64,000 bases of DNA from Rhodohalobacter sp. 614A (GTDB lineage: Bacteria > Bacteroidota > Rhodothermia > Balneolales > Balneolaceae). The first letter of the stretch is position 1, and the number at the start of each line of letters is the position of its first letter. Shown here piece after piece: positions 1 to 64,000 of the stretch. The position numbers and the translations under genes are program-made. The DNA lies in assembly GCF_021462415.1 (NCBI RefSeq), contig NZ_JAKEDS010000001.1, positions 1,522,273 to 1,586,272 of the forward strand, read 5' to 3'. The notes beneath the pieces are model-generated. The model saw only the letters and a program-made list of their open reading frames with translations. It made no database searches and had not been told where the DNA came from.

Positions 1-516
1 AACAGCGGCTGCATATCCTCTTTCGATGAGGGTTTCCGCCGGCCAGAAATCCTGTTTTATTTGCCTCGTAATATCCATATTGTCAGGTCCGCGATGGTTC
101 AAAAGAAGAGTTACAGGTACCGGTTTTTGTATTTTATTGGAGATGAGAAGATTGAGCCGGATCGGTAATGAGTTGCCATTTCGGGTCACAATAATATCAA
201 TCTCTTTTGCAGTACCATTTCCATCAATCGCATTTGAGTTTTCACGGATAGTTCTGAATTCAATCGAATCAAAAGACCGGGGAAGCTCACCATAAACATG
301 CTCCGCAAACATGTCTATGATTTCAGGACGCCGTATATATTTCCATTCATTTATCGATTCAACGGGAAGTCCATCTGCTGTTTTCAGGATTGCGGGAAGC
401 GAGTAATTGGGAATGTTGGCTTCATCATAGTTGACATCCTCCTGGGCAATTGCAATTTGATTGGACAAGAGAAAAAGAATGAAAAGAACGAAGTAGCGTT
501 TTAATCTTTCAAGCAT
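1..516 (-). CDS. CE15-like (glucuronoyl esterase-type) secreted hydrolase, N-terminal part, cut by window edge
   Basis: Reading the minus strand from the ATG at 516 gives 172 uninterrupted codons to the window edge. The protein begins with a Sec signal peptide (MLERLKRYFVLFILFLLSNQ, cleavage near IAIAQ). It continues with segments such as EWKYIRRPEIIDMFAEHVYGELP and a later LLLNHRGPDN. This order (an RRPEI..FAEHVYG region, then a PVPVTLLLNHRG strand) matches the N-terminus of CE15 glucuronoyl esterases and related acetyl xylan esterases, which cleave ester links between lignin and glucuronoxylan. The catalytic Ser-Glu/Asp-His residues lie outside the window, so activity cannot be judged. An in-frame ATG at 552 exists, but the 516 start gives the better signal peptide. 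The family call rests on remembered sequence pattern only. Confidence 0.62.
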   Translation of the reverse strand, partial: MLERLKRYFVLFILFLLSNQIAIAQEDVNYDEANIPNYSLPAILKTADGLPVESINEWKYIRRPEIIDMFAEHVYGELPRSFDSIEFRTIRENSNAIDGNGTAKEIDIIVTRNGNSLPIRLNLLISNKIQKPVPVTLLLNHRGPDNMDITRQIKQDFWPAETLIERGYAAAV

Positions 517-727
517 CGGGTGGGAAAGCTGGTTATGGTCAATGGATAACATTTATTCCAGTTCAATTTAACATTCGCCGCAAGAAGTGCAAGCCTGGGA
601 AATTCAGAAAAAAGATGGCGGGAAAATTTATGTTTTGTTTTCGGAACGTACTATTTTAGGCTGGAAAAAAGAGAATAATCTCTGAAAATTTTTGGCTAAT
701 AATGATTCAAAAGAACGAAAAGAAGGT

Positions 728-1009
728 ATGACAACAATTGCCCAAATAACCTACATCCCACTCTATACCGACCACCCAAAAGAGAAAGTTCAAGATCTTA
801 TAGAATTTGTTGCTCAACATGATGTGGAGGTTGATATCAATTACCTGTCTACAAGCGTAAAGGGAGAGCCTGATGTGATTTTTGAACTCATCCGGGATAT
901 TTATGAAACCATGACACTTGAAAAAGAAGTATTCAGGCTTCATGTGGAGCTATTGAGCCCAACGGAACTGGATCCTGCGGAAGAGTTGGAATCTGATGAT
1001 GAGGAGTGA
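728..1009 (+). CDS. Thiamine-binding-like small protein (YkoF/DUF77 type)
   Basis: A 93-residue protein starting at the ATG at 728 (MTTIAQITYIPL). A TTG at 692 would add 12 polar residues and seems less likely. It has a short beta-alpha-beta pattern: an N-terminal strand, a helix (KEKVQDLIEFVAQHD), a second strand with VDINYLSTSVKGEPD, and a helix before a final strand (FRLHVELLSP). Length and layout resemble the YkoF/MTH1187 (DUF77) family, small ferredoxin-like-fold proteins, some of which bind thiamine or its pyrimidine precursor. It ends in an acidic tail (EELESDDEE). No thiamine gene is adjacent; lepA follows after a repeat-containing gap, so context does not confirm the role. It could also be an unrelated small ferredoxin-fold protein. 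Confidence 0.5.
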   Translation: MTTIAQITYIPLYTDHPKEKVQDLIEFVAQHDVEVDINYLSTSVKGEPDVIFELIRDIYETMTLEKEVFRLHVELLSPTELDPAEELESDDEE

Positions 1010-1075
1010 GTTGGAGAACCTGTCTTCGCGAATGGAGTGAAACGATCTCTTCCATCGATAGGATAGGTTCAACTC
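1010..1075. repeat. Intergenic inverted repeat with a half copy of the GGAGTGAA repeat family
   Basis: Between the small protein and lepA, GAGTTG..GAACCTgTC at the left pairs imperfectly with GAtAGGTTcaACTC at the right. The interior 1022-1050 contains CGCGAATGGAGTGAAACGAT, which is nearly the reverse complement of sequence at 48970-48998 and of a diverged copy at 43465-43493. It is therefore a dispersed non-coding repeat. Confidence 0.6.
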
Positions 1076-1163
1076 ATAATTTGGTGATTGCCATGTCGTT
1101 GCTCTGCATCTCCATATAAAGAGAATTCAAAAAATAACATTTCGCTGTACGAACCGTTTCGAA

Positions 1164-1192
1164 TTTGTATATTAAAGGCTTGCTTAAATTTT
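1164..1192 (+). promoter_or_regulatory. Possible Bacteroidota-type promoter for lepA
   Basis: TTTG at 1164-1167 and TAAATTTT at 1185-1192 are separated by 17 nt and lie about 20 nt before lepA. The -7 element differs from TAnnTTTG in the last base and the spacing is short, so this is only a weak candidate. Confidence 0.25.
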
Positions 1193-1211
1193 GGATTTGG
1201 CTGCTATTTGA

Positions 1212-3011
1212 ATGAAAAATATTCGGAACTTTTGCATCATCGCTCACATTGACCACGGAAAGTCTACACTGGCCGACAGGCTGCTGGAACGCACCGGTAC
1301 GATTAGTGAACGAGAGATGCAGGAACAAATTCTGGACGACATGGACCTGGAGCGTGAGCGTGGAATCACGATTAAAAGCCATGCCATCCGGATGGATTAC
1401 AACCGCCCCAATGGTGAGGTTGTCACCTTTAACCTGATCGACACTCCCGGTCACGTAGACTTTGCTTATGAGGTATCCCGTGCGTTAAAAGCGTGTGAAG
1501 GAGCACTGCTCGTAGTGGACGCCGCTCAGGGGATTGAAGCACAAACCATTTCCAATTTATACCAGGCCATTGACCAGGAACTGGAGATCATTCCGGTTCT
1601 CAATAAAATTGATTTGCCCGGCGCTGACCCCGATAACGTAGGCCAGCAAATTGTGGATCTGATTGGCGGCACCAAAGAAGAGATTTTAAAAGTATCGGGA
1701 AAAACCGGCGATGGAGTGGAGGAACTTCTGGAAGCAATCGTGGAACGAATTCCCGGCCCCAAGCAAGAAGTTGACAAACCTCTCAAAGCCCTTATTTTTG
1801 ACTCCATTTTTAATACCTATCGGGGATCGGTTTGCTATGTTAGGGTGATGGAAGGTGTTCTCCATAAAGGCGACGGAATAACCTTTATGGCTACGAAGAA
1901 AGAGTACGACGCCGAAGAGGTCGGGTATCTGAAGCTAAAGAAAGAGAAAACCGACAAACTGGAAGCCGGCGAAGTGGGCTATGTGATTGGAAGCGTAAAA
2001 TCCCTTCAGGATGCCAAGGTTGGGGATACCATCACGCATCAAAAAAATAAAGCGGAGAGTCCAATTCCCGGTTATAAGGAAGTGAAACCGATGGTTTTTA
2101 GCGGGATTTTTCCAACCAACTCCGAAGATTTTGAAGACTTGCGAGGTGCGCTGGAAAAACTGCAATTGAATGACGCCTCCCTTTCCTATCAACCCGAAAC
2201 GTCGAAGGCTCTTGGGTTTGGATTCAGGGCCGGCTTTTTGGGTCTCCTTCATATGGAAATTATCCAGGAACGGCTCGATCGGGAGTTTGATATGGATATT
2301 ATCACTACGGTTCCCAACGTGCGGTACGAAATAGATCTTGAAAGTGGGAAGCGTATTCCGGTTGACAATCCCAGTGATATGCCGGATGCCGGGAAAGTGG
2401 ATAAAGTTTGGGAGCCGTACATTAAAGCAAGCATTTTAACCCCGGCGGATTATATTGGGCCGATTATGTCGCTTTGCCAGGAACGGCGGGGAAATTATGT
2501 GAACCAACACTTTATGCAAAACAACCGCGTTGAAATAACCTATGAACTGCCGATGGCTGAAGTGGTTTTTGATTTTTATGATCGGTTGAAAAGCGGAACG
2601 CGAGGTTATGCATCACTTGATTATGAATTTTTAGAATACCGAAAAGGCGATCTGGTACGTTTGGATATTTTACTGAACGGAGAACAGGTGGATGCACTTT
2701 CCAGCATTACCCATCGGGACAAGGCCTATTACCAGGGACGCAAAATTTGTGCGAAACTGAAGGAACTTATCCCACGTCAACAGTTTGAAGTAGCAGTACA
2801 GGCTGCCATTGGATCGAGGGTGATTGCCCGCGATACGATTCGTGCCCTGAAGAAAGATGTTACCGCCAAGTGTTATGGCGGAGATATTTCCCGAAAACGC
2901 AAGCTGATTGAGAAGCAGAAAGAAGGAAAGAAACGCATGAAGCAGGTTGGTACAGTAGAAATTCCGCAGGAGGCGTTCCTGGCTGTCCTGTCTATGGACG
3001 ATGAGGATTAA
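1212..3011 (+). CDS. lepA: Elongation factor 4 (LepA), ribosome back-translocating GTPase
   Basis: The 599-residue length is typical of LepA. The GTPase motifs are intact: the P-loop region AHIDHGKST (residues 11-19), DTPGH (77-81) and NKID (131-134). The protein continues with EF-G-like domains II, III and V and ends in the LepA-specific C-terminal domain, including [23 protein letters not shown] and the terminal EAFLAVLS. LepA binds stalled or mistranslocated ribosomes and influences elongation and 30S maturation; it acts on ribosomes and the inner membrane face. The start is the only plausible ATG ([16 protein letters not shown]). It leads a forward run with a secreted protein, lepB and tag; lepA-lepB linkage is a well-known bacterial arrangement. 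Confidence 0.98.
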
Positions 3012-3039
3012 CACTCAAAAAAACAGATGAAAGTATTGT

Positions 3040-3612
3040 ATGGCACGTAAGTTATATTTAGCGACATTTTTTTTACTCTTATCATTTTCAACGGCTTTTG
3101 CCCAGTTTGAAGAACCTGAAATTGTAAAGGTTGAACCGGCCGACAGGGAAAGATTCCAGGATCGCTTTGAGAGTATCAAATGGACAGGCCAGGGGCTTTA
3201 TAATCCCACAACGATTGATCGTATCCCCACTATTGAATTAAGATCACGCCTTCAGGCAGTTTTTGGTGATCCCACGCAAACCATCGAAGATCTTATCAAC
3301 AACCGGAATTTCCGTCCGGGAAAAGCCATCCAGTTCGAATATTGGTTTGTGGTTGATGAAGAAATGCCTTTAATGATTTTGGACCTTGATGGTCCTTTTG
3401 AAAACGGCCTTGTTTATGTAGGCGCCAGCCGTTTTATTGATTTAATGCCGCAAGTAAAACGTACGTTAAACCGGCTTTTGATGGGTGAGGAAGGGAACCT
3501 TCAGGAATTCCAGGATTATTTCTACTCACCGGAGCGACAACAGTGGTATCTTGTACAGTACAAAGATGGTGAGTTCACTCAAAATACCATCGACCGTCCA
3601 ACATTTAACTAA
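3040..3612 (+). CDS. Secreted protein of unknown function between lepA and lepB
   Basis: A 190-residue protein with a clear Sec signal peptide (MARKLYLATFFLLLSFSTAFAQ, cleavage after AFA). The mature part is mixed alpha/beta with many aromatic and charged residues, for example IQFEYWFVVDEEMPLMILDLDGPF and RQQWYLVQYKDGEF. I do not recognise a family. It has no membrane segment and no lipobox, so it is probably periplasmic. It sits 28 bases after lepA and 14 before lepB, so it is probably in the same transcript; nothing in the sequence ties it functionally to signal peptidase. Confidence 0.8.
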   Translation: MARKLYLATFFLLLSFSTAFAQFEEPEIVKVEPADRERFQDRFESIKWTGQGLYNPTTIDRIPTIELRSRLQAVFGDPTQTIEDLINNRNFRPGKAIQFEYWFVVDEEMPLMILDLDGPFENGLVYVGASRFIDLMPQVKRTLNRLLMGEEGNLQEFQDYFYSPERQQWYLVQYKDGEFTQNTIDRPTFN

Positions 3613-3626
3613 CCAGTTTTTTTACT

Positions 3627-4712
3627 TTGAAAAAGAAGAATAGTTCATCGGGTACACGTTCAGCCAGGTCGGAACGAAGAAAATCAGAAGAAACGAAAGC
3701 GAAACACTGGGCAAAGGAATGGCTGGATGCATTGGTTTGGGCCGCTATAGCCGCAATTATTCTCCGAACATTCTTTTTTGGCGCCTACCGAATTCCCACC
3801 CCAAGTATGGAAAAAACCCTTCTGACGGGTGATTTTCTGATTGTGAGCAAGCTTGCCTACGGCCCGCGCACCCCAATGACTCTTTCCATTCCATTTACGG
3901 ACATTTACATGCCGGGAGTTAACTTGCCGTGGACACGCATTCCCGGTTATACCGATATCAAACGAAATGATATCGTGGTTTTTAATTATCCGATTGATGT
4001 AGCGCCGATTTCCGTTAAGACCAATTATATAAAACGGGCTGTCGGAATACCTGGAGACACGCTTCGGCTGGACAATAAAGTACTCTATGTAAACGGGGAA
4101 GAAGAGCAGAGTTTTGATACGTTTATGTTCAATCACCGCGTAGATGTTCGGGATCGCATTCGTCTCAGTCCCACAAAAATCCGTGAAGCCGGTGCTTCGC
4201 TGGTTCAAAGTGGAGATGGATATCACATCATTAATATGACGGAACAAACAGCCGGGGAAATGCAGGGATGGCCGGAAATTGAGAGTGTTCAAAAATTTGC
4301 ATTGCCGGATGAATACGATGGTTTCAGCCGCCGCGGATTCAATTTTTCCAACGGGTTTGCCAATCACGACAACATGAAGGAATTCGTGGTTCCAAAAGCG
4401 GGAATGGAAGTCACACTTACGGCTGAAAATTTTCATATTTATGAAGATATCCTGCTCCGGTACGAGCGAAATATGGTAGAAAGAAACGGCTCCCAGTTTA
4501 TGATCAACGGTGTAGAAACCAACACGTATACCATTCAGCAGGATTATTACTTTATGATGGGAGACAATCGCGACGACAGTGAAGACAGCCGCTTTTGGGG
4601 ATTTGTACCGGAAGATCATGTGATTGGAAAGGCCGGTATCATCTACTTCTCATGGGATAGCGAAAACTGGCTGCCGCGTTTCAGCAGAATTTTTGATGTG
4701 ATTCATTCCTGA
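3627..4712 (+). CDS. lepB: Signal peptidase I
   Basis: Inner-membrane serine protease that removes Sec and Tat signal peptides. Starts at a TTG (3627); the first in-frame ATG lies in the catalytic PSME motif, so a non-ATG start is required. The N-terminus is very basic, followed by one membrane segment (about residues 33-52) and PTPSMEKTL with nucleophile Ser60. The general base is Lys136 in YIKRAVGIPGDTLRL. The C-terminal signature MGDNRDDSEDSRFWGFV is intact. At 361 residues it is longer than the roughly 320 of E. coli, with a segment of about 130 residues (roughly 160-300) between the Lys motif and MGDNRD. Such enlarged LepBs are known in Bacteroidota. The gene lies in a run with lepA and tag. 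Confidence 0.95.
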   Translation: MKKKNSSSGTRSARSERRKSEETKAKHWAKEWLDALVWAAIAAIILRTFFFGAYRIPTPSMEKTLLTGDFLIVSKLAYGPRTPMTLSIPFTDIYMPGVNLPWTRIPGYTDIKRNDIVVFNYPIDVAPISVKTNYIKRAVGIPGDTLRLDNKVLYVNGEEEQSFDTFMFNHRVDVRDRIRLSPTKIREAGASLVQSGDGYHIINMTEQTAGEMQGWPEIESVQKFALPDEYDGFSRRGFNFSNGFANHDNMKEFVVPKAGMEVTLTAENFHIYEDILLRYERNMVERNGSQFMINGVETNTYTIQQDYYFMMGDNRDDSEDSRFWGFVPEDHVIGKAGIIYFSWDSENWLPRFSRIFDVIHS

Positions 4713-4719
4713 GGAACCG

Positions 4720-5295
4720 ATGGCTGAGAAAAAACGCTGCCGATGGGTTGAGGGTCAATTCGACGAATATATTAAATACCACGATGAAGAGTGGGGAGAA
4801 CCGGTTCATGACGACCGTACTCACTTTGAGTTTTTAATCCTTGAGGGTGCGCAGGCCGGGTTAAGCTGGTCAACTATTTTAAAAAGAAGAGAAGGCTACC
4901 GCCAATCCTTTGCCAACTTTGACCCCGAAAAAGTCGCCAAATTTGATGAAGCGAAAATCCAGGAACTGCTTCAATTCGAAGGAATTATTCGCAACAAACT
5001 GAAAGTCCGGTCTGCCGTAACCAACGCTCAGAAGTTTCTTGAAATTCAGGAAGAATTTGGCAGCTTTGATAACTATATCTGGCAATTTGTGGGCGGCAAG
5101 CCCATCGTCAATCGCTGGACAGAAATGAGCAAAATTCCGGCAACCACAAAAGAATCCGATGCTTTAAGCAAAGACCTCAAAAAACGAGGATTCAAATTTG
5201 TGGGAAGCACCATAATGTACGCCTACATGCAGGCTTGCGGACTGGTAAACGATCACTCGGTTGATTGTTTTCGATATAAAGAGTTGGTTAAATAA
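4720..5295 (+). CDS. tag: DNA-3-methyladenine glycosylase I
   Basis: Monofunctional base-excision glycosylase that removes 3-methyladenine from alkylated DNA. It closely follows E. coli Tag from MAEKKRCRW to GLVNDHSVDCFRY. The zinc-binding residues are present: Cys7, His21, His179 and Cys183. The conserved LEGAQAGLSW segment carries Glu42 in the base-recognition pocket, and the ALSKDLKKRGFKFVGSTIMYA motif is typical. Its length of 191 is close to the usual 187. It starts 7 bases after lepB and is probably cotranscribed, although the pairing looks incidental. A second alkylation glycosylase of a different (AlkA) type lies at 43498-44451. Confidence 0.96.
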   Translation: MAEKKRCRWVEGQFDEYIKYHDEEWGEPVHDDRTHFEFLILEGAQAGLSWSTILKRREGYRQSFANFDPEKVAKFDEAKIQELLQFEGIIRNKLKVRSAVTNAQKFLEIQEEFGSFDNYIWQFVGGKPIVNRWTEMSKIPATTKESDALSKDLKKRGFKFVGSTIMYAYMQACGLVNDHSVDCFRYKELVK

Positions 5296-5296
5296 C

Positions 5297-5833
5297 CTAT
5301 TCACTCCACGGCGGCACAACTCCATTCACCCGGGCATAAGCGATGGATTGCCCCACGTGTTCGCTCATATGTATGATTAGCTGCATCAAGACAGCCTGGC
5401 CATTTACTGTTCGTCCATATAGTTCTGCTGGCTCCTGAAGGTTTGCTTCCGGCATTGCTTCAATCTGCGTTTTTACGTGTTCAATAGAGCGTTTCAGTAT
5501 TTCCACAACCTCTTCTTTGCCGGTAGTAGATTCAATATTATCAACATCCACATCACTAGGGGCAGAGATGCCAAGCGACTGTTCAGGGTAATAGAAATTA
5601 TAGCGTGCGATGTGGGTAAAAACTTCCTCCACTGAATAGACTCCCTCCTCCGGCCGCCACGAAAACGTTTCTGCAGGCATTGCTTCCGCCAGGGATAACA
5701 CCCGTGAGGCACGTTCAAAATGCTGAGTGAACTGGCTTTTGAAATTATTGCCTGATTCCTGGGCCTGTACGGATGGAACAGACAATATTAATATCAGGAA
5801 TAAGGATAAAAGTTTGCTGGATAAGTTTTTCAT
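5297..5833 (-). CDS. Exported DinB-superfamily protein
   Basis: Chosen start is the ATG at 5833, giving a clean signal peptide (MKNLSSKLLSLFLILILSVPSVQAQ); a longer ORF back to 5890 only adds polar residues. The mature part is a four-helix DinB/YfiT-type bundle of about 150 residues. Candidate metal ligands are in VFTHIARYN and in IIHMSEHVGQSIAYAR (an HxxxH pair), as in the three-His metal site of this superfamily. Family members include thiol-dependent transferases and many proteins of unknown reaction. Export to the periplasm is common for DinB proteins in this phylum. It converges on tag with a gap of one base. The substrate is unknown. Confidence 0.85.
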   Translation of the reverse strand: MKNLSSKLLSLFLILILSVPSVQAQESGNNFKSQFTQHFERASRVLSLAEAMPAETFSWRPEEGVYSVEEVFTHIARYNFYYPEQSLGISAPSDVDVDNIESTTGKEEVVEILKRSIEHVKTQIEAMPEANLQEPAELYGRTVNGQAVLMQLIIHMSEHVGQSIAYARVNGVVPPWSE

Positions 5834-5899
5834 AACCACATGTTTAAGTTTGAGTTCGTTTGATTTTAAAGTTAAATATTGGGGCACCAAAAAAAGGAT

Positions 5900-7864
5900 T
5901 TAATTTGTCTGCTCTGCATCATATTCATTCTCTACAAATTCAATGCGGCTGGCAATTTCCTCCCATTTATGCATGTGTTCAATCAAATCGGTTTTGATGG
6001 ATTCGTATTCAAGGGAGATTTTTTTTACTTCATCGGAATCATCATAAAAACCAGGGTCTGCCATTAATTCTTCGATTTCGGCTTTGCGCAGCTCCATCCC
6101 TTCAACTTCCTTCTCAATTTTTTCGAGCCTCTGTTTAAGAGGTTTAAGCTTTTTGGAAAGTGCATTTCTTCGTTCGGCTTCAATTCTCCGTTCTTCTTTT
6201 CGGCTCAGTGATTTTGTATCTGAATTGTCTTTCCGGGCTTCGAGACTTGCCGCTTCATCCAGTGATTTTTTCTCGAGGTAATAACTTACATCGCCAAGCC
6301 AGGTTTTTACATAGCCGGGCTGAATTTCAAGCGTTTTGTTAACAATGGGATCAAGAAAATCGCGGTCGTGAGAAACAATCATCAGTGTGCCCTCAAACTG
6401 ATCAAGCGCCTGCTGAAGAATATTTTTTGATCGCATATCGAGATGGTTGGTCGGCTCGTCAAAAATCAGGAAATTGCCGGAGTTTAGCAGCATTTTGGCC
6501 AAGGCAAGCCGGCTTTTTTCCCCGCCAGACAGCACGCCAACCTTTTTGAAAACGTCATCTCCTTCAAAAAGAAAACAACCCAGAATGGTTCGTAATCTGG
6601 TTTCCGACTCTCTGGAACCTGCCAGTTTCATTTCGTCAAGCGCGGAGTTTTTAGGATTCAATTCTTCGGCCTGGTGCTGTGCAAAATATCCCGGGGTAAC
6701 ATTATACCCGAGTTCTCTCTTTCCTGATGTAATCGGTTCAAAACCGGCCAGAATTCGAATCAGGGTTGACTTTCCCGCACCATTTGGTCCCACAACAGCA
6801 ATTTTATCGCCGCGCTCCACTTCATAATCAAGACCGTTAAAGACCACATTGTCGCCATATTTCTTTACAATATCCGCGAGTTTGATCACCACTTGGCCGG
6901 ATCGCTCGGGAGGAGGAAACTGGAAGGTGATTTCAGACTGCTCTTCCTCCAGCTCAATCTTTTCCATTTTTTCAAGCTGCTTGATTCGGCTTTGAACCTG
7001 TTTGGCCTTTGTAGCTTTGTACCGAAACCGGTCGATGAATTCTTGGGTTTGCTTGATCTCTTTCTGCTGGTTCTCGTATCGTTTTTTCAGCAGTTCAAGC
7101 TCTTCTTCATATTTTCGGGTGTAAAAGGAATAATTCCCGGCATAATCCTGCAGGCCCCCAAACTGGAATGCGAGTGTTCGGTTGGTAACGCTGTTCAGAA
7201 ATGCCTTGTCGTGAGAAACAAGAATCACAGCACCATCATAATTATTCAGAAAGTTCTCAATCCACTGAAGCGATTCAATATCGAGGTGATTGGTCGGCTC
7301 ATCCAGCAAGAGATAGGTAGGCCGTTTGAGCAGAAGTTTGGCAAGTGCAATCCGCATCAGCCAGCCGCCGCTAAACTCGGTTGTTGGGCGGGAAAAATCT
7401 TTTTCATCAAACCCAAGGCCTTTTAAAATACGCTCAATGTCGGCTCCAAGCGAATAAGCACCTGCATTTTCAAGTTTATGCTGAATGACCCCAAATTCTT
7501 CAAGCGCCTGGCTGTGTTCGTCAGAATCCACAGAAAGAGAATCCAGTTTTTGCTGAAGCTCTACATGCCGGTCTCTCAAGGCCAGTATTTCTTCAAACAC
7601 CTGCTCTACTTCTCCAAAGACGGTGAGAGACGGATCCGGCTCCACGCCATCCTGCGGCAGATATCCAACCGTATCGGCATTGCCCATTTTCACTTTGCCG
7701 CCATCGGGATTCATTTCACCCGTAATGATTTTCAGTAGGGTTGATTTTCCCGCACCGTTTGGACCAACGAGGCCAATCCGCTCACCTCTGTTGATGGTTG
7801 CGGAAAGATTCTCAAACAAAGTGCGTTCGCCAAAATGTAATGTTAAGCTGTCAAGTTGAAGCAT
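5900..7864 (-). CDS. ABC-F family ATP-binding protein (ribosome-associated type)
   Basis: Soluble 654-residue protein with two ABC domains and no membrane segments. The first Walker A is GPNGAGKST (34-42), with FSGGWLMRIALAKLLL as its signature and LLLDEPTNHLDI as Walker B. The second Walker A is at 359-367, with LSGGEKSRLALAKMLL and LIFDEPTNHLD. The charged inter-domain linker (about 240-320, rich in KRYENQQKEIKQTQEF) is the ABC-F arm that reaches the ribosomal peptidyl-transferase region. A C-terminal coiled coil (about 560-640) resembles the Uup/YheS/ABCF3 tail. ABC-F proteins act on translating ribosomes to resolve stalling, and some protect from antibiotics. Subfamily cannot be fixed by eye; housekeeping translation factor is likelier than resistance. 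Confidence 0.93.
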   Translation of the reverse strand: MLQLDSLTLHFGERTLFENLSATINRGERIGLVGPNGAGKSTLLKIITGEMNPDGGKVKMGNADTVGYLPQDGVEPDPSLTVFGEVEQVFEEILALRDRHVELQQKLDSLSVDSDEHSQALEEFGVIQHKLENAGAYSLGADIERILKGLGFDEKDFSRPTTEFSGGWLMRIALAKLLLKRPTYLLLDEPTNHLDIESLQWIENFLNNYDGAVILVSHDKAFLNSVTNRTLAFQFGGLQDYAGNYSFYTRKYEEELELLKKRYENQQKEIKQTQEFIDRFRYKATKAKQVQSRIKQLEKMEKIELEEEQSEITFQFPPPERSGQVVIKLADIVKKYGDNVVFNGLDYEVERGDKIAVVGPNGAGKSTLIRILAGFEPITSGKRELGYNVTPGYFAQHQAEELNPKNSALDEMKLAGSRESETRLRTILGCFLFEGDDVFKKVGVLSGGEKSRLALAKMLLNSGNFLIFDEPTNHLDMRSKNILQQALDQFEGTLMIVSHDRDFLDPIVNKTLEIQPGYVKTWLGDVSYYLEKKSLDEAASLEARKDNSDTKSLSRKEERRIEAERRNALSKKLKPLKQRLEKIEKEVEGMELRKAEIEELMADPGFYDDSDEVKKISLEYESIKTDLIEHMHKWEEIASRIEFVENEYDAEQTN

Positions 7865-8079
7865 AGGGCATATAAACGATTCTTCAATAAAAAAGGGTGT
7901 GCAAAAATAAGAATCAATTCGGAAGGGAAATAGATAAAACCAAAATCATTTTTCATTTCCTGGTTTGATGTAAATTATCGCAACAAAGTTAGCATATCCG
8001 GCAGGAGTGAGGTATTTTCAAGCCGAATACTTTAGCAAAACTTTTGATATTCTCTACACGTTTAAACGGAAGTTTTTTG

Positions 8080-9327
8080 ATGATCAGAAAAGCAGTTCTT
8101 TTTTTATTCGTTTTTTTCCTGGCAATTTTGATGATTGCCTGCCAGGATGAGCGGCTTCAACAGCCTCTTTTTCAATATTCTATGAACAATCCTGCGGACA
8201 GCGGCTCGCGATATCCCAATATTTATGTGGATAATACCGGGAAAATGTATTTGAGCTGGCTCGTTCCGATTGAAGAAGATATCGCCACGGTTCAGTATTC
8301 AACTTACAAGAATGAGAGGTGGACGCTGCCAAAAACCGTTCATATCGATACAGACTTTTTTGTGAACTGGGCTGATTTTCCATCCGTGGTAGGATATGAA
8401 GGCACTGAAGTGGCCGCTCACTGGTTAAGAAAAGTTGAAGGCGGTCCCTATGCTTACGATGTACAAATTTCTTTTTTTGATGAAGATCGAAACCGATGGG
8501 GCGAAGCGATAAAGCCTCACCTTGATATGACTGCAACCGAGCATGGATTTGTTTCTCTCGAGCCGATCGATTCCGACAAGGTGCTTGCAGTCTGGCTGGA
8601 TGGACGTGAAACAGCGGGACGCGCGGACGATGAATATTCAGATACCAGCAAATCAATGACCCTTCGATCCGCAGAGATTTCGAGATCGGGGGAAATCACA
8701 AACAGCCAGATCATTGACGGAACCGTATGCGACTGCTGCCAGACCGACCTCGCAAAAACCGACGATGGATTTGTGGTTGTTTACCGTGGCCGAACTGCTG
8801 AAGAAATTCGCGATATTAAAATTGCACACTATAATACCGATTCAGGTACGTGGAGTGAACCCGTTACGGTTCATGATGATGGCTGGCAAATTATGGCATG
8901 CCCCGTAAACGGACCAAGAGTGGTGGCAAATGGAAATCAGGTTGCCGTGGTTTGGTATACAGGCGAGGGTGATAATCCCAGGGTTTCCGTTGCAACCTCG
9001 GCTGATGGCGGACAAACGTTTGGCGATCCGGTTGAAATGCCCGAATCGGAAAGCCGCGTGCTTGGCCGGGCCGATCTTGTTATTGGCGATGATGGCTCTG
9101 TTTACGTTAGCTGGATGCAGGAATTTGAAGGAAGTGGTTACATAATGATGGCAGAAGTTGGCCCGGACGGAACTGTGTCTGATGAACAAACGGTCGGTAT
9201 CACAGATGCTTCCAGAACCAGTGGATTCCCAAGAATTGCTTTAGTGGATGATTCTCTTGTTTTTGCCTGGACTCAAACCGATCCCATTGTCAGGCTTCGA
9301 ACAGCAAAAGTGGATTTAGAACCCTAA
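8080..9327 (+). CDS. Sialidase-fold (BNR-type) lipoprotein with a conserved Cys cluster
   Basis: Start at the ATG at 8080, with GGAAG upstream, gives a lipoprotein signal (MIRKAVLFLFVFFLAILMIAC, lipid on Cys20); an upstream start at 8044 is less likely. The rest, about 395 residues, has repeated beta-propeller blades (YPNIYVDNTGKMYLSWLV, VSVATSADGGQTFGDPVEM), including an Asp-box-like SADGGQTF. This is the fold of exo-alpha-sialidases and BNR proteins. Unusual features are CDCCQT with Cys217, Cys219 and Cys220, and MACPVNGP with Cys274, a set remembered from a wider family annotated as sialidase. I do not see the arginine triad and nucleophilic Tyr set clearly, so true sialidase activity is doubtful. 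It may be a surface binding or redox protein. Confidence 0.8.
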   Translation: MIRKAVLFLFVFFLAILMIACQDERLQQPLFQYSMNNPADSGSRYPNIYVDNTGKMYLSWLVPIEEDIATVQYSTYKNERWTLPKTVHIDTDFFVNWADFPSVVGYEGTEVAAHWLRKVEGGPYAYDVQISFFDEDRNRWGEAIKPHLDMTATEHGFVSLEPIDSDKVLAVWLDGRETAGRADDEYSDTSKSMTLRSAEISRSGEITNSQIIDGTVCDCCQTDLAKTDDGFVVVYRGRTAEEIRDIKIAHYNTDSGTWSEPVTVHDDGWQIMACPVNGPRVVANGNQVAVVWYTGEGDNPRVSVATSADGGQTFGDPVEMPESESRVLGRADLVIGDDGSVYVSWMQEFEGSGYIMMAEVGPDGTVSDEQTVGITDASRTSGFPRIALVDDSLVFAWTQTDPIVRLRTAKVDLEP

Positions 9328-9377
9328 AATTTTTCAGAAACAGCGACATAACTCATCCTAATTTTAAACAGATCTGT

Positions 9378-10667
9378 ATGTATTCAGCATTCAAAAAAAT
9401 TGCTCTTAATCTTGTTGTTTTAACTTTTATTCTGGCAAATAGTTCACTTCAGGCGCAATCAGAAAGAAACGAATACCGTGATCAGGCTATTGAAGTTTTA
9501 GAAAGTGTTCCTCTTTTTGACGGCCATAATGACGCTCCCTGGCAATACAGAAACAGGGTCGGTTACAAATTTTCGGAACTCAATTTTAATGATACAAGTC
9601 ATCTGGATAATCCAATGCATACGGATATCCCGCGGTTGCAAGAAGGGCGAATTGGCGCGCAGTGGTGGTCAGTTTATGTCAGTGCTCATATCCCTGAGGA
9701 TGAAGCTGTGGTTCGAACTATGGAGCAGATCGATTTTGTAAAAAGAATGGCGCAGAAATACCCCGATATTTTTGAAATGGCTTACACCGCCGACGATGTA
9801 GAACGAATTTTTGAAGATGGAAAAATTGCATCCCTGATGGGTATGGAAGGCGGGCATTCGATTGCAAATTCCCTGGCTGTTTTAAGGCAATTTTATGATT
9901 TGGGTGCGCGATATATGACTCTTACCCATAGCCGAACCCTCGATTGGGCGGATGCCGCCAGCGATGATCCAAAACACGACGGTCTCAATGAGTTCGGCGA
10001 GGAAGTGATCCGCGAAATGAATCGGCTTGGAATGATCGTGGACCTTTCCCATACCACCCCGGCCACAATGCAGGATGCTATTGAGACATCTGAAGCACCG
10101 ATTATGTTTTCACACTCCTCCGCCCGTGCCGTTTCTGGTCACGTAAGAAATGTACCGGATGAGATTTTGCCGTTAGTCAAAGAGAATGGCGGAATTATAA
10201 TGGTAACGTATGTAGGCTCTTTCGTGTCTGAAGATTTACGGCAGTATTATGCCGAACGAGCTGCTTATCAACGGAAAACGGAGTATTTACACCCCGGTGA
10301 AGTGGATGTTATTGCCGAAAAAATGGAAGAATGGGATGCCGAACACGAAGCCCCGACACCCTCATTGAACGATCTGGCCGATCATATTGATCATATCCGG
10401 GATGAGATTGGCGTGGATTATATTGGAGTTGGAGGTGACTATGACGGAACGTCCGGGCTGCCAACAGGCCTTGAAGATGTTTCTACTTACCCGGATCTTT
10501 TTGCCGAACTGCTAAAACGGGGATACTCTGAAGAAGATCTGAAGAAAATTGCCAGCCACAATATGATGCGTGTGATGCAGGGAGTGGAAGAAACGGCTGC
10601 AAGACTGCAAAAAGATCGTGAACCCTCAGAAGTATTGATTTCGGATTTTGAGTCAGAAACCGAGTAG
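9378..10667 (+). CDS. Exported M19 membrane dipeptidase
   Basis: Zinc dipeptidase of the renal dipeptidase (M19) family, hydrolysing dipeptides, including some with a C-terminal D-residue. Has a signal peptide (MYSAFKKIALNLVVLTFILANSSLQAQ). The first metal-binding pair is the HxD in FDGHNDAPW (His50 and Asp52); GMEGGHSIA carries the bridging Glu, and IVDLSHTTP and FSHSSARAV carry further metal His residues. DYIGVGGDYDG is the conserved C-terminal motif with the catalytic-site Asp. The length of 429 is normal. It lies 50 bases after the sialidase-fold lipoprotein and may be cotranscribed, consistent with periplasmic scavenging of peptides or peptidoglycan. It converges with lysA. Confidence 0.95.
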   Translation: MYSAFKKIALNLVVLTFILANSSLQAQSERNEYRDQAIEVLESVPLFDGHNDAPWQYRNRVGYKFSELNFNDTSHLDNPMHTDIPRLQEGRIGAQWWSVYVSAHIPEDEAVVRTMEQIDFVKRMAQKYPDIFEMAYTADDVERIFEDGKIASLMGMEGGHSIANSLAVLRQFYDLGARYMTLTHSRTLDWADAASDDPKHDGLNEFGEEVIREMNRLGMIVDLSHTTPATMQDAIETSEAPIMFSHSSARAVSGHVRNVPDEILPLVKENGGIIMVTYVGSFVSEDLRQYYAERAAYQRKTEYLHPGEVDVIAEKMEEWDAEHEAPTPSLNDLADHIDHIRDEIGVDYIGVGGDYDGTSGLPTGLEDVSTYPDLFAELLKRGYSEEDLKKIASHNMMRVMQGVEETAARLQKDREPSEVLISDFESETE

Positions 10668-10687
10668 TGCCCCGGTTTTGAGCCGTA

Positions 10688-11863
10688 TCAATTTGTGATT
10701 ACTTTTTCCGCCAGTTCATCTGAATAATAAGCCTTGGCTCGGTCTCTGAGATTATACACACTCGCCATGACTTCGCCATAGGCACCGGCGCTTCGGATAG
10801 CCACCAGGTCTCCGCGCTGAACTTCAGGGAGAGAAATGCCCCGTCGGAAGGTATCGGAAGACTCACAAATGGGTCCGACAACATCGTACACCAATGGAGA
10901 TTTGTCACTGGTCAGTACATCAATTTTATGTTGTGCCTGGTACAAAGCGGGACGAATTAATTCTGTCATACCGGCATCAATGACGGCAAAATGAGTGGAT
11001 ACTCCCTCTTTGATGTACAAAACTTTAGAGATAACACTTCCACACTGCCCGACAATACTCCGGCCCAATTCAAAATGAATTTCCTGTCCGGGACGAACCT
11101 CTAGATTCTCCTCAAACACACCAAAAAACGTTTCAAAATCCGGGATGGATTCTTCATCAGGTGAATTGTAATTAATCCCTAAACCGCCTCCCAAATTGAT
11201 GTGGCGGAGTTGAAATCCATTCTCTTCAAAGATATTCTGGAATTCATTGACCTTTTCGCAAAGTTGCCGGTATGATTGTAAATCCACAACCTGGGATCCG
11301 ATATGAAAATGGATTCCTGTCAATTGAATAGAATCCAGTTTTGGAAGCAGGTTGAATAGTTCAGAAAATCTGCCGGGATGAATGCCAAACTTGTTTTCGT
11401 GAAGTCCGGTCGTGATATATTTGTGCGTGTTTGCAGAAACATTCGGGTTCAGGCGTACAGCTACATTGGCAACTTTTCCCGTTTGGGAAGCCAACTCATT
11501 CAGCACTTCCAGTTCCTGAAGAGACTCGCAATTAAAAGAGAAAATGCCATGATTTAGGCCAATCTGAATTTCTTCATCAGATTTGCCAACACCTGCAAAA
11601 GCAATTTGATTTGGCTGAAAACCGGCCTCAACGGCACGTTCAATTTCTCCTCCGCTCACACAATCAATGCCCAACCCGGCATCGAGCATTTTTTCCAAAA
11701 TCTTGTAATTAAAATTGGCTTTCACCGCGAAATGCACATGATATCCTTTTGAGAGGCCATGTTTCTTTACTTCCTCCAGGGTCTTGTCCAGCAGACCCAT
11801 GTCATAAAAGTAAAACGGTGTTTTTAAATTTCGGAAATGGTTTATTTGTGTATCACTAAACAT
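10688..11863 (-). CDS. lysA: Diaminopimelate decarboxylase
   Basis: PLP-dependent fold-III decarboxylase that makes L-lysine from meso-diaminopimelate, the last step of lysine synthesis. The PLP lysine is Lys48 in VHFAVKAN. Conserved motifs follow in order: CVSGGEI, NPNVSANTHKYITTGLHENKFGI, GIHFHIGSQ, NLGGGLGINY (phosphate binding), ELGRSIVGQCG, and GPICESSDTF with the catalytic Cys. The 391-residue length fits the compact Bacteroidota form. It stands alone, convergent with the M19 gene. The 285-bp region upstream shows no recognisable lysine riboswitch. Confidence 0.96.
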   Translation of the reverse strand: MFSDTQINHFRNLKTPFYFYDMGLLDKTLEEVKKHGLSKGYHVHFAVKANFNYKILEKMLDAGLGIDCVSGGEIERAVEAGFQPNQIAFAGVGKSDEEIQIGLNHGIFSFNCESLQELEVLNELASQTGKVANVAVRLNPNVSANTHKYITTGLHENKFGIHPGRFSELFNLLPKLDSIQLTGIHFHIGSQVVDLQSYRQLCEKVNEFQNIFEENGFQLRHINLGGGLGINYNSPDEESIPDFETFFGVFEENLEVRPGQEIHFELGRSIVGQCGSVISKVLYIKEGVSTHFAVIDAGMTELIRPALYQAQHKIDVLTSDKSPLVYDVVGPICESSDTFRRGISLPEVQRGDLVAIRSAGAYGEVMASVYNLRDRAKAYYSDELAEKVITN

Positions 11864-12148
11864 ATCAAAGAGTCAGAATGCGAACGAATCAAAAGAGTTT
11901 TAAAAATGAGTAAGGCCAAAGATAAATCATTAAACGTGTTAATGAAATGATTGGCAACTATAGAATCATCAAAAGACAAAAAAGGTAAGCAAGATTCTCG
12001 TGATCAGTTAGTCATTTTTTTGAGGAGGTTTGGGATTGAAACCGGATTTATGAATAAATATCGAGGTTTTTTTGGGAGCTAAAAGAGTTTCTTGTAATTT
12101 GATTTATAATATCATTTACTGAATTTTTTTATATAAAATCGCTCTGCT
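11864..12148. other. AT-rich intergenic region between divergent lysA and pyruvyl transferase genes
   Basis: This must hold the promoters of both divergent genes, but no element was clear enough to call. One open stretch of about 43 codons after a TTG near 11950 has no ribosome site or protein-like character and was not accepted. No tRNA or riboswitch was seen. Confidence 0.5.
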
Positions 12149-12946
12149 TTGGAAGGACTACTCGCTCAGTTCAGAAATCTTGAGGAAGTTTTAAAAAGAA
12201 AAATTAAGAAGGAGCCCGTCTATTACGTCCCAAATCCCGGCAATTGGGGGGATGGTCTGATCCGTGAAGGAACTCTTAAATTTTTCAGAGACATCAACCT
12301 GGAATATCGTGTGATACTTCCCTCCCGGAGAAACTGGTCAGATTGGCTTCTTCCCTCCGTTCAGGGTGGAACTGTTATTTACGGAGGCGGTGGCGGCTGG
12401 TGTAAAAATCATGGTAATGCCGCGAAATATGTCAATTACTTCCGGAAGAGATTTAACGTAATTGTGTTGCCGTCCAGTTATCAATTCAGCTATTCGTATC
12501 CCAATACGTTCTTCTTTTGCAGGGATATTTTTGAAAGCAAGCAGAACATGCCGGAATCCATTTTTTGTCATGATATGGCTTTTTATCTCGGCGATATCCG
12601 GATGGAAGAGGGGAGCGGTACGGGATATTTTTTCAGATGGGACAAGGAGAGTTCCGGAAAAATCGATATCCCCAAAAATAATATTGATCTCTCAAGCCAC
12701 GGGAATTATTTGTCGGAAGGGATTACCTTTTTACAGGAGATATCCGGTTATTCGGTCATTCATACTGATCGGCTTCACGTGGCGATTGCCTCCTGCTTGC
12801 TTGGGCTTGAACTTCACTTTTATCCCGGATCCTACTTCAAGAATTATGCGGTTTACCAATCCAGTATGCAAGATTATTTCGACAACGTTACCTTTCACAC
12901 CGAATACCTGGAGAAGAGGATACCGGAAGAAAATATGGCGTTTTAG
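12149..12946 (+). CDS. Solo polysaccharide pyruvyl transferase family protein
   Basis: 265 residues. The N-terminal half contains VYYVPNPGNWGDGLIREGTLKF followed by GGTVIYGGGGGWCKNHG and NVIVLPSSYQFS. The C-terminal half has VIHTDRLHVAIASCLLG. These are hallmarks of the CsaB/PssM/ExoV pyruvyl transferase family, which adds ketal pyruvate from phosphoenolpyruvate to a surface sugar (in ExoV-like enzymes). Translation appears to start at TTG 12149, since no in-frame ATG occurs before the core. No other polysaccharide gene is nearby and the upstream DNA is very AT-rich, which may mean lateral acquisition. The sugar acceptor is unknown; some members act as other GT-B transferases. Confidence 0.8.
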   Translation: MEGLLAQFRNLEEVLKRKIKKEPVYYVPNPGNWGDGLIREGTLKFFRDINLEYRVILPSRRNWSDWLLPSVQGGTVIYGGGGGWCKNHGNAAKYVNYFRKRFNVIVLPSSYQFSYSYPNTFFFCRDIFESKQNMPESIFCHDMAFYLGDIRMEEGSGTGYFFRWDKESSGKIDIPKNNIDLSSHGNYLSEGITFLQEISGYSVIHTDRLHVAIASCLLGLELHFYPGSYFKNYAVYQSSMQDYFDNVTFHTEYLEKRIPEENMAF

Positions 12947-12950
12947 TACA

Positions 12951-13985
12951 TCAGTTCCTTCCGTAAAGACTGTTGCCAGCACTTTCATATTCATCGCCGG
13001 GATTCCAAAACGGAGCTTCCTCTGCATTGGCAATATTCTGGGCCGCAAGAATATATGCGCGCACATAGTTGGTCACGTATTCAAAATCCAGGGTGTCTGA
13101 TTCATCTGCCGCCTGGTGGTAATAGCGCTGAATCTGCTCATCGAAAGACGTAAAGCCCATACTGAATGTTGGAGCCGGAATGCCCTGCCGTGCAAAGTGA
13201 ACGTTGTCGGAGCGGTTAAAGAGATTCTGTTCTGGTACCGGACTGGCAATTGCTTCAAGGCCAAAGGCTTCGCTTGCAGATCGCAATAATGGTTCGGCTC
13301 CTGTTCGTTCAAGCCCAACAACAGTTACTTTGGTGATGTCGTTATAGCCGGCATTATCAATATTTAAATTGAAAATAATTTGATCTAACGGCATTGCTGG
13401 ATTTTCTGTAAACAGCCTGCTGCCAATTAAACCCATCTCTTCGGCAGTCCACAAAGCCAGAATTATGGAACGTTTTGGCGGGTGATCAGCAAAAAATTTA
13501 CCTGCTGCCATTACAGCCGCTACACCGGTGGCGTTATCGCGCGCACCGTTATAGATGGAGTCTCCCTCAGCCGTCGCTTGACGAACTCCTACATGATCAA
13601 AATGTGCTGACAAAAGAATGTATTCATCTTTCAACTCAGCATCGGTGCCTTCAATAATCCCGATAACATTTTGGCTTGGAATCGTGAGTGAAGTATCCCT
13701 TCGGGGAATTTCAACATGTTGGAAATAAGAGTTGTATCCAGGCGCAGTTTTTACCCCGTTTGACAGAAACCAGGAAGAAATATACCGTGCGGCAATGTCG
13801 AGTCCGGGTGTTCCGGTGGCTCTACCGCGCAGTTCATCCGAAGAGAGAAAGTGAACATTCAGTTCGATATCCGATTGAGTAACTTCTGCCTGAATTTGAT
13901 CGGCAGTGGATGTTTGAGCTAGTGAACATGAGGACATGCAAAAGCTCATCAATAAAATGGAGCCAAGAAAAATAAAATATTTCAT
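12951..13985 (-). CDS. M28 family zinc aminopeptidase, probable lipoprotein
   Basis: The start at 13985 gives MKYFIFLGSILLMSFCMSSC, with a lipobox-like MSSC at Cys20; the ATG-equivalent at 14009 adds eight residues. The M28 metal ligands are visible: His128 and Asp130 in LLSAHFDHVG, Asp150 in GARDNATGVAAV, catalytic and ligand Glu182 and Glu183 in WTAEEMGLIGS, and NIDNAGY later. The family releases N-terminal residues using two zinc ions. At 344 residues it lacks a PA domain insert. It is convergent with the pyruvyl transferase gene, four bases apart. Likely location is the periplasmic side of the outer membrane, for peptide scavenging with other exported peptidases in this window. Confidence 0.93.
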   Translation of the reverse strand: MKYFIFLGSILLMSFCMSSCSLAQTSTADQIQAEVTQSDIELNVHFLSSDELRGRATGTPGLDIAARYISSWFLSNGVKTAPGYNSYFQHVEIPRRDTSLTIPSQNVIGIIEGTDAELKDEYILLSAHFDHVGVRQATAEGDSIYNGARDNATGVAAVMAAGKFFADHPPKRSIILALWTAEEMGLIGSRLFTENPAMPLDQIIFNLNIDNAGYNDITKVTVVGLERTGAEPLLRSASEAFGLEAIASPVPEQNLFNRSDNVHFARQGIPAPTFSMGFTSFDEQIQRYYHQAADESDTLDFEYVTNYVRAYILAAQNIANAEEAPFWNPGDEYESAGNSLYGRN

Positions 13986-14315
13986 GAAGATGGAGTCGGT
14001 TGACCGCAAAAACCGCAGATCGGTTATGGTTGAGATTTTAAAATTTTTTAGTGATCGGGATCATCAAGAGAGAGCAAATATAACAAAAGAGAGGAGAAGA
14101 ATCGCCCCAGAGTGAGATCACCTCGGAAGCATCCACGAGAACATGAAAAACCGCTTTTTTATTTTACAGAATATGAAACCTCTTGTTTTACCTTCACGTG
14201 AATTTTAGTACACTAATAGTAACTGCAGAAAAAAGCCGGATCTACTTGCAGTTAGTATTTTCATGAATAATGAGCTGTTTTTTACGAATAGACTCAGGTA
14301 TAAAATTCACCCATT
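13986..14315. other. Divergent intergenic region, no gene seen
   Basis: 330 bp between the start codons of the M28 peptidase and the trypsin-like lipoprotein. It should hold two promoters. The open frame beginning at 14270 overlaps the next gene out of frame and is not coding. No RNA gene or clear promoter was recognised. Confidence 0.45.
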
Positions 14316-15371
14316 ATGAAAAAACAAACACACATCTACCGGATCTGGGAAGTAAAGATCATTCAATTCGTGTTGATCCTTCTGTTTATTATTGCGGGGT
14401 GTTCATCCACCAGGGATATTGGCAGACATTCCGGGAATGCAACAGATACAGGATATTACAGGAATCATGTAAATTCGGGCCTGATAAGAATGCAGATTGA
14501 GGAAGGGTTCAGGTCTATTTTAAGAATTCAGAACAATGTGATTTATCGTACCTACCAGTTTTATCTTGACGAACTGCCTTCAGAGTCTGAAGTACATGGA
14601 CAAAATCTGAACGAGATCTCTGTACAATCCTATCTCGATGATCAATCGACAGCGGGAACAGCTATTGTATTAACTGAATTTCGCGGAAGGTATGCACTCC
14701 TTACAGCCGCACATACCGTTTCCTATCCCGATACGATTTGGCATTATCACGATGACTCTCCGGACCCTGACGATCCGTTAGTGGAAGCTGTATCCGTCAG
14801 GCAGTCGGTGAATCACTTTGTAATTATGGAAAACGGAATTGTCCGGCTGGAATTGGGCCCATCCGATATGCGTCGCGATCTGGCTATCATGACAAATATC
14901 AACCAAGCGAACAGAAATCTGATGGCTCCACTTTCATTACCCATTGGGAATTCGCAAGAGCTTGGCTGGGGGGATATGGTATATGCCCTGGGATATCCGA
15001 AAGGCGCTAAAATGGTTACCATGGGCACGGCAAGCCGTAGCGATCATCCCACAAGAAGTATCCTGATAGACGCTTCTTTTAACAGGGGATTTAGCGGAGG
15101 TGCACTTTTTGCTGTTAGAAATGCCGATTCTGGTTTGGAATTTATGGGGATTGTTACATCTGCATTGGGAGAAAATGAAACCTATCTGACACCGGAAATT
15201 TCAGAAACCAAAGACTTTGATCCTGATGTTCCCTACACGGGGCAACTTTATGTAAGAAATACGCCAAGAATTAATTACGGGATCACAAATGCGGTTGCCA
15301 TTAACGAAATCATGGAGTTTTTTATTGAGAATGAAGAAGAAATGAATGATCTGGGAATGATTATTCCGTAG
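14316..15371 (+). CDS. Lipoprotein trypsin-like serine protease
   Basis: Lipoprotein signal with IAGC at residues 26-29, so anchored to a membrane facing the periplasm. The chymotrypsin-fold triad is visible: His133 in ALLTAAHTV, Asp188 in RRDLAIM, and Ser260 in RGFSGGALF. GDMVYALGYPKG in between is the usual HtrA/trypsin strand. There is no PDZ domain, and the C-terminus ends in a helix (NAVAINEIMEFFIENEEEMNDLG). This suggests a stand-alone S1-type protease rather than DegP. The N-terminal 100 residues are unassigned. Substrate unknown. It is monocistronic, and a decayed gene lies downstream on the other strand. Confidence 0.85.
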   Translation: MKKQTHIYRIWEVKIIQFVLILLFIIAGCSSTRDIGRHSGNATDTGYYRNHVNSGLIRMQIEEGFRSILRIQNNVIYRTYQFYLDELPSESEVHGQNLNEISVQSYLDDQSTAGTAIVLTEFRGRYALLTAAHTVSYPDTIWHYHDDSPDPDDPLVEAVSVRQSVNHFVIMENGIVRLELGPSDMRRDLAIMTNINQANRNLMAPLSLPIGNSQELGWGDMVYALGYPKGAKMVTMGTASRSDHPTRSILIDASFNRGFSGGALFAVRNADSGLEFMGIVTSALGENETYLTPEISETKDFDPDVPYTGQLYVRNTPRINYGITNAVAINEIMEFFIENEEEMNDLGMIIP

Positions 15372-15379
15372 CCGGTGAT

Positions 15380-15778
15380 TTATGCAAATCGGTTTATAGA
15401 TAAGTGCAGGTTCACACATTTCATCATCTTGACTTCTTTGAATTTTACAGGAACGTTTTTATCTGGTGGCAGGTTTATTTTGTTCAATCTATTAAAAGCA
15501 TGAACCGTGCCGGCCGGTTGGGTCACCTTCAGGTTTTTGTCTGAAATCTTTGTAAAGTCGAACCGGGTACTCTTTGAAGAAATGTTTAGCGGGGATAAAA
15601 TCATCTTCAAAATCTATTTCTACAGATACGTTATACATTCATTTTGCAGTTTCTCATATAGATTTTCTGCACAATACTTTTTGCCGGTCAAAAGTTTGGT
15701 CGATTTCATCGGCTCCAGGGCATGACTAAAAATTCCATCGGTATTGATAAAAAATGTAAGATGTTTGATGAAAGCTGA
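15380..15778 (-). pseudogene. Probable decayed gene remnant (in-frame stops)
   Basis: In one minus-strand frame two protein-like stretches are joined by in-frame stops. The first, 52 codons from 15778, includes FFINTDGIFSHALEP and GKKYCAENLYEKLQNE. It is followed by TAG-AAA-TAG at 15622-15614, and then an open stretch of 76 codons from 15610 to 15380 that includes STRFDFTKISDKNLKVT and AGTVHAFNRL. Both stretches look like one protein in composition, and a further TGA lies just upstream at 15781. No family was recognised and no repeat or mobile element adjoins it. It may be chance; similarity of the conceptual read-through product to a full-length protein would settle it. Confidence 0.35.
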
Positions 15779-15979
15779 TCAGGCAGAATCATATATTAAA
15801 AGTCACCGACAAGTGCTGAGAAGCAAGGGCAGTAAAATTTTTGCGTGAAAAGATGCGGTTTATAAATTAAAAAAGTTTTTGAAATGCCTATGATATTTCG
15901 CTTAAACGGATTAGTAACTGATTTTAGAAGTTAACGGCCAGCCGGAGAAACCAGAAGTCTGCATGGCGGAAAAGATTGT
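15779..15979. other. Intergenic region before the antiporter gene, no gene seen
   Basis: Together with the remnant this makes a 608-bp stretch with no intact gene (15372-15979). It should include the antiporter promoter. Nothing specific was recognised. Confidence 0.4.
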
Positions 15980-18448
15980 ATGATAAATTTTTCACTTCCA
16001 TTTTCGAATCCGGTTTTAATTTTTGCGCTGGTGATGCTCATTATCCTGCTGGCGCCCATTCTTTTCAGGAAACTGAAAATTCCGGGCATTGTTGGGTTGA
16101 TTCTTGCTGGAACACTGGTCGGTCCGAGTGTTTTGGGCTTGCTGGAGCGGGATAATACAATTGAACTCCTGGGTACCGTCGGGCTGCTTTACCTGATGTT
16201 TATGGCCGGTCTGTCCATCGACCTGAACCGGTTTGAAAAGCTTCGGAATCAAAGTATTGGGTTTGGAACTGTTTCCTATTTACTGCCGGCATTGGGTGCG
16301 TATTATGGTGGGATTCACCTGTTGGGTTATTCGCTGGAAACATCGCTTCTTCTCGGGGCCATTGTTGGCTCTCATACACTACTCGCCTATCCAATCGTTG
16401 AGCGACTGGGAATCACAAAGAATACGGCCGTGACGATGTCGATGGGAGGTACATTGGTTACAGACGCCCTCTCACTCGGGGTGTTGGCAATTGTAGCCGG
16501 AACGGTGAATGAAAGTTCGGGAGCGGGATACTGGACCGGATTCATCACCTCTATCGTGATTTTTTTGGTTGCCGCTATTATCATCCTTCCACGCCTGGGG
16601 CGCTGGTTCTTCCGAAATATGAAACACGACACCGATGTGGATTTTGTATTCATGATGGCAGTTCTGTTTTCTACCGCATTTTTAGCAGAACTTGCAGGAT
16701 TGGCATCCATTATCGGGGCGTTTATTGCAGGCTTGCTTTTGAACCGGCTTGTACCGGCTTCAGGTACCCTGATGAGCCGAATCCAATTTGTAGGAAATGC
16801 ACTGTTCATTCCATTCTTTTTGATTTCAGTTGGAATGCTTGTGGACGTACAGGTTTTGGCCAGCCTTGAAGTTTGGATTTACGCCATTTCATTCGCAGTA
16901 TTGGTTTTTGTGGGAAAGGGAATTGCCTCCTTTGTGATTCAACTCGTAAAAAGATTTTCACTATCGGAAGGGTTGGTGATTTTTGGTTTAACAACACCTC
17001 AATCCGCGGCTACACTTGCGGTTACTCTTCTGGGATATGATTTGGGATTTTTTGATCAAACGGCTGTAAATGCTGTCGTCATTCTCATTTTAATTACTTG
17101 TCTCGTTGGGCCCTGGCTGGTTGAAAAATATGGACGCGAAGTTGCCATTCAGGAAGAGTCAAAACCGTATCAACCCTCAGAAGCGCCACAAAGAATTTTG
17201 GTTCCACTCGCAAACCCGGAGACCTCCGACACGCTTATGGATATCGCTTTTATGATCCGCGATGAAAAATCTGATCAACCCGTCTTCCCATTAACTGTGG
17301 CACGCGATGGAAAAGATGTGGATGCGCAGGTTGCAAGAGGAGAGAAAATGCTGAGCCATGCGGTTGTTCATGCGGCTGCGGCCGAGGTGCCGGTCAATCC
17401 CGTAACCGCCATTGATTTGAATATCGCGAACGGAATCGCACGATCGGTGAAAGAGAAACTCGGCTCTACCGTTGTGATTGGTTGGAACGGGGCTGTTTCT
17501 CCACGACAAAGAATCTTCGGGACGATTCTGGATCAATTACTGTACGAAATCGACGAGATGGTTTTTGTCACGAAAATTCATAAACCGGTTGGTACACACA
17601 GGCGGGTGGTAATTGCCGTACCTCCGTTTGCAACTTTGGAATCCGGTTTTGCCGGAGCGATGCGGTCTTTGAAATTATTGGCCGATCAGGTTGGGAGCGA
17701 ACTTGTAATTTTGTCTCCACAGGAGCGATTGGACTACGTGAAACGACGAAGCAAACGCGTGAAACCGGATCTGGATACAAAATATGTTGCCATTTCCCGG
17801 TGGTCTGAGTTGCCGGGCTGGCTGGATGAGAATATTCATGATGAGGATTTGTTTGCATTGATTAGTGCCAGGGAAGGTTCATTGTCATGGCGTCCGGCCC
17901 TGGACCGCCTTCCCAGGGTAGTGGCTAACCGGTACCCGGATTTGAGTTTTATAACTGTTTATCCATCGGAAGTGGAGATAGATTTTGGTAGCCTCAGCCA
18001 GGATTTGAACCAGAAACTGCTTGATCAGAAGCGAATTTACCTGGTCGATTCGGGAGAGAATATCGAACAGGTACTTATTGAAATGCTTCAAAACGAAGAA
18101 AGTATTAATCAAAAAAACATAGAAGAGCTCATTCACAGACTCTTAAAAAATTCTGCCGATTATTCTCCTGAAATGATGTCGGGTGTAGTTTTATACGACG
18201 CTCATACATCGCTTATAAAAGAACAGATGTTAGTGGTTGGAGTGGTAAAAAATGGGTTGCAGGTGCCAAAAGCTGCCAGCAAAGCTCACGTGGTTTTGCT
18301 GCTTCTCAGTCCAAAAGCCACGCGCATAAGAGATCACCTTAAAGGGGTAAATACAGTAGCCCGAATCATCCGTCCGGGCGAAAGCCTTCAACAATTAATA
18401 GACGCTGAAAGCCGTGAGGAGGTTTACAGCATTATTGTTAAGCAATAA
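15980..18448 (+). CDS. CPA2-type cation:proton antiporter with C-terminal USP-like and PTS EIIA-like domains
   Basis: 822 residues. The first 390 or so form about 12 membrane helices of the Na+/H+ exchanger (KefB/CPA2) fold, with SHTLLAYPIVERLGI and GTLVTDALSLG containing the ion-site Asp region. Residues of about 395-670 look like two universal-stress-protein-type domains (ILVPLANPETSDTLMDIAF; VVIAVPPFATLESGFAGAM). The last 110 residues resemble a PTS EIIA type-2 domain, with a His (His742 in LYDAHTSL) near the phosphorylation position and the RIRDHLKGVNTVARII helix. It likely exchanges K+ or Na+ for H+ across the inner membrane under cytoplasmic control. It lies 96 bases before an APC permease with the same type of tail. 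Confidence 0.88.
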   Translation: MINFSLPFSNPVLIFALVMLIILLAPILFRKLKIPGIVGLILAGTLVGPSVLGLLERDNTIELLGTVGLLYLMFMAGLSIDLNRFEKLRNQSIGFGTVSYLLPALGAYYGGIHLLGYSLETSLLLGAIVGSHTLLAYPIVERLGITKNTAVTMSMGGTLVTDALSLGVLAIVAGTVNESSGAGYWTGFITSIVIFLVAAIIILPRLGRWFFRNMKHDTDVDFVFMMAVLFSTAFLAELAGLASIIGAFIAGLLLNRLVPASGTLMSRIQFVGNALFIPFFLISVGMLVDVQVLASLEVWIYAISFAVLVFVGKGIASFVIQLVKRFSLSEGLVIFGLTTPQSAATLAVTLLGYDLGFFDQTAVNAVVILILITCLVGPWLVEKYGREVAIQEESKPYQPSEAPQRILVPLANPETSDTLMDIAFMIRDEKSDQPVFPLTVARDGKDVDAQVARGEKMLSHAVVHAAAAEVPVNPVTAIDLNIANGIARSVKEKLGSTVVIGWNGAVSPRQRIFGTILDQLLYEIDEMVFVTKIHKPVGTHRRVVIAVPPFATLESGFAGAMRSLKLLADQVGSELVILSPQERLDYVKRRSKRVKPDLDTKYVAISRWSELPGWLDENIHDEDLFALISAREGSLSWRPALDRLPRVVANRYPDLSFITVYPSEVEIDFGSLSQDLNQKLLDQKRIYLVDSGENIEQVLIEMLQNEESINQKNIEELIHRLLKNSADYSPEMMSGVVLYDAHTSLIKEQMLVVGVVKNGLQVPKAASKAHVVLLLLSPKATRIRDHLKGVNTVARIIRPGESLQQLIDAESREEVYSIIVKQ

Positions 18449-18544
18449 TCAAGGCCGATCTGTGCCAGCCCATTCTCATTAAAATTAAGAAGAATCAGAT
18501 TCTAAAAGTTTTATCTTAGAAAAGCATTCAACGATTATTTATTT

Positions 18545-20647
18545 ATGCCAGAATTAAAGGAAGATAAAAAGCTCAAAAAAGAGCTTCGATTATTTGATGT
18601 ATACGCGATTAGCACCGGTGCCATGTTCAGTTCAGGTTTTTTTCTGTTGCCCGGTTTGGCAGCAGCACAAACGGGGCCATCGGTTATTCTTGCATATTTT
18701 GTAGCCGGCCTGCTTATTCTGCCGGCCATGTTCAGTGTTGCCGAACTCTCTACAGCGATGCCGCGTGCCGGCGGGGCATACTATTTTATTGACCGAAGTC
18801 TCGGGCCATTGTTTGGAACGGTTGGAGGAATCGGGTCGTGGTTGGCACTGATTTTTAAAAGCGCATTTGCACTGATCGGGATGGGAGCATACATCGCCAT
18901 TTTTATTGATTTGCCGATTACACCGGTTGCCCTGGCCCTGACGATAATTTTTGGAATTACAAATATTGTGGGTGCGAAAGAGAGCAGCTGGCTCCAAAAT
19001 GTTCTGGTTTCTACACTGGTAAGTATTCTTCTTTTTTATGTTTTCCAGGGTTTATTTGCAGTTTTCAATGTCGATTTTTTTGAGGTTCTCCGGAGCGAGT
19101 TTCAGCCGTTTTTCCAGTTTGGAGTCCAGGGATTTTTCGCCACCATCGGGTTTGTATTTGTCTCGTATGCCGGTTTAACAAAGGTGGCCAGTGTATCCGA
19201 AGAAGTTCAAAATCCTGACAGAAATATTCCCCTTGGAATGATGCTGTCTCTGGGAACAGCCACATTTATTTATGTGGTCGGCGTATTTATTATGGTGATG
19301 TTACTTGAGCCTGAAGCACTTCATGCCGACTTAACCCCGGTAGCCACCGCCGGCGAAGTATTTATGAACTGGTTGCCCGGAAATACCGGGTTGTTATTGG
19401 TTGTAATTGCTGCCATCGCTGCATTCGCTTCCACTGCCAATGCAGGAATTATGTCGGCCGCCCGTTATCCGCTGGCAATGGCGCGGGATGAACTCATCCC
19501 CAGGAGATTTTCAAAATTGGGCAGGTTTGGAACTCCCACTCTTGCCACACTTGCTACTGTAATTGCCATGATCCTTTTGATTTTACTGTTAAATGTTGAG
19601 GCCGTTGCAAAATTGGCAAGTGCATTTCAGCTTCTTTTATTCGGGATTCTGAATGTCTCCGTGATTGTAATGCGGGAGAGTGAAATTGAAGGTTACGATC
19701 CCGGATTCAGATCTCCGTGGTATCCGTACATGCAAATTGCCGGTTTCTTTATTTCAGGATTTTTGATTGCCCAGATGGGTTTTCTGTCCATTGCCTTTAC
19801 AATCGTTATCGCTGCAATCAGTGTTATTTGGTATTTCGGATATGCCCAGAGCCGGGTGAAAAGACAGGGAGCCATTTTCCATGTTCATGCCAGGTTGGGA
19901 CAATATCAGTATGAAGGATTGGAACGTGAAATGCGCGGCATCATGCGCGAAAAAGGTTTGCGGAAAGAAGATCCCTACGAAAAAGCAATTGGGCGGTCAT
20001 TGGTGTTTGATTTCAATCGGCCGGTCACTGTAGAATCCGTGACGGATATGGTTTGTGCAATGATGGCCGAAAGAGCCAAAACAACCAAGAAAACACTGAT
20101 AGAGATGTTCAGGCAGGATCCCGATGAAAGTATTATCCCGGTGGGTCATTCGACGGCACTGAAACATATTCGAATTGATAACGACATGGATACGGAAGTC
20201 GCCCTTGTGCGGCTCACAGAGGGACTTGAGACGGATAATTCGGATGACGATGACATTCATTGCCTCATTTACCTGGCCAGTTCAAATCAAAATTCGGGAC
20301 AGCATTTGAGGATTTTGGCACACTTGGCCGAAATGATTGATAATGTGGATTTTGAAGAGCGCTGGCTGAAAGCGGAGGATGAAGGCGAGCTTCGGGAAAT
20401 CCTGCTTCGGGATGAAAGGTTTATCAATATTACATTGAAAAAAGGATCAAAATCAGAGAAAGCCATTGGGAAAATGGTGAAAGAACTGGACGAACTTTTG
20501 CCCGGAGAAAGCCTGATTACCATGGTAAAAAGAGATGGCGAACTCATCTTTCCGCACGGAAATACAGTTTTGCAGGAAAATGATCAGCTTTCCATCATTG
20601 GTGAGAAAAAAGATATAGAAGAGATAAAAAAGCGAGGTGAAGATTAA
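18545..20647 (+). CDS. APC-superfamily permease with EIIA-like and RCK_C (TrkA_C) domains
   Basis: 700 residues. About 12 membrane helices occupy residues 20-435, opening with FDVYAISTGAMFSSGFFLLPG, the APC helix-1 substrate loop (GxMxSSGxF), and containing PRAGGAYYFIDR. A cytoplasmic part follows. Residues of about 470-625 resemble a PTS EIIA type-2 domain: IPVGHSTALKHI with His535 at the phospho-His position, then CLIYLASSNQNSGQHLRILAHLAE. The end, about 628-700, is an RCK_C/TrkA_C domain (ERFINITLKKGSKSEKAIGK, LQENDQLSIIGEKKDIEEI). RCK_C domains in transporters can bind c-di-AMP or nucleotides. The substrate is unclear: amino acid, or K+ as in KimA-like permeases. Confidence 0.87.
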   Translation: MPELKEDKKLKKELRLFDVYAISTGAMFSSGFFLLPGLAAAQTGPSVILAYFVAGLLILPAMFSVAELSTAMPRAGGAYYFIDRSLGPLFGTVGGIGSWLALIFKSAFALIGMGAYIAIFIDLPITPVALALTIIFGITNIVGAKESSWLQNVLVSTLVSILLFYVFQGLFAVFNVDFFEVLRSEFQPFFQFGVQGFFATIGFVFVSYAGLTKVASVSEEVQNPDRNIPLGMMLSLGTATFIYVVGVFIMVMLLEPEALHADLTPVATAGEVFMNWLPGNTGLLLVVIAAIAAFASTANAGIMSAARYPLAMARDELIPRRFSKLGRFGTPTLATLATVIAMILLILLLNVEAVAKLASAFQLLLFGILNVSVIVMRESEIEGYDPGFRSPWYPYMQIAGFFISGFLIAQMGFLSIAFTIVIAAISVIWYFGYAQSRVKRQGAIFHVHARLGQYQYEGLEREMRGIMREKGLRKEDPYEKAIGRSLVFDFNRPVTVESVTDMVCAMMAERAKTTKKTLIEMFRQDPDESIIPVGHSTALKHIRIDNDMDTEVALVRLTEGLETDNSDDDDIHCLIYLASSNQNSGQHLRILAHLAEMIDNVDFEERWLKAEDEGELREILLRDERFINITLKKGSKSEKAIGKMVKELDELLPGESLITMVKRDGELIFPHGNTVLQENDQLSIIGEKKDIEEIKKRGED

Positions 20648-20687
20648 AACTACGCCAATCGGAAATATTTCAGAATGTGTGCTGAAC

Positions 20688-21950
20688 TTATTTCGATGAA
20701 AGCCGGTTAAAAATCTCGTCCATGGTTAGTGCTTCTTCCTCACTTTCTTTCATGTTGCGGAAAGTAAATTTGTCGCTTTCCAATTCATGATCTCCTACGA
20801 TGATCGTATATTTGGCATTTTCACGATCGGCATCTTTCATCTGGCTTTTCATGGATCGGCCTTTATAATCCATCGTTGCGGAAAGACCTTTTTCGCGAAG
20901 TTTTGGCAGGTTGCTCAAACCCCATTTCCGGGCAGCATCGCCTAATGTGACGATATAAACATCTACCGATTTTGAAGTTCCAAGTTCAATTCCCAATTCC
21001 TCGCAGGCAATGAAAAGGCGCTCCATTCCGGCGGCAAACCCAACAGCCGGTGTTTTTGGCCCGCCAATTTCTTCGACCAATAAATCATAGCGTCCGCCGC
21101 CAGCCAAAGCATCCTGTGCGCCTAAATCCGGGCTAATCAGTTCAAAGGCGGTTTTTGTGTAATAATCCATTCCCCGAACCAGATGCGGATCTTCCTCAAA
21201 AGGAATCCCCAAATCATTCAAATATTCCTTCACTTTTTCATAATGATTCAGGGAAGACTCGTTCAAATATTCCGTAATAAGCGGTGCAGATTCGATGAAC
21301 GGCTGGTCCTCTTCTTCTTTTGAATCCAGAATGCGAAGCGGATTTTTCTCAAATCGTTTCTTTGATACATCACTCAGCTTTTCATAATTCGGTTTGAGAT
21401 GCTCTTTCAATGCTTTTTTATAAGCCTCACGGCTTTCCGGGTCGCCGATGGAATTCAGCTTCAGCGAAGTGTTTTTGATCCCCACTTTTTTGTAGATGTG
21501 AACCATAAATGCGATTACTTCCACATCCGCAACGGGATCATCACTTCCCAAAATTTCCAGGCCAAACTGGTGGAATTGTCGCTGCCGTCCTTTCTGAGGG
21601 CGTTCGGCGCGGAACATCGGGCCGATATAATACAGTTTCTGTGATCCGCCGCGCTGTTCAAGGTGATGCTCCACAAATGAGCGAACGACCGGCGCCGTTA
21701 ATTCCGGGCGAAGAACGTAATTATCCTCACCGCGGCTGAACGCAAAAATCTCTTTTGAAACGATATCCGTCAACTGGCCCACACCGCGGACAATCAGCTC
21801 GGTCTGCTCCATAATGGGAGTGCGAATCTCCTCGAAATTAAATTTCTCTGCCTCCTCGCGAATCAGGTTTTCAAGGGTTTGCCATTTGCGAACGTCATCG
21901 GGCAGAATATCCACCATGCCGAGGTGGGTTGTATATTTCGGCTGAGCCAT
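20688..21950 (-). CDS. hisS: Histidyl-tRNA synthetase
   Basis: Class II synthetase charging tRNA-His. Motif 2 is KLYYIGPMFRAERPQKGRQR followed by FHQFGLEILG. The HisRS-specific motif is LVRGMDYYTKTAFELI, motif 3 is AVGFAAGMERLFI, and the C-terminal anticodon-binding domain holds VDVYIVTLGDAA. The 420-residue length is normal. The N-terminus MAQPKYTTHLGMVDILPDD fits the family (KGxxDxLPxD). It is monocistronic and converges with the APC permease, with 40 bases between them. No T-box or His-rich leader was seen upstream. Confidence 0.97.
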   Translation of the reverse strand: MAQPKYTTHLGMVDILPDDVRKWQTLENLIREEAEKFNFEEIRTPIMEQTELIVRGVGQLTDIVSKEIFAFSRGEDNYVLRPELTAPVVRSFVEHHLEQRGGSQKLYYIGPMFRAERPQKGRQRQFHQFGLEILGSDDPVADVEVIAFMVHIYKKVGIKNTSLKLNSIGDPESREAYKKALKEHLKPNYEKLSDVSKKRFEKNPLRILDSKEEEDQPFIESAPLITEYLNESSLNHYEKVKEYLNDLGIPFEEDPHLVRGMDYYTKTAFELISPDLGAQDALAGGGRYDLLVEEIGGPKTPAVGFAAGMERLFIACEELGIELGTSKSVDVYIVTLGDAARKWGLSNLPKLREKGLSATMDYKGRSMKSQMKDADRENAKYTIIVGDHELESDKFTFRNMKESEEEALTMDEIFNRLSSK

Positions 21951-22182
21951 AAAATCAGGTAACAGTTATCAAAATTTCAGTTAACAGTAAGTGGCGAAAG
22001 ATAAGAGGGATTGTGGAAAGAATCTTGTGTTTGGCTGATTAGATATGCAAGGGGAGAGAATGGAAGAGTGGCGCTATGTTCAAATTCTTGATATGATGAC
22101 TTAAAAAAGTTTAATCGGATCATAGGATTATGATTCGGCTCACGTTTATCTTCAAATATCCATTGAAAATTTTCCTATTTTG

Positions 22183-23922
22183 ATGCGGTCTGATTTAAAA
22201 ATTCACTTTATGTTTTCAAGAATTTCACTTCTTTTTGCTTTTATAGTTTTATTGACGAAACCTGCTATTTCTCAGGAACTGATCTATGATTCGGGCGGTG
22301 ACCTGACTCCTGAGCTATCCGCTTATAACGTTCATTTTTACGATCTGAATTTAACCGTGAATCCGGCCGACAGCACCGTTTCCGGGTTTGTTGATGTACA
22401 TTTTGATGTGGTTCAGCCCTCCAACAGAATCGCACTGGCATTGGATCCGCAGCTGGACATTACTTCGGTTGAGCAGGTTCAAACGGACAGCCTGCTATCC
22501 GAGTTAAACATTTCCCGAAGTGATGCAAGCCAGACGTTTCACGTGAATTATCCAGCCACACTTCAACCCGGGAGTTCAGAAAAACTCCGGATTTCATATA
22601 AAGGAAAACCGCGCGTTGCCCCGAATCCGCCCTGGGACGGAGGCATGGTTTGGGATACCACATCCACAGGAGAACCGTGGGTGGCCGTAACCGTACAATC
22701 CGATGGCGCCTGGATTTGGTGGCCGAATAAAGATCATCCTTCTGATAAAGCAGATTCTGTAGCGATCAACCTGACAATGCCCGATGATTTGGTTGTAGCT
22801 TCCAATGGAAGATTGCGTGGGGAAACCGTTCCAGAAGACGGCTGGAAAACGTGGAATTGGTTTGTATCGACGCCCATCAATAATTACAACATAACGGTAA
22901 ATGCTGCTCCGTACGAAATTATCGAAGAAACGTATACCAGCACAAGCGGCGATGAATTTCCAGTAAAATTCTGGGTTCTGCCGGAAAATCTTGAAGACGG
23001 CAAGGAGCTTTTTCCGCAGTTTATCAATCAGCTTCGTTTTCTCGAGGAATTGCTTGGGCCGTATCCATTTCGGGCCGACAAATACGGGGTTGTTCACAGT
23101 CCGCATTTGGGAATGGAGCATCAAACACTGATTGCATACGGAGCAGGTTTCCGGGATGGAGCACTGTCAAACGGCGAGGCTCAGTTCGATGATTTGCATC
23201 AGCACGAACTGGCACACGAATGGTGGGGGAATCTTGTAACGGCCTGGAACTGGCGTGATTTTTGGATTCATGAAGGAATTGGAACCTACATGCAGCCTCT
23301 CTATTCCGAACATCTGGGAGGAGAAGAAGCCTACAAAAAATCGATGGAATACATCCGTATGAGAATGGCGACAGATCCCTCAATGGAAGTAGCTCCGCGC
23401 AAATCGATGAGTACACTGCAAATAACACAGGGTACGCGTGGCGGGGATGTCTATTTCAAAGGTGCCTGGTTTTTACACACCTTACGATACGTTATTGGTG
23501 ATAATCACTTCTTTACGTTGTTGAGACGATTTGCCTATCCCACCGAAGAGATGGAGTCCGTAACGGACGGAAGCCAGGTTCGGTTTGCTACCACGGATGA
23601 TTTTTTGAATTTAGCCGAAAAAATATCCGGACAGGATCTCGATTGGCTGTTTGAAATCTATTTACGCCAACCCAAACTTCCCGTTCTTCATGCCAGCCGG
23701 CAGGGGGTGCTTGTAACTCTGCGCTGGGAAGTACCGGAAGGATTGAAATTCCCCATGCCGATAGAAGTACAAATTAACGGCGAAGTTGTCATGATGAGTC
23801 CCGAAAATAACAGGATTGCTTTTGAAGTAGGAGAAACGGTACAAGTAGAAGCCGATCCCGATAACTGGATTTTAAAGGAGTTTGATTTGGCTGGTTCGGA
23901 AGCAGACGCTGAGAATGAATAA
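22183..23922 (+). CDS. Exported M1 family metallopeptidase
   Basis: Start assigned to the ATG at 22183; an ATG at 22210 (MFSRISLLFAFIVLLTKPAISQ) gives a tighter signal peptide and may be the real one. The N-terminal beta domain is followed by a thermolysin-like domain with HELAHEWWGN (zinc ligands His341 and His345, catalytic Glu342) and the third ligand Glu364 in WIHEGIGTYM. The GxMEN motif is replaced by LGMEHQTLIAYG, as in many bacterial M1 relatives. Residues after about 500 form a beta-sandwich. At 580 residues it lacks the long C-terminal helical domain of PepN. Likely a periplasmic aminopeptidase. An SGNH hydrolase follows closely. Confidence 0.93.
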   Translation: MRSDLKIHFMFSRISLLFAFIVLLTKPAISQELIYDSGGDLTPELSAYNVHFYDLNLTVNPADSTVSGFVDVHFDVVQPSNRIALALDPQLDITSVEQVQTDSLLSELNISRSDASQTFHVNYPATLQPGSSEKLRISYKGKPRVAPNPPWDGGMVWDTTSTGEPWVAVTVQSDGAWIWWPNKDHPSDKADSVAINLTMPDDLVVASNGRLRGETVPEDGWKTWNWFVSTPINNYNITVNAAPYEIIEETYTSTSGDEFPVKFWVLPENLEDGKELFPQFINQLRFLEELLGPYPFRADKYGVVHSPHLGMEHQTLIAYGAGFRDGALSNGEAQFDDLHQHELAHEWWGNLVTAWNWRDFWIHEGIGTYMQPLYSEHLGGEEAYKKSMEYIRMRMATDPSMEVAPRKSMSTLQITQGTRGGDVYFKGAWFLHTLRYVIGDNHFFTLLRRFAYPTEEMESVTDGSQVRFATTDDFLNLAEKISGQDLDWLFEIYLRQPKLPVLHASRQGVLVTLRWEVPEGLKFPMPIEVQINGEVVMMSPENNRIAFEVGETVQVEADPDNWILKEFDLAGSEADAENE

Positions 23923-23956
23923 GCAAGTAATTTTTAATCAAGTAAACGGTCAGTTT

Positions 23957-24658
23957 ATGAAATATTTTTCTTCATCATCCAAATTTCTGATTACAGTCGT
24001 ATTCCTCATCGGTTTCCTCAATACCTCCTTATTCTCACAGGAAGTTGAAGATCCCGATCCACATCGGTTTGAAGAAGAGGTGAATCGCTTCGAAGAGTTC
24101 GACAGTAAAAACAGTTTTCCCGAAGATGCCATCCTTTTTGTAGGCAGTTCCAGCATTCGTTTTTGGAAAACGGCTGAGGCTTTTCCCGAAATGCCCGTGA
24201 TCAATCGCGGTTTTGGCGGATCACATTTTTCTGATCTTCTGTACTATTACGACGAGTTAGTGCTGCCCTACAATCCGTCTGTTGTGGTTTTATATGAAGG
24301 CGATAATGATATAGCTTCGAACAAAACCAACGACCAGGTGTTTGAGGATTATCTTGAGTTTACGGATCGATTGACAAATAATTTTCCTGATGTAAAGCTT
24401 GTTTTTGTGCCCGTCAAGCCAAGCAGCAGCCGGTGGGAGTTGTGGCCACAAATGAAAGAAGTCAATCAGCGGATCGAGGATCATATGAATGAGAATAGCC
24501 AGTTTTACTATGTAGATCTTGCCTCACCAATTTTAGGTTCCGACGGTACGCCGGATGATTCTCTTTTTATGGATGATCTGCTTCATTTGAATGAAGACGG
24601 TTATGCGAAATGGAATTCGGTAATTCGTCCAACACTGGAGGAATTAATGGATGAATAA
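23957..24658 (+). CDS. Exported SGNH/GDSL-type hydrolase
   Basis: The start at 23957 gives a signal peptide (MKYFSSSSKFLITVVFLIG, cleavage near LFSQ). An ATG at 23915 overlaps the stop of the preceding M1 gene and could serve translational coupling, but lengthens the n-region. SGNH blocks are visible: block I as FVGSSSIRFW (Ser nucleophile, SSS instead of GDS), block II as INRGFGGSHFSDL (Gly), block III as YEGDNDI (Asn), and block V as DLLHLNEDGY with Asp and His. The family cleaves ester or acyl groups from sugars, lipids or peptidoglycan. Physiological substrate unknown. 233 residues. Confidence 0.9.
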   Translation: MKYFSSSSKFLITVVFLIGFLNTSLFSQEVEDPDPHRFEEEVNRFEEFDSKNSFPEDAILFVGSSSIRFWKTAEAFPEMPVINRGFGGSHFSDLLYYYDELVLPYNPSVVVLYEGDNDIASNKTNDQVFEDYLEFTDRLTNNFPDVKLVFVPVKPSSSRWELWPQMKEVNQRIEDHMNENSQFYYVDLASPILGSDGTPDDSLFMDDLLHLNEDGYAKWNSVIRPTLEELMDE

Positions 24659-24665
24659 AAAGACT

Positions 24666-24846
24666 GTCATTCAGAAGGAGGGGAGCGACTGAAGAATCTC
24701 GTAACGTAAGCTTCAGCTTTAATCAACGAGACCTTCTCATCTTCTGTTGGTTTGATGGTGTGAAATCCAGCAAGATTTGATAGCGCGAGCGTCTCGTTCG
24801 TGTTTACCGATTTGTGGCACAAGCGAAACGTTACACCATTTTTCTT
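24666..24846. repeat. Intergenic repeat of the GTCATTC..GAAGAATCTC type
   Basis: Between convergent genes. It begins with GTCATTCAGAAGGAGGGGAG and ACTGAAGAATCTCG, a dispersed motif common in genomes of this phylum. A second part contains GCGCGAGCGTCTCGTTCGTG. No coding potential was seen. Confidence 0.45.
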
Positions 24847-25500
24847 CTATAATTCCAGAATCGATTCCTCTACAATCGCATAAACCTGCTCATCCTCTTC
24901 CGGTTTGATGGTATGCAAGCCTGTAAACTCACCAAACGCGGGTAGTAAAATTTTCTCATCAGAAAAAAGAAAACAGGGAAATCGTAACGATTGCCGGCCC
25001 TTTCCCTTTATAGAAATTCCGGGATGAATATGTCCGGCAACGACAGTGGTTGATGGCTTTAAGCCACTCAATTCTTGCGGATCATGCACAAAAAGAAAGT
25101 CATTGATTTCGAGTTTTTCATGAACGGTGATGTTTGCCGATTCATAAAAAGATTGGTGAAGGAGATCGTGGTTTCCAGTCACAAGTTGAATATCGAGAGT
25201 GCCAAAACCTTCCAGCCAAGCTTCAAACTCCAGCCATTCGCGATTGGCTTTGCTGTGGAATAAATCCCCCAAAATTAAAAGTCCATCCGGCTGAAGGCTT
25301 TCAATCAGGTTTCCAAGGCGACTCAATGTCTTTGCATTTATACCAGCCGGTGCTGCAATTCCTGATTTTCGAAAATGACCCGATTTTCCGATGTGAAGAT
25401 CGGTGATGATCAGTGTTTTTCGATTCTTCCAAAAAACAGCCTTTTCGGGCAGTAATTCCCAGGTTTGGTTTTGGACAATTTTTGTGATTGAAGATGACAT
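24847..25500 (-). CDS. pdeM: Ligase-associated DNA damage response endonuclease PdeM
   Basis: 217-residue calcineurin-like phosphoesterase with its metal motifs in order: ITDLHIGKSGHFRKSGI, LLILGDLFHSK, LVTGNHD and VVAGHIHPGISIKGKG. The long LHIGKxxHFRKxGIAxP segment is characteristic of the PdeM family found beside Lhr-type helicases and ATP-dependent ligases in bacterial DNA repair clusters. The ATG at 25500 was chosen. It lies downstream of the helicase gene on the same strand, separated by a 172-bp repeat. The ligase and exonuclease partners are not in this window. Confidence 0.9.
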   Translation of the reverse strand: MSSSITKIVQNQTWELLPEKAVFWKNRKTLIITDLHIGKSGHFRKSGIAAPAGINAKTLSRLGNLIESLQPDGLLILGDLFHSKANREWLEFEAWLEGFGTLDIQLVTGNHDLLHQSFYESANITVHEKLEINDFLFVHDPQELSGLKPSTTVVAGHIHPGISIKGKGRQSLRFPCFLFSDEKILLPAFGEFTGLHTIKPEEDEQVYAIVEESILEL

Positions 25501-25525
25501 CAAAGTTCAAATTATAAAAAATTAC

Positions 25526-25664
25526 GTCAGTCTGAGCGCAGTTCCATTCAGTTTTTTGAATGGAACGAAGTCGAAGATAATTCATTGGGAGGATACGAAT
25601 CCAGAGATACATTTCGACTTCATATCAAAGGAAGAGCACTTTCGAAATTGCGCTCAATGTGACG
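25526..25664. repeat. About 139-bp element with inverted ends between pdeM and the helicase
   Basis: The left end GTCAGTCTGAGCGCA and right end TGCGCTCAATGTGAC are inverted copies, matching at 13 of 15 positions. An internal hairpin CCATTCA..TGAATGG is also present, and the text includes GAACGAAGTCGAAGAT. It is non-coding in both strands and looks like a small dispersed element or REP pair. Confidence 0.55.
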
Positions 25665-25675
25665 ACTCAGAAACT

Positions 25676-28129
25676 TTATTCCTCCTCCAACTGCTTCTGC
25701 ATTTTTTTGACGCGGTCAATCAGCTTTTCGGAAGATAACTTCTCGCGCAGGCGATCTACAAATATCGGGAATGCGAATGGAGAAAACCGGTCCACGTGAT
25801 TCAGAACAACTTCTTGCTTTCTGATTCGCTGTAAAGCCTGGCGCAATCGTGCTTCATCCAACTGGTGTTGGAGCACTTCATCATGAGCTTGCTGCAAAAG
25901 TAGATTACCGGGTTCGTGTTCGGAAAACACATCAAAGAAAAGCCCGGATGACATCTGTAAATGACGGCTTTTTTTTTGATTTCCGGGATATCCGGGAAAA
26001 ATCAATCCCGCAATTTGACTGATTCCCCGAAATCTCCGTTTCGCAAGTTCAGTACTGTTCAGGCTTCCGCGAATATCGCGGACAAGATTTTCCTCAGAAA
26101 ACAAATCATGTTTTAATGCTTCTTCAATGGGGATATCCTGATCAGATAACAACTCAAATCCGTAATCATTCATGGCAATGGAAAATGTGATCGGCATCCG
26201 TTTGGAAATTCGATGCGCCACCAAAGCCGACATTCCTTCATGGACATATCGTCCCTCAAACGGAAAGAAGAAGCAGTGGCAGCCTTCTTTGGAATAGGAT
26301 TTTTCAATCAAAAATTGATCGTTTCCGGGAAGAATAGATCGCTTTCTCTGGATATCAAAAATGGGTTCGATGGTTTTTAGATCAATGCTGTCATGCATTT
26401 CATTCACCGCATCCTGAAGTTTGCGTCGGAGTAGTTCGGACATATTGGACGAAAGCGACATCCGTCCCCCAAGCCATGCCGGAACACGACTACTTGAGCC
26501 GGTCGTTTTACGAACATATGCCGTCAAATCTTTTACGCGAACCAGTTCCAGATTTCGTCCCGCAAACCAAAACGCATCACCTACATTCAACTGCGATATG
26601 AACCACTCCTCAATTCGTCCAAGCGATGCTCCTTTCAGGTATTTTACACGCATCATGGTATCACTTTCGATGGTGCCGATACTCATCCGGTGACGTTGGG
26701 CAATCCGGCGGTCAAATACTTTCAGGAGTCCGTTTTCGTCCGGTTCAACCTTGGAAAATTCATCATATCGCGAGAGAGATTCTCCGCCAAACTGGATGAA
26801 TTTCAGAATCCATTCCCATTCATCTTCCCGCAGCGTTTGAAAAGCAAATGTCTGTTTTACTTCTTTGAAGATTTTATCCGGATCAAATCCCTCGGAAACC
26901 GCAAGTGTGACCAGGTATTGAATGAGCACATCAAACGGTTTTAAAACCGGGATTCTTGACTCCACTTTTTCTTCCTGAACGGCATCTTTCAAAGCAGCGG
27001 CTTCAATCAGTTCAAGTGCATGCGTGGGTACAAACCAGATTGTACTGATGGAGTTTGGTTGATGGCCGCTCCGTCCGGCACGCTGAATGAATCTTGCCAC
27101 GCCTTTCGGGCTGCCGACCTGGATGACGGTATCTACCGGAGTGAAATCAACTCCGAGATCAAGGCTGGACGTACAAACCACAGTTTTTAATAAGCCGGAA
27201 TGGAGTGCTTCTTCCACAAAATTTCTAACGTTTCGGTCCAGCGAGCCATGATGAATGCCGATCGTTCCCGCCAAATCCGGTTTTGCATCCAACAGTTTTT
27301 GGAACCAGATTTCGCATTGTGAACGGACATTCGTAAAAATGAGCGTTGACCCGCTTTTATCAAGAATCGGCAAGACTTTGTGAAGCAGGTTTGTCCCCAA
27401 ATGACCCGACCATGGGAATTTCTCCACATCATCCGGCAGAACGGTTTTTACATTAATTTTTTTGTGGATATTCGCTTTGATGATGACGGCATCGGGAGGA
27501 GAGGGCGCGCCAAGCAGTACCTCAAACGCTTCATCAAAATTGCCGATGGTTGCCGAAATTCCCCACGTTTGCAGATCTTTATTCATGCCCCGAAGTCGTG
27601 ATAATCCCAGTTCGGTTTGAGTTCCTCGTTTGGAGCCGAGCAGTTCGTGCCATTCATCGACAACAACGGTATTCAAATTTTTGAATCGTTTTGGATATCC
27701 TTTTTGTGCGAGCAAAACATGCAGACTTTCCGGCGTGATGATCAACACTTCCGGCATCTGCTTTTTCTGTTTCTGCTTGATGGAGGAAGAAACATCACCC
27801 GTTCGGCGCTGAATACTCCACGGGATTTCAAGGTCATTCACAACCTCGTGCATGATTTCTTCGAGATTTCGGGCGAGTGCACGCAGCGGTGTTACCCAAA
27901 GGAGTTGGAGTCCGTTATTCTCTTTGGTTTGATAACCTTCGGGATGGGCTTCAATCCACCGCATCAAAGCCGGCATAAAAAGGGCGAATGTTTTGCCGCT
28001 TCCGGTCGGGGCATTTAACAGTCCTGATTTTCCATCGAGAAAAGCCTTCCAGACCTCCCGCTGCCAATCAAACGGAGACCATTCTTTGGACTCGAACCAC
28101 TTTTCTATGATGGATTGTGCTTGTTGCAT
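25676..28129 (-). CDS. Ligase-associated DEXH-box DNA helicase (Lhr-type)
   Basis: 817 residues, superfamily 2 helicase. The Q-like DWQREVWKAF precedes Walker A NAPTGSGKT (39-47). VVVDEWHELL is the DEXH box with an Lhr-type WHE, followed by SATIGN (motif III) and, in domain 2, TNVRSQCEIWFQKLL, GSLDRNVRNFVEEAL and QRAGRSGH (motif VI). The C-terminal half is the Lhr winged-helix and beta-barrel region. The family is a 3' to 5' DNA translocase linked to repair together with PdeM, an mRNA-3'-end-nuclease-like exonuclease and an ATP-dependent ligase. Shorter than long Lhr (about 1500), as expected for the ligase-associated class. Probably cotranscribed with pdeM. Confidence 0.93.
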   Translation of the reverse strand: MQQAQSIIEKWFESKEWSPFDWQREVWKAFLDGKSGLLNAPTGSGKTFALFMPALMRWIEAHPEGYQTKENNGLQLLWVTPLRALARNLEEIMHEVVNDLEIPWSIQRRTGDVSSSIKQKQKKQMPEVLIITPESLHVLLAQKGYPKRFKNLNTVVVDEWHELLGSKRGTQTELGLSRLRGMNKDLQTWGISATIGNFDEAFEVLLGAPSPPDAVIIKANIHKKINVKTVLPDDVEKFPWSGHLGTNLLHKVLPILDKSGSTLIFTNVRSQCEIWFQKLLDAKPDLAGTIGIHHGSLDRNVRNFVEEALHSGLLKTVVCTSSLDLGVDFTPVDTVIQVGSPKGVARFIQRAGRSGHQPNSISTIWFVPTHALELIEAAALKDAVQEEKVESRIPVLKPFDVLIQYLVTLAVSEGFDPDKIFKEVKQTFAFQTLREDEWEWILKFIQFGGESLSRYDEFSKVEPDENGLLKVFDRRIAQRHRMSIGTIESDTMMRVKYLKGASLGRIEEWFISQLNVGDAFWFAGRNLELVRVKDLTAYVRKTTGSSSRVPAWLGGRMSLSSNMSELLRRKLQDAVNEMHDSIDLKTIEPIFDIQRKRSILPGNDQFLIEKSYSKEGCHCFFFPFEGRYVHEGMSALVAHRISKRMPITFSIAMNDYGFELLSDQDIPIEEALKHDLFSEENLVRDIRGSLNSTELAKRRFRGISQIAGLIFPGYPGNQKKSRHLQMSSGLFFDVFSEHEPGNLLLQQAHDEVLQHQLDEARLRQALQRIRKQEVVLNHVDRFSPFAFPIFVDRLREKLSSEKLIDRVKKMQKQLEEE

Positions 28130-28154
28130 GAATTGTATTTAAAAATTTCAAAGT

Positions 28155-28294
28155 GACCTGACAGCGTCACGGTGTAGTTCCGAGTCCTGTCAGCGTCGCA
28201 CCATCAACGCTGTCAGGTCCTTCGGGCGCAGACAGATCCTGTAGTTACTAATTCGCAAACGAAGCCGTCAGATCGCTCAAAGCGGTCAGACGGC
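28155..28294. repeat. Two intergenic inverted repeats upstream of acs and the helicase gene
   Basis: A perfect 13-bp inverted repeat, GACCTGACAGCGT at 28155-28167 and ACGCTGTCAGGTC at 28207-28219, has a further CTGTCAGCGT copy in its loop. A second hairpin follows with GCCGTC at 28264 and GACGGC at 28289. These lie in the 409-bp divergent gap 28130-28538. The rest of that gap is AT-rich and must contain the acs promoter, which I could not assign. Confidence 0.65.
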
Positions 28295-28538
28295 AAAATT
28301 TTAGCTGAATATACTCATCTGATGACTTTCTGATGATTGTAAAGTTGATTCTAAATTGAATGTAACGATGAATGCCGCCTAAATCGTTTTCCTGAAAAAA
28401 CCGGCTGATTTTATAAGAGCTTGTAAAAAAAGAGAAATAGATTCATTTTTTTCTTGAAAATGGATGCAAAAAACGTCAACATAGAAGCGCTTACGTTATT
28501 TGAAAACCATAACATAGAATTAAACAGATTTACTGAAT

Positions 28539-30437
28539 ATGTGGCTCAATATTAAATCCTTTGAAGAGTACCAGGACGTTTACCAGGAAAGCGAAAAAGA
28601 TCGCCTGAAATTTTGGGAGCATGAAGCCGGAACGTTTTATTGGAGAAAAAGCTGGGACAAGGTTCATTCCGGCGGATTTGAAAAAGGAGATATTAAATGG
28701 TTTGAAGGCGGGAAACTGAATATCACAGAAAATGCACTGGACCGCCATCTGAATACCATCGGCCATAAAACGGCCTTTATTTTTGAGCCCAATCACCCCG
28801 ACAGTTTTCGCCGAACCATTACCTATCGTCAGTTATATGAGGATGTTTGCAGGTTTGCCAATGTTCTTGAGAGCAAAGGTATTGAGAAAGGCGACCGCGT
28901 CTGTATTTATATGGCGATGACGCCCGAATTGATTATTTCCGCTTTAGCATGCGCAAGAATTGGTGCGGTTCACTCTATTGTATTTGCAGGGTTTTCTGCA
29001 CAATCATTGGCCGAGCGCATTCAGGATTGCGATGCTAAAATGCTGATCACCAATGATGGACTCCGCCGAGGTGACAAACACGTTCCGCTAAAAGATATTT
29101 CCGATGAAGCTCTTGAAAACTGTCCTTCGGTAAAAAATGTGATTGTCTGTCAGCGGACAAATCGTGAGATCGACTGGGTGGAAGGCCGCGACGAATGGTG
29201 GCATATGTTGATTCGAAACGCGTCCAAAAAACATAAGGCTGTTGAGATGGATGCGGAAGATCCTCTTTTTATTCTTTACACATCCGGTTCTACCGGTAAA
29301 CCAAAGGGTGTTCTTCATACCTGTGGCGGGTATATGGTTTACACCAGTTACACTTTTAGAAATGTTTTCCAGGTTTCTGAGGAAGATGTCTATTGGTGTA
29401 CGGCTGATGCAGGCTGGATTACAGGCCACTCGTATATTATTTACGGCCCACTTTTCAACGGGGCTACGGGAATTATTTTTGAAGGGGTACCGACGTATCC
29501 CGATGCAGGGCGATTCTGGGAAGTGGTTGAAAAGTACAAAGTCACTCATTTCTACACCGCTCCGACAGCCATCCGCGCTTTGATGAGTTATGATTTGGAT
29601 TACGTGAAGAAGTACGACCTCAGTTCACTCAAAGTACTTGGAAGTGTGGGTGAGCCGATTAATGAAGAGGCGTGGCACTGGTATCATGATCATGTGGGTG
29701 GGGGAAAGAGCCCGATTGTGGATACCTGGTGGCAGACCGAAACCGGTGGAATTATGATTTCGCCACTTGCAGGAATTACTCCAACCAAACCAGGTTTTGC
29801 AACACTTCCGCTTCCCGGAATCAAGCCGATTTTAATGGATGAAAACGGCAAAGAAATTGAAGGAAATGCCGTCAGCGGAAATCTATGTATCAAGCATCCG
29901 TGGCCGGGAATTGCCAGAACCGTTTGGGGAGATCATGATCGATATCTGCAAACTTATATGAGCACGTATAAAGGATATTATTTCACCGGAGACGGATGTC
30001 GTCGAGACGAGGAAGGATACTACCGAATTACCGGCCGTGTGGATGACGTGTTGAACGTATCAGGACACAGGCTTGGAACCGCTGAGATTGAGAATGCAAT
30101 TGATGAACATCCGAATGTGGTTGAGTCTGCAATTGTGGGCTATCCTCATGATGTGAAAGGACAGGGAATTTTTGCATTTATGATTTGTGAAAATGAACCT
30201 AAAGATCCTCATGATTTCAAAAAAGAGATCAATAATCTGGTAACAAAAATTATTGGCCCGATTGCAAAGCCCGATAAAATTCAGATTGTGCCCGGACTTC
30301 CGAAAACACGTTCCGGAAAAATCATGAGAAGAATTCTGCGGAAGATTGCAGCCAATGATCTCGAGAATGTTGGAGATACTTCAACGCTGCTGGATCCGGC
30401 CGTGGTGGAAGATATTAAAGAAGGAAAAGCGATTTAA
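28539..30437 (+). CDS. acs: Acetyl-CoA synthetase
   Basis: 632-residue AMP-forming ligase making acetyl-CoA from acetate, ATP and CoA. The ATP loop is LYTSGSTGKPKGVLHT. WWQTETGG confers the acetate pocket (Trp), FTGDGCRRDEEGYYRITGR is the hinge region, and PKTRSGKIMRRILRKIA carries the catalytic Lys that is also the site of regulatory acetylation in this family. It is monocistronic, with a long 5' region. It permits growth on acetate and recovery of overflow acetate. Start ATG at 28539 (MWLNIKSFEEYQ), slightly shorter N-terminus than the E. coli protein. Confidence 0.97.
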   Translation: MWLNIKSFEEYQDVYQESEKDRLKFWEHEAGTFYWRKSWDKVHSGGFEKGDIKWFEGGKLNITENALDRHLNTIGHKTAFIFEPNHPDSFRRTITYRQLYEDVCRFANVLESKGIEKGDRVCIYMAMTPELIISALACARIGAVHSIVFAGFSAQSLAERIQDCDAKMLITNDGLRRGDKHVPLKDISDEALENCPSVKNVIVCQRTNREIDWVEGRDEWWHMLIRNASKKHKAVEMDAEDPLFILYTSGSTGKPKGVLHTCGGYMVYTSYTFRNVFQVSEEDVYWCTADAGWITGHSYIIYGPLFNGATGIIFEGVPTYPDAGRFWEVVEKYKVTHFYTAPTAIRALMSYDLDYVKKYDLSSLKVLGSVGEPINEEAWHWYHDHVGGGKSPIVDTWWQTETGGIMISPLAGITPTKPGFATLPLPGIKPILMDENGKEIEGNAVSGNLCIKHPWPGIARTVWGDHDRYLQTYMSTYKGYYFTGDGCRRDEEGYYRITGRVDDVLNVSGHRLGTAEIENAIDEHPNVVESAIVGYPHDVKGQGIFAFMICENEPKDPHDFKKEINNLVTKIIGPIAKPDKIQIVPGLPKTRSGKIMRRILRKIAANDLENVGDTSTLLDPAVVEDIKEGKAI

Positions 30438-30570
30438 AAATCCCCCTTTGAAGGGGGGAGCGAACGGTGTGAGCAGGGGGATGACTCATCATTTATGATT
30501 TTGATTGAGAAAATCCCTCTGATTTTCTAAAAAATTTTTGATAGAATCTGTCTCTCTTCAAAGGGAGATT
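30438..30570. repeat. Intergenic repeat with CCCCCTTTGAAGGGGG hairpin and an inverted relative
   Basis: Just after acs, ATCCCCCTTTGAAGGGGGGA forms a short hairpin. An inverted relative, CTCTTCAAAGGGAGAT, occurs about 100 bp on. The element lies between convergent genes and may act as a transcription end for both. Confidence 0.55.
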
Positions 30571-30577
30571 GACAATC

Positions 30578-30946
30578 CTATCTTATAAGAAACCCAATCA
30601 ACAAAAGGACCAGGCTGATGAAGAACAGGAACAGCCTGAAACGGGTACTGATAATGAGAGAGTGAAAAAGAAGCCCGTACGTTAACGGATATTCTTTCAG
30701 CCAGGAGTAGTAATGCTGCCGGTGTGCGGCACCCAACGCCATTGTTACGTGACCGTGAAGAATGGTGAGCATAAACGGGAGTCCAAAGATAATGGCACCC
30801 GGGAACGAAACAGCTTTGTGAATGCTGAAGATTTCACACAGGAAATAGAAGGGCCATGCGAAAATCAATAATAAAGGAACAGACAGTGCCCAGTTGATGT
30901 ACGCAATCCGACGATAGTTGCTTTCATTTAATTCAGAACTCGACAT
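30578..30946 (-). CDS. Small integral membrane protein of unknown function
   Basis: 122 residues with about three to four membrane helices: NWALSVPLLLIFAWPFYFL, GAIIFGLPFMLTILHGHVTMALG and FRLFLFFISLVLLLIGFLI. A short soluble N-terminus (MSSSELNESNYRRIAYI) precedes them. HGHVTMALGAAHRQHYYSWL is a His-rich connecting segment. No family was recognised; the hydropathy and clean start at 30946 support a real gene. It lies between acs (convergent) and ald (same strand, 140 bases downstream of the ald end). Confidence 0.7.
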   Translation of the reverse strand: MSSSELNESNYRRIAYINWALSVPLLLIFAWPFYFLCEIFSIHKAVSFPGAIIFGLPFMLTILHGHVTMALGAAHRQHYYSWLKEYPLTYGLLFHSLIISTRFRLFLFFISLVLLLIGFLIR

Positions 30947-31012
30947 CTTTACTATAATTTGAAAATTTGCCTGTTAAGATAGTTTACAGTTATTAAAACG
31001 TTTTTGTCAGTA

Positions 31013-31071
31013 GTTAGTTGTCAGTTGTTTTATACATCACACAACGGGCCAACCGACAACAAACAACTAAC
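31013..31071. repeat. Intergenic inverted repeat (GTTAGTTGT / ACAACTAAC)
   Basis: GTTAGTTGTcaGTTGTTT on the left pairs with AACAAACAACTAAC on the right, just downstream of ald on its strand. A similar GTTGT/ACAACTAAC arrangement occurs at 61780-61884. Possibly a terminator-like or REP-type element. Confidence 0.5.
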
Positions 31072-31086
31072 AAATCTTTCCTTCTA

Positions 31087-32301
31087 TCAAATCTGGCTCG
31101 CAATCAACACTTCAATATCCCGGAAAGGCATTTCAAACTGATCGGCAAGGGCTTTTTTTGTGAGGTGTTTTTTGTAGGTGTATGCACCATTTCGAAGAGC
31201 TGTATTTTTCCAGAGGCAATCGTGAATTCCGGCTGAATCACCAAGTTCAATCAGGTAAGGGACAATCACATTATTTAAAGCGTAGGTGGCAGTTCGCGCT
31301 ACATTTGAAGGAATGTTTGGTACGCAGTAGTGAGTGACTCCATATTTGGTAAATACCGGATTTGAATGCGTTGTCGGTTCACTGCTTGCTATACAGCCGC
31401 CCTGGTCAATCACCGTATCCACAATTACGCTGCCCGGTTTCATAGACTCGACCATGGGTTCGGTTACCCAGCAAGGAGCGCGTTCGCCCTCCGTCATGGC
31501 TGCACCAATTACAACATCGGCAAAGCCCAAAGCCGTGGACAAATATTGATGATTGGCGGTAGCCGTAATAATTCGGCGATCGAGTGCATTTTCGAGATGG
31601 CGCAGCCTGGTCAGGTCGTTATCCATTACAAAAACCTGGGCGCCATATCCCAAAGCGGTTCGGGCAGCATATTCGCCGGTAATTCCCGCTCCTAAAATGG
31701 CCACCGTTGCCGGTGGAATTCCTGAAATTCCACCGAGCATAATTCCCTGCCCGTCACTGCTATTCTCGAGGTAGTGAGCGGCAATTTGAACCGACATGGA
31801 GCCGGTGATTTCATGCATCATTCTGACGATTGGGAATTCGCCATCTTCAGCCTTTAAAAATTCATACCCGATTGCACATACGCCTTTATCAATCAGGGTT
31901 CTCATAAATTCATGGGTGGTGTGCCCTAAATGGAGTGCAGACAATAAAATCTGGTTGGGCTGCATCCAGCTCAATTCGGTTTTTGTGGGAGGGGCCACTT
32001 TTACAATCATTTCCGAATTGGAAAACAACTCTTCTGCACTGTAAGAAATTTCGGCTCCCGCTTCCTGGTATTCATGATCGGAGAAATGGGCGTCAATTCC
32101 GGCGTTTTTTTCAACAAAAACTTCATGGCCGTTAGCCGTTAAAATGGATACGCCGCCCGGTGTGAGAGAAATGCGGCGCTCATCATTGGAGGTCTCTTTT
32201 GGAAGCCCGATCTTCAGGGATTTTTTGGATTTCGATTTCATCAAACTCTTCTCCAAGGTTTTGATGCCAATTTGTTCCGTATCGAAAGGGCTTAACTCCA
32301 T
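31087..32301 (-). CDS. ald: Alanine dehydrogenase
   Basis: NAD-dependent enzyme interconverting L-alanine and pyruvate plus ammonium. SLKIGLPKETSNDERRISLTPGG is the substrate-domain signature, HLGHTT and the FLKAEDGEFPIVRMMHEITG region form the active site, and VAILGAGITGEYAAR is the NAD loop. DRLHxVPN is replaced by HYCVPNIPSNVARTATYALNN, as in the family. At 404 residues it is longer than the usual 370 because of an N-terminal extension (MELSPFDTEQIGIKTLEKSLMK) that I recall in relatives from this phylum. The start at 32301 was chosen over 32346. Confidence 0.93.
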   Translation of the reverse strand: MELSPFDTEQIGIKTLEKSLMKSKSKKSLKIGLPKETSNDERRISLTPGGVSILTANGHEVFVEKNAGIDAHFSDHEYQEAGAEISYSAEELFSNSEMIVKVAPPTKTELSWMQPNQILLSALHLGHTTHEFMRTLIDKGVCAIGYEFLKAEDGEFPIVRMMHEITGSMSVQIAAHYLENSSDGQGIMLGGISGIPPATVAILGAGITGEYAARTALGYGAQVFVMDNDLTRLRHLENALDRRIITATANHQYLSTALGFADVVIGAAMTEGERAPCWVTEPMVESMKPGSVIVDTVIDQGGCIASSEPTTHSNPVFTKYGVTHYCVPNIPSNVARTATYALNNVIVPYLIELGDSAGIHDCLWKNTALRNGAYTYKKHLTKKALADQFEMPFRDIEVLIASQI

Positions 32302-32486
32302 AGTGCAATTTTGGTTACTGATTAATAGGACACAAAAATCAATCACTTATAAAGTGATGAAATTCGGGTATATTGGAACGTAAATTAAGATTTAATAATG
32401 TTATTTAATAGAATGTGGAATTGAAAATGATCCACGGTTTTATCATAAGCATTCAGCCATCAGCTTTTTCAAAGTAGTAAACTTTC

Positions 32487-33266
32487 ATGTCAAAATATCC
32501 ACGAACAAAAAAGAGTCTCGGCCAGCATTTTTTAACGGATGGGAATATTATTCGGAAAATAGTAGATGCCATTCCTGCAAAACCAGATGATTGTATTGTT
32601 GAAATTGGCCCCGGTTCCGGCGCTGTGACTGAGATTTTGCTTCAGCGGTTTAAAAATGTTACTGCTATTGAATTAGACCAGCGAATGGTTGAATATCTCA
32701 CTGAAGAGTATCCAGATCTGAATGTTATTCATAAAGATATTCTTGAGTATGACTGGAGTGTTTATGAAGATCAGAACCGGCCCATTCACGTAATAGGAAA
32801 TCTGCCGTACTATATTACCAGCCAGATTCTTTTCAATTTATTTGAATATCGGCCCATTTTGTCTACAGCAACGTTAATGATGCAGAAAGAAGTTGCCGAA
32901 CGAATTGTGGCTGAACCCCGCAACAAAGACTATGGAATTCTCAGTGTGCAGTCTCAACTGATGAGTTCTCCGGAGATTCTGTTTGATGTATCTCCTCATG
33001 TTTTTTCTCCGCCGCCAAATGTTCAAAGTTCGGTGATTCAATTTACGTTTGATAAAGGAGGTTTGGACTGCTCAGATCAACATTTGAAAACCGTTGTTCG
33101 GATGGCGTTTAATCAGAGAAGGAAAAAACTGAGCAATGCACTAAAAAGGCTCGATGCAGAACTGCCGGTTGATGAGTTCAATTTTGACTTGCGGGCAGAA
33201 GCTTTGGCACCGCATATGTATGAAAAGTTGACAGCACGTCTTGAACAACTTGGCACGTTTGGGTGA
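32487..33266 (+). CDS. rsmA: 16S rRNA dimethyladenosine transferase
   Basis: Also called KsgA; dimethylates two adjacent adenosines near the 3' end of 16S rRNA during late 30S assembly, using S-adenosylmethionine. KKSLGQHFLTDGNII is the N-terminal signature and VEIGPGSGAVTEILL the SAM-binding loop. NLPYYITSQILF is the NLPY catalytic motif, followed by MMQKEVAERIVA and FSPPPNVQSSVI. The length of 259 is normal. It is followed after 186 bases by groES; no coupling is implied. Confidence 0.97.
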   Translation: MSKYPRTKKSLGQHFLTDGNIIRKIVDAIPAKPDDCIVEIGPGSGAVTEILLQRFKNVTAIELDQRMVEYLTEEYPDLNVIHKDILEYDWSVYEDQNRPIHVIGNLPYYITSQILFNLFEYRPILSTATLMMQKEVAERIVAEPRNKDYGILSVQSQLMSSPEILFDVSPHVFSPPPNVQSSVIQFTFDKGGLDCSDQHLKTVVRMAFNQRRKKLSNALKRLDAELPVDEFNFDLRAEALAPHMYEKLTARLEQLGTFG

Positions 33267-33438
33267 AAAACCGTCAAAAAGATCAAATCTGTGCTCAAAA
33301 AACAGGAAATCGAGACCATTCCGGATATCTTTTGACAAATCAGATGTTTTGGTACGGAACTTGCTACCAATAGTAACAGCTTGCATCACTTGTGTGGATG
33401 CTAAAGATTTTTAAACAACTAACACTAAACAATAAAAG

Positions 33439-33452
33439 TAAGGAGTCATCAT
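33439..33452 (+). promoter_or_regulatory. Strong ribosome-binding site of groES
   Basis: TAAGGAG at 33439-33445 lies 7 bases before the groES ATG, the clearest Shine-Dalgarno in the window and consistent with high expression. The 186-bp leader has no CIRCE (TTAGCACTC/GAGTGCTAA) operator, so HrcA control through a standard site is not supported. Confidence 0.7.
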
Positions 33453-33740
33453 ATGGCCACCATAAAACCTTTAAGCGATCGTGTATTGGTTCGTCCGGTC
33501 GAAGCTGAAGAAAAAACCAGTTCAGGAATTATCATCCCGGACACAGCAAAAGAAAAACCACAAAGAGGAACTGTAGTTGAAGCAGGCCCCGGTAAAGTGG
33601 AAAACGGAACCAAGATAGACATGTCGGTTAAAAAAGGAGATGAAATCCTTTATGGTAAATATTCAGGTACTGAAGTAACTCTAGACGGAGAAGAATACCT
33701 GATTATGAGAGAATCCGATATTCTCGGAATTGTATCATAA
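33453..33740 (+). CDS. groES: Co-chaperonin GroES
   Basis: 95-residue seven-fold ring co-chaperonin that caps Gro[35 protein letters not shown] includes the mobile loop, [13 protein letters not shown] is conserved, and [36 protein letters not shown] closes the beta barrel. It forms the classical operon with groEL, 50 bases downstream. Confidence 0.98.
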
Positions 33741-33787
33741 CATTGATCTAACCAAACATTTTAAATACTAACCAAACAAATAAATAA

Positions 33788-35455
<1,668 letters not shown>

Positions 35456-35495
35456 AATCATCCCCCCGTTTTAACTCCTTTTAAAGGACGTCAAC

Positions 35496-35531
35496 AAAAC
35501 CCCGTTTCAGATTCTGAGGCGGGGTTTTTTA
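35496..35531 (+). terminator. Intrinsic terminator of groES-groEL
   Basis: AAAACCCCG pairs with CGGGGTTTT, the stem continues inward as TCAG..CTGA, and a run of T follows. It lies 41 bases after the groEL stop, with no gene between. Confidence 0.92.
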
Positions 35532-35788
35532 TTTGTAATTCAACAAACTCTACGTTGAAGCTTTTATGATTTCAGCGATCACAAACTCTCGTTATTTAAA
35601 TGATTTCTGAGGAAATGGGATATCGTGGATTTTGGGGCGAGCTGCAGAATCAGCATAAAAATGAGTAAACTTCTGAAGATTTATACCGATTTTTTGTACA
35701 TTCACAAGTCCTGATTTAATCAGGAAGAAGGGCATTAGCTATTTCTTGCCAAAATCGAAGAAAAGATCACTGTAGATTTCTATTCTCT
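35532..35788. other. Intergenic region before the DUF305 gene, with a palindrome
   Basis: The groEL-DUF305 gap is 333 bp including the terminator. It holds an 8-bp palindrome, TCCTGATT-T-AATCAGGA, at 35709-35725, about 65 bp before the DUF305 start. It may be a regulator site, but no promoter boxes could be aligned with it. Confidence 0.4.
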
Positions 35789-36586
35789 ATGGATCAAATT
35801 GTAGGAGTTTCAAAGAGTATTTTTGAGCTCTATTTGTCAAAGCATACGTTTACATTACTTTTTTGCTCAATCGTTTTCAGTATTGTGTCTTGTACCAGTA
35901 CGGGGCAACTCTCTGAAAGTGCAAGTACATCTCACACCTCTTTCAAACCGGAAAAAACGGAAACAGAAGAACGTCTTGAAGAAGTGTATTGGGCCAAGGT
36001 GGAAAGTGCTAAAATGAACTTTACCCAAGCCGATGTGGATTTTATGGTGGGGATGATTGCGCATCATTCTCAGGCTCTTATTATGTCGGATTTAGCTCCC
36101 AAAAACGAAGCCGGCTCAATGGTTCAAACTCTTGCCGCAAGAATCATTAATGCTCAAAAAGATGAAATTGCATCAATGCAAAGGTGGCTGCGTGAACGAA
36201 ATCAGCCTGTCCCCAAGGTTCATATCGATGGCCTGACGCTTACAATCACGATGGAATCTCCCGAAGGCCAATCTTCAGGACACGAGCATATGGAGCATTC
36301 TCATTCAGCCCATGCCGGACCCGATCATTCAGGTATGCCTGGTATGCTCACACAAGATCAACTCAATGAATTGGCCGGGCTCAACGGAGATGCATTTGAT
36401 CAGGCTTTCCTTACGTATATGATATCGCATCATGAGGGCGGTGTAACAATGGTAAAAGAACTTTTTAATACAGATGGTGCCGCTTTGGACCATCAGGCTT
36501 TTCGTCTGGCATCCGATATTCAGGTGGATCAAACTACAGAAATTGAGCGAATGGAACTCATGCTTCAAAACATGAAGGGCTCTTAA
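35789..36586 (+). CDS. DUF305 lipoprotein, probable metal-binding protein
   Basis: Lipoprotein signal ending in FSIVSC. Two DUF305 (ferritin-like) halves are visible: FMVGMIAHHSQALIMSD at about residues 88-104 and FLTYMISHHEGGVTMVKE near 210-227. Each has the M..HH pattern of the family. The linker is rich in His and Met (EHMEHSHSAHAGPDHSGMPGM). Such HH and Met patterns suggest binding of copper or other soft metal ions; biochemical roles of DUF305 remain mostly uncharacterised. It is followed 48 bases later by an LVIVD-repeat lipoprotein in the same orientation, a pairing I recall in other genomes. Probably acts at the envelope. Confidence 0.9.
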   Translation: MDQIVGVSKSIFELYLSKHTFTLLFCSIVFSIVSCTSTGQLSESASTSHTSFKPEKTETEERLEEVYWAKVESAKMNFTQADVDFMVGMIAHHSQALIMSDLAPKNEAGSMVQTLAARIINAQKDEIASMQRWLRERNQPVPKVHIDGLTLTITMESPEGQSSGHEHMEHSHSAHAGPDHSGMPGMLTQDQLNELAGLNGDAFDQAFLTYMISHHEGGVTMVKELFNTDGAALDHQAFRLASDIQVDQTTEIERMELMLQNMKGS

Positions 36587-36633
36587 AGCACTTTGGACTT
36601 CTCTTAACTAATAATCAACATCCAGTACGCTAC

Positions 36634-38655
36634 ATGAATAAAAAGATATCTTTTGTGAACTTTCTGATGAAGGTTTGTACGGTTAAAAAACTATCCATTT
36701 TAATAATGATAACGGCATTTGCAGGGTTGATAAGCTGCTCTACCTCAGAAAATGCCCAGCAACGAAATCAATCAACAATTCCACAGCTTTCGGAAGCGCC
36801 CCGTCCGGTTCCTGATCCACGGGTTGGATTGCAAGCGGGAGTTTTTGATGCAGAAGAAGCAATATGGAATCTTCGTAAAATGTCATCCACACCACCGACG
36901 GAAGATTTTCTCGGTGCCGTAAATTCCGACCTTGCTTTTAAAGGTAATTATGTGATCCAGGGGAATTATAATGGATTTATGGTGTGGGATCTCACCAATC
37001 CTGAAGATCCGCAACTGGTAGTTGATTATTTGTGCCCGGCATCCCAAAGTGACGTATCCGTGTACGAAGATCTGCTGTTTGTGTCTGGCGAGGGTTTAGG
37101 AGGCAGGCTTGATTGTGGCTCGGAAGGAGTGCCTGAAACGGTAAGTGAAGTTCGTCTGCGGGGGATCAGAATTTTTGATATTTCCGATATAAAAAATCCG
37201 AAGTATATCTCGAATGTTCAAACCTGTCGTGGATCACACACACATTCTGTACTGAAAGATCCCGATGATAATGAAAACGTATACGTTTATGTTTCCGGTT
37301 CTGCAATGGTTCGGCCGGAAGAGGAGCTTCCGGGCTGCTCGGATTTACTTCCCGAAGATGATCCAAACAGTGCTCTTTTCAGAATTGAAGTGATACAAGT
37401 TCCACTTTCAAATCCTGAAGAAGCAGCCATCGTAAATTCACCGAGAATTTTTGAAGATTTGGAAGCGGCACCTTCTCACGGACTTGCACCTGCAGATCTT
37501 GAAGAGATTGAACAAGCTAAAGCCGATGGCAAGTTTGTTGGTCACTTTTACGGTCGCGAGCGTATCATTTCGGGTCGGTTTATTACAGAGCTTTTGAATG
37601 AAATTGTAGAAGAACGCGGCGGAAATGGTGACCCCACAGCAGCGGACAGTTCCGCTTTGAGAGAAAATCTTCAGGAAATGTTAGATGAGCGAATGGCTGA
37701 AAGAAGTACTGGAGAAGATGATCGGGGGCCCAATCAGTGTCATGATATTACTCTTTATCCCGAAATTGGTTTGGCCGGTGGCGCTTGCGAAGGATATGGT
37801 TTATTGCTGGATATTTCCGATCCTGTTAAACCTGTTCGGGTGGATGCCGTAGCCGATTCTAATTTTGCATACTGGCACTCGGCCACCTTCAACAACGACG
37901 GTTCTAAAGTACTTTTTACCGATGAATGGGGAGGTGGAACCCAGCCAAAATGTCGGGCAACCGATCCGATGGAATGGGGAGCCAATGCAATCTTTACAGT
38001 TGAGAAAGATAGCATGAATTTCAAGAGTTACTATAAAATGCCGGCCGCTCAAACACCACAGGAAAATTGTGTGGCACATAACGGTTCTCTGATTCCGATT
38101 CCCGGCCGGGATATTATGGTTCAGTCATGGTACCAGGGTGGCGTCAGTATTTTCGATTGGACCGATCCCGAAAATCCAATCGAGATTGCATATCATGATC
38201 GCGGTCCTGTTCATGCAGAACAACCAGTTCTGGCTGGAAGCTGGTCCGTATATTGGTACAATGGAATGATTGTGAGCTCAGAAATTGCCCGGGGTCTCGA
38301 TATTTTTGAACTGACCCCCAGTGATTTTCTGACTGAAAATGAAATTGCAGCGGCAAACACTGTTAAGCTTACATACCTGAATGCACAGGGACAGCCGAAA
38401 TATGTTTGGCCTCCTACATTTGAGTTGATGCATGCCTATTTGGATCAACTTCAAAGAGAGCGCGAACATGATTTGGATTTTATCGAATCAATCCGCGATG
38501 GCCTTGATAAAGCTGAAGAGGCAAATGGATCCGAAAAAGCTCTTTTGTTGAATCAGCTTGCCCGTCAATTGGAAGTAGAAGCCAACGGCTCAACCCATAA
38601 ATCAAAAACAAGAGTGTTGGCCCGGACCATGAAAACCATGAGTTCAAAGATTTAA
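36634..38655 (+). CDS. LVIVD-repeat beta-propeller lipoprotein
   Basis: 673 residues. Lipoprotein signal with GLISC near residue 35; an internal ATG at 36667 is an alternative start. The mature part shows propeller blades of the form FMVWDLTNPEDPQLVVDYL, IRIFDISDIKNPKYISNV, LLLDISDPVKPVRVDAV and VSIFDWTDPENPIEIAYHD. These are LVIVD-type repeats. Extra conserved features are RGSHTHSVLKDP, QCHDITLYP and CVAHNGSLIP, giving His and Cys around the ring. The C-terminus (about 590-673) is helical. Cofactor and reaction are unknown. Paired with the DUF305 lipoprotein, perhaps in envelope metal handling. Confidence 0.9.
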   Translation: MNKKISFVNFLMKVCTVKKLSILIMITAFAGLISCSTSENAQQRNQSTIPQLSEAPRPVPDPRVGLQAGVFDAEEAIWNLRKMSSTPPTEDFLGAVNSDLAFKGNYVIQGNYNGFMVWDLTNPEDPQLVVDYLCPASQSDVSVYEDLLFVSGEGLGGRLDCGSEGVPETVSEVRLRGIRIFDISDIKNPKYISNVQTCRGSHTHSVLKDPDDNENVYVYVSGSAMVRPEEELPGCSDLLPEDDPNSALFRIEVIQVPLSNPEEAAIVNSPRIFEDLEAAPSHGLAPADLEEIEQAKADGKFVGHFYGRERIISGRFITELLNEIVEERGGNGDPTAADSSALRENLQEMLDERMAERSTGEDDRGPNQCHDITLYPEIGLAGGACEGYGLLLDISDPVKPVRVDAVADSNFAYWHSATFNNDGSKVLFTDEWGGGTQPKCRATDPMEWGANAIFTVEKDSMNFKSYYKMPAAQTPQENCVAHNGSLIPIPGRDIMVQSWYQGGVSIFDWTDPENPIEIAYHDRGPVHAEQPVLAGSWSVYWYNGMIVSSEIARGLDIFELTPSDFLTENEIAAANTVKLTYLNAQGQPKYVWPPTFELMHAYLDQLQREREHDLDFIESIRDGLDKAEEANGSEKALLLNQLARQLEVEANGSTHKSKTRVLARTMKTMSSKI

Positions 38656-38670
38656 GGAAACTCAGTTTAG

Positions 38671-38706
38671 AAAAAAGCTGATTCTATCAAGGATCAGCTT
38701 TTTTTA
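38671..38706 (+). terminator. Intrinsic terminator after the LVIVD gene
   Basis: AAAAGCTGAT and ATCAGCTTTT form a 10-bp stem with a 10-base loop, followed by T residues. It lies 15 bases after the stop codon and ends the DUF305-LVIVD transcript. Confidence 0.88.
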
Positions 38707-38861
38707 TTTAAACCTGTTTCGGGAGGATCAGGTTTAATATCCTTGAGAAGAAGTTTGTAAAAAAAATTACCGGTTTTTGTAAATCCTATCTTCCGCTTCT
38801 TTTTTAGACGAGATTGTTTAAATTTTACAAATACCATATTGCTCAATAAAGCCTTAAGAAC

Positions 38862-40172
38862 ATGAAAGAACATAATCGTCGTGAATTTTTGAAATTAACC
38901 TCCCTGGCAGTTGCCGGAAGTATGCTGCCATTAAGTGCTTGTTCAAGCCAGAAGGAACTTGCTGTTGCTGCCGGAGTGGCCGGCGTTGATCCCGGGTACA
39001 AATTGAAAGTTGGCCTGATTGGTTGCGGGGGACGCGGGACCGGCGCTGCAAATCAGGCGCTGAACGCCGATTCTAATGTAGAGCTTATCGCCATGGGAGA
39101 TATTTTTGAGGATAAGATGACCCAGTCACTACAGATCCTCAATCAGATTCACTCAGACAAAGTAAACGTACCGGAAGAGAGCCGGTTTTTGGGGTTTGAC
39201 GCCTATCAAAAAGTGTTGGATTCTGGAGTGGATGTGGTAATACTTGCCACGCCGCCAACATTCCGGCCTTTGCATCTTGAAGCATCCGTAAATGCCGGAG
39301 TTCACATTTTTTGTGAAAAGCCGGTTGCTGTAGATGCACATGGTTATCACAGAATTATAGATGCCGTAAAAATTGCAGAACAAAAAAATCTAAACCTTGT
39401 TTCTGGATTTTGCTGGAGATATCACAATCCCAAAAGAGCGTTTTTCAACAGGGTTCAGAATGGCCAATTGGGCGATATCACTTCGATTTACTCCACATAT
39501 AACACCGGCGAACTGTGGTCATTTGATCGGCAACCGGAATGGTCTGATGCCGAATATCAGCTTCGTAATTGGCTATATTATAACTGGATTTCAGGCGATC
39601 ATATCGTAGAACAGGCTATACACAGTGTTGATTTTATGATGTGGGCCATGAATGATGAACTTCCGGTAAGTGCAATGGGCACAGGAGGAAGACAGGTTCG
39701 TACAGACGAGAAGTTTGGAAATATTTATGATCACTTTGCAATTACGTATGAATATGGAAGTGGGGTGAAGGGATTTCATTTTTGCCGTCAGCAGGAAGGC
39801 TGTGAGAATAGTTATCACGCTGAAGTGTTTGGTACGAAAGGCCGGGGAGTAGCAAGTGTCACCCGAGGCGAACACTTTATCGAAGGAAATAATGATTGGA
39901 CGTACGAAGGTGAGGACAATGACATGTACCAAGCCGAACATGATGCTCTTTTCGCTGCTATTCGATCCGGCCAAACCATTAACCAGGGAACGGAGCTTGC
40001 CAACAGTACAATGGTGGGTATTATGGGACGAATGGCTGCTTACACCGGTAAACGGGTAACGTGGGAACAGGCGATAAATTCCGATCAACGGTTATCGCAT
40101 GATATTACAAGCTGGAATCATTTTCCGGAAGTGAAAAAAGTTGCCATGCCGGGACAAACTCCGTTAGCATAA
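38862..40172 (+). CDS. Tat-exported Gfo/Idh/MocA family oxidoreductase
   Basis: 436 residues. Twin-arginine signal (HNRREFLKLTSLAVAGSMLPL) followed by LSAC, so probably exported folded with its cofactor and possibly lipid-anchored. The Rossmann part carries KVGLIGCGGRGTGAANQAL, the NAD(P) loop. EKPVAVDAHGYHRI holds the conserved EKP motif with the catalytic-region Lys. GDHIVEQAIHSVDFMMWAM is the typical second-domain segment. The family oxidises, isomerises or hydrolyses sugars and cyclitols; some Tat-exported members are glycosidases with bound NAD. Substrate unknown. The next gene is a TIM-barrel isomerase with a similar leader, so a sugar pathway in the periplasm is possible. Confidence 0.9.
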   Translation: MKEHNRREFLKLTSLAVAGSMLPLSACSSQKELAVAAGVAGVDPGYKLKVGLIGCGGRGTGAANQALNADSNVELIAMGDIFEDKMTQSLQILNQIHSDKVNVPEESRFLGFDAYQKVLDSGVDVVILATPPTFRPLHLEASVNAGVHIFCEKPVAVDAHGYHRIIDAVKIAEQKNLNLVSGFCWRYHNPKRAFFNRVQNGQLGDITSIYSTYNTGELWSFDRQPEWSDAEYQLRNWLYYNWISGDHIVEQAIHSVDFMMWAMNDELPVSAMGTGGRQVRTDEKFGNIYDHFAITYEYGSGVKGFHFCRQQEGCENSYHAEVFGTKGRGVASVTRGEHFIEGNNDWTYEGEDNDMYQAEHDALFAAIRSGQTINQGTELANSTMVGIMGRMAAYTGKRVTWEQAINSDQRLSHDITSWNHFPEVKKVAMPGQTPLA

Positions 40173-40237
40173 AGCTAAAAATTCTTCCGGAAAAAGGGAT
40201 TTCCTATTCCAGCGAAGTAAGCGCAATAACTTTACAA

Positions 40238-41179
40238 ATGAAAAGAAAAGACTTCCTGAAATTCGGGACTTTGGGATTGGCATCTCTTACTCCGGGTGCG
40301 GGGCTGTTTAATCCTGAAAAGCAGATGAAAATCAATCAGAATTTATCTTCAAACGGTTCTCTGAAAAAGGGATACATGCTTGAAACGTTTCCTTCCGGGG
40401 AGAACTATTCGATTCTCGAAAAGTTCAAAATGTTAAAAACGGCCGGATTTCATGGGGTTGAACCGCCCAGCGGTCTGGATCGTGCAGAGGTTTTGGAAGC
40501 AAAAGCCGAAACCGGATTGGACATTCCGAGTGTAGTTGTTTCAACACATTGGAGTTCTCCCTTGACCAGTCCCGATGAGTCCGTTCGGAAAATTGGCCTG
40601 AAAGGACTTGAAACAGCGCTTTATGATGCGGATGAATTTGACGCTTCAACAATTCTTCTCGTTCCCGGAATTGTGAATAATGAGGTTTCTTATAAGGATG
40701 TCTATTCAAGATCGCAGGAACAAATCCGGAAAATACTGCCTCTTGCCGAAGAGCTTGAAATTGTTATTGCAATTGAAAATGTATGGAATCATTTTTTAAT
40801 GAGTCCATTGGAAGCTACTACGTATGTGGATGAGTTTGATTCACCCTGGCTGGGATGGTATTTTGATATCGGCAACATCATAAATTATGGCTGGCCCAGC
40901 CATTGGATTGAGATTCTGGCTGATCGTATTGCAATGATACACATCAAAGAGTTCAGCCGACAAAAAAGAGATGACGAAGGGTTGTGGAGCGGTTTTCGTG
41001 TAAACTACCTGGAAGGGGATAACGACTGGCCTAAAATTATGCAGGCATTACGTGAGGTTGGATACAGTGGATACGGAATTGCAGAGCCCGCTTATCGCCC
41101 CGAAAACATATCTCCTGAAGTATTTCTGAGTGAATATGTCTCGCAAAGGATGGATGAGATTTTCCACCACTTCCAGTGA
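40238..41179 (+). CDS. Exported sugar phosphate isomerase/epimerase-like TIM-barrel protein
   Basis: 313 residues of the xylose isomerase-like (AP endonuclease 2) superfamily. The N-terminus MKRKDFLKFGTLGLASLTPGAG resembles a weak Tat leader with KR in place of RR. TIM-barrel motifs include GFHGVEPPSG, IAIENVWNHF and FDIGNIINYGWPSHWIEIL, and IAMIHIKEFSR carries a metal His-Glu set. The likely metal ligands are the two Glu, Asp and His residues in these strands. It lies 65 bases after the Tat oxidoreductase and is likely cotranscribed; the pair probably handles one sugar or cyclitol. Substrate unknown. Confidence 0.87.
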   Translation: MKRKDFLKFGTLGLASLTPGAGLFNPEKQMKINQNLSSNGSLKKGYMLETFPSGENYSILEKFKMLKTAGFHGVEPPSGLDRAEVLEAKAETGLDIPSVVVSTHWSSPLTSPDESVRKIGLKGLETALYDADEFDASTILLVPGIVNNEVSYKDVYSRSQEQIRKILPLAEELEIVIAIENVWNHFLMSPLEATTYVDEFDSPWLGWYFDIGNIINYGWPSHWIEILADRIAMIHIKEFSRQKRDDEGLWSGFRVNYLEGDNDWPKIMQALREVGYSGYGIAEPAYRPENISPEVFLSEYVSQRMDEIFHHFQ

Positions 41180-41459
41180 TCCATTCATATAACTTTTTCT
41201 ACATAAAAGTAGATGAGTTTAAGCGCTGAATATCTACTATTCGCGCAAGATTATATATTCTTCACGTGATTTTTTGCCATTATTTTCCCGAAATATTCTC
41301 AATATGCTGAAATATAAAATATGAAAGCGCTTTTTTGATGGTTATGAGTCTTCTACAGGATCCGTCAAGAAATACGATTAGTTTTATTTAAATCATTTCG
41401 ATCCTGAGGATAATTTAGTATCGTTCATCTTATGAATTTGTTTTAACAAGATTCTTTAA
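41180..41459. other. AT-rich intergenic region upstream of the cysH leader
   Basis: 280 bp without a gene. It should contain the cysH promoter. TAATTTAG at 41411-41418 and TATGAATTTG at 41431-41440 are loose matches to the Bacteroidota -7 box, but neither has a clear -33 partner. Confidence 0.4.
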
Positions 41460-41471
41460 CCACTACCCAAT

Positions 41472-41534
41472 ATGATTTTTGCTATTTCGTGTTGTTGTTG
41501 CTGTTGCTCAAAAAGTTTGTGCAGCCTGATGTAA
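41472..41534 (+). CDS. Cys-rich leader peptide of cysH
   Basis: A 20-codon ORF beginning MIFAIS, then six consecutive Cys codons (41490-41507; TGT, TGT, TGT, TGC, TGT, TGC), then SKSL, another Cys (41520-41522), SLM and TAA. Seven of twenty residues are Cys, normally the rarest or near-rarest amino acid. The mixture of TGT and TGC argues against a plain triplet-repeat expansion alone. No clear Shine-Dalgarno precedes it, which is normal for this phylum. It ends 137 bases before cysH, with a terminator between. It is too short to be a functional enzyme; control by translation is the likely role. Confidence 0.75.
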   Translation: MIFAISCCCCCCSKSLCSLM

Positions 41535-41575
41535 ACGGGTAGTGGGGAGTTAAAAATTTGATCGATAAGTATGAT

Positions 41576-41608
41576 AACCCGCCGCCTGTACAGGATGCGG
41601 GTTTTTTT
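41576..41608 (+). terminator. Intrinsic terminator between the Cys leader and cysH
   Basis: AACCCGC (41576-41582) pairs with GCGGGTT (41597-41603). An inner CCTG-ta-CAGG stem stacks above a two-by-two internal loop, and seven T residues follow. It lies inside the 5' leader, 63 bases before the cysH start, so it can only serve conditional termination of cysH or termination of something upstream. Confidence 0.9.
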
Positions 41609-41670
41609 ATGCTTATAAATCGATGTTGAAGTAGAAAATAAAGGCGCTTGGCCAACGAATAAAACGTTTT

Positions 41671-42414
41671 ATGAACCGACAGGAAAAGCAAGTACTAACA
41701 GATAGGAAGTTTGAGATTGAAAATTTGTCCGACCTGAATCATCAGTTTGAATATCAGTCGCCGGATGATTTGCTTCTTTGGGGGGCAGAACACTTTGGGA
41801 ATACCATTGTATTGGGAACCGGTTTTGGCCCTTCGGGCGTGGTTTTGATTCACAAAATCACGAAGCTCCAACTGCCGATTAAAATCTTTTGCCTGGACAC
41901 AAACCTGCTGTTTAAAGAAACCTACTCATTGTGGGATAAGATTGAGGATCGGTTTGATATTCGGATTGAGTCCGTTTCACCCATTCTGACACTTGAAGGA
42001 CAGGCCAAACGTCACAAAGAAGAACTTTGGAAAACAGATCCCGACAAATGCTGCTATCTTCGGAAAGTACTGCCGCTTCAAAAATACCTGAGTAATAAGA
42101 AAGCCTGGATTACCGGGTTGCGGCGTTCGCAATCAGAGATGCGGAAAGATGTCGGCAAAATTGAGTGGGATCCGGGAAACAAAGTCTACAAACTAAACCC
42201 GCTTGCCACGTGGACTCAGGAAGAAGTTTGGGAGTATATCGAAAAAAATGACCTTCCTTATAACCCGCTTCATGATGAAGGGTATCCAAGCATTGGATGC
42301 ATTCCCTGTACGGAACCTTCTACCGATCAAAGTGAGAGATCGGGCAGATGGAAAAATCTTGAGAAAACCGAGTGTGGAATTCATCTTCCCAGTTTGAAGA
42401 ACAAGCTGAAATAG
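41671..42414 (+). CDS. cysH: Assimilatory adenylyl-sulfate reductase (iron-sulfur CysH)
   Basis: 247 residues. Reduces activated sulfate (APS, possibly PAPS) to sulfite in cysteine synthesis. GAEHFGNTIVLGTGFGPSG is the nucleotide loop. Cys127-Cys128 and Cys210..Cys213 (DKCC and GCIPC) are the four ligands of the [4Fe-4S] cluster found in APS reductases and absent from the E. coli PAPS type. Cys235 in ECGIH is the catalytic cysteine. TGLRRSQSEMRKDV is the family signature. There are no sulfate-assimilation partner genes next to it in this window. Expression is probably controlled by the upstream Cys-codon leader and terminator. Confidence 0.95.
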   Translation: MNRQEKQVLTDRKFEIENLSDLNHQFEYQSPDDLLLWGAEHFGNTIVLGTGFGPSGVVLIHKITKLQLPIKIFCLDTNLLFKETYSLWDKIEDRFDIRIESVSPILTLEGQAKRHKEELWKTDPDKCCYLRKVLPLQKYLSNKKAWITGLRRSQSEMRKDVGKIEWDPGNKVYKLNPLATWTQEEVWEYIEKNDLPYNPLHDEGYPSIGCIPCTEPSTDQSERSGRWKNLEKTECGIHLPSLKNKLK

Positions 42415-42498
42415 AGAGTTCTTGTTACTATTCCTGCTCATTTAGATTCACTCTATTGCTTATAACTCGTATTATTTTTGGAGAGAGTTTGTCAAAAA

Positions 42499-42526
42499 TA
42501 AATTTTTAGTCTAAACTAAAAATTTA
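42499..42526. promoter_or_regulatory. 28-bp palindromic operator upstream of the ZIP transporter
   Basis: Arms TAAATTTTTAG and CTAAAAATTTA are perfect inverses around TCTAAA, so the whole 28 bases is a palindrome with one mismatched pair. The core TTTAGTCTAAACTAAA resembles sites of DtxR/MntR-type metal regulators. It lies 54 bases before the ZIP start, and a possible -7 box TACTTTTC (42527-42534) overlaps its right side. Regulator identity is inferred. Confidence 0.68.
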
Positions 42527-42579
42527 TACTTTTCTAAAAAGAAGAAAGTATAAAACATAAATTTCAGATCAAGTGACAT

Positions 42580-43416
42580 ATGGAAATTGAAGCTATCAAA
42601 ATGTGGTTTTTCGATTTAAGTCCGGTCATGCAGGCACTTATGGGCGGATTATTTACCTGGTTTCTAACAGCACTAGGGGCCGCCCTGGTTTTCTTTACAA
42701 AAAATGTAGGCTACAAATTATTAGACACCATGCTCGGCTTTGCCGCCGGAGTCATGATTGCCGCGAGTGTGTGGTCGTTAATCATTCCATCCCTGGATAT
42801 GGCTGAGGGGCAAGGATATATACCATGGATACCGGCTGTTATTGGATTTATGGGAGGGGCACTTTTCTTAAGAATTTGTGATGCTTATTTACCCCACCTT
42901 CATTTAGGTCAGCCCAAACAGGAAGCCGAAGGTGTACAAACAACCTGGCGGCGAACAACCCTTCTTGTGCTTGCTATCACTTTGCATAATATTCCTGAAG
43001 GATTGGCCGTAGGCGTTCTTTTTGGTGCAGCAGCCAGTGGAATTGATCCCACAAGTACGGCCAGTGTTGCTGGCGCTGTAGCATTGGCAATTGGTATAGG
43101 TATACAGAATTTTCCCGAAGGTATGGCAGTATCCATTCCGTTAAGAAGGGAAGGCGTTAGCATAGGGAGAAGTTTTAATTATGGCCAGATGTCAGGAATT
43201 GTTGAACCGATTTCTGCTGTAATTGGTGCGGCAGCTGTTATTATGGTTCAGCCCATTTTGCCATATGCCCTGGCATTTGCAGCCGGAGCAATGATGTTTG
43301 TAGTGGTTGAAGAACTTGTTCCCGAATCGCAGCAACATGGGCACACAGATTTGGCAACTCTCGGTACTATGATCGGATTTTGTACCATGATGGTTCTGGA
43401 TGTGGCTTTAGGCTAA
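42580..43416 (+). CDS. ZIP-family metal transporter
   Basis: 278 residues with about eight membrane helices. The metal path motifs are [17 protein letters not shown] in helix IV and [17 protein letters not shown] in helix V, as in GufA-like ZIPs. [21 protein letters not shown] is the conserved loop with His. ZIPs bring Zn2+, Fe2+ or Mn2+ into the cytoplasm; the substrate cannot be read from these motifs. Start ATG 42580 ([15 protein letters not shown]). The 28-bp palindrome directly upstream suggests metal-dependent repression. Monocistronic. Confidence 0.93.
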
Positions 43417-43420
43417 AATC

Positions 43421-43493
43421 TCATTATTGCGGGGAATTTAACGGCTGTGGCAATTCCATAATGTTGGGATTGCTTCACTCCGTTTGTAATGGC
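43421..43493. repeat. Intergenic repeat copy A (GTCATTGCGAG family)
   Basis: Aligns along its length with 48927-48998, sharing GGATTGCTTCACTCCGTTTG against GAGATCGCTTCACTCCGTTC. It lies between the convergent ZIP and AlkA-type genes. Confidence 0.65.
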
Positions 43494-43497
43494 AAAT

Positions 43498-44451
43498 TCA
43501 AGATTTTTTCGCCTTTTTCTTTTTAGAGCTAATGACCCAATTCACAAACAGGAATTCAATTGCGGCTGCTTCGTAGCCTTTCCAGTTTTTTATGAATGAT
43601 TGAAATTCTTTCTCACTTGTGTTTGATGGATCACCATCGTAACTCATGATAATCCATTTCCGCAACCCTTTTTCTTCTCCTTTAGTCCTATTGCTTGGAA
43701 AAACAGCGTCGGTTCGTTCTCTGAACAGCATTAAATCCTGGCCAGTTGTGGGGCCGATTCCTTTGATCTCTGAAATAGAATCATAAAATTCCTGGGGATC
43801 CGCATCTTTATCGAGATATTCCAGATCCACCTCGCCGGCAAGCATATCCTGGGCAAGTCCCACGAGATATTCACCCTTTTTCAGGGTCGGGCCCAGCTTT
43901 CTGATTTGCGCCGGATTTGCTTTTGCAAGTTGAAACGGACGCGGCCATGCAGGAATCTTCTCTCCATTATGCTGAAGATGAGCTCCGTAAGCCTCGCGAA
44001 CTTTAAAAACCATTTTTTTAGCTGTCGGTTTGTGCGACAATCTCATCTGAACAATCCTGTTGATAATATCTTCAAGCAGACTTCCCCGAGCCATGCGTTT
44101 CAACCCATAGAATTCCTGAAGTTTTGGGCCTAAAACAGGATCATTATCGGCCTGATCATAAAAGGGCCGAAGATCGATATTTGTGCCTAAAATTCTGGCA
44201 AGGCTCTGATTGGTCTGAGCTATTTCGTCTTTCGATAAAGATTCTGACGACTCAACGTGAAATTCGGGATTTTCAGGATCACCATTAAAAAAAACGGTAA
44301 CAATGAAATCCTTGTCATCAATGGAAATCGGGCGAATGAATCCCTCTTCAAAAATTTTTTCGGGATCGTGTTCATGATCGAAATAAGGATCAATATCAAG
44401 GCAGATAAACCAGTCGTGCGGAGGGATGGATTTTAAAGTCCAGGAAGACAT
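43498..44451 (-). CDS. AlkA-type DNA glycosylase (HhH-GPD superfamily)
   Basis: 317 residues. The second half is the HhH-GPD fold: DPVLGPKLQEFYGLKRMARGSLLEDIINRIVQMRLS is the start of the domain, and ISEIKGIGPTTGQDLMLFRERTDAVFPSN contains the helix-hairpin-helix and the catalytic Asp in RTDAVFP. The N-terminal third is a beta domain like that of AlkA. No Fe-S cysteine motif is visible, which favours the AlkA branch over Nth or MutY. It removes alkylated bases such as 3-methyladenine. It is the second such enzyme in the window besides Tag. Convergent with the ZIP gene across a repeat. Confidence 0.85.
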   Translation of the reverse strand: MSSWTLKSIPPHDWFICLDIDPYFDHEHDPEKIFEEGFIRPISIDDKDFIVTVFFNGDPENPEFHVESSESLSKDEIAQTNQSLARILGTNIDLRPFYDQADNDPVLGPKLQEFYGLKRMARGSLLEDIINRIVQMRLSHKPTAKKMVFKVREAYGAHLQHNGEKIPAWPRPFQLAKANPAQIRKLGPTLKKGEYLVGLAQDMLAGEVDLEYLDKDADPQEFYDSISEIKGIGPTTGQDLMLFRERTDAVFPSNRTKGEEKGLRKWIIMSYDGDPSNTSEKEFQSFIKNWKGYEAAAIEFLFVNWVISSKKKKAKKS

Positions 44452-44589
44452 TGTATATGATTTAGAAATTAAATGGTTCTATAGTAAAACAATCAAACAG
44501 CAGAAGATTCCAAGATTTATCAAAATTGTGAAATCAATATATTAAATGGTTTATTCTATGTACCGAGGCTTAAATCTAACAGAACTCCG

Positions 44590-45915
44590 ATGAAAAAAAC
44601 ATTTCTATTTCTACAGGTACTTTTATTATTGTTCATTTCTTCAAAATCCATATTTGCCCAATCAAATAATTCTTCAGATTGGTATGAGTACATTCATCAA
44701 ACCACTGAGGAAAAGTATAAGCAAATTGTAGAATGGAGACGCCATCTGCATGAAAACCCCGAACTTTCAAACAGAGAGTTTGAGACAGCAGAAATGGTTG
44801 CCGAACATTTAAGATCGCTTGGGATAGAAGTTGAAACTGAAGTGGCTCATACGGGAGTTGTAGGAATTTTGAAGGGAGGTAAACCGGGTCCGGTGGTAGG
44901 ATTGCGGGCAGATATGGATGCACTTCCTGTCAAAGAACGTGTGGATATACCCTTTGCTTCTGAGGCAATGTCGGAATACCAAGGCGAACAGGTGCCCGTA
45001 ATGCACGCATGTGGACATGATACGCACGTTGCCATGTTAATGGGAGTAGCCGAAATTTTAGCAGATCGAAAAGAGCATTTGCCTGGCACAGTTAAATTTA
45101 TTTACCAACCCGCAGAAGAGGGTGCGCCACCCGGAGAGGAGGGCGGTGGAAAATTAATGGTTGAGGAAGGTGTCCTCACCAATCCCGATGTGGATGTGAT
45201 TTTTGGCCAGCACATCTCGGCACAGACACCGGTCGGACATATCAACTATCGGCCAGGTGGGATTATGGCGGCTTCAAATCGATTTTCTATCGAGGTAAAA
45301 GGAGTTCAAACCCATGGATCGACACCATGGAGCGGTGTAGATCCCATCGTGACTTCAGCAAAAATAATTGACGGACTTCAGACCATTATAAGTCGCCGGA
45401 CAGAGTTGACGAAGGAAGCTGCTGTGATTACTGTTGGCATTATTCGAAGCGGGGTTCGAAATAATATCATTCCCGAAGAAGCCTATCTCGAAGGAACCAT
45501 CCGAACACTTGATACTGAAATGCAGGAAAAGCTATTTGCCCAGATGCACGAAACGGTAGATCTGATTGCAAAAAGTATGGGAGCCGAAGCTGAACTGACC
45601 ATTTATGAAGGATATCCCGTGACGTATAATGATCCGCAGTTGACGGAGAAAATGGCTACTACAATTGAGCGGGTAGCCGGTTCGGAATATGCTCATGTGA
45701 TTGATCCGATTACGGGAGCGGAAGATTTCTCATTTTTCCAGAGAGAAGTCCCGGGCTTTTACTTTTTTACCGGAGGAATGCCGGCTGATATGGATCCGGC
45801 TGATGCAGCGCCTCATCACACCCCGGACTTTTACATTGAAGAGGTGGGGATGAAAACAGGTGTGAAAGCTTTGGCCAACTTGACAATTGATTACATGATG
45901 ATGAATCAAGAGTAG
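44590..45915 (+). CDS. Exported M20 family amidohydrolase
   Basis: 441 residues with a signal peptide (MKKTFLFLQVLLLLFISSKSIFAQ). The M20D signature GLRADMDALPV is followed by HACGHDTHVAMLMGVAEIL and FIYQPAEEG with the catalytic Glu, and later ITGAEDFSFFQ with a metal ligand. The family hydrolyses N-acyl amino acids and related amides with two metal ions; hippurate hydrolase-like activity is typical. The mature enzyme probably works in the periplasm. The stop overlaps the likely GTG start of the next gene by one base, suggesting translational coupling. Confidence 0.94.
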   Translation: MKKTFLFLQVLLLLFISSKSIFAQSNNSSDWYEYIHQTTEEKYKQIVEWRRHLHENPELSNREFETAEMVAEHLRSLGIEVETEVAHTGVVGILKGGKPGPVVGLRADMDALPVKERVDIPFASEAMSEYQGEQVPVMHACGHDTHVAMLMGVAEILADRKEHLPGTVKFIYQPAEEGAPPGEEGGGKLMVEEGVLTNPDVDVIFGQHISAQTPVGHINYRPGGIMAASNRFSIEVKGVQTHGSTPWSGVDPIVTSAKIIDGLQTIISRRTELTKEAAVITVGIIRSGVRNNIIPEEAYLEGTIRTLDTEMQEKLFAQMHETVDLIAKSMGAEAELTIYEGYPVTYNDPQLTEKMATTIERVAGSEYAHVIDPITGAEDFSFFQREVPGFYFFTGGMPADMDPADAAPHHTPDFYIEEVGMKTGVKALANLTIDYMMMNQE

Positions 45916-48872
45916 TGCATAAGAGAGAACCGTCGCTTGTGAAGATATACACGCTTATTTTAATTGCGATTTTAATCATTACTGAAAGCATTTCAGCACA
46001 GGGGTTTAATGTTTTCAATAGCCGAAATCACCCGGAATTAAAATGGCAGGTAGTTGAAACTGAGCATTTCAAAATTATTTATCCGGAGAGAATTGAGGGG
46101 ATCGAAATATTAGCCGGGACGATTGCAGAGGAAACATATGACGCTCTTTCCAAAAACCTGGGTGTGACATTTACAGATAAAGTTCGGCTCTATTTGTCGG
46201 ATGAAGATGAAATTGAAAACGGATTCGCGAACCCGATTGGCGGCGGTTATTCTATGATGTGGGTGAACGTCAACGGTTTCAGGGCGGGAAGAAACGGAAG
46301 TGTAAAATGGCTGCGGCATGTTATGTCTCACGAACTAGGGCATATTTTCCATTACAAGGCTGTGGAGTCGAAGATCGGGATGCTGCAATACGTTATTGCG
46401 ACACCTATTTCGAGGCATTGGACGGAAGGTTTAGCTCAATACGAAACAGAAGAGTGGAATTCTCAGCGTGGCGACCGATGGCTTCGCAAAGCTATTTTCG
46501 ACAGCCGTCCCGGTTTCAGGGATGGAAGTTCTGTTGAAAACGGATCCCTGATGTACGCCGTAGGAAACTCTCAGCTACGCTACTTTACGGAAACATATGG
46601 CGACAGTACGCTGGCAAAGATGTTCTCCTGGCGGGGTAAAAGACTCGGCCTTCTTGAATATCATGATTTTGAGAAAGCGTTCCACGAAACAGTAGATGGC
46701 GGTTATGATGCTTTTTACGAGGAATGGCGAAAGCACATGAATATCTATTACAATACGCTGGCCGCGAGTATGGAACGAACCGATTCTCTTGGAAGTGAGT
46801 CGTTTAATATGCCGGGCCAATTTTACCTGGATATGGTTGTTAGGCCTGATGATAGCCTGATAGCCGTTCAATCCATTCCATCTATGAGCAGGCAGGTGAG
46901 GAGTCTCTATATCGTTACAAACGATTCAACCCGAGAAAGCCGGAAAGTTGCAGAAGGAAATATCAATTACGATTTGAGCTGGAGCAAGGATGGAAAATCA
47001 ATTTTCTATTCCAGGCGATCAAGAGGTGAGAATTCGTCGCTGTCCAATGATGTGTACGTCCTGAACATTGAAACCGGCAGGGAACAGAGAATCACACATA
47101 GCAGAAAAGCTGCATTTCCAGCTCCGGGACCAAATGAAAGCGAGATCGCGTACATCGTAAATGAAGCTGGAACCGGAAATCTTTTTACCCGAAATCTTGA
47201 GACCGGGGAAGAAATCCGAGTCACAAATTATAAGGAGAATGTACAGCTCAGCTGGCCGGTTTGGTTGGCTGATCAACAACGATGGCTGCTCTATAAATTT
47301 GATGGGGATTGGAACCGAAAATTCATTCTGTTAAATCCTGAATCAGGTGAAGAGAGTGTTCTTTTAGATAACGGTCAAGGGGATAACCAACGTCCGATTT
47401 TAAATCATGACGGCACAAAATTCGCTTACAATTCGCTGCAGGATGAAGTGCCAAATATATTTGTTTATGATTTTGAAACGGATTCATCACGCCGTGTGAC
47501 AAACCTGTTTACGGGTGGAGAAGTTTATGGCTGGATAGCAGAAACAGATTCCGTTGATTTTGAAAGGTTGCTGGTGAATGCCAGTGAGACAAAGCGAAGA
47601 GATCATCTTTTTTGGGTGGATGTAAACCGTACTCCAAAATCACAGCCGGTTGAAATTCCTGAAGCGTATTCAAACTGGCGATTGAAATCTCCTCCGAATC
47701 AGATTCCATTCCAAATCGAAGGAGATCCCTCAGAAGTAGTCGCCCAATATGAATATCAGCCGTTGAAAAATATCACCCATATTGTTTCATTTGCGCTGCC
47801 GTATTATGCAGATACAAATAACTGGGGGCTATGGGGTATGACAAACTGGATGGAACCGATTGGCAAACACCTGGTCACAGCGTTTGGATCCGTTTCTTTG
47901 CCCACTCCGGCAGAAAATAGTTACGGTGCCATCAATTATCAGAATAATCAGCTCTACCCGAGCCTCACATTTTCGGCATATAGTTTTCCGGCAAATTCAA
48001 GATTTTATGGCGATAAGTTTTTGGTTGAAGAACTGACCGGTGGAGAGGTATCCGCCGTTTGGCCTCTGGATACATTTGAAAGATCCTATCAATCATCCAC
48101 GGTTGGAATTCGGTTTCGCCACGTAAATGTTGATCCGGACAACTATGATTTCTCAGGCAATCCACGAATTCCAGAACCTGTTGAAGGACGCCAAACCGAT
48201 CTTCAAATCGAGTGGATCCTGCGGAAACAGAAGCCCTGGCGTTTGAATGCTATTCATCCGTTGGACGGGTATGGAATCAAGGCAAGATTGTTAGGGGCTG
48301 AAAAAGTACTCGGCGGGGAGGTTGGTTATTTTGAAGCTGATTTAAATGCATATGCGGTTTTGCCATCCATTGGGGCCCATCGATTCTATTTGCATGCACG
48401 ATATCAACAGCAATGGGGTGACCCTTTACCACAAAATAAGGTGAACCTGACGCGGTATGACAATATTACCATCACGTTGCCAGATCAGGTATTTATTCAA
48501 TTTTTTGATAATTCGGAACGGGTTCGGGGATATCGTCAGTATGTGGCTGGAAAACGTGTTTTGTTTGGAAGTGCAGAGTATAGAATGCCGTTTATTCCAT
48601 CTCTGCAAACTGAAATTCTTGGATTAATCCAGTTGGGATCAACTTCGCTTACACTGTTTACCGATGCCGCAATTGTTGGCGATGCTATTGGGCAGGATGG
48701 ATCCACAAATACAATCGAACGGTGGGGAGCAGGTGCTGAAATCAAAAATGAACTACAGATTTTCGGGCTGAAATTTGCCCATTCTCTCGGTGTAGCTCAA
48801 CCGGTTGAATCTTTATTTGAAGATGATTTTGTGGATCTTTACTATCGGGTGAAGGCCGTTGTTCCGTTTTGA
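45915..48872 (+). CDS. Surface metalloprotease with beta-propeller and outer-membrane barrel
   Basis: 985 residues from GTG 45915 (an alternative GTG at 45939 gives VKIYTLILIAILIITESISAQ). Residues of about 35-270 are a gluzincin-type peptidase MA domain with HELGH (139-143) and downstream Glu171 in WTEGLAQYE. About 290-620 forms WD40-like PD40 blades (NYDLSWSKDGKSIFYSRRS, RPILNHDGTKFAYNS). About 640-985 resembles an outer-membrane beta-barrel ending in VVPF, with a terminal Phe. Such three-part proteins place the protease and propeller in the periplasm or at the cell surface, held by the barrel. Substrate unknown. Follows the M20 hydrolase. Confidence 0.85.
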   Translation: MHKREPSLVKIYTLILIAILIITESISAQGFNVFNSRNHPELKWQVVETEHFKIIYPERIEGIEILAGTIAEETYDALSKNLGVTFTDKVRLYLSDEDEIENGFANPIGGGYSMMWVNVNGFRAGRNGSVKWLRHVMSHELGHIFHYKAVESKIGMLQYVIATPISRHWTEGLAQYETEEWNSQRGDRWLRKAIFDSRPGFRDGSSVENGSLMYAVGNSQLRYFTETYGDSTLAKMFSWRGKRLGLLEYHDFEKAFHETVDGGYDAFYEEWRKHMNIYYNTLAASMERTDSLGSESFNMPGQFYLDMVVRPDDSLIAVQSIPSMSRQVRSLYIVTNDSTRESRKVAEGNINYDLSWSKDGKSIFYSRRSRGENSSLSNDVYVLNIETGREQRITHSRKAAFPAPGPNESEIAYIVNEAGTGNLFTRNLETGEEIRVTNYKENVQLSWPVWLADQQRWLLYKFDGDWNRKFILLNPESGEESVLLDNGQGDNQRPILNHDGTKFAYNSLQDEVPNIFVYDFETDSSRRVTNLFTGGEVYGWIAETDSVDFERLLVNASETKRRDHLFWVDVNRTPKSQPVEIPEAYSNWRLKSPPNQIPFQIEGDPSEVVAQYEYQPLKNITHIVSFALPYYADTNNWGLWGMTNWMEPIGKHLVTAFGSVSLPTPAENSYGAINYQNNQLYPSLTFSAYSFPANSRFYGDKFLVEELTGGEVSAVWPLDTFERSYQSSTVGIRFRHVNVDPDNYDFSGNPRIPEPVEGRQTDLQIEWILRKQKPWRLNAIHPLDGYGIKARLLGAEKVLGGEVGYFEADLNAYAVLPSIGAHRFYLHARYQQQWGDPLPQNKVNLTRYDNITITLPDQVFIQFFDNSERVRGYRQYVAGKRVLFGSAEYRMPFIPSLQTEILGLIQLGSTSLTLFTDAAIVGDAIGQDGSTNTIERWGAGAEIKNELQIFGLKFAHSLGVAQPVESLFEDDFVDLYYRVKAVVPF

Positions 48873-48926
48873 TTACATGTGAGAGAGTACCAAGAGGAGT
48901 TGGTAGACGTGTGTGAAACGTGAAAA

Positions 48927-48998
48927 GTCATTGCGAGGGAGTTTACGACCGCCGCAATCCCCAACACTTGGAGATCGCTTCACTCCGTTCGCGATGAC
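48927..48998. repeat. Intergenic repeat copy B (GTCATTGCGAG family)
   Basis: Begins GTCATTGCGAGGGAG and ends GTTCGCGATGAC, so its ends are inverted copies. The interior includes CGCCGCAATCCCC. Matches copy A at 43421-43493 and, in part, 1022-1050. Confidence 0.75.
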
Positions 48999-49017
48999 GG
49001 GAATTGTGTTCAGTCAA

Positions 49018-49046
49018 GTCATTGCGAGCGAAGCGCGGCAATCTCA
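49018..49046. repeat. Intergenic repeat partial copy C (GTCATTGCGAG family)
   Basis: GTCATTGCGAGCGAAGCGCG followed by GCAATCTCA. It lies 20 bases after copy B, between the convergent surface protease and LolA-like genes. Confidence 0.65.
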
Positions 49047-49093
49047 GAGTACAAGACATTGATAATTTGCGATGATCTGCTCGAGATTTGACA

Positions 49094-49864
49094 TTAAATT
49101 CCCCGTCTTAATCCCCGAACTGTAAACCGCCAATCGGGAATGTCTGTATTGATCTCCCGTTTCTGCCAGGTTAGTTCTGTTTTTCGATCTTCACGCAGAT
49201 CAAACATGGTCATTTTTGTAGGACTCCAGAGTACATCTGTAATCTGTTCAAAACTTTCAGACTCAAGGCGTTTTATGAGTTCTTCACTTTCGTTGTAGTA
49301 ACGAACGGTTTCCAACGCATAAGTGTCTTTTTGGATGTCGAACTCAACAAATGCATATTGGTCAGATTCCGGTTTTGTGGCGCGAATGGTGTGTAAATTA
49401 TCGTTCGTTTCCAGCCATTGAAATTCATAATCATCCGGATTTTGATCTCCCAAATCTTCATAGGTAAAATCGCTCCCCATAAACGAGTCTCCCTGCTCAG
49501 CAGCACTGATTACCTGGATTCGGCCGATGGATGGAAGGTACAGATGTTGTGTTTCATTACCATCCTCATTTACGGTAAGAAAGCCCGTTCCACGAACACT
49601 GCCCGGTTCAGAAAAAATAATGAGGTTGTCGTTATTTCCATCCCGGTTTTGGCTCCAGGATTGCATGGTGCGATTTCTGGTACGTCCCCTGGAATCTGTA
49701 ATTACCATATCCAGGATTGACCATTCGGTTTCAATGGGATTTCGCCGTTCTTCCACTTCTTCAAAAACAGTCCGGGCTTGAGATTCATCGGTTATTCGTT
49801 CCTGGGCAAGAAGCGGCACATTTGCGAACCAAATAATCGACACAAATAAAATGATTCTATGCAT
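49094..49864 (-). CDS. LolA-like outer-membrane lipoprotein-sorting protein family member
   Basis: 256 residues with a signal peptide (MHRIILFVSIIWFANVPLLAQ). The mature protein is mostly beta, with the pattern of the LolA-like fold family annotated as outer membrane lipoprotein-sorting protein: SILDMVITDSRGRTRNRTMQSWSQN, LIIFSEPGSVRGTGFLTV, QHLYLPSIGRIQVISAAEQGDSFMGSDFTYEDL. It is distinct from true LolA, and in other bacteria often neighbours RND-type exporters; none is present here. The ligand is probably a lipid. Likely periplasmic. Confidence 0.88.
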   Translation of the reverse strand: MHRIILFVSIIWFANVPLLAQERITDESQARTVFEEVEERRNPIETEWSILDMVITDSRGRTRNRTMQSWSQNRDGNNDNLIIFSEPGSVRGTGFLTVNEDGNETQHLYLPSIGRIQVISAAEQGDSFMGSDFTYEDLGDQNPDDYEFQWLETNDNLHTIRATKPESDQYAFVEFDIQKDTYALETVRYYNESEELIKRLESESFEQITDVLWSPTKMTMFDLREDRKTELTWQKREINTDIPDWRFTVRGLRRGI

Positions 49865-50008
49865 GGTACTTTTTTGATTTCAACAAACATACCCGACAGA
49901 AACAGCGTTCATTAATTGAAGGAGTTGAAAAAGCGACTGATTTTTTCGATATCAGGAACTGACGAAGAGCTTTGTTTGCTGCTCAATCAGTTCCGGACGG
50001 CGAATTAT

Positions 50009-51004
50009 CTATCGTTTCCAGTTAACTTTTTTCCAAAGAATCCAGATGCCAATCAGCACAAGCGGGATACTTAGAAGCTGCCCCATATCGAGTAAGGATC
50101 CTTCAAGGAAATCAGCGAGAGTTTGTTTAGCAAATTCGAGGAAAAACCGCCCTCCGAAAAGAAGAATGAGGAACGTTGCGAAGAGAGAACCTTCGGGGGG
50201 TTTTTGGTCGTATTTTTTGTAAATGGTCCATAACACGACCAAAACGATTAAACACAGAATTGCTTCATACAGCATAGATGGATGGCGGGGAAGCATATCA
50301 ATCCGTGTAAAAATAATGGCCCACGGTACATCAGTCGGTATCCCCACAATTTCGGAATTAAAGAAATTACCAATTCTGATAAACATTCCACCAATGGCTA
50401 CACCCGGAACGACACGGTCGGCCACCCAGAAGAAAGAGGCCCAGGAAGTTTTTTTAGCATATAAATACATGGCAACAATAATTCCAATCGCAGCGCCATG
50501 GCTGGCCAGCCCACCCGTCCAAACTTGCGGAATAAGAATCGGGTTTCGCAGGTAGAATTCTGCTTCATAGAAAAATACATGGCCAAGCCGGGCGCCAATC
50601 ACAGTTCCCACCAACACGTACATCAACAAACGGTCTAAATCTTCAATCGATTTGCCGGCATCTTTGTACATCTTTACTCCAATCATGTAACCGCTGGCAA
50701 ATGCACACACCCACATTAATCCATACCAGCGGGGTTGAATAGGCCCGATAGAGTTGAGAGTAGGAGAATCAATCAAAAGAAATGGAATTTGAGCCACAAT
50801 CAGTGAGCCCAGAATTACAGCCCAAACTTTCCATGATTCTGGTTCTTCTTTTTCTGACGCAGGGGAGATTTTCTGAAAGCCAAAGTAGATAAGAATAAAT
50901 CCAAGAATGAGCCCCCAGATAGACACCGGAAATGGAAGCCCGAATTCCGGTATTGTGAAGATGACGGGATCCAATTCCCAAACTAAATAATCGCTTGTAT
51001 TCAT
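50009..51004 (-). CDS. lgt: Prolipoprotein diacylglyceryl transferase
   Basis: Inner-membrane enzyme transferring diacylglycerol from phosphatidylglycerol to the lipobox Cys. About seven membrane helices. WTGGLASHGAAIGII carries the essential His, RIGNFFNSEIVG is the Lgt signature with key Arg and Asn, and RHPSMLYEAI is conserved. It serves the many lipoproteins encoded around it. 331 residues, slightly longer than the E. coli enzyme. Monocistronic in appearance. Confidence 0.96.
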   Translation of the reverse strand: MNTSDYLVWELDPVIFTIPEFGLPFPVSIWGLILGFILIYFGFQKISPASEKEEPESWKVWAVILGSLIVAQIPFLLIDSPTLNSIGPIQPRWYGLMWVCAFASGYMIGVKMYKDAGKSIEDLDRLLMYVLVGTVIGARLGHVFFYEAEFYLRNPILIPQVWTGGLASHGAAIGIIVAMYLYAKKTSWASFFWVADRVVPGVAIGGMFIRIGNFFNSEIVGIPTDVPWAIIFTRIDMLPRHPSMLYEAILCLIVLVVLWTIYKKYDQKPPEGSLFATFLILLFGGRFFLEFAKQTLADFLEGSLLDMGQLLSIPLVLIGIWILWKKVNWKR

Positions 51005-51139
51005 AAACTCAGTTCATGGTGATAAATAATTTGAGTGGGAAAATACGAAAGCGAAGTGGTAAATACAGACCTGTACGCAAAATGAAGAGAAATTTAACAG
51101 CTTCTAATTTTAAATAAAGTGATAGCAGGAAAGCTATCA

Positions 51140-53083
51140 TTAAGCCGAAGCAGAGTCTGAGTCAGAACCTGATTTTGGTTTTATGAATTTTGAAAGAAAA
51201 TAAACCGCTCCTAAAACAGCTACCGCGATGAGAGCGTACCAGGTCCATTTTATGTCTTCATCTTCTGTCTGTTCTATGGCATCCATTGGTTCTGTGGCCT
51301 CGTCTTCAGTGGGTGCCATTGCAGCAGTAGTGTCTGCATCAGTCTGAATGGTTGATTCGGCAATATCTGCTTGTTGTTCCTCAGATGTTGTGGTTGCAGC
51401 ATCGTCTTTTGTGACATCTGCAGAGGCGAGAGTTTCCTTACTTACATCTTTTTTCGGCTGAGCTGCGGGAAGTTCCGGTTCTTTTTCTTCCGGTTTTGGT
51501 GTAACTAAATCTGCAGTGTCAGGTTTGGTAACATCTGTTCTAACCGGTGACATTCCGCGGTCTGTACTGTCAAGTTCTTCAATAGACTCAATCACTCTCA
51601 AAGAGTCAGCTCTCTTGATAATATCTTCCTGATCATGTTCTACAATCTCAGTTTTATCAGTATCTGCTTCAGCAAGAGTTTCAGAAATTTCTGTTGGTTC
51701 AGTGGGTTTGTCAGCCTCGGTAACTGTTTCCTCAATCACAGTTTCGGTAACTACTTCCTCTACAGGAGCTTCATCTTCAATCGTTTCGGCTGCCTGCTCA
51801 ACTTCCAAATCCTGCGGCTGTTCCTCAACCACTTCATTTTCCGGAGTATCTACTGATTCAGCTATTAATTCTGCATCTTGAGTCTCAGGCTCATCTGGTA
51901 CCAGAACAATATCAATCGGCAGAGGTTTTGGTACTTGTCGAACCCCCAGCTTCTCTCCCTGTATGCGAACCCGTTGAATCGCTAATTGCTCGGGACGTTC
52001 TTCTCTTTTTGGTAATTGCTTCGGCTCTTCTGGCTGCTGAGCAATGGTAGGTTGTTCAGGTGCCTCATTTTCAGCGGCAAGAGCACTTTCAAGTTCGGCA
52101 ACTTTTTGTTGTAACTCACGAATCATTTCCGCCATTTGCTCATTTGGAGGTGGCGCATCCATTCGCAGTTCTTCATTTTTTTGTTTCTCTTCAACGAGGG
52201 CTACTTCAAGAGAATCGATTCTTTCATTTAACTGGCCGATTTCCTCTTGGAACAAATCTGCCTGTCGTGCAAGAAGCTCTTCCAAACGTTCAAACATGGA
52301 AGGCTCGGGTGGAGGTTCTGGTGCAATAACCCGTGAAACTGTAGGCCAGTCTGCATCTACATTTCCACCTCCAAATTTAAATTGCAATCCAAAAGTAACG
52401 GCACTCCAGGAGTTTGAAATTTGTGAAGATCCGTCAAGCTGCAACAGGTCTCCAATAAAATTTCCATCAATAATATCTCTGCTGGCAGAAGAATATTCGT
52501 ACTGAGCAAATGAGTCGAGCCTGTGGCCGAGGTTAAATCGAAGTCCACCGCCAAAGGTGGTGAAAAATGTTTGAAAAGGGTGATCGGCAGCTGTTACATC
52601 CGATTGTGTGATACTTGGATGATCGGAGTGAATGGAAACATCATTGAACATTAAACCTGTTCCAAAACTTCCAAAGAGGTTGAAATTTCTGGCAGACGCA
52701 CCAAATAATCGCACAAGACTTAGCTGGGTAGATAAAGTTGTGGATACGTAATTGTTATCAAATGTAAGAGCATCGTCGGGGAAGATATCACTCAGAATAG
52801 AAAACTTACCAAATACAACATTTGTCTGGAGAGCGATTTCCGGTGTAGCTACATAACGGAGATTGAAACCAACGGTACTGTTCAGGCGTTCTTCGAATTC
52901 AAAATTTGCATCCAAACCCGATTGAAATGCCGACCCAACATTAAGATGGCCAGTAGTCACAGCCCCCATTATACCAATACTAAGTCGATTGGGTTCTTGT
53001 TGATTATTTTGAGCTCCGGATTCTTTCTCCCCAAAAAAAATCAACGCCAATAAGAAGAGTGATATTTTTCCCCAGCTTTTCAT
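51140..53083 (-). CDS. Barrel plus coiled-coil plus acidic linker plus C-terminal membrane helix protein
   Basis: 647 residues from the ATG at 53083. A signal peptide (MKSWGKISLFLLALIFFGEKESGAQ) is followed by about 215 residues of amphipathic beta-strands, as in an eight-stranded OmpA-like barrel (GFNLRYVATPEIALQTNVVFG, GGGLRFNLGHRLDSFAQYEYS). A coiled coil follows at about 265-345 (LFQEEIGQLNERIDSLEVALVEEKQ). Then about 260 residues are rich in Glu, Asp, Thr and Pro with no fold visible. The end is a membrane helix (WTWYALIAVAVLGAVYFL) with a basic tail (KFIKPK). The order suggests an outer-membrane anchor linked to the inner membrane. No family was recognised. Confidence 0.8.
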   Translation of the reverse strand: MKSWGKISLFLLALIFFGEKESGAQNNQQEPNRLSIGIMGAVTTGHLNVGSAFQSGLDANFEFEERLNSTVGFNLRYVATPEIALQTNVVFGKFSILSDIFPDDALTFDNNYVSTTLSTQLSLVRLFGASARNFNLFGSFGTGLMFNDVSIHSDHPSITQSDVTAADHPFQTFFTTFGGGLRFNLGHRLDSFAQYEYSSASRDIIDGNFIGDLLQLDGSSQISNSWSAVTFGLQFKFGGGNVDADWPTVSRVIAPEPPPEPSMFERLEELLARQADLFQEEIGQLNERIDSLEVALVEEKQKNEELRMDAPPPNEQMAEMIRELQQKVAELESALAAENEAPEQPTIAQQPEEPKQLPKREERPEQLAIQRVRIQGEKLGVRQVPKPLPIDIVLVPDEPETQDAELIAESVDTPENEVVEEQPQDLEVEQAAETIEDEAPVEEVVTETVIEETVTEADKPTEPTEISETLAEADTDKTEIVEHDQEDIIKRADSLRVIESIEELDSTDRGMSPVRTDVTKPDTADLVTPKPEEKEPELPAAQPKKDVSKETLASADVTKDDAATTTSEEQQADIAESTIQTDADTTAAMAPTEDEATEPMDAIEQTEDEDIKWTWYALIAVAVLGAVYFLSKFIKPKSGSDSDSASA

Positions 53084-53213
53084 TCCAAACAAAAAGTAAT
53101 GCTGACAGGCACGTGTTTAATTTAGACCAGCAGTGGATAAACGATACGTCTTTGAGAGGAAAATTACAATAGAAATGACTGTTTTTTAATTTTTTAGCCT
53201 CAAATAAAAAATG

Positions 53214-56200
53214 CTATTCAGAACCATCAAGAAGATTTCTGAGTACATTTTTGGCTCCCTGCTGGACATAATCTCGGACAATTTGATCGATCGTTACCGT
53301 GTCCGGGCCAACTTTCGGAGAGGCTGTTGTTCCCGTAACCTGAAGGGGCACAGCCAAGCGCCCGTCTTCGAGTTGCAATGCATCAGCCGCTCTTGTTGAA
53401 ATAACAGATGCTATTCCCTTTTTGAAACGCTCGGGCAGCAATACTGTCGCTTTATAGTCGATCTGGTCGGAAACCATATTTAATGTACCATTCAATTCAA
53501 GCCCAAGATTTCCACTTGTGAGCTTAAAATTCTCCAACGTCATTACGGCATCCGCCATTGTGAAATTGGCATTCCAGCGATCCAATGTGAGGGTTGATAG
53601 TTCCGAAACTTTCAAATATTCAGCGATTTTTTGCTGAATTGGATGACCGGAAAGTCTCACTTTTGTCATGCCGAAAGTGCCACTGGCTTCAGCCGTTTCA
53701 ATATCGGGTGATAAATTGGGCTGAAGTTGTGCTGAATACTCGATATCTGCACTGAATGCACCCGTCAAGTATTGATGGATCGTACTCTTTGGGCCAAGAA
53801 AACCCGTATCGCGAAAGAATGACTTGGCCTGGAGACTGTCCAGTTTGCCTTCAAATGATATGCTCGTATTCAGGGGATCGGGAATACTCCATTCCATATT
53901 CCCATTGGCTTCTCCACCAAAAAGTTGTGCAGTGGCATTAGAAACTCCAAGTGTATTTGGTGTCATGCGTCCGTTGCCACTAATATTTGTAATAGAGAGT
54001 CCGAATATTTGAAGTCTGTCGATTTCTGCACGAACAGAGGCAACCATGTCCGGAAGTTCAACCGGGGTCGGTTCAGCGTCCGTTTCTTCTTCCCAGTTAA
54101 TCATTTCGTCTACATTTACCAAGCTACTCGTATAGGTTCCATTAACGGTAGGCATGGCCGATGTGGAATTTTGTTCGCCCAAGAATGCCATATAATTTTG
54201 CAGCGAACCTTCCAGTTGAATATCAGACTCTCCAAAATTCATGGAAAATCGTTCGAGATTCATCTGCTGTGGAGTGGCAGTCATTCGGCCTGAAAGCTGT
54301 GTAACCGGAAGTGGTAACGAATCGCCCCGGGCTGTTACGTTTTCCACTTCAAATGAGCCATTCAGGGACATGTTTTCAGCATTTCCTATCGGGCCTCTTA
54401 CATTCAGATTTAAAGCTGCATTCCCGGTTAATTCCTGGATCATCGGCTCAAGAGAATAGTATTGAGTGATACTGCCAAACACAGCATCTCCATCCAAATT
54501 GAGATTAATGACAGGTTCGTCACTCAGGTAATCGGTAACCGAACCGTTCACGGCCAGTGCATTTTCTCCGGTTGCAAAATTTGCTTCGGTGATGTTTAAA
54601 GTTCGTCCGCTTGCATTGGCCCGGAAAGTAATATCGCGGATTGGGTTGGCCAGTGATTTATGAGAGAGAAATCCATTCGTCAGCTCAATAGTACCACTTT
54701 GCAAAACGGTTTCTATCTGATCGGGATCAGGCCGGCCTTTTAAAGCAACCTCTGCCACCAGTTTTCCCCGCATGGAAAGTGTATCCTCATCAATGGGGTA
54801 GAAATTTTTGATGGTTGCGAGGTCGAAATTAACATTTGAAACCACATCCACTGTTCGTTGGTTTTCATCCAGCGGATTCATGATGGTTCCTGAAAGCCTG
54901 AATTGATTTGTTTCTGCCGTAAATCCAGATTCTGCAATTTGAATCCTGTTTTGATTAGCGTCGATCCGGGCATTTATTTCTTCAATGGAATTCGGCACAT
55001 CTGCATATTTCAGGCTTCCGTCTGCAAGAATAAATTCACCGGAAAAGTCGGTGTTTTCGAAATCATCCATCCGGCCGTTGGCAGTGGCATCAAGATTTAA
55101 TTGACCGCTCAACCGTTCAATCCCAACCTCATCAATCGGGTAAAAACTGCTGATCGTTGCAAGGTTAATATCTCCGGTGGCATCGAGCGTAAAGGAAGCA
55201 TTGTCTTCAAGCGGCCGCTCAATTCTTCCGGATCCTCTGAGATGGTTTTCTCCTGCTTCGGCACTGAATTGATCGATAGTGGCAAGCTCGTTATTCACTA
55301 CTGCGGAAATGTTGATGTTTTGAATGGCCTCCGGCAAATCGGGATCCTGTAAATAACCATCCTGAACCTGTACAGTTATATTGAAATTTGGATAGGAACC
55401 TTCTGTTATACTTCCCTCTACATTTCCTTCCAAGACAAGAGAACCGCTGGTTTCAAGTCCGCTAAGCTGTTCCTCATATTCCGGCGGGGCCAGTCTCAGA
55501 AGTTCTCCAAAATTTTCGGAACTGGAACTAAAATTAAGTGAGACCTCCGGCGCTTCACTGCTCCATTTTGAAACGGAACCGGAAAGATCAAGGGCAAGTC
55601 CGCGAATCGAAAAAGTACCTTCAGAGAAAGTTAAGATTTCATTCTCCATATCCAGGGTGGAAGTCTGGTCCATGCTTAATGCCAAATCTTCCAGATAGAC
55701 AGTTTCGCCCACAGAATAGGAAAGGGAAGCCAGCTCGGCATCAATTGTACTTTCAATGATTTCTCCGAATGAGAGCGAAATATCGGCATCCAAATCTTCT
55801 AAAATGAGAGATGAATGATTGGTCTGATCGCGGTAATTGATGCTGCCGTCGGTCAGCTCAAAACCGGATATAGAAATACTTGTAGATTGTGCGGTGGTAT
55901 CCTCTTCACTTTCAAAATTTTCAAGCAAAAAATCGATGTTGGTGGTGGAGTCTTCGTACACCGTATAGAAAACTGTAGGGTGGCGAACATCCAGGTTGGA
56001 AATAGATATTTCATCCCCAAAAAGGCTGAAAAATTCAAGCGAGAGAAGAAGTTCATCAATTGTAGCAACAGGTTCACTTTCAGGATCGGGGACAAGAATT
56101 TCATCCAGTTCTACACCGAACTGCGGAAATGTTCTGAAAAAGGTGATTGACATTGTGCTCACCTGAATATCGCTTCCGGTGGCTTCACGGACTTTGGGTA

Positions 56201-56306
56201 AAACGGTTTCTTTCAGCCGTTCGTCCGTGAAATACAGATTCAGACCAACCAGCGCGAGAATCAAAAAAATGAGTACGCCTGCAAGTATCTTTAAAAAAGT
56301 TCTCAT
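53214..56306 (-). CDS. AsmA family protein
   Basis: 1030 residues from ATG 56306 (MRTFLKILAGVLIFLILALVGLNLYF, one N-terminal membrane helix). The rest is repeated beta-structure of the AsmA/TamB type, with repeating modules such as ATIDQFSAEAGENHLRGSGRIERP and NITEANFATGENALAVNGSVTD. The C-terminal AsmA_2-like region ends in VRDYVQQGAKNVLRNLL. Anchored in the inner membrane and extending into the periplasm; AsmA-like proteins form grooves for phospholipid transfer to the outer membrane. Length is typical of Bacteroidota AsmA. The gene is separate from the envelope protein downstream (121 bases). Confidence 0.92.
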   Translation of the reverse strand: MRTFLKILAGVLIFLILALVGLNLYFTDERLKETVLPKVREATGSDIQVSTMSITFFRTFPQFGVELDEILVPDPESEPVATIDELLLSLEFFSLFGDEISISNLDVRHPTVFYTVYEDSTTNIDFLLENFESEEDTTAQSTSISISGFELTDGSINYRDQTNHSSLILEDLDADISLSFGEIIESTIDAELASLSYSVGETVYLEDLALSMDQTSTLDMENEILTFSEGTFSIRGLALDLSGSVSKWSSEAPEVSLNFSSSSENFGELLRLAPPEYEEQLSGLETSGSLVLEGNVEGSITEGSYPNFNITVQVQDGYLQDPDLPEAIQNINISAVVNNELATIDQFSAEAGENHLRGSGRIERPLEDNASFTLDATGDINLATISSFYPIDEVGIERLSGQLNLDATANGRMDDFENTDFSGEFILADGSLKYADVPNSIEEINARIDANQNRIQIAESGFTAETNQFRLSGTIMNPLDENQRTVDVVSNVNFDLATIKNFYPIDEDTLSMRGKLVAEVALKGRPDPDQIETVLQSGTIELTNGFLSHKSLANPIRDITFRANASGRTLNITEANFATGENALAVNGSVTDYLSDEPVINLNLDGDAVFGSITQYYSLEPMIQELTGNAALNLNVRGPIGNAENMSLNGSFEVENVTARGDSLPLPVTQLSGRMTATPQQMNLERFSMNFGESDIQLEGSLQNYMAFLGEQNSTSAMPTVNGTYTSSLVNVDEMINWEEETDAEPTPVELPDMVASVRAEIDRLQIFGLSITNISGNGRMTPNTLGVSNATAQLFGGEANGNMEWSIPDPLNTSISFEGKLDSLQAKSFFRDTGFLGPKSTIHQYLTGAFSADIEYSAQLQPNLSPDIETAEASGTFGMTKVRLSGHPIQQKIAEYLKVSELSTLTLDRWNANFTMADAVMTLENFKLTSGNLGLELNGTLNMVSDQIDYKATVLLPERFKKGIASVISTRAADALQLEDGRLAVPLQVTGTTASPKVGPDTVTIDQIVRDYVQQGAKNVLRNLLDGSE

Positions 56307-56414
56307 AATGATATTGTATCCATTTATATAAACAAACAATCTGTAGCGCAGATTGTTCCCATAAATCCAAGAGATACAGGAGGATATTCCCAGAAATTAG
56401 CTCTTAATTTATTC

Positions 56415-58694
56415 TCAAAAAATAGCTTCAATAACAATCTGAAAATTTCGGGGAGGAGCAAAAATAGCGGGTCTTTCTACATAGTAATAATCGAAGATAT
56501 TGTTAACCAGGAATGAGGCATTTAGCTCCGGGCCGCTCTCAGAATTTAGAAGCAAGAATTTAAGGCGGGCATCCGTAATATATTGGGCTGGAAATACATC
56601 CGCGTCCGGAACAAAAAGAGAAAAGTCGGTATCTACACGTTCCGGCGGACTTGCTGCACGGAAATCAATTCCGGACTGAAGCCAGCTTGTAACCATTGAA
56701 TTTGCCGATACATTTAACAGATGTTCTGATCGATAGAGCAGGGGCTCATTTAATTCGAGGTCAGTGGCATCGAGATAGGTATATCCCAAACGGATCTGGT
56801 GATTTTGATCCAGGGTTGATAGCGAAACAGATGCCTCAGCTCCCCGGATCCTGGCTTTGGTTACATTCACAAATTGAAATGCTGCAAGTTCTTCCACAAA
56901 CGTTGGTTCTACAAGTCGGCGATATTCATTCCAAAAACCGGTTAATTCTGCTTTTAAGCTGAGGGAATTTATAAATGGCCCGAGATAGGTAATCCCCGCT
57001 TCATAGCCGGTACTTGTTTCAGGTTTCAAGGTCAGGTTTGATTCGAGTGGGAAGAAGTCGCTGCTGGTGACAAAGCGCTCAGCAACACTGGGTACACGGA
57101 ATCCTTTACCGAAGGAAGCGCGTGCTGTCACATAATCAGAAATGGAATAGGATGTACTGAATTTCGGGCTGAACTGTGTCGCTGTTTCTTGCGTATGAAC
57201 TTGATACGCATCGTAACGGAGTCCGGCTGTTGTGGTAAATCTGTCGCTCCAGTTATATTCGGCCTGAAGAAAAAGTGCGCCTTCCGGCTGACTCCGAACA
57301 CGCAGAGAGTCTTCACCAAAAAAGAGGTCTGAATCCACCACATTTTCATCAAAAGAAAAACCGCCGCTGAGAATCATCTCATCTGTGGCCTGAAAGTTGA
57401 TCTGGGCTTCCCCTCCATATCGGATTCCTTTGTTGTGTTTATCTGAAGGACGAATATTGCCTTCATCATCAAGCGGCCGGAATGCTACACCAAAAAGGCG
57501 GCCTTTGATAGTGTATTGAACTTTCTTGTTGACAGTATGCCGGAAAACGGGAAGTATGGTTAACCGGTCAGAAAGTCCGTCGTTTGCGCCGGTTGCTTCA
57601 TTGCCGGTCAGGCTGATGGTGCCGGGAACAAGGACATCACCCAGTCCGCCCCAATACAGGAATTGCTCGTTATTGTTACGGCGGATGCCGGCATACATGG
57701 AGAGGTTGATGTCATCAGAAATGTTCCAGCCGAGTTTGGTATAGGTCTCAAATCCCTTGCTTGAGTTCTGCTGAAGGTACCCGGTGTCGGCATGAATTTT
57801 CCCACTGATCCAATATCCAAAGGAATCTGAAACCTGGTGAGATCGTCCAAAAATCAATCCACCTTGCGGACGATAATCCGAAGCGCCATCCCAGTCGGAA
57901 GTCCATTCGCCATATCGAACCGGCTCATAAGCTCCGCCATAAAATCGGAGTATGTTTTCGGGTTGTTCGGAAAAATCTTTGGTGATGATATTGACTACAC
58001 CTCCCAAAGCTCCGCCACCGTAAAGTGCCGATCCGGGGCTTTTCAGAACTTCAATCTGCCGGGTTTGAACCAGCGGAAGTCCGTCAAAATCCATTCCTCC
58101 GTCATCGGGCCCCATGAGAGGAACGCCATCGACCAAAAGGAGAACCCGGCTTCCAACACCATACGAAAATCCGGATGAGCCGCGAATATTCACCGAATTT
58201 CCATGAACCTGCACGCCCGGAACGTATTCCAGTGCCTGATCCAGTGATGTAATATTTCGGGATGTGAGTTCTTCCGGTGAAACGGTATTTATGCTGACAG
58301 ATACTTTTCCAATAAGCTGGCTTCTCCGGGATGCTGTGACGAACAATTCATCTGACTGAAAAATGAGTGGCATCAGTTCGATTTCGAGCGACAACGTTTG
58401 ACCGCTTTGAATGGAAAGGGTTTCAGAGTAATCCTCAAAGCCGATCATAGAAAAATTCAGAAGGTGCGAACCACTCGGAATGGAAGTCATCCGAAAAAAT
58501 CCATCCGAATTTGAAACGGTTCCAATATTCAGATTGGAAATGGTGATGTGTACGCCCGGCAAAGATTCTCCCGAACTGTTTTGAACCGTGCCTTCGATGA
58601 TTCCGAATCCATTTTGGGCTTTTACAGAACCGGTACCGAAAACGATTAAACAGATAGCTGTAAACGCCGATAAAATGAATGCTGGCTGTTTCAT
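56415..58694 (-). CDS. TonB-dependent receptor
   Basis: 759 residues. Signal peptide ends near VKAQ. A carboxypeptidase D regulatory-like domain is at about 32-112 (GIIEGTVQNSSGESLPGVHITISN). The plug is at about 120-235 (EELTSRNITSLDQALEYVPGVQV, SPGSALYGGGALGGVVNIITK). A 22-stranded barrel follows, ending VIEAIF. It imports an unknown ligand across the outer membrane with TonB energy. It has no SusD partner, so it is not a polysaccharide-type SusC. A small lipoprotein gene lies upstream, 2 bases away, almost certainly in the same operon. Confidence 0.95.
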   Translation of the reverse strand: MKQPAFILSAFTAICLIVFGTGSVKAQNGFGIIEGTVQNSSGESLPGVHITISNLNIGTVSNSDGFFRMTSIPSGSHLLNFSMIGFEDYSETLSIQSGQTLSLEIELMPLIFQSDELFVTASRRSQLIGKVSVSINTVSPEELTSRNITSLDQALEYVPGVQVHGNSVNIRGSSGFSYGVGSRVLLLVDGVPLMGPDDGGMDFDGLPLVQTRQIEVLKSPGSALYGGGALGGVVNIITKDFSEQPENILRFYGGAYEPVRYGEWTSDWDGASDYRPQGGLIFGRSHQVSDSFGYWISGKIHADTGYLQQNSSKGFETYTKLGWNISDDINLSMYAGIRRNNNEQFLYWGGLGDVLVPGTISLTGNEATGANDGLSDRLTILPVFRHTVNKKVQYTIKGRLFGVAFRPLDDEGNIRPSDKHNKGIRYGGEAQINFQATDEMILSGGFSFDENVVDSDLFFGEDSLRVRSQPEGALFLQAEYNWSDRFTTTAGLRYDAYQVHTQETATQFSPKFSTSYSISDYVTARASFGKGFRVPSVAERFVTSSDFFPLESNLTLKPETSTGYEAGITYLGPFINSLSLKAELTGFWNEYRRLVEPTFVEELAAFQFVNVTKARIRGAEASVSLSTLDQNHQIRLGYTYLDATDLELNEPLLYRSEHLLNVSANSMVTSWLQSGIDFRAASPPERVDTDFSLFVPDADVFPAQYITDARLKFLLLNSESGPELNASFLVNNIFDYYYVERPAIFAPPRNFQIVIEAIF

Positions 58695-58696
58695 AA

Positions 58697-59221
58697 CTAC
58701 TCGATATTGAACGGTGGGAGATTGTTAAAATCTACATGAACGGTAATGGATGTGGTATCTCCATTCACAATAATGATTCCGCCATTTTCTTTATAAAGCC
58801 CAACCGGCCGCCAGTCTGCAAAAATATTTGTACCGTATTGTTGAGCAACGGCATTATAAATGTACGTTCCGTTTGGAACGTCTGCGACTGTAAACGTATC
58901 TCTTTCAACGAAATAATCCAGCTGTTCACTGAATACGAGGTTTTCGATATCGGCAAAAATGTCCTGGGCTGTTCGCGGTTCATTTTTCAAGGGGACAAAT
59001 ACCAGTCTCTCCAGTGAATCAGCCGGCGGCCACTCACCGGAGTAAGTAACAATTCCAGTAATCACTCCGGTAGGATTGGTTTCTTCCATTGGCGGTTCCA
59101 GCCCACCTTCGCAACCGGTAAGCCAAAAGGAAGCAAAAAAAATAAGGGCAAAAGATATGGACAGAGAATGATTCAATAGCTGTTTTTGCCGTAATATGAT
59201 TAACGGTTGGGACGCAATCAA
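58697..59221 (-). CDS. Lipoprotein paired with a TonB receptor
   Basis: Up to 174 residues from TTG 59221; a TTG at 59176 (LNHSLSISFALIFFASFWLTGC) gives a better lipoprotein signal and is probably the true start. Lipobox LTGC. The mature part is beta-rich, with IVTYSGEWPPADSLERLVFVPL and YIYNAVAQQYGTNIFADWRPVGLY, consistent with a carboxypeptidase-regulatory or transthyretin-like sandwich. I do not recognise a named family. The 2-base spacing to the TonB receptor suggests it is a receptor partner or ligand-binding surface protein. Confidence 0.8.
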   Translation of the reverse strand: MIASQPLIILRQKQLLNHSLSISFALIFFASFWLTGCEGGLEPPMEETNPTGVITGIVTYSGEWPPADSLERLVFVPLKNEPRTAQDIFADIENLVFSEQLDYFVERDTFTVADVPNGTYIYNAVAQQYGTNIFADWRPVGLYKENGGIIIVNGDTTSITVHVDFNNLPPFNIE

Positions 59222-59234
59222 GGGGTAGAAAGAA

Positions 59235-59274
59235 CTCTCCTCTTGCCTGTCCCGACTTTTTCGGGGAGAGGAGA
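59235..59274. repeat. Hairpin-forming intergenic repeat after gltX
   Basis: TCTCCTC pairs with GAGGAGA and an inner CCCGA pairs with TCGGG around a T-rich loop. It lies between the gltX end and the lipoprotein start on the minus strand, with a related sequence at 62310-62365. It may act as a transcription end for gltX. Confidence 0.55.
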
Positions 59275-59368
59275 AAAGTGTAATCGCTTTCGATTAAACG
59301 AGAGGTGTGTTCATGAGACTTTAGCTTACATCTTAATTGAACACACCCCTATCAAGAGGGAACTTTTT

Positions 59369-60859
59369 TCATTGTTCCAACTCGTCAAGTGCCGTAACAA
59401 TCCGTCTCAGAACGGTCTCTTTTCCAAGAAGCTCCATGGATGCAAACAGATCCGGGCCAAAACCTTGTCCGGTTACAGCAATTCTCAACGGCATCATCAG
59501 TTTACCGAACCCGACCTCTTTTTTGTTGATGACGGATTCGAGCGATGTTTTTAACGTTGCAGCTTTAAATTCTTCATCAGAGAGTTCTTCTATTTCGGAT
59601 TTGTAGAGAGACACAAGTTCGGCACTGTCGGCTTTCCATTTTTTAAGAGCATTTTCATCGTACTCTTTTGGATCCTCAAAAAAGAAACTGCCCATCTCCA
59701 GGATTTCATCAATCTTGCTGACCCGGTCTTTCAGAAGCCCGACTGCTTTTTCAAGATAGTTGTCATCCACCTCTTTAATCTGATCTCTTTCAGTAATTTC
59801 CTTCAGACGGGAAGCGATCACTTTGTCCGGCTGTTCACGAAGATAATGTTCGTTATACCAAAGCAGTTTTTTGTGATTGAAAACGGCGCCGCCTTTGCTC
59901 ACCCGATCCATCGTAAAAAGTTGAATCAGTTCTTGTAGTGAATGAATTTCACTGTCATCGCCGGGACTCCAACCGAGGTAGGCGAGGAAGTTGACCAATG
60001 CATCCGCTTCGTAATGCTGTTCGATATAATCTTTTGTATTGATTGGAATTCCTTCCGATTCTGCTTTCCGTTTGGAAAGCTTTCCGCCGCTGGGCGACAT
60101 TATCAACGGAAGGTGCGCCATCTCGGGCATTTCCCAGCCAAACGCCTGGTAAAGGAGAACGTGCTTCGGTGTACTGCTGAGCCACTCTTCGCCGCGAATC
60201 ACATGGGAAATTTGCATTTCGTGATCGTCCACAACATTGGCGAGGTGATAAGTCGGCATACCGTCTGATTTCAGAAGAACCTGGTCATCCAAGCCTTTGG
60301 TTTCGAAAGAGACGTGCCCGCGAATCAAATCTTCAAACCGGACCGTTTCGCGTCGTGGAACTTTCAGCCGAACCACATATTCTTCACCGGCATCCAATCG
60401 TTTCTCTACTTCTTCGGACGGAAGAGTCAGACTGTTTTTCATCGACTGGCGCGTAATGGCATCATACTTCGGAGAAGGATTTCCGGATTTCTGAAGCCGT
60501 TCTCTCATCTGACCCAGCTCGTCGGTTGTGTCAAACGCATAGTAAGCATGGCCGCTTTCAATGAGCTGATCGGCATATTTATGATAAATATCTTTACGTT
60601 CGCTTTGGCGATAAGGGCCAAGATCCCCCGGATTTTCAGGTCCCTCGTCAATTTCAATACCGCTCCATGCAAGGGATTTCAGAATATCTTCTTCTGCTTC
60701 CTCCACATACCGGCTTTGGTCGGTGTCTTCAATTCTCAGGATAAAATCGCCATTGTGATGTTTCGCAAAAAGGTAGTTGTATAATGCCGTTCTGAGTCCA
60801 CCAATATGTAGATAACCGGTGGGGGAAGGTGCAAATCGAACCCGAACAGAGTTACTCAT
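59369..60859 (-). CDS. gltX: Glutamyl-tRNA synthetase
   Basis: Class I synthetase charging tRNA-Glu. VRFAPSPTGYLHIGGLRTALYNYLFAKH contains the HIGH-type HIGG (18-21), and GGKLSKRKAES the KMSKS-type KLSKR (260-264). IEDTDQSRYVEEAEEDIL is the conserved RxEDTDxxR region. The C-terminal helical anticodon domain is present. 496 residues, normal. The catalytic domain's Cys-rich zinc motif of E. coli GltX is absent, as in many bacteria. It is unclear whether it also charges tRNA-Gln here. Confidence 0.97.
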   Translation of the reverse strand: MSNSVRVRFAPSPTGYLHIGGLRTALYNYLFAKHHNGDFILRIEDTDQSRYVEEAEEDILKSLAWSGIEIDEGPENPGDLGPYRQSERKDIYHKYADQLIESGHAYYAFDTTDELGQMRERLQKSGNPSPKYDAITRQSMKNSLTLPSEEVEKRLDAGEEYVVRLKVPRRETVRFEDLIRGHVSFETKGLDDQVLLKSDGMPTYHLANVVDDHEMQISHVIRGEEWLSSTPKHVLLYQAFGWEMPEMAHLPLIMSPSGGKLSKRKAESEGIPINTKDYIEQHYEADALVNFLAYLGWSPGDDSEIHSLQELIQLFTMDRVSKGGAVFNHKKLLWYNEHYLREQPDKVIASRLKEITERDQIKEVDDNYLEKAVGLLKDRVSKIDEILEMGSFFFEDPKEYDENALKKWKADSAELVSLYKSEIEELSDEEFKAATLKTSLESVINKKEVGFGKLMMPLRIAVTGQGFGPDLFASMELLGKETVLRRIVTALDELEQ

Positions 60860-61047
60860 AAAATGATCAATACTTTATTTAAAATTTTTTCACCCCAAAA
60901 ATACGGGGATTTCTGTACGATGGCTAATATTTTAAAGACCTGTTCAAGATATCTGAAGTTTTCGGGACTTCGGAGAATTTTCTGATGCTGAAATTTGTGG
61001 TTTCAATTTTATACATTCCGAGATAACCCGCACTTAAACTGAGTTAA

Positions 61048-61773
61048 ATGGCCTACTCACGAATACTTCTCTACCTGTCAGTTGCCACTACAATTGTATT
61101 CATCCTATCCGGGTATGGGTATAGCTGGAACATTTGGTCACTTGGCATGGCATTTACACTTCTCACATACAGTGCTTATGCAGCAATTGGCCTGACGGTT
61201 ATCAATCTTGTTTCGGTTTGGTTTTTGAGGAAATCAAAAGCGAAGGCGATTACTTATGTTGTATTCTCTCTGATCATTACGGGGATCGTAGCCGGAACAG
61301 CGTTTTATTGGCAGCAGCGCGCGCAGTCCGTTCCGCCTATTCATGATATCACGACGGATCTGGACAATCCGCCTGAATTCTCGGCAATGGTTCGATTGCG
61401 GGAGAATGCTCCAAATCCTCCCGAATATGCAGGAGAAGAGACCGCAGAAATGCAACGGGAATCCTATCCTGAAATCCAGCCGCTTGAACTTTCTAATGAT
61501 CTTCAGGATGTGATGGATGCCGCCGTGATGCTGGTGAGCGAACGTGAATGGAAACTGGTGGCGGTCAACCGCAAAGAAGGGCGGATTGAAGCCACCGAAA
61601 CCTTGCCATGGTTTGGTTTTAAGGACGATGTAGTTCTGCGATTCACCCAAACAGATGTGGGAGGAACAAAAGTTGATATGCGTTCCAAATCACGAATTGG
61701 CCGGAGTGATGTGGGCGTGAATGCCGAACGAATTGAAGAATTTTTGAATGATTTGGAACAGAGTTTAGAATAA
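61048..61773 (+). CDS. Membrane protein with C-terminal DUF1499 domain
   Basis: 241 residues. Three membrane helices lie in the first 110 residues (ILLYLSVATTIVFILSGYGYSW, MAFTLLTYSAYAAIGLTVINLVSVWF, AITYVVFSLIITGIVAGTAFYW). Then a soluble domain of about 120 residues carries DUF1499 features: PPIHDITTDLDNPPEF at its start, and ERIEATETLPWFGFKDDVVLRFTQT and VDMRSKSRIGRSDVGVNAERIEEFL later. DUF1499 function is not established. Monocistronic. Confidence 0.88.
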   Translation: MAYSRILLYLSVATTIVFILSGYGYSWNIWSLGMAFTLLTYSAYAAIGLTVINLVSVWFLRKSKAKAITYVVFSLIITGIVAGTAFYWQQRAQSVPPIHDITTDLDNPPEFSAMVRLRENAPNPPEYAGEETAEMQRESYPEIQPLELSNDLQDVMDAAVMLVSEREWKLVAVNRKEGRIEATETLPWFGFKDDVVLRFTQTDVGGTKVDMRSKSRIGRSDVGVNAERIEEFLNDLEQSLE

Positions 61774-61784
61774 GGAATTTGTCC

Positions 61785-61884
61785 GTTGTAAATGGCTGGT
61801 TGTGTGTTGTGAACGTTTTAAATCAGTATCTTTTTACCAACTCTAAACTACGGTCAACTGACAACTAACTACACCTAACTTTCT
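61785..61884. repeat. Short TTGT/ACAACTAAC-rich intergenic stretch
   Basis: Repeated GTTGT on the left (GTCCGTTGT, TGGTTGTGTGTTG) and CAACTGACAACTAACTACACC on the right recall the element at 31013-31071. It lies between the DUF1499 and VOC genes. Relation to the other copy is by eye only. Confidence 0.35.
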
Positions 61885-62304
61885 ATGAGCATCCCCCGAT
61901 TCCACCTCGCATTCCCAGTTAAAGAACTTGAAAAAACCCTCCATTTTTACCGGGATATTCTCGGTTGTAAAACCGGCCGAAGTTCCGATAAATGGATTGA
62001 TTTTGATTTTTGGGGTCACCAAGTGGTGGCGCATGTCAGCCCGGATGATGCAGGAAAATCAGCTTCCAACGAAGTGGACGGACACGAAGTACCGGCCAAA
62101 CATTTTGGTGTAATCCTGGAATGGGATGAATTTTTTGAACTGGCCGACCGTCTGAAAGAACACGCCTTGGAATTTATTATCGAGCCGTATATTCGTTTCA
62201 GGGGAAAACCCGGCGAGCAGGCTACGATGTTTTTCCTCGATCCCAGTGGCAATGCGCTCGAGTTTAAAGCGTTCAGGGATGAATCACAGATTTTTGCGAA
62301 ATGA
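61885..62304 (+). CDS. VOC family (glyoxalase-superfamily) protein
   Basis: 139 residues made of paired beta-alpha-beta-beta-beta modules. [22 protein letters not shown] is the typical VOC opening, with a His metal candidate at [24 protein letters not shown] is the closing strand with a Glu metal candidate. Family members include glyoxalase I, dioxygenases and antibiotic-resistance proteins; the reaction here cannot be assigned. Start ATG 61885. Confidence 0.9.
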
Positions 62305-62369
62305 CCCAACCGCTCCTTGTCTCGTGTTTTCGGGATAGGGAAGGGATTTGAGAGGATGGGGCCTTCAAT

Positions 62370-63371
62370 TCAAGAAGAGGTATCAACTCCGGTTTCTTCA
62401 ATAAATGGAATCATCGTATCCCGCAAAAAATCAAAAATACGATCCTGGTAGCGTCTTGAACCGGTGCTTCTGCCTAAATCGGATGTAATGGAAATGATCG
62501 CATCCAGCTCCGGTAAAATCATGATGTACTGCCCGCCATTTCCCCAGGCAAAGAAGATCTGATAATTTCCAACTGGCCGGCGCCACCACATGTAGCCATA
62601 ATTATATGGGTTGAAATTACTGCGTGTGTATACTTGTACCGATTCCATGATCCAGTCTTTTGAAATCAGTTGTTGTCCACCGTACTCGCCCACATTCATC
62701 ATTAATTCGCCGATTTTGAGAAGGTCGAGCGGAGCCACAGCCAGGTTATTTCCTCCCATATAATATCCTTGTGGATCACGATCCCAGCCGCCGATCCGGA
62801 TATCCATCGGGCCGAAAAGGTATTCATTTGCAAACGCCCTTGTGGACATTCCGGTGGCTTTTGTCAGAATTACAGAAAGCAGATGAGAAGTGCCGGTACT
62901 GTAGACCATTCGTCCGCCGGGCTGTTCTGCAAAAGGCTGATCAAGTGTAAATTCCACCCAGTTGCTGCTCATTACCCAACGGCCATAGTTGCGAAAACTG
63001 GTGGTTTCGAGTCCGCTACGCATGGTGAGCAAATCGCGAATTGTGATAGCCGCTTTGGCCGAATCAGGATTTTCCTCAAAATACTCAGGAAAGAAATCGC
63101 CGATTGTCTGATCAACACCTTCAATAAATCCTTTGTCAATCGCAATTCCCACCAAAAGTGAAATGATACTTTTTGAAGCTGATTTAATATTGGTGGGCTC
63201 ATCTCCCTCAATAGAACCCCGGTATTCTTCATAAATGATTTGATCATTCTTCTGAATAACCAGGCTTTGAACGGTACCAATATTGAAGATTTCATCGAGA
63301 GAATCCTGCTGAAAGGCAATTCCATCATCGATAAATAATGTAAGAAACAAGAAAGTCAGAACTAATTTCAT
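62370..63371 (-). CDS. Exported beta-lactamase-fold serine hydrolase
   Basis: 333 residues with a signal peptide (MKLVLTFLFLTLFIDDGIAF). The class C beta-lactamase/DD-peptidase fold motifs are SASK in NIKSASKSIISLLVG (SxxK catalytic Ser and Lys), YSTG in MVYSTGTSHLLS in place of YxN, and WGNGGQYI near the KTG/HxG position. The family includes esterases, peptidases and penicillin-recognising enzymes; resistance is not implied. Periplasmic. It is divergent from the glycosyltransferase downstream. Confidence 0.92.
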   Translation of the reverse strand: MKLVLTFLFLTLFIDDGIAFQQDSLDEIFNIGTVQSLVIQKNDQIIYEEYRGSIEGDEPTNIKSASKSIISLLVGIAIDKGFIEGVDQTIGDFFPEYFEENPDSAKAAITIRDLLTMRSGLETTSFRNYGRWVMSSNWVEFTLDQPFAEQPGGRMVYSTGTSHLLSVILTKATGMSTRAFANEYLFGPMDIRIGGWDRDPQGYYMGGNNLAVAPLDLLKIGELMMNVGEYGGQQLISKDWIMESVQVYTRSNFNPYNYGYMWWRRPVGNYQIFFAWGNGGQYIMILPELDAIISITSDLGRSTGSRRYQDRIFDFLRDTMIPFIEETGVDTSS

Positions 63372-63477
63372 GGCTCTAAATACAACGGGTTTGGGTGAAT
63401 TTCAATCCTCATACGGCAAACGCAAACGAGATTTACAACGTTTTAAATTTTTTTGAAAAAGTGATTTCATAAACTCG

Positions 63478-63508
63478 TTTGAGTGACGCTTTCCATGTTG
63501 TATATTTG
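63478..63508 (+). promoter_or_regulatory. Bacteroidota-type promoter for the glycosyltransferase gene
   Basis: TTTG at 63478-63481, 19 bases, then TATATTTG at 63501-63508 (TAnnTTTG) match the -33/-7 consensus of this phylum exactly in sequence and spacing. The gene starts at 63526, so the leader is about 10-15 nt. Confidence 0.7.
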
Positions 63509-63525
63509 GGGAAAGAAAAGCCCGT

Positions 63526-64000
63526 ATGACAGACTCCATCCAATTATCTATCATCTTAACGACTCATGCCAAGAGCAAACATTTTAATGCTCTTTTAAAC
63601 GATATTTTACAGTTTGAGCACGGAAAGTTTGAACTGATTGTGATTGATGATGCCTCCGATCCGGTCACTTCACAGGCCATCCAAAAAGGGATTGCCAAAA
63701 GTGATAACGAACGAATTTATCTGTTTGAGCATACCGAATCAAAAGGGCGCGGTACCTGTTTAAATGAGGCGCTCACCCAGGCGTCGGGTACAATGATATG
63801 GGCTCCGCTTCGGGCCGATCGCCTGAATGAATCACTCCTGAAAGAGGCGATACGCCGTTTCAAAGCTGATCCCGCTGCTTTTTGGGTGCTTGATTATCAC
63901 TTGCCGGATGAACCGGTCGACTGGATTCATGCCGCAGAAGAGGGAGATCTTCCGGACGATAGCTGCCTGGTTTGGAACCGGAATGTGATCCATCCCGAAC
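63526..64000 (+). CDS. Family 2 glycosyltransferase, N-terminal part, cut by window edge
   Basis: 158 codons from ATG 63526 to the window edge, in a frame with no stops. It opens MTDSIQLSIILTTHAKSKHF, then FELIVIDDASDP, the GT-A strand with the DD pair of family 2, and later ESKGRGTCLNEAL. GGGGAAAG upstream may be the ribosome site. The acceptor motif is outside the window, so the sugar is unknown. Confidence 0.82.
   Translation, partial: MTDSIQLSIILTTHAKSKHFNALLNDILQFEHGKFELIVIDDASDPVTSQAIQKGIAKSDNERIYLFEHTESKGRGTCLNEALTQASGTMIWAPLRADRLNESLLKEAIRRFKADPAAFWVLDYHLPDEPVDWIHAAEEGDLPDDSCLVWNRNVIHPE

Follow-up and report, generated by a model that had tools for sequence, protein, structure and literature searches.

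The cysH locus and its leader ORF

The window, meaning here the whole 64,000-nucleotide stretch of Rhodohalobacter sp. 614A that was analysed, contains a gene whose product matched Pfam PF01507 (PAPS_reduct, 156.7 bits) and NCBIfam PRK02090 (256 bits, cut-off 154). Upstream of this cysH gene lies a short ORF (Table 1) in which seven of the 20 codons encode Cys, six of them in a row (codons 7-12, 41490-41507) and the seventh at codon 17 (41520-41522). An earlier note, made from the letters of the window, had described a 20-codon ORF with six consecutive Cys codons plus one more, placed 137 bases before cysH; its coordinates, length and composition proved exact, the family matches bear out its naming of the gene, and its distance agrees with the measured gap of 136 bases between the leader ORF and the cysH start (41671). 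No Shine-Dalgarno-like site was visible for the leader ORF.

Table 1. Features of the cysH leader in the window and tandem arrangements of leaders and SAM-I riboswitches in Balneolales
Feature	Position	Strand	Basis
Near-palindrome GAAAGCGCTTTT, probable DNA operator	41323-41334		Position conserved in Balneolaceae
AT-rich block ATAATTTAGTATCGT, conserved, candidate promoter element	41410-41424	+	By eye
Region 1, CCACTACCC, predicted to pair with region 2 as a protector stem that would free the terminator	41460-41468	+	Complement and fold
Leader peptide ORF MIFAISCCCCCCSKSLCSLM	41472-41534	+	Translation, 20 codons then stop
Region 2, GGGTAGTGGGG, predicted partner of region 1 (off) or of region 3 (antiterminator, on)	41537-41547	+	Pairing, folds
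Region 3, AACCCGCCGCC, terminator 5' arm and predicted alternative partner of region 2	41576-41586	+	Pairing, folds
Region 4 and U-run, GCGGGTTTTTTT, terminator 3' arm and tail	41597-41608	+	Terminator scan, fold
cysH, (phospho)adenylylsulfate reductase, putative regulated gene	41671-42414	+	Pfam PF01507 and NCBIfam PRK02090
Leader-SAM-I tandem, L153	SAM-I 3652-3782, leader about 3890-3957	-	Terminator between
Further leader and SAM-I tandems, mostly before metY	L249, L250, L254, L255, L258-L261, L265, L266, L268, L270, L271		
Further leader and SAM-I tandems (continued), mostly before metY	L273, L277-L286, L288, L289, L291-L295		

After cysH, at 42580-43416, a ZIP/GufA-like metal transporter was recognised by eye, with 91-92% identity in both genomes sharing the poly-Cys leader. 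The window's genome (G000) carries two cysH genes, 58% identical, the second one located on contig 4 within a sulfate-assimilation operon. No match to the ATP-sulfurylase family PF01747 was detected in this genome, and sulfate activation would therefore need the CysDN type or another route.

Two elements were found further upstream of the leader ORF. The near-palindrome, as AAAAGCGCTTTT, occurs in Balneolaceae at a nearly fixed distance of 118-160 nt 5' of leader ORFs, and the full AAGCGCTT is present there in 16 of the 27 leaders checked (e.g., window 41323-41334 and L043 2897-2908), with only 20 copies across 356 kb of loci. As an operator specific for sulfur genes, the AAAGCGCTTTT box was rejected for the window's genome, where similar sites also precede non-sulfur genes, namely SusC/TonB-like, Nqr-like and PEP-carboxykinase-like ones (by eye); given such sites before unrelated genes, it probably belongs to a wider regulator. 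A weaker copy was seen at 28485, 5' of an acetyl-CoA-synthetase-like gene (by eye). The AT-rich block was matched by eye at the equivalent place in the two orthologous leaders described below (ATAATTTGTTATCGT and ATAATTTGTTATTGT), and a sigma-70 promoter scan gave one weak site only, at chance level.

In dinucleotide-preserving shuffles of the intergenic stretch 41180-41670, runs of at least 3, 4, 5 and 6 Cys codons in a short ORF appeared in 155, 8, 0 and 0 cases out of 20,000, respectively. Along the 4.69 Mb genome, TGYx4 is present at 30 overlapping places, mostly out of frame within genes, and the window site is the only one among them that combines an intergenic short ORF with a strong terminator behind it. 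The Cys run of the leader ORF is not due to chance. The only other TGY run accompanied by a terminator-like hairpin (L168) is in frame but was rejected, as it lies antisense within a gene.

Alternative pairings in the leader RNA

The terminator scan identified an intrinsic terminator (AACCCGC...GCGGGTTTTTTT) spanning 41576-41608, between the leader ORF and cysH. Region 1, located 5' of the start codon, is a perfect 9-bp complement of GGGTAGTGG (41537-41545), and this inverted repeat brackets the leader ORF. Region 2 begins 2 nt past the leader stop codon, so that a ribosome placed on that codon would mask it. Of the switch proposed in the earlier note, the half concerning the ORF stands, to which the terminator and the 1:2:3:4 anatomy, not seen at that time, are now added.

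The predicted folds gave -19.2 kcal/mol for the 2:3 antiterminator against -15.0 kcal/mol for the terminator, the 1:2 stem appeared in predicted leader folds, and the fold of the whole leader was better than those of 200 out of 200 dinucleotide shuffles (z = -3.99). In an RNA cut off ahead of region 4 and carrying a ribosome on the Cys codons, the predicted fold contains 2:3; a ribosome placed on the stop codon instead blocks region 2, and the predicted structure of the full-length RNA then has the 3:4 terminator. A 30-nt mask over the Cys codons leaves region 1 free, and the full-length equilibrium fold under this mask still contains 1:2 and the terminator; the "on" state would therefore rest on kinetic folding or on steric exclusion. 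In some relatives (L063, L065), region 1 is found directly before the Cys codons, which is the classical geometry. The 2:3 core of the window (8 bp) includes one A-C mismatch, and its score alone was unexceptional with respect to shuffles (p about 0.21). No Rfam family was detected in the window at the gathering threshold, Rfam covariance models (T-box and SAM riboswitch included) gave no match up to E = 1 in 41180-41700, and no conserved structure beyond 1:2 and 2:3:4 was found in the leader.

A search of the order showed that the closest orthologues of the window cysH are those of G067 and G068, from the same genus and 73-74% identical to it. The earlier note had named a lack of Cys-rich ORFs in the cysH leaders of relatives as what would speak against its proposal; both orthologues carry the leader, with the Cys run, the inverted repeat and the terminator kept at the same place. 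Their leader peptides read MFFNISCCCCFAEKRCDL and MLLNISCCCCACKKCNH, the codon changes with respect to the window are synonymous (Cys TGT/TGC, Ser TCG/TCA), and the start, the Cys run, the later Cys and the stop are positioned as in the window with respect to regions 1 and 2. Other reading frames of the leader ORF are not conserved, and the poly-Leu frame ends after 6 codons in L081. Region 1 shows wobble-compatible changes in the orthologues (CCACUGCC and CCGCUACC against GGUAGUGG), and the 1:2 stem is perfect in the window and in both of them, this stem being variable among the Cys/Met leaders of relatives. In both orthologues, 8 out of 8 positions of the 2:3 antiterminator core pair. The gene order 5' of cysH is also identical in the two of them, and synteny alone therefore does not tie the terminator to cysH.

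Across 35 leaders, 274 of the 280 positions of the 2:3 pairing were paired. When partners were swapped between genomes, with region 2 chosen by consensus only and without reference to region 3, the mean was 266 and none of 20,000 swaps was as good as 274. Among the 17 distinct 2:3 combinations, 95.6% of the cells were paired and 10 cells had changed on both sides, with three pairs changed on both sides, e.g., GAUAGUGG/CCACUAUC and GAUAGCGG/CCGCUAUC. The covariation score of these 17 combinations exceeded that of all 500 shuffles and of every register slide, a strong signal rather than a formal phylogenetic test, as the shuffles do not fully correct for genome relatedness. Ungapped scoring of 2:3 had no success for the leaders of TonB-type receptors and sfnG; read by eye, the pairing in the TonB leaders includes a bulge (GAUGA-UA-GUGG with CCAC-UCAUC).

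Cys/Met leaders in Balneolales and beyond

The sulfate-assimilation operon of contig 4 encodes a rhodanese, a protein of the nitrite/sulfite-reductase family, a uroporphyrinogen methyltransferase type, CysH and a siroheme synthase type, and is preceded by a leader that reads MNQKKPTTNILAPAHRNMCCMMCCMMMPRKVVERIC, followed by a terminator. Within Balneolales, 30 sulfate-assimilation operons that contain cysH, the contig 4 operon among them, could be checked because their start lies on the contig, and direct reading of their upstream regions revealed a Cys/Met leader at the start of every one. Examples of leader peptides in relatives are ICCMMHTCAAMICCMCMMM, MCCMCMCCCMHM, NCCCMCMCMMC and FCLCFMICCM. 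In frame, the leaders of relatives contain 15.1% Cys and 16.8% Met; their peptide sequences differ, and the order and spacing of Cys and Met vary between genomes at constant composition, as codon sensing predicts and not as expected for a specific arrest peptide.

In addition, solo cysH genes lack a leader in at least six relatives and carry a Cys/Met leader in two others (L056, L057), whereas the leader made only of poly-Cys is consistently linked to cysH in just three genomes. The poly-Cys form is a local variant, the general form being one that mixes Cys and Met codons. The earlier suggestion that the lineage uses a Cys-codon leader is supported by the Cys/Met leaders before all the checkable operons, with the corrections that the Cys-only form is local and that solo cysH genes of at least six relatives have no leader.

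A covariance model built from the Balneolales leaders was searched against the window's genome and matched the contig 4 operon (93.5 bits), the window leader (49.1 bits), a leader of trpE (38.4 bits) and a leader of metY that reads MKNLTNNIDYCICIMCMCCCST (32.7 bits). Weaker matches (G000:C5:15822, C2:870948 and C1:204807) were rejected as terminators without a Cys or Met leader. The leader of trpE (NCBIfam) has three Trp codons and the layout of the cysH leader, and serves as an internal control because its codons match its pathway and the layout is the same. A Trp-codon leader (WWW) with a GCAGTGG/CCACTGC antiterminator was located before trpE at L140 (G000:C2:705543-705680), and further trpE WWW leaders were found at L138, L145, L146, L150-L152, L158 and L159. 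By their predicted layout, the trpE leaders are textbook trp attenuators in Balneolales.

Cys/Met leaders were also detected 5' of DASS-family anion permeases (L122-L128, L131, L148, L149), of TonB-type receptors (by eye; L129, L132, L134, L137, L144) and of sfnG, encoding the dimethylsulfone monooxygenase SfnG (L133, L143, L161). The position of these genes behind the leaders suggests that their products may serve the uptake or use of sulfur compounds.

Balneolales have many SAM-I riboswitches. At metY of the window's genome, one of them (RF00162, 76.5 bits) starts 39 nt behind the terminator of the leader. A Cys/Met leader was present just upstream of 19 of 21 SAM-I sites, 20 of these 21 sites belonging to a hand-picked set and most being before metY, versus 2 out of 1,050 shuffled upstream sequences. 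The combination of leader and SAM-I (Table 1) is a conserved serial arrangement of two different predicted sensors.

Outside the order, a class-wide search with the covariance model gave no strong match. Direct reading of upstream regions revealed divergent, Cys-rich leaders 5' of sulfur operons, with a terminator or a hairpin in six further genomes of the class (L192, L201, L204, L206, L208, L209) and in 3 of the 20 genomes taken from the rest of the phylum (L212, L224, L227), and with no obvious terminator in two more of this last sample (L220, L226). These leaders are unrelated in sequence to those of Balneolales.

Proposed mechanism, alternatives and relation to known systems

We propose, with a probability of about 0.9, that the window leader is a trp-type ribosome-mediated transcription attenuator of cysH that reads cysteine codons. 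What can be read directly in the sequence comprises the ORF, the conservation of its Cys frame, the terminator, the covarying alternative pairing and the association with the pathway; the switch would respond to cysteine and, in relatives, to methionine. The leaders of relatives, together with the covarying terminator, antiterminator and protector stem, thus support the earlier proposal that cysH is switched by a leader whose Cys codons sense charged tRNA-Cys; that the switch responds to cysteine we infer.

With enough Cys-tRNA(Cys), the ribosome translating the ORF would pass the six Cys codons up to the stop at 41532 and cover region 2; 1:2 would then close, and region 3 would be free to pair with region 4, forming the terminator and ending transcription before cysH. 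With scarce Cys-tRNA(Cys), the ribosome would stall on the Cys run and leave region 2 free to pair with the emerging region 3, so that no terminator would form and readthrough into cysH would be raised. Without translation, 1:2 and 3:4 would keep cysH off. The "on" state would require that 2:3 forms first, or that the ribosome sterically excludes 1:2.

The cysH leader would be part of a Balneolales regulon in which Cys/Met leaders control sulfate reduction, anion permeases, TonB receptors, sfnG and metY, with divergent forms elsewhere in Bacteroidota sensu GTDB. It seems likely that Balneolales and, in divergent form, other Bacteroidota (GTDB) have a regulon of mixed Cys/Met leaders in which one ribosome would read the charging of two tRNAs, that the metY leader in series with SAM-I would make a two-terminator gate needing both low sulfur amino acids and low SAM, and that the poly-Cys leader of the window would be a cysteine-only offshoot.

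Among the alternatives, the one that survives best, although unlikely, is that the leader peptide or nascent chain is itself the sensor or the product, for instance in thiol-rich metal or redox sensing as proposed for some copper-responsive upstream ORFs, tRNA charging not being read. Cys- and Met-rich peptides bind Cu(I), and MCCM-like motifs are frequent in relatives. However, the order and spacing of Cys and Met change between genomes while the composition stays, the regulated genes serve sulfur supply and not metal resistance, and a Trp-codon leader of the same layout precedes trpE, where the amino acid is the pathway product. Less probable still is the control of cysH by a metabolite- or tRNA-binding RNA, either a riboswitch or a T-box, with an incidental short ORF: the leader is structured and has a terminator, and SAM-I riboswitches abound in the order, but against it stand the lack of Rfam matches in the leader and of conserved structure beyond 1:2 and 2:3:4, together with the conservation of the Cys frame through synonymous changes. 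A low-complexity TGT/TGC stretch that by chance lies beside the ordinary terminator of the upstream gene is very improbable, for although the genome has TGY runs at other places, most of them within genes and out of frame, no such run arose in 20,000 shuffles, the run is conserved in the orthologues, and the terminator is about 400 nt behind the upstream gene and has a 5' arm that covaries with region 2 in relatives. Scarcely credible, too, is a leucine attenuator decoded in another frame (VLLLLLL in +2, that is, V followed by six Leu in the window, or Val/Ala in +1), as the Leu frame shrinks to MLLLFRR or MLLLRM* in the orthologues, whereas the Cys frame retains the start, the Cys run, the second Cys and a stop immediately 5' of region 2, and the gene is cysH.

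The attenuator proposed here shares with those of the trp type (Yanofsky model) a short ORF with a run of end-product codons and a biosynthetic gene 3' of it, a protector stem 1:2, an antiterminator 2:3 that uses the 5' arm of the terminator, and an intrinsic terminator 3:4. It differs from them in that the window leader would read Cys (Cys and Met in most relatives), and in that its region 1 is found 5' of the start codon and does not overlap the control codons.

Polycysteine short ORFs have been predicted before cys operons in Mycobacterium, P. acnes and B. longum, these being leaderless and with no conserved terminator hairpin (Seliverstov 2005, PMC1262725), and cysteine-responsive attenuation in mycobacteria is credited to Canestrari 2020 (Mol Microbiol 114:93) by papers that cite it (PMC13236596, PMC9094748); the cysteine-rich mycobacterial leaders invoked in the earlier note are therefore found in the literature. 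The window leader shares with the mycobacterial ORFs a run of Cys codons before sulfur/cysteine genes, but shows a probably internal ORF, an intrinsic terminator and a covarying antiterminator, and no sequence relationship was seen. The conserved region 1 just 5' of its ATG would place the transcript start ahead of the ORF, and not at the start codon as in a leaderless mRNA. A further case is uORFC-8-2, a motif found in Rhodobacterales 5' of cysS, where an intrinsic terminator follows the tandem Cys codons 14 and 15 (PMC8632094) and for which the same logic has been proposed. That alphaproteobacterial motif has two Cys codons, whereas the window leader, in Balneolaceae and before cysH, has them at codons 7-12 and gave no Rfam match, and the Balneolales leaders, in another phylum, consist of Cys runs or Cys/Met mixes before sulfur-assimilation genes.

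Within the same GTDB phylum, and with the same proposed class of mechanism, leader-peptide attenuation has been noted before amino-acid operons of Flavobacterium psychrophilum in a report that, in its main text, neither specifies the amino acid nor mentions a case involving cysteine or sulfur (PMC9723704). The SAM-I (S-box) riboswitch RF00162 controls the same pathway and is located directly behind the metY Cys/Met leader, but it is a different sensor, and no SAM-I was found in the cysH leader. The open-licence literature searched contained no Cys or Cys/Met leader in Bacteroidota/Balneolota, in line with the earlier note, which knew of no described example there, and no tandem of leader and SAM-I. 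Cys-codon attenuators are already known in Actinobacteria and Rhodobacterales; their presence in Balneolales, the mixing of Cys with Met and the tandem with SAM-I seem not to have been described in that literature.

If the proposed mechanism is true, a large and little-studied lineage would use codons in transcription attenuators to sense its sulfur amino acids; nature would then have provided, in the mixed Cys/Met leaders, a sensor for two amino acids and, in the tandem of leader and SAM-I, a serial logic gate. In addition, the conserved anatomy of the leaders names targets such as permeases, TonB receptors and sfnG, which may aid in annotating transporters whose substrate is otherwise unknown.
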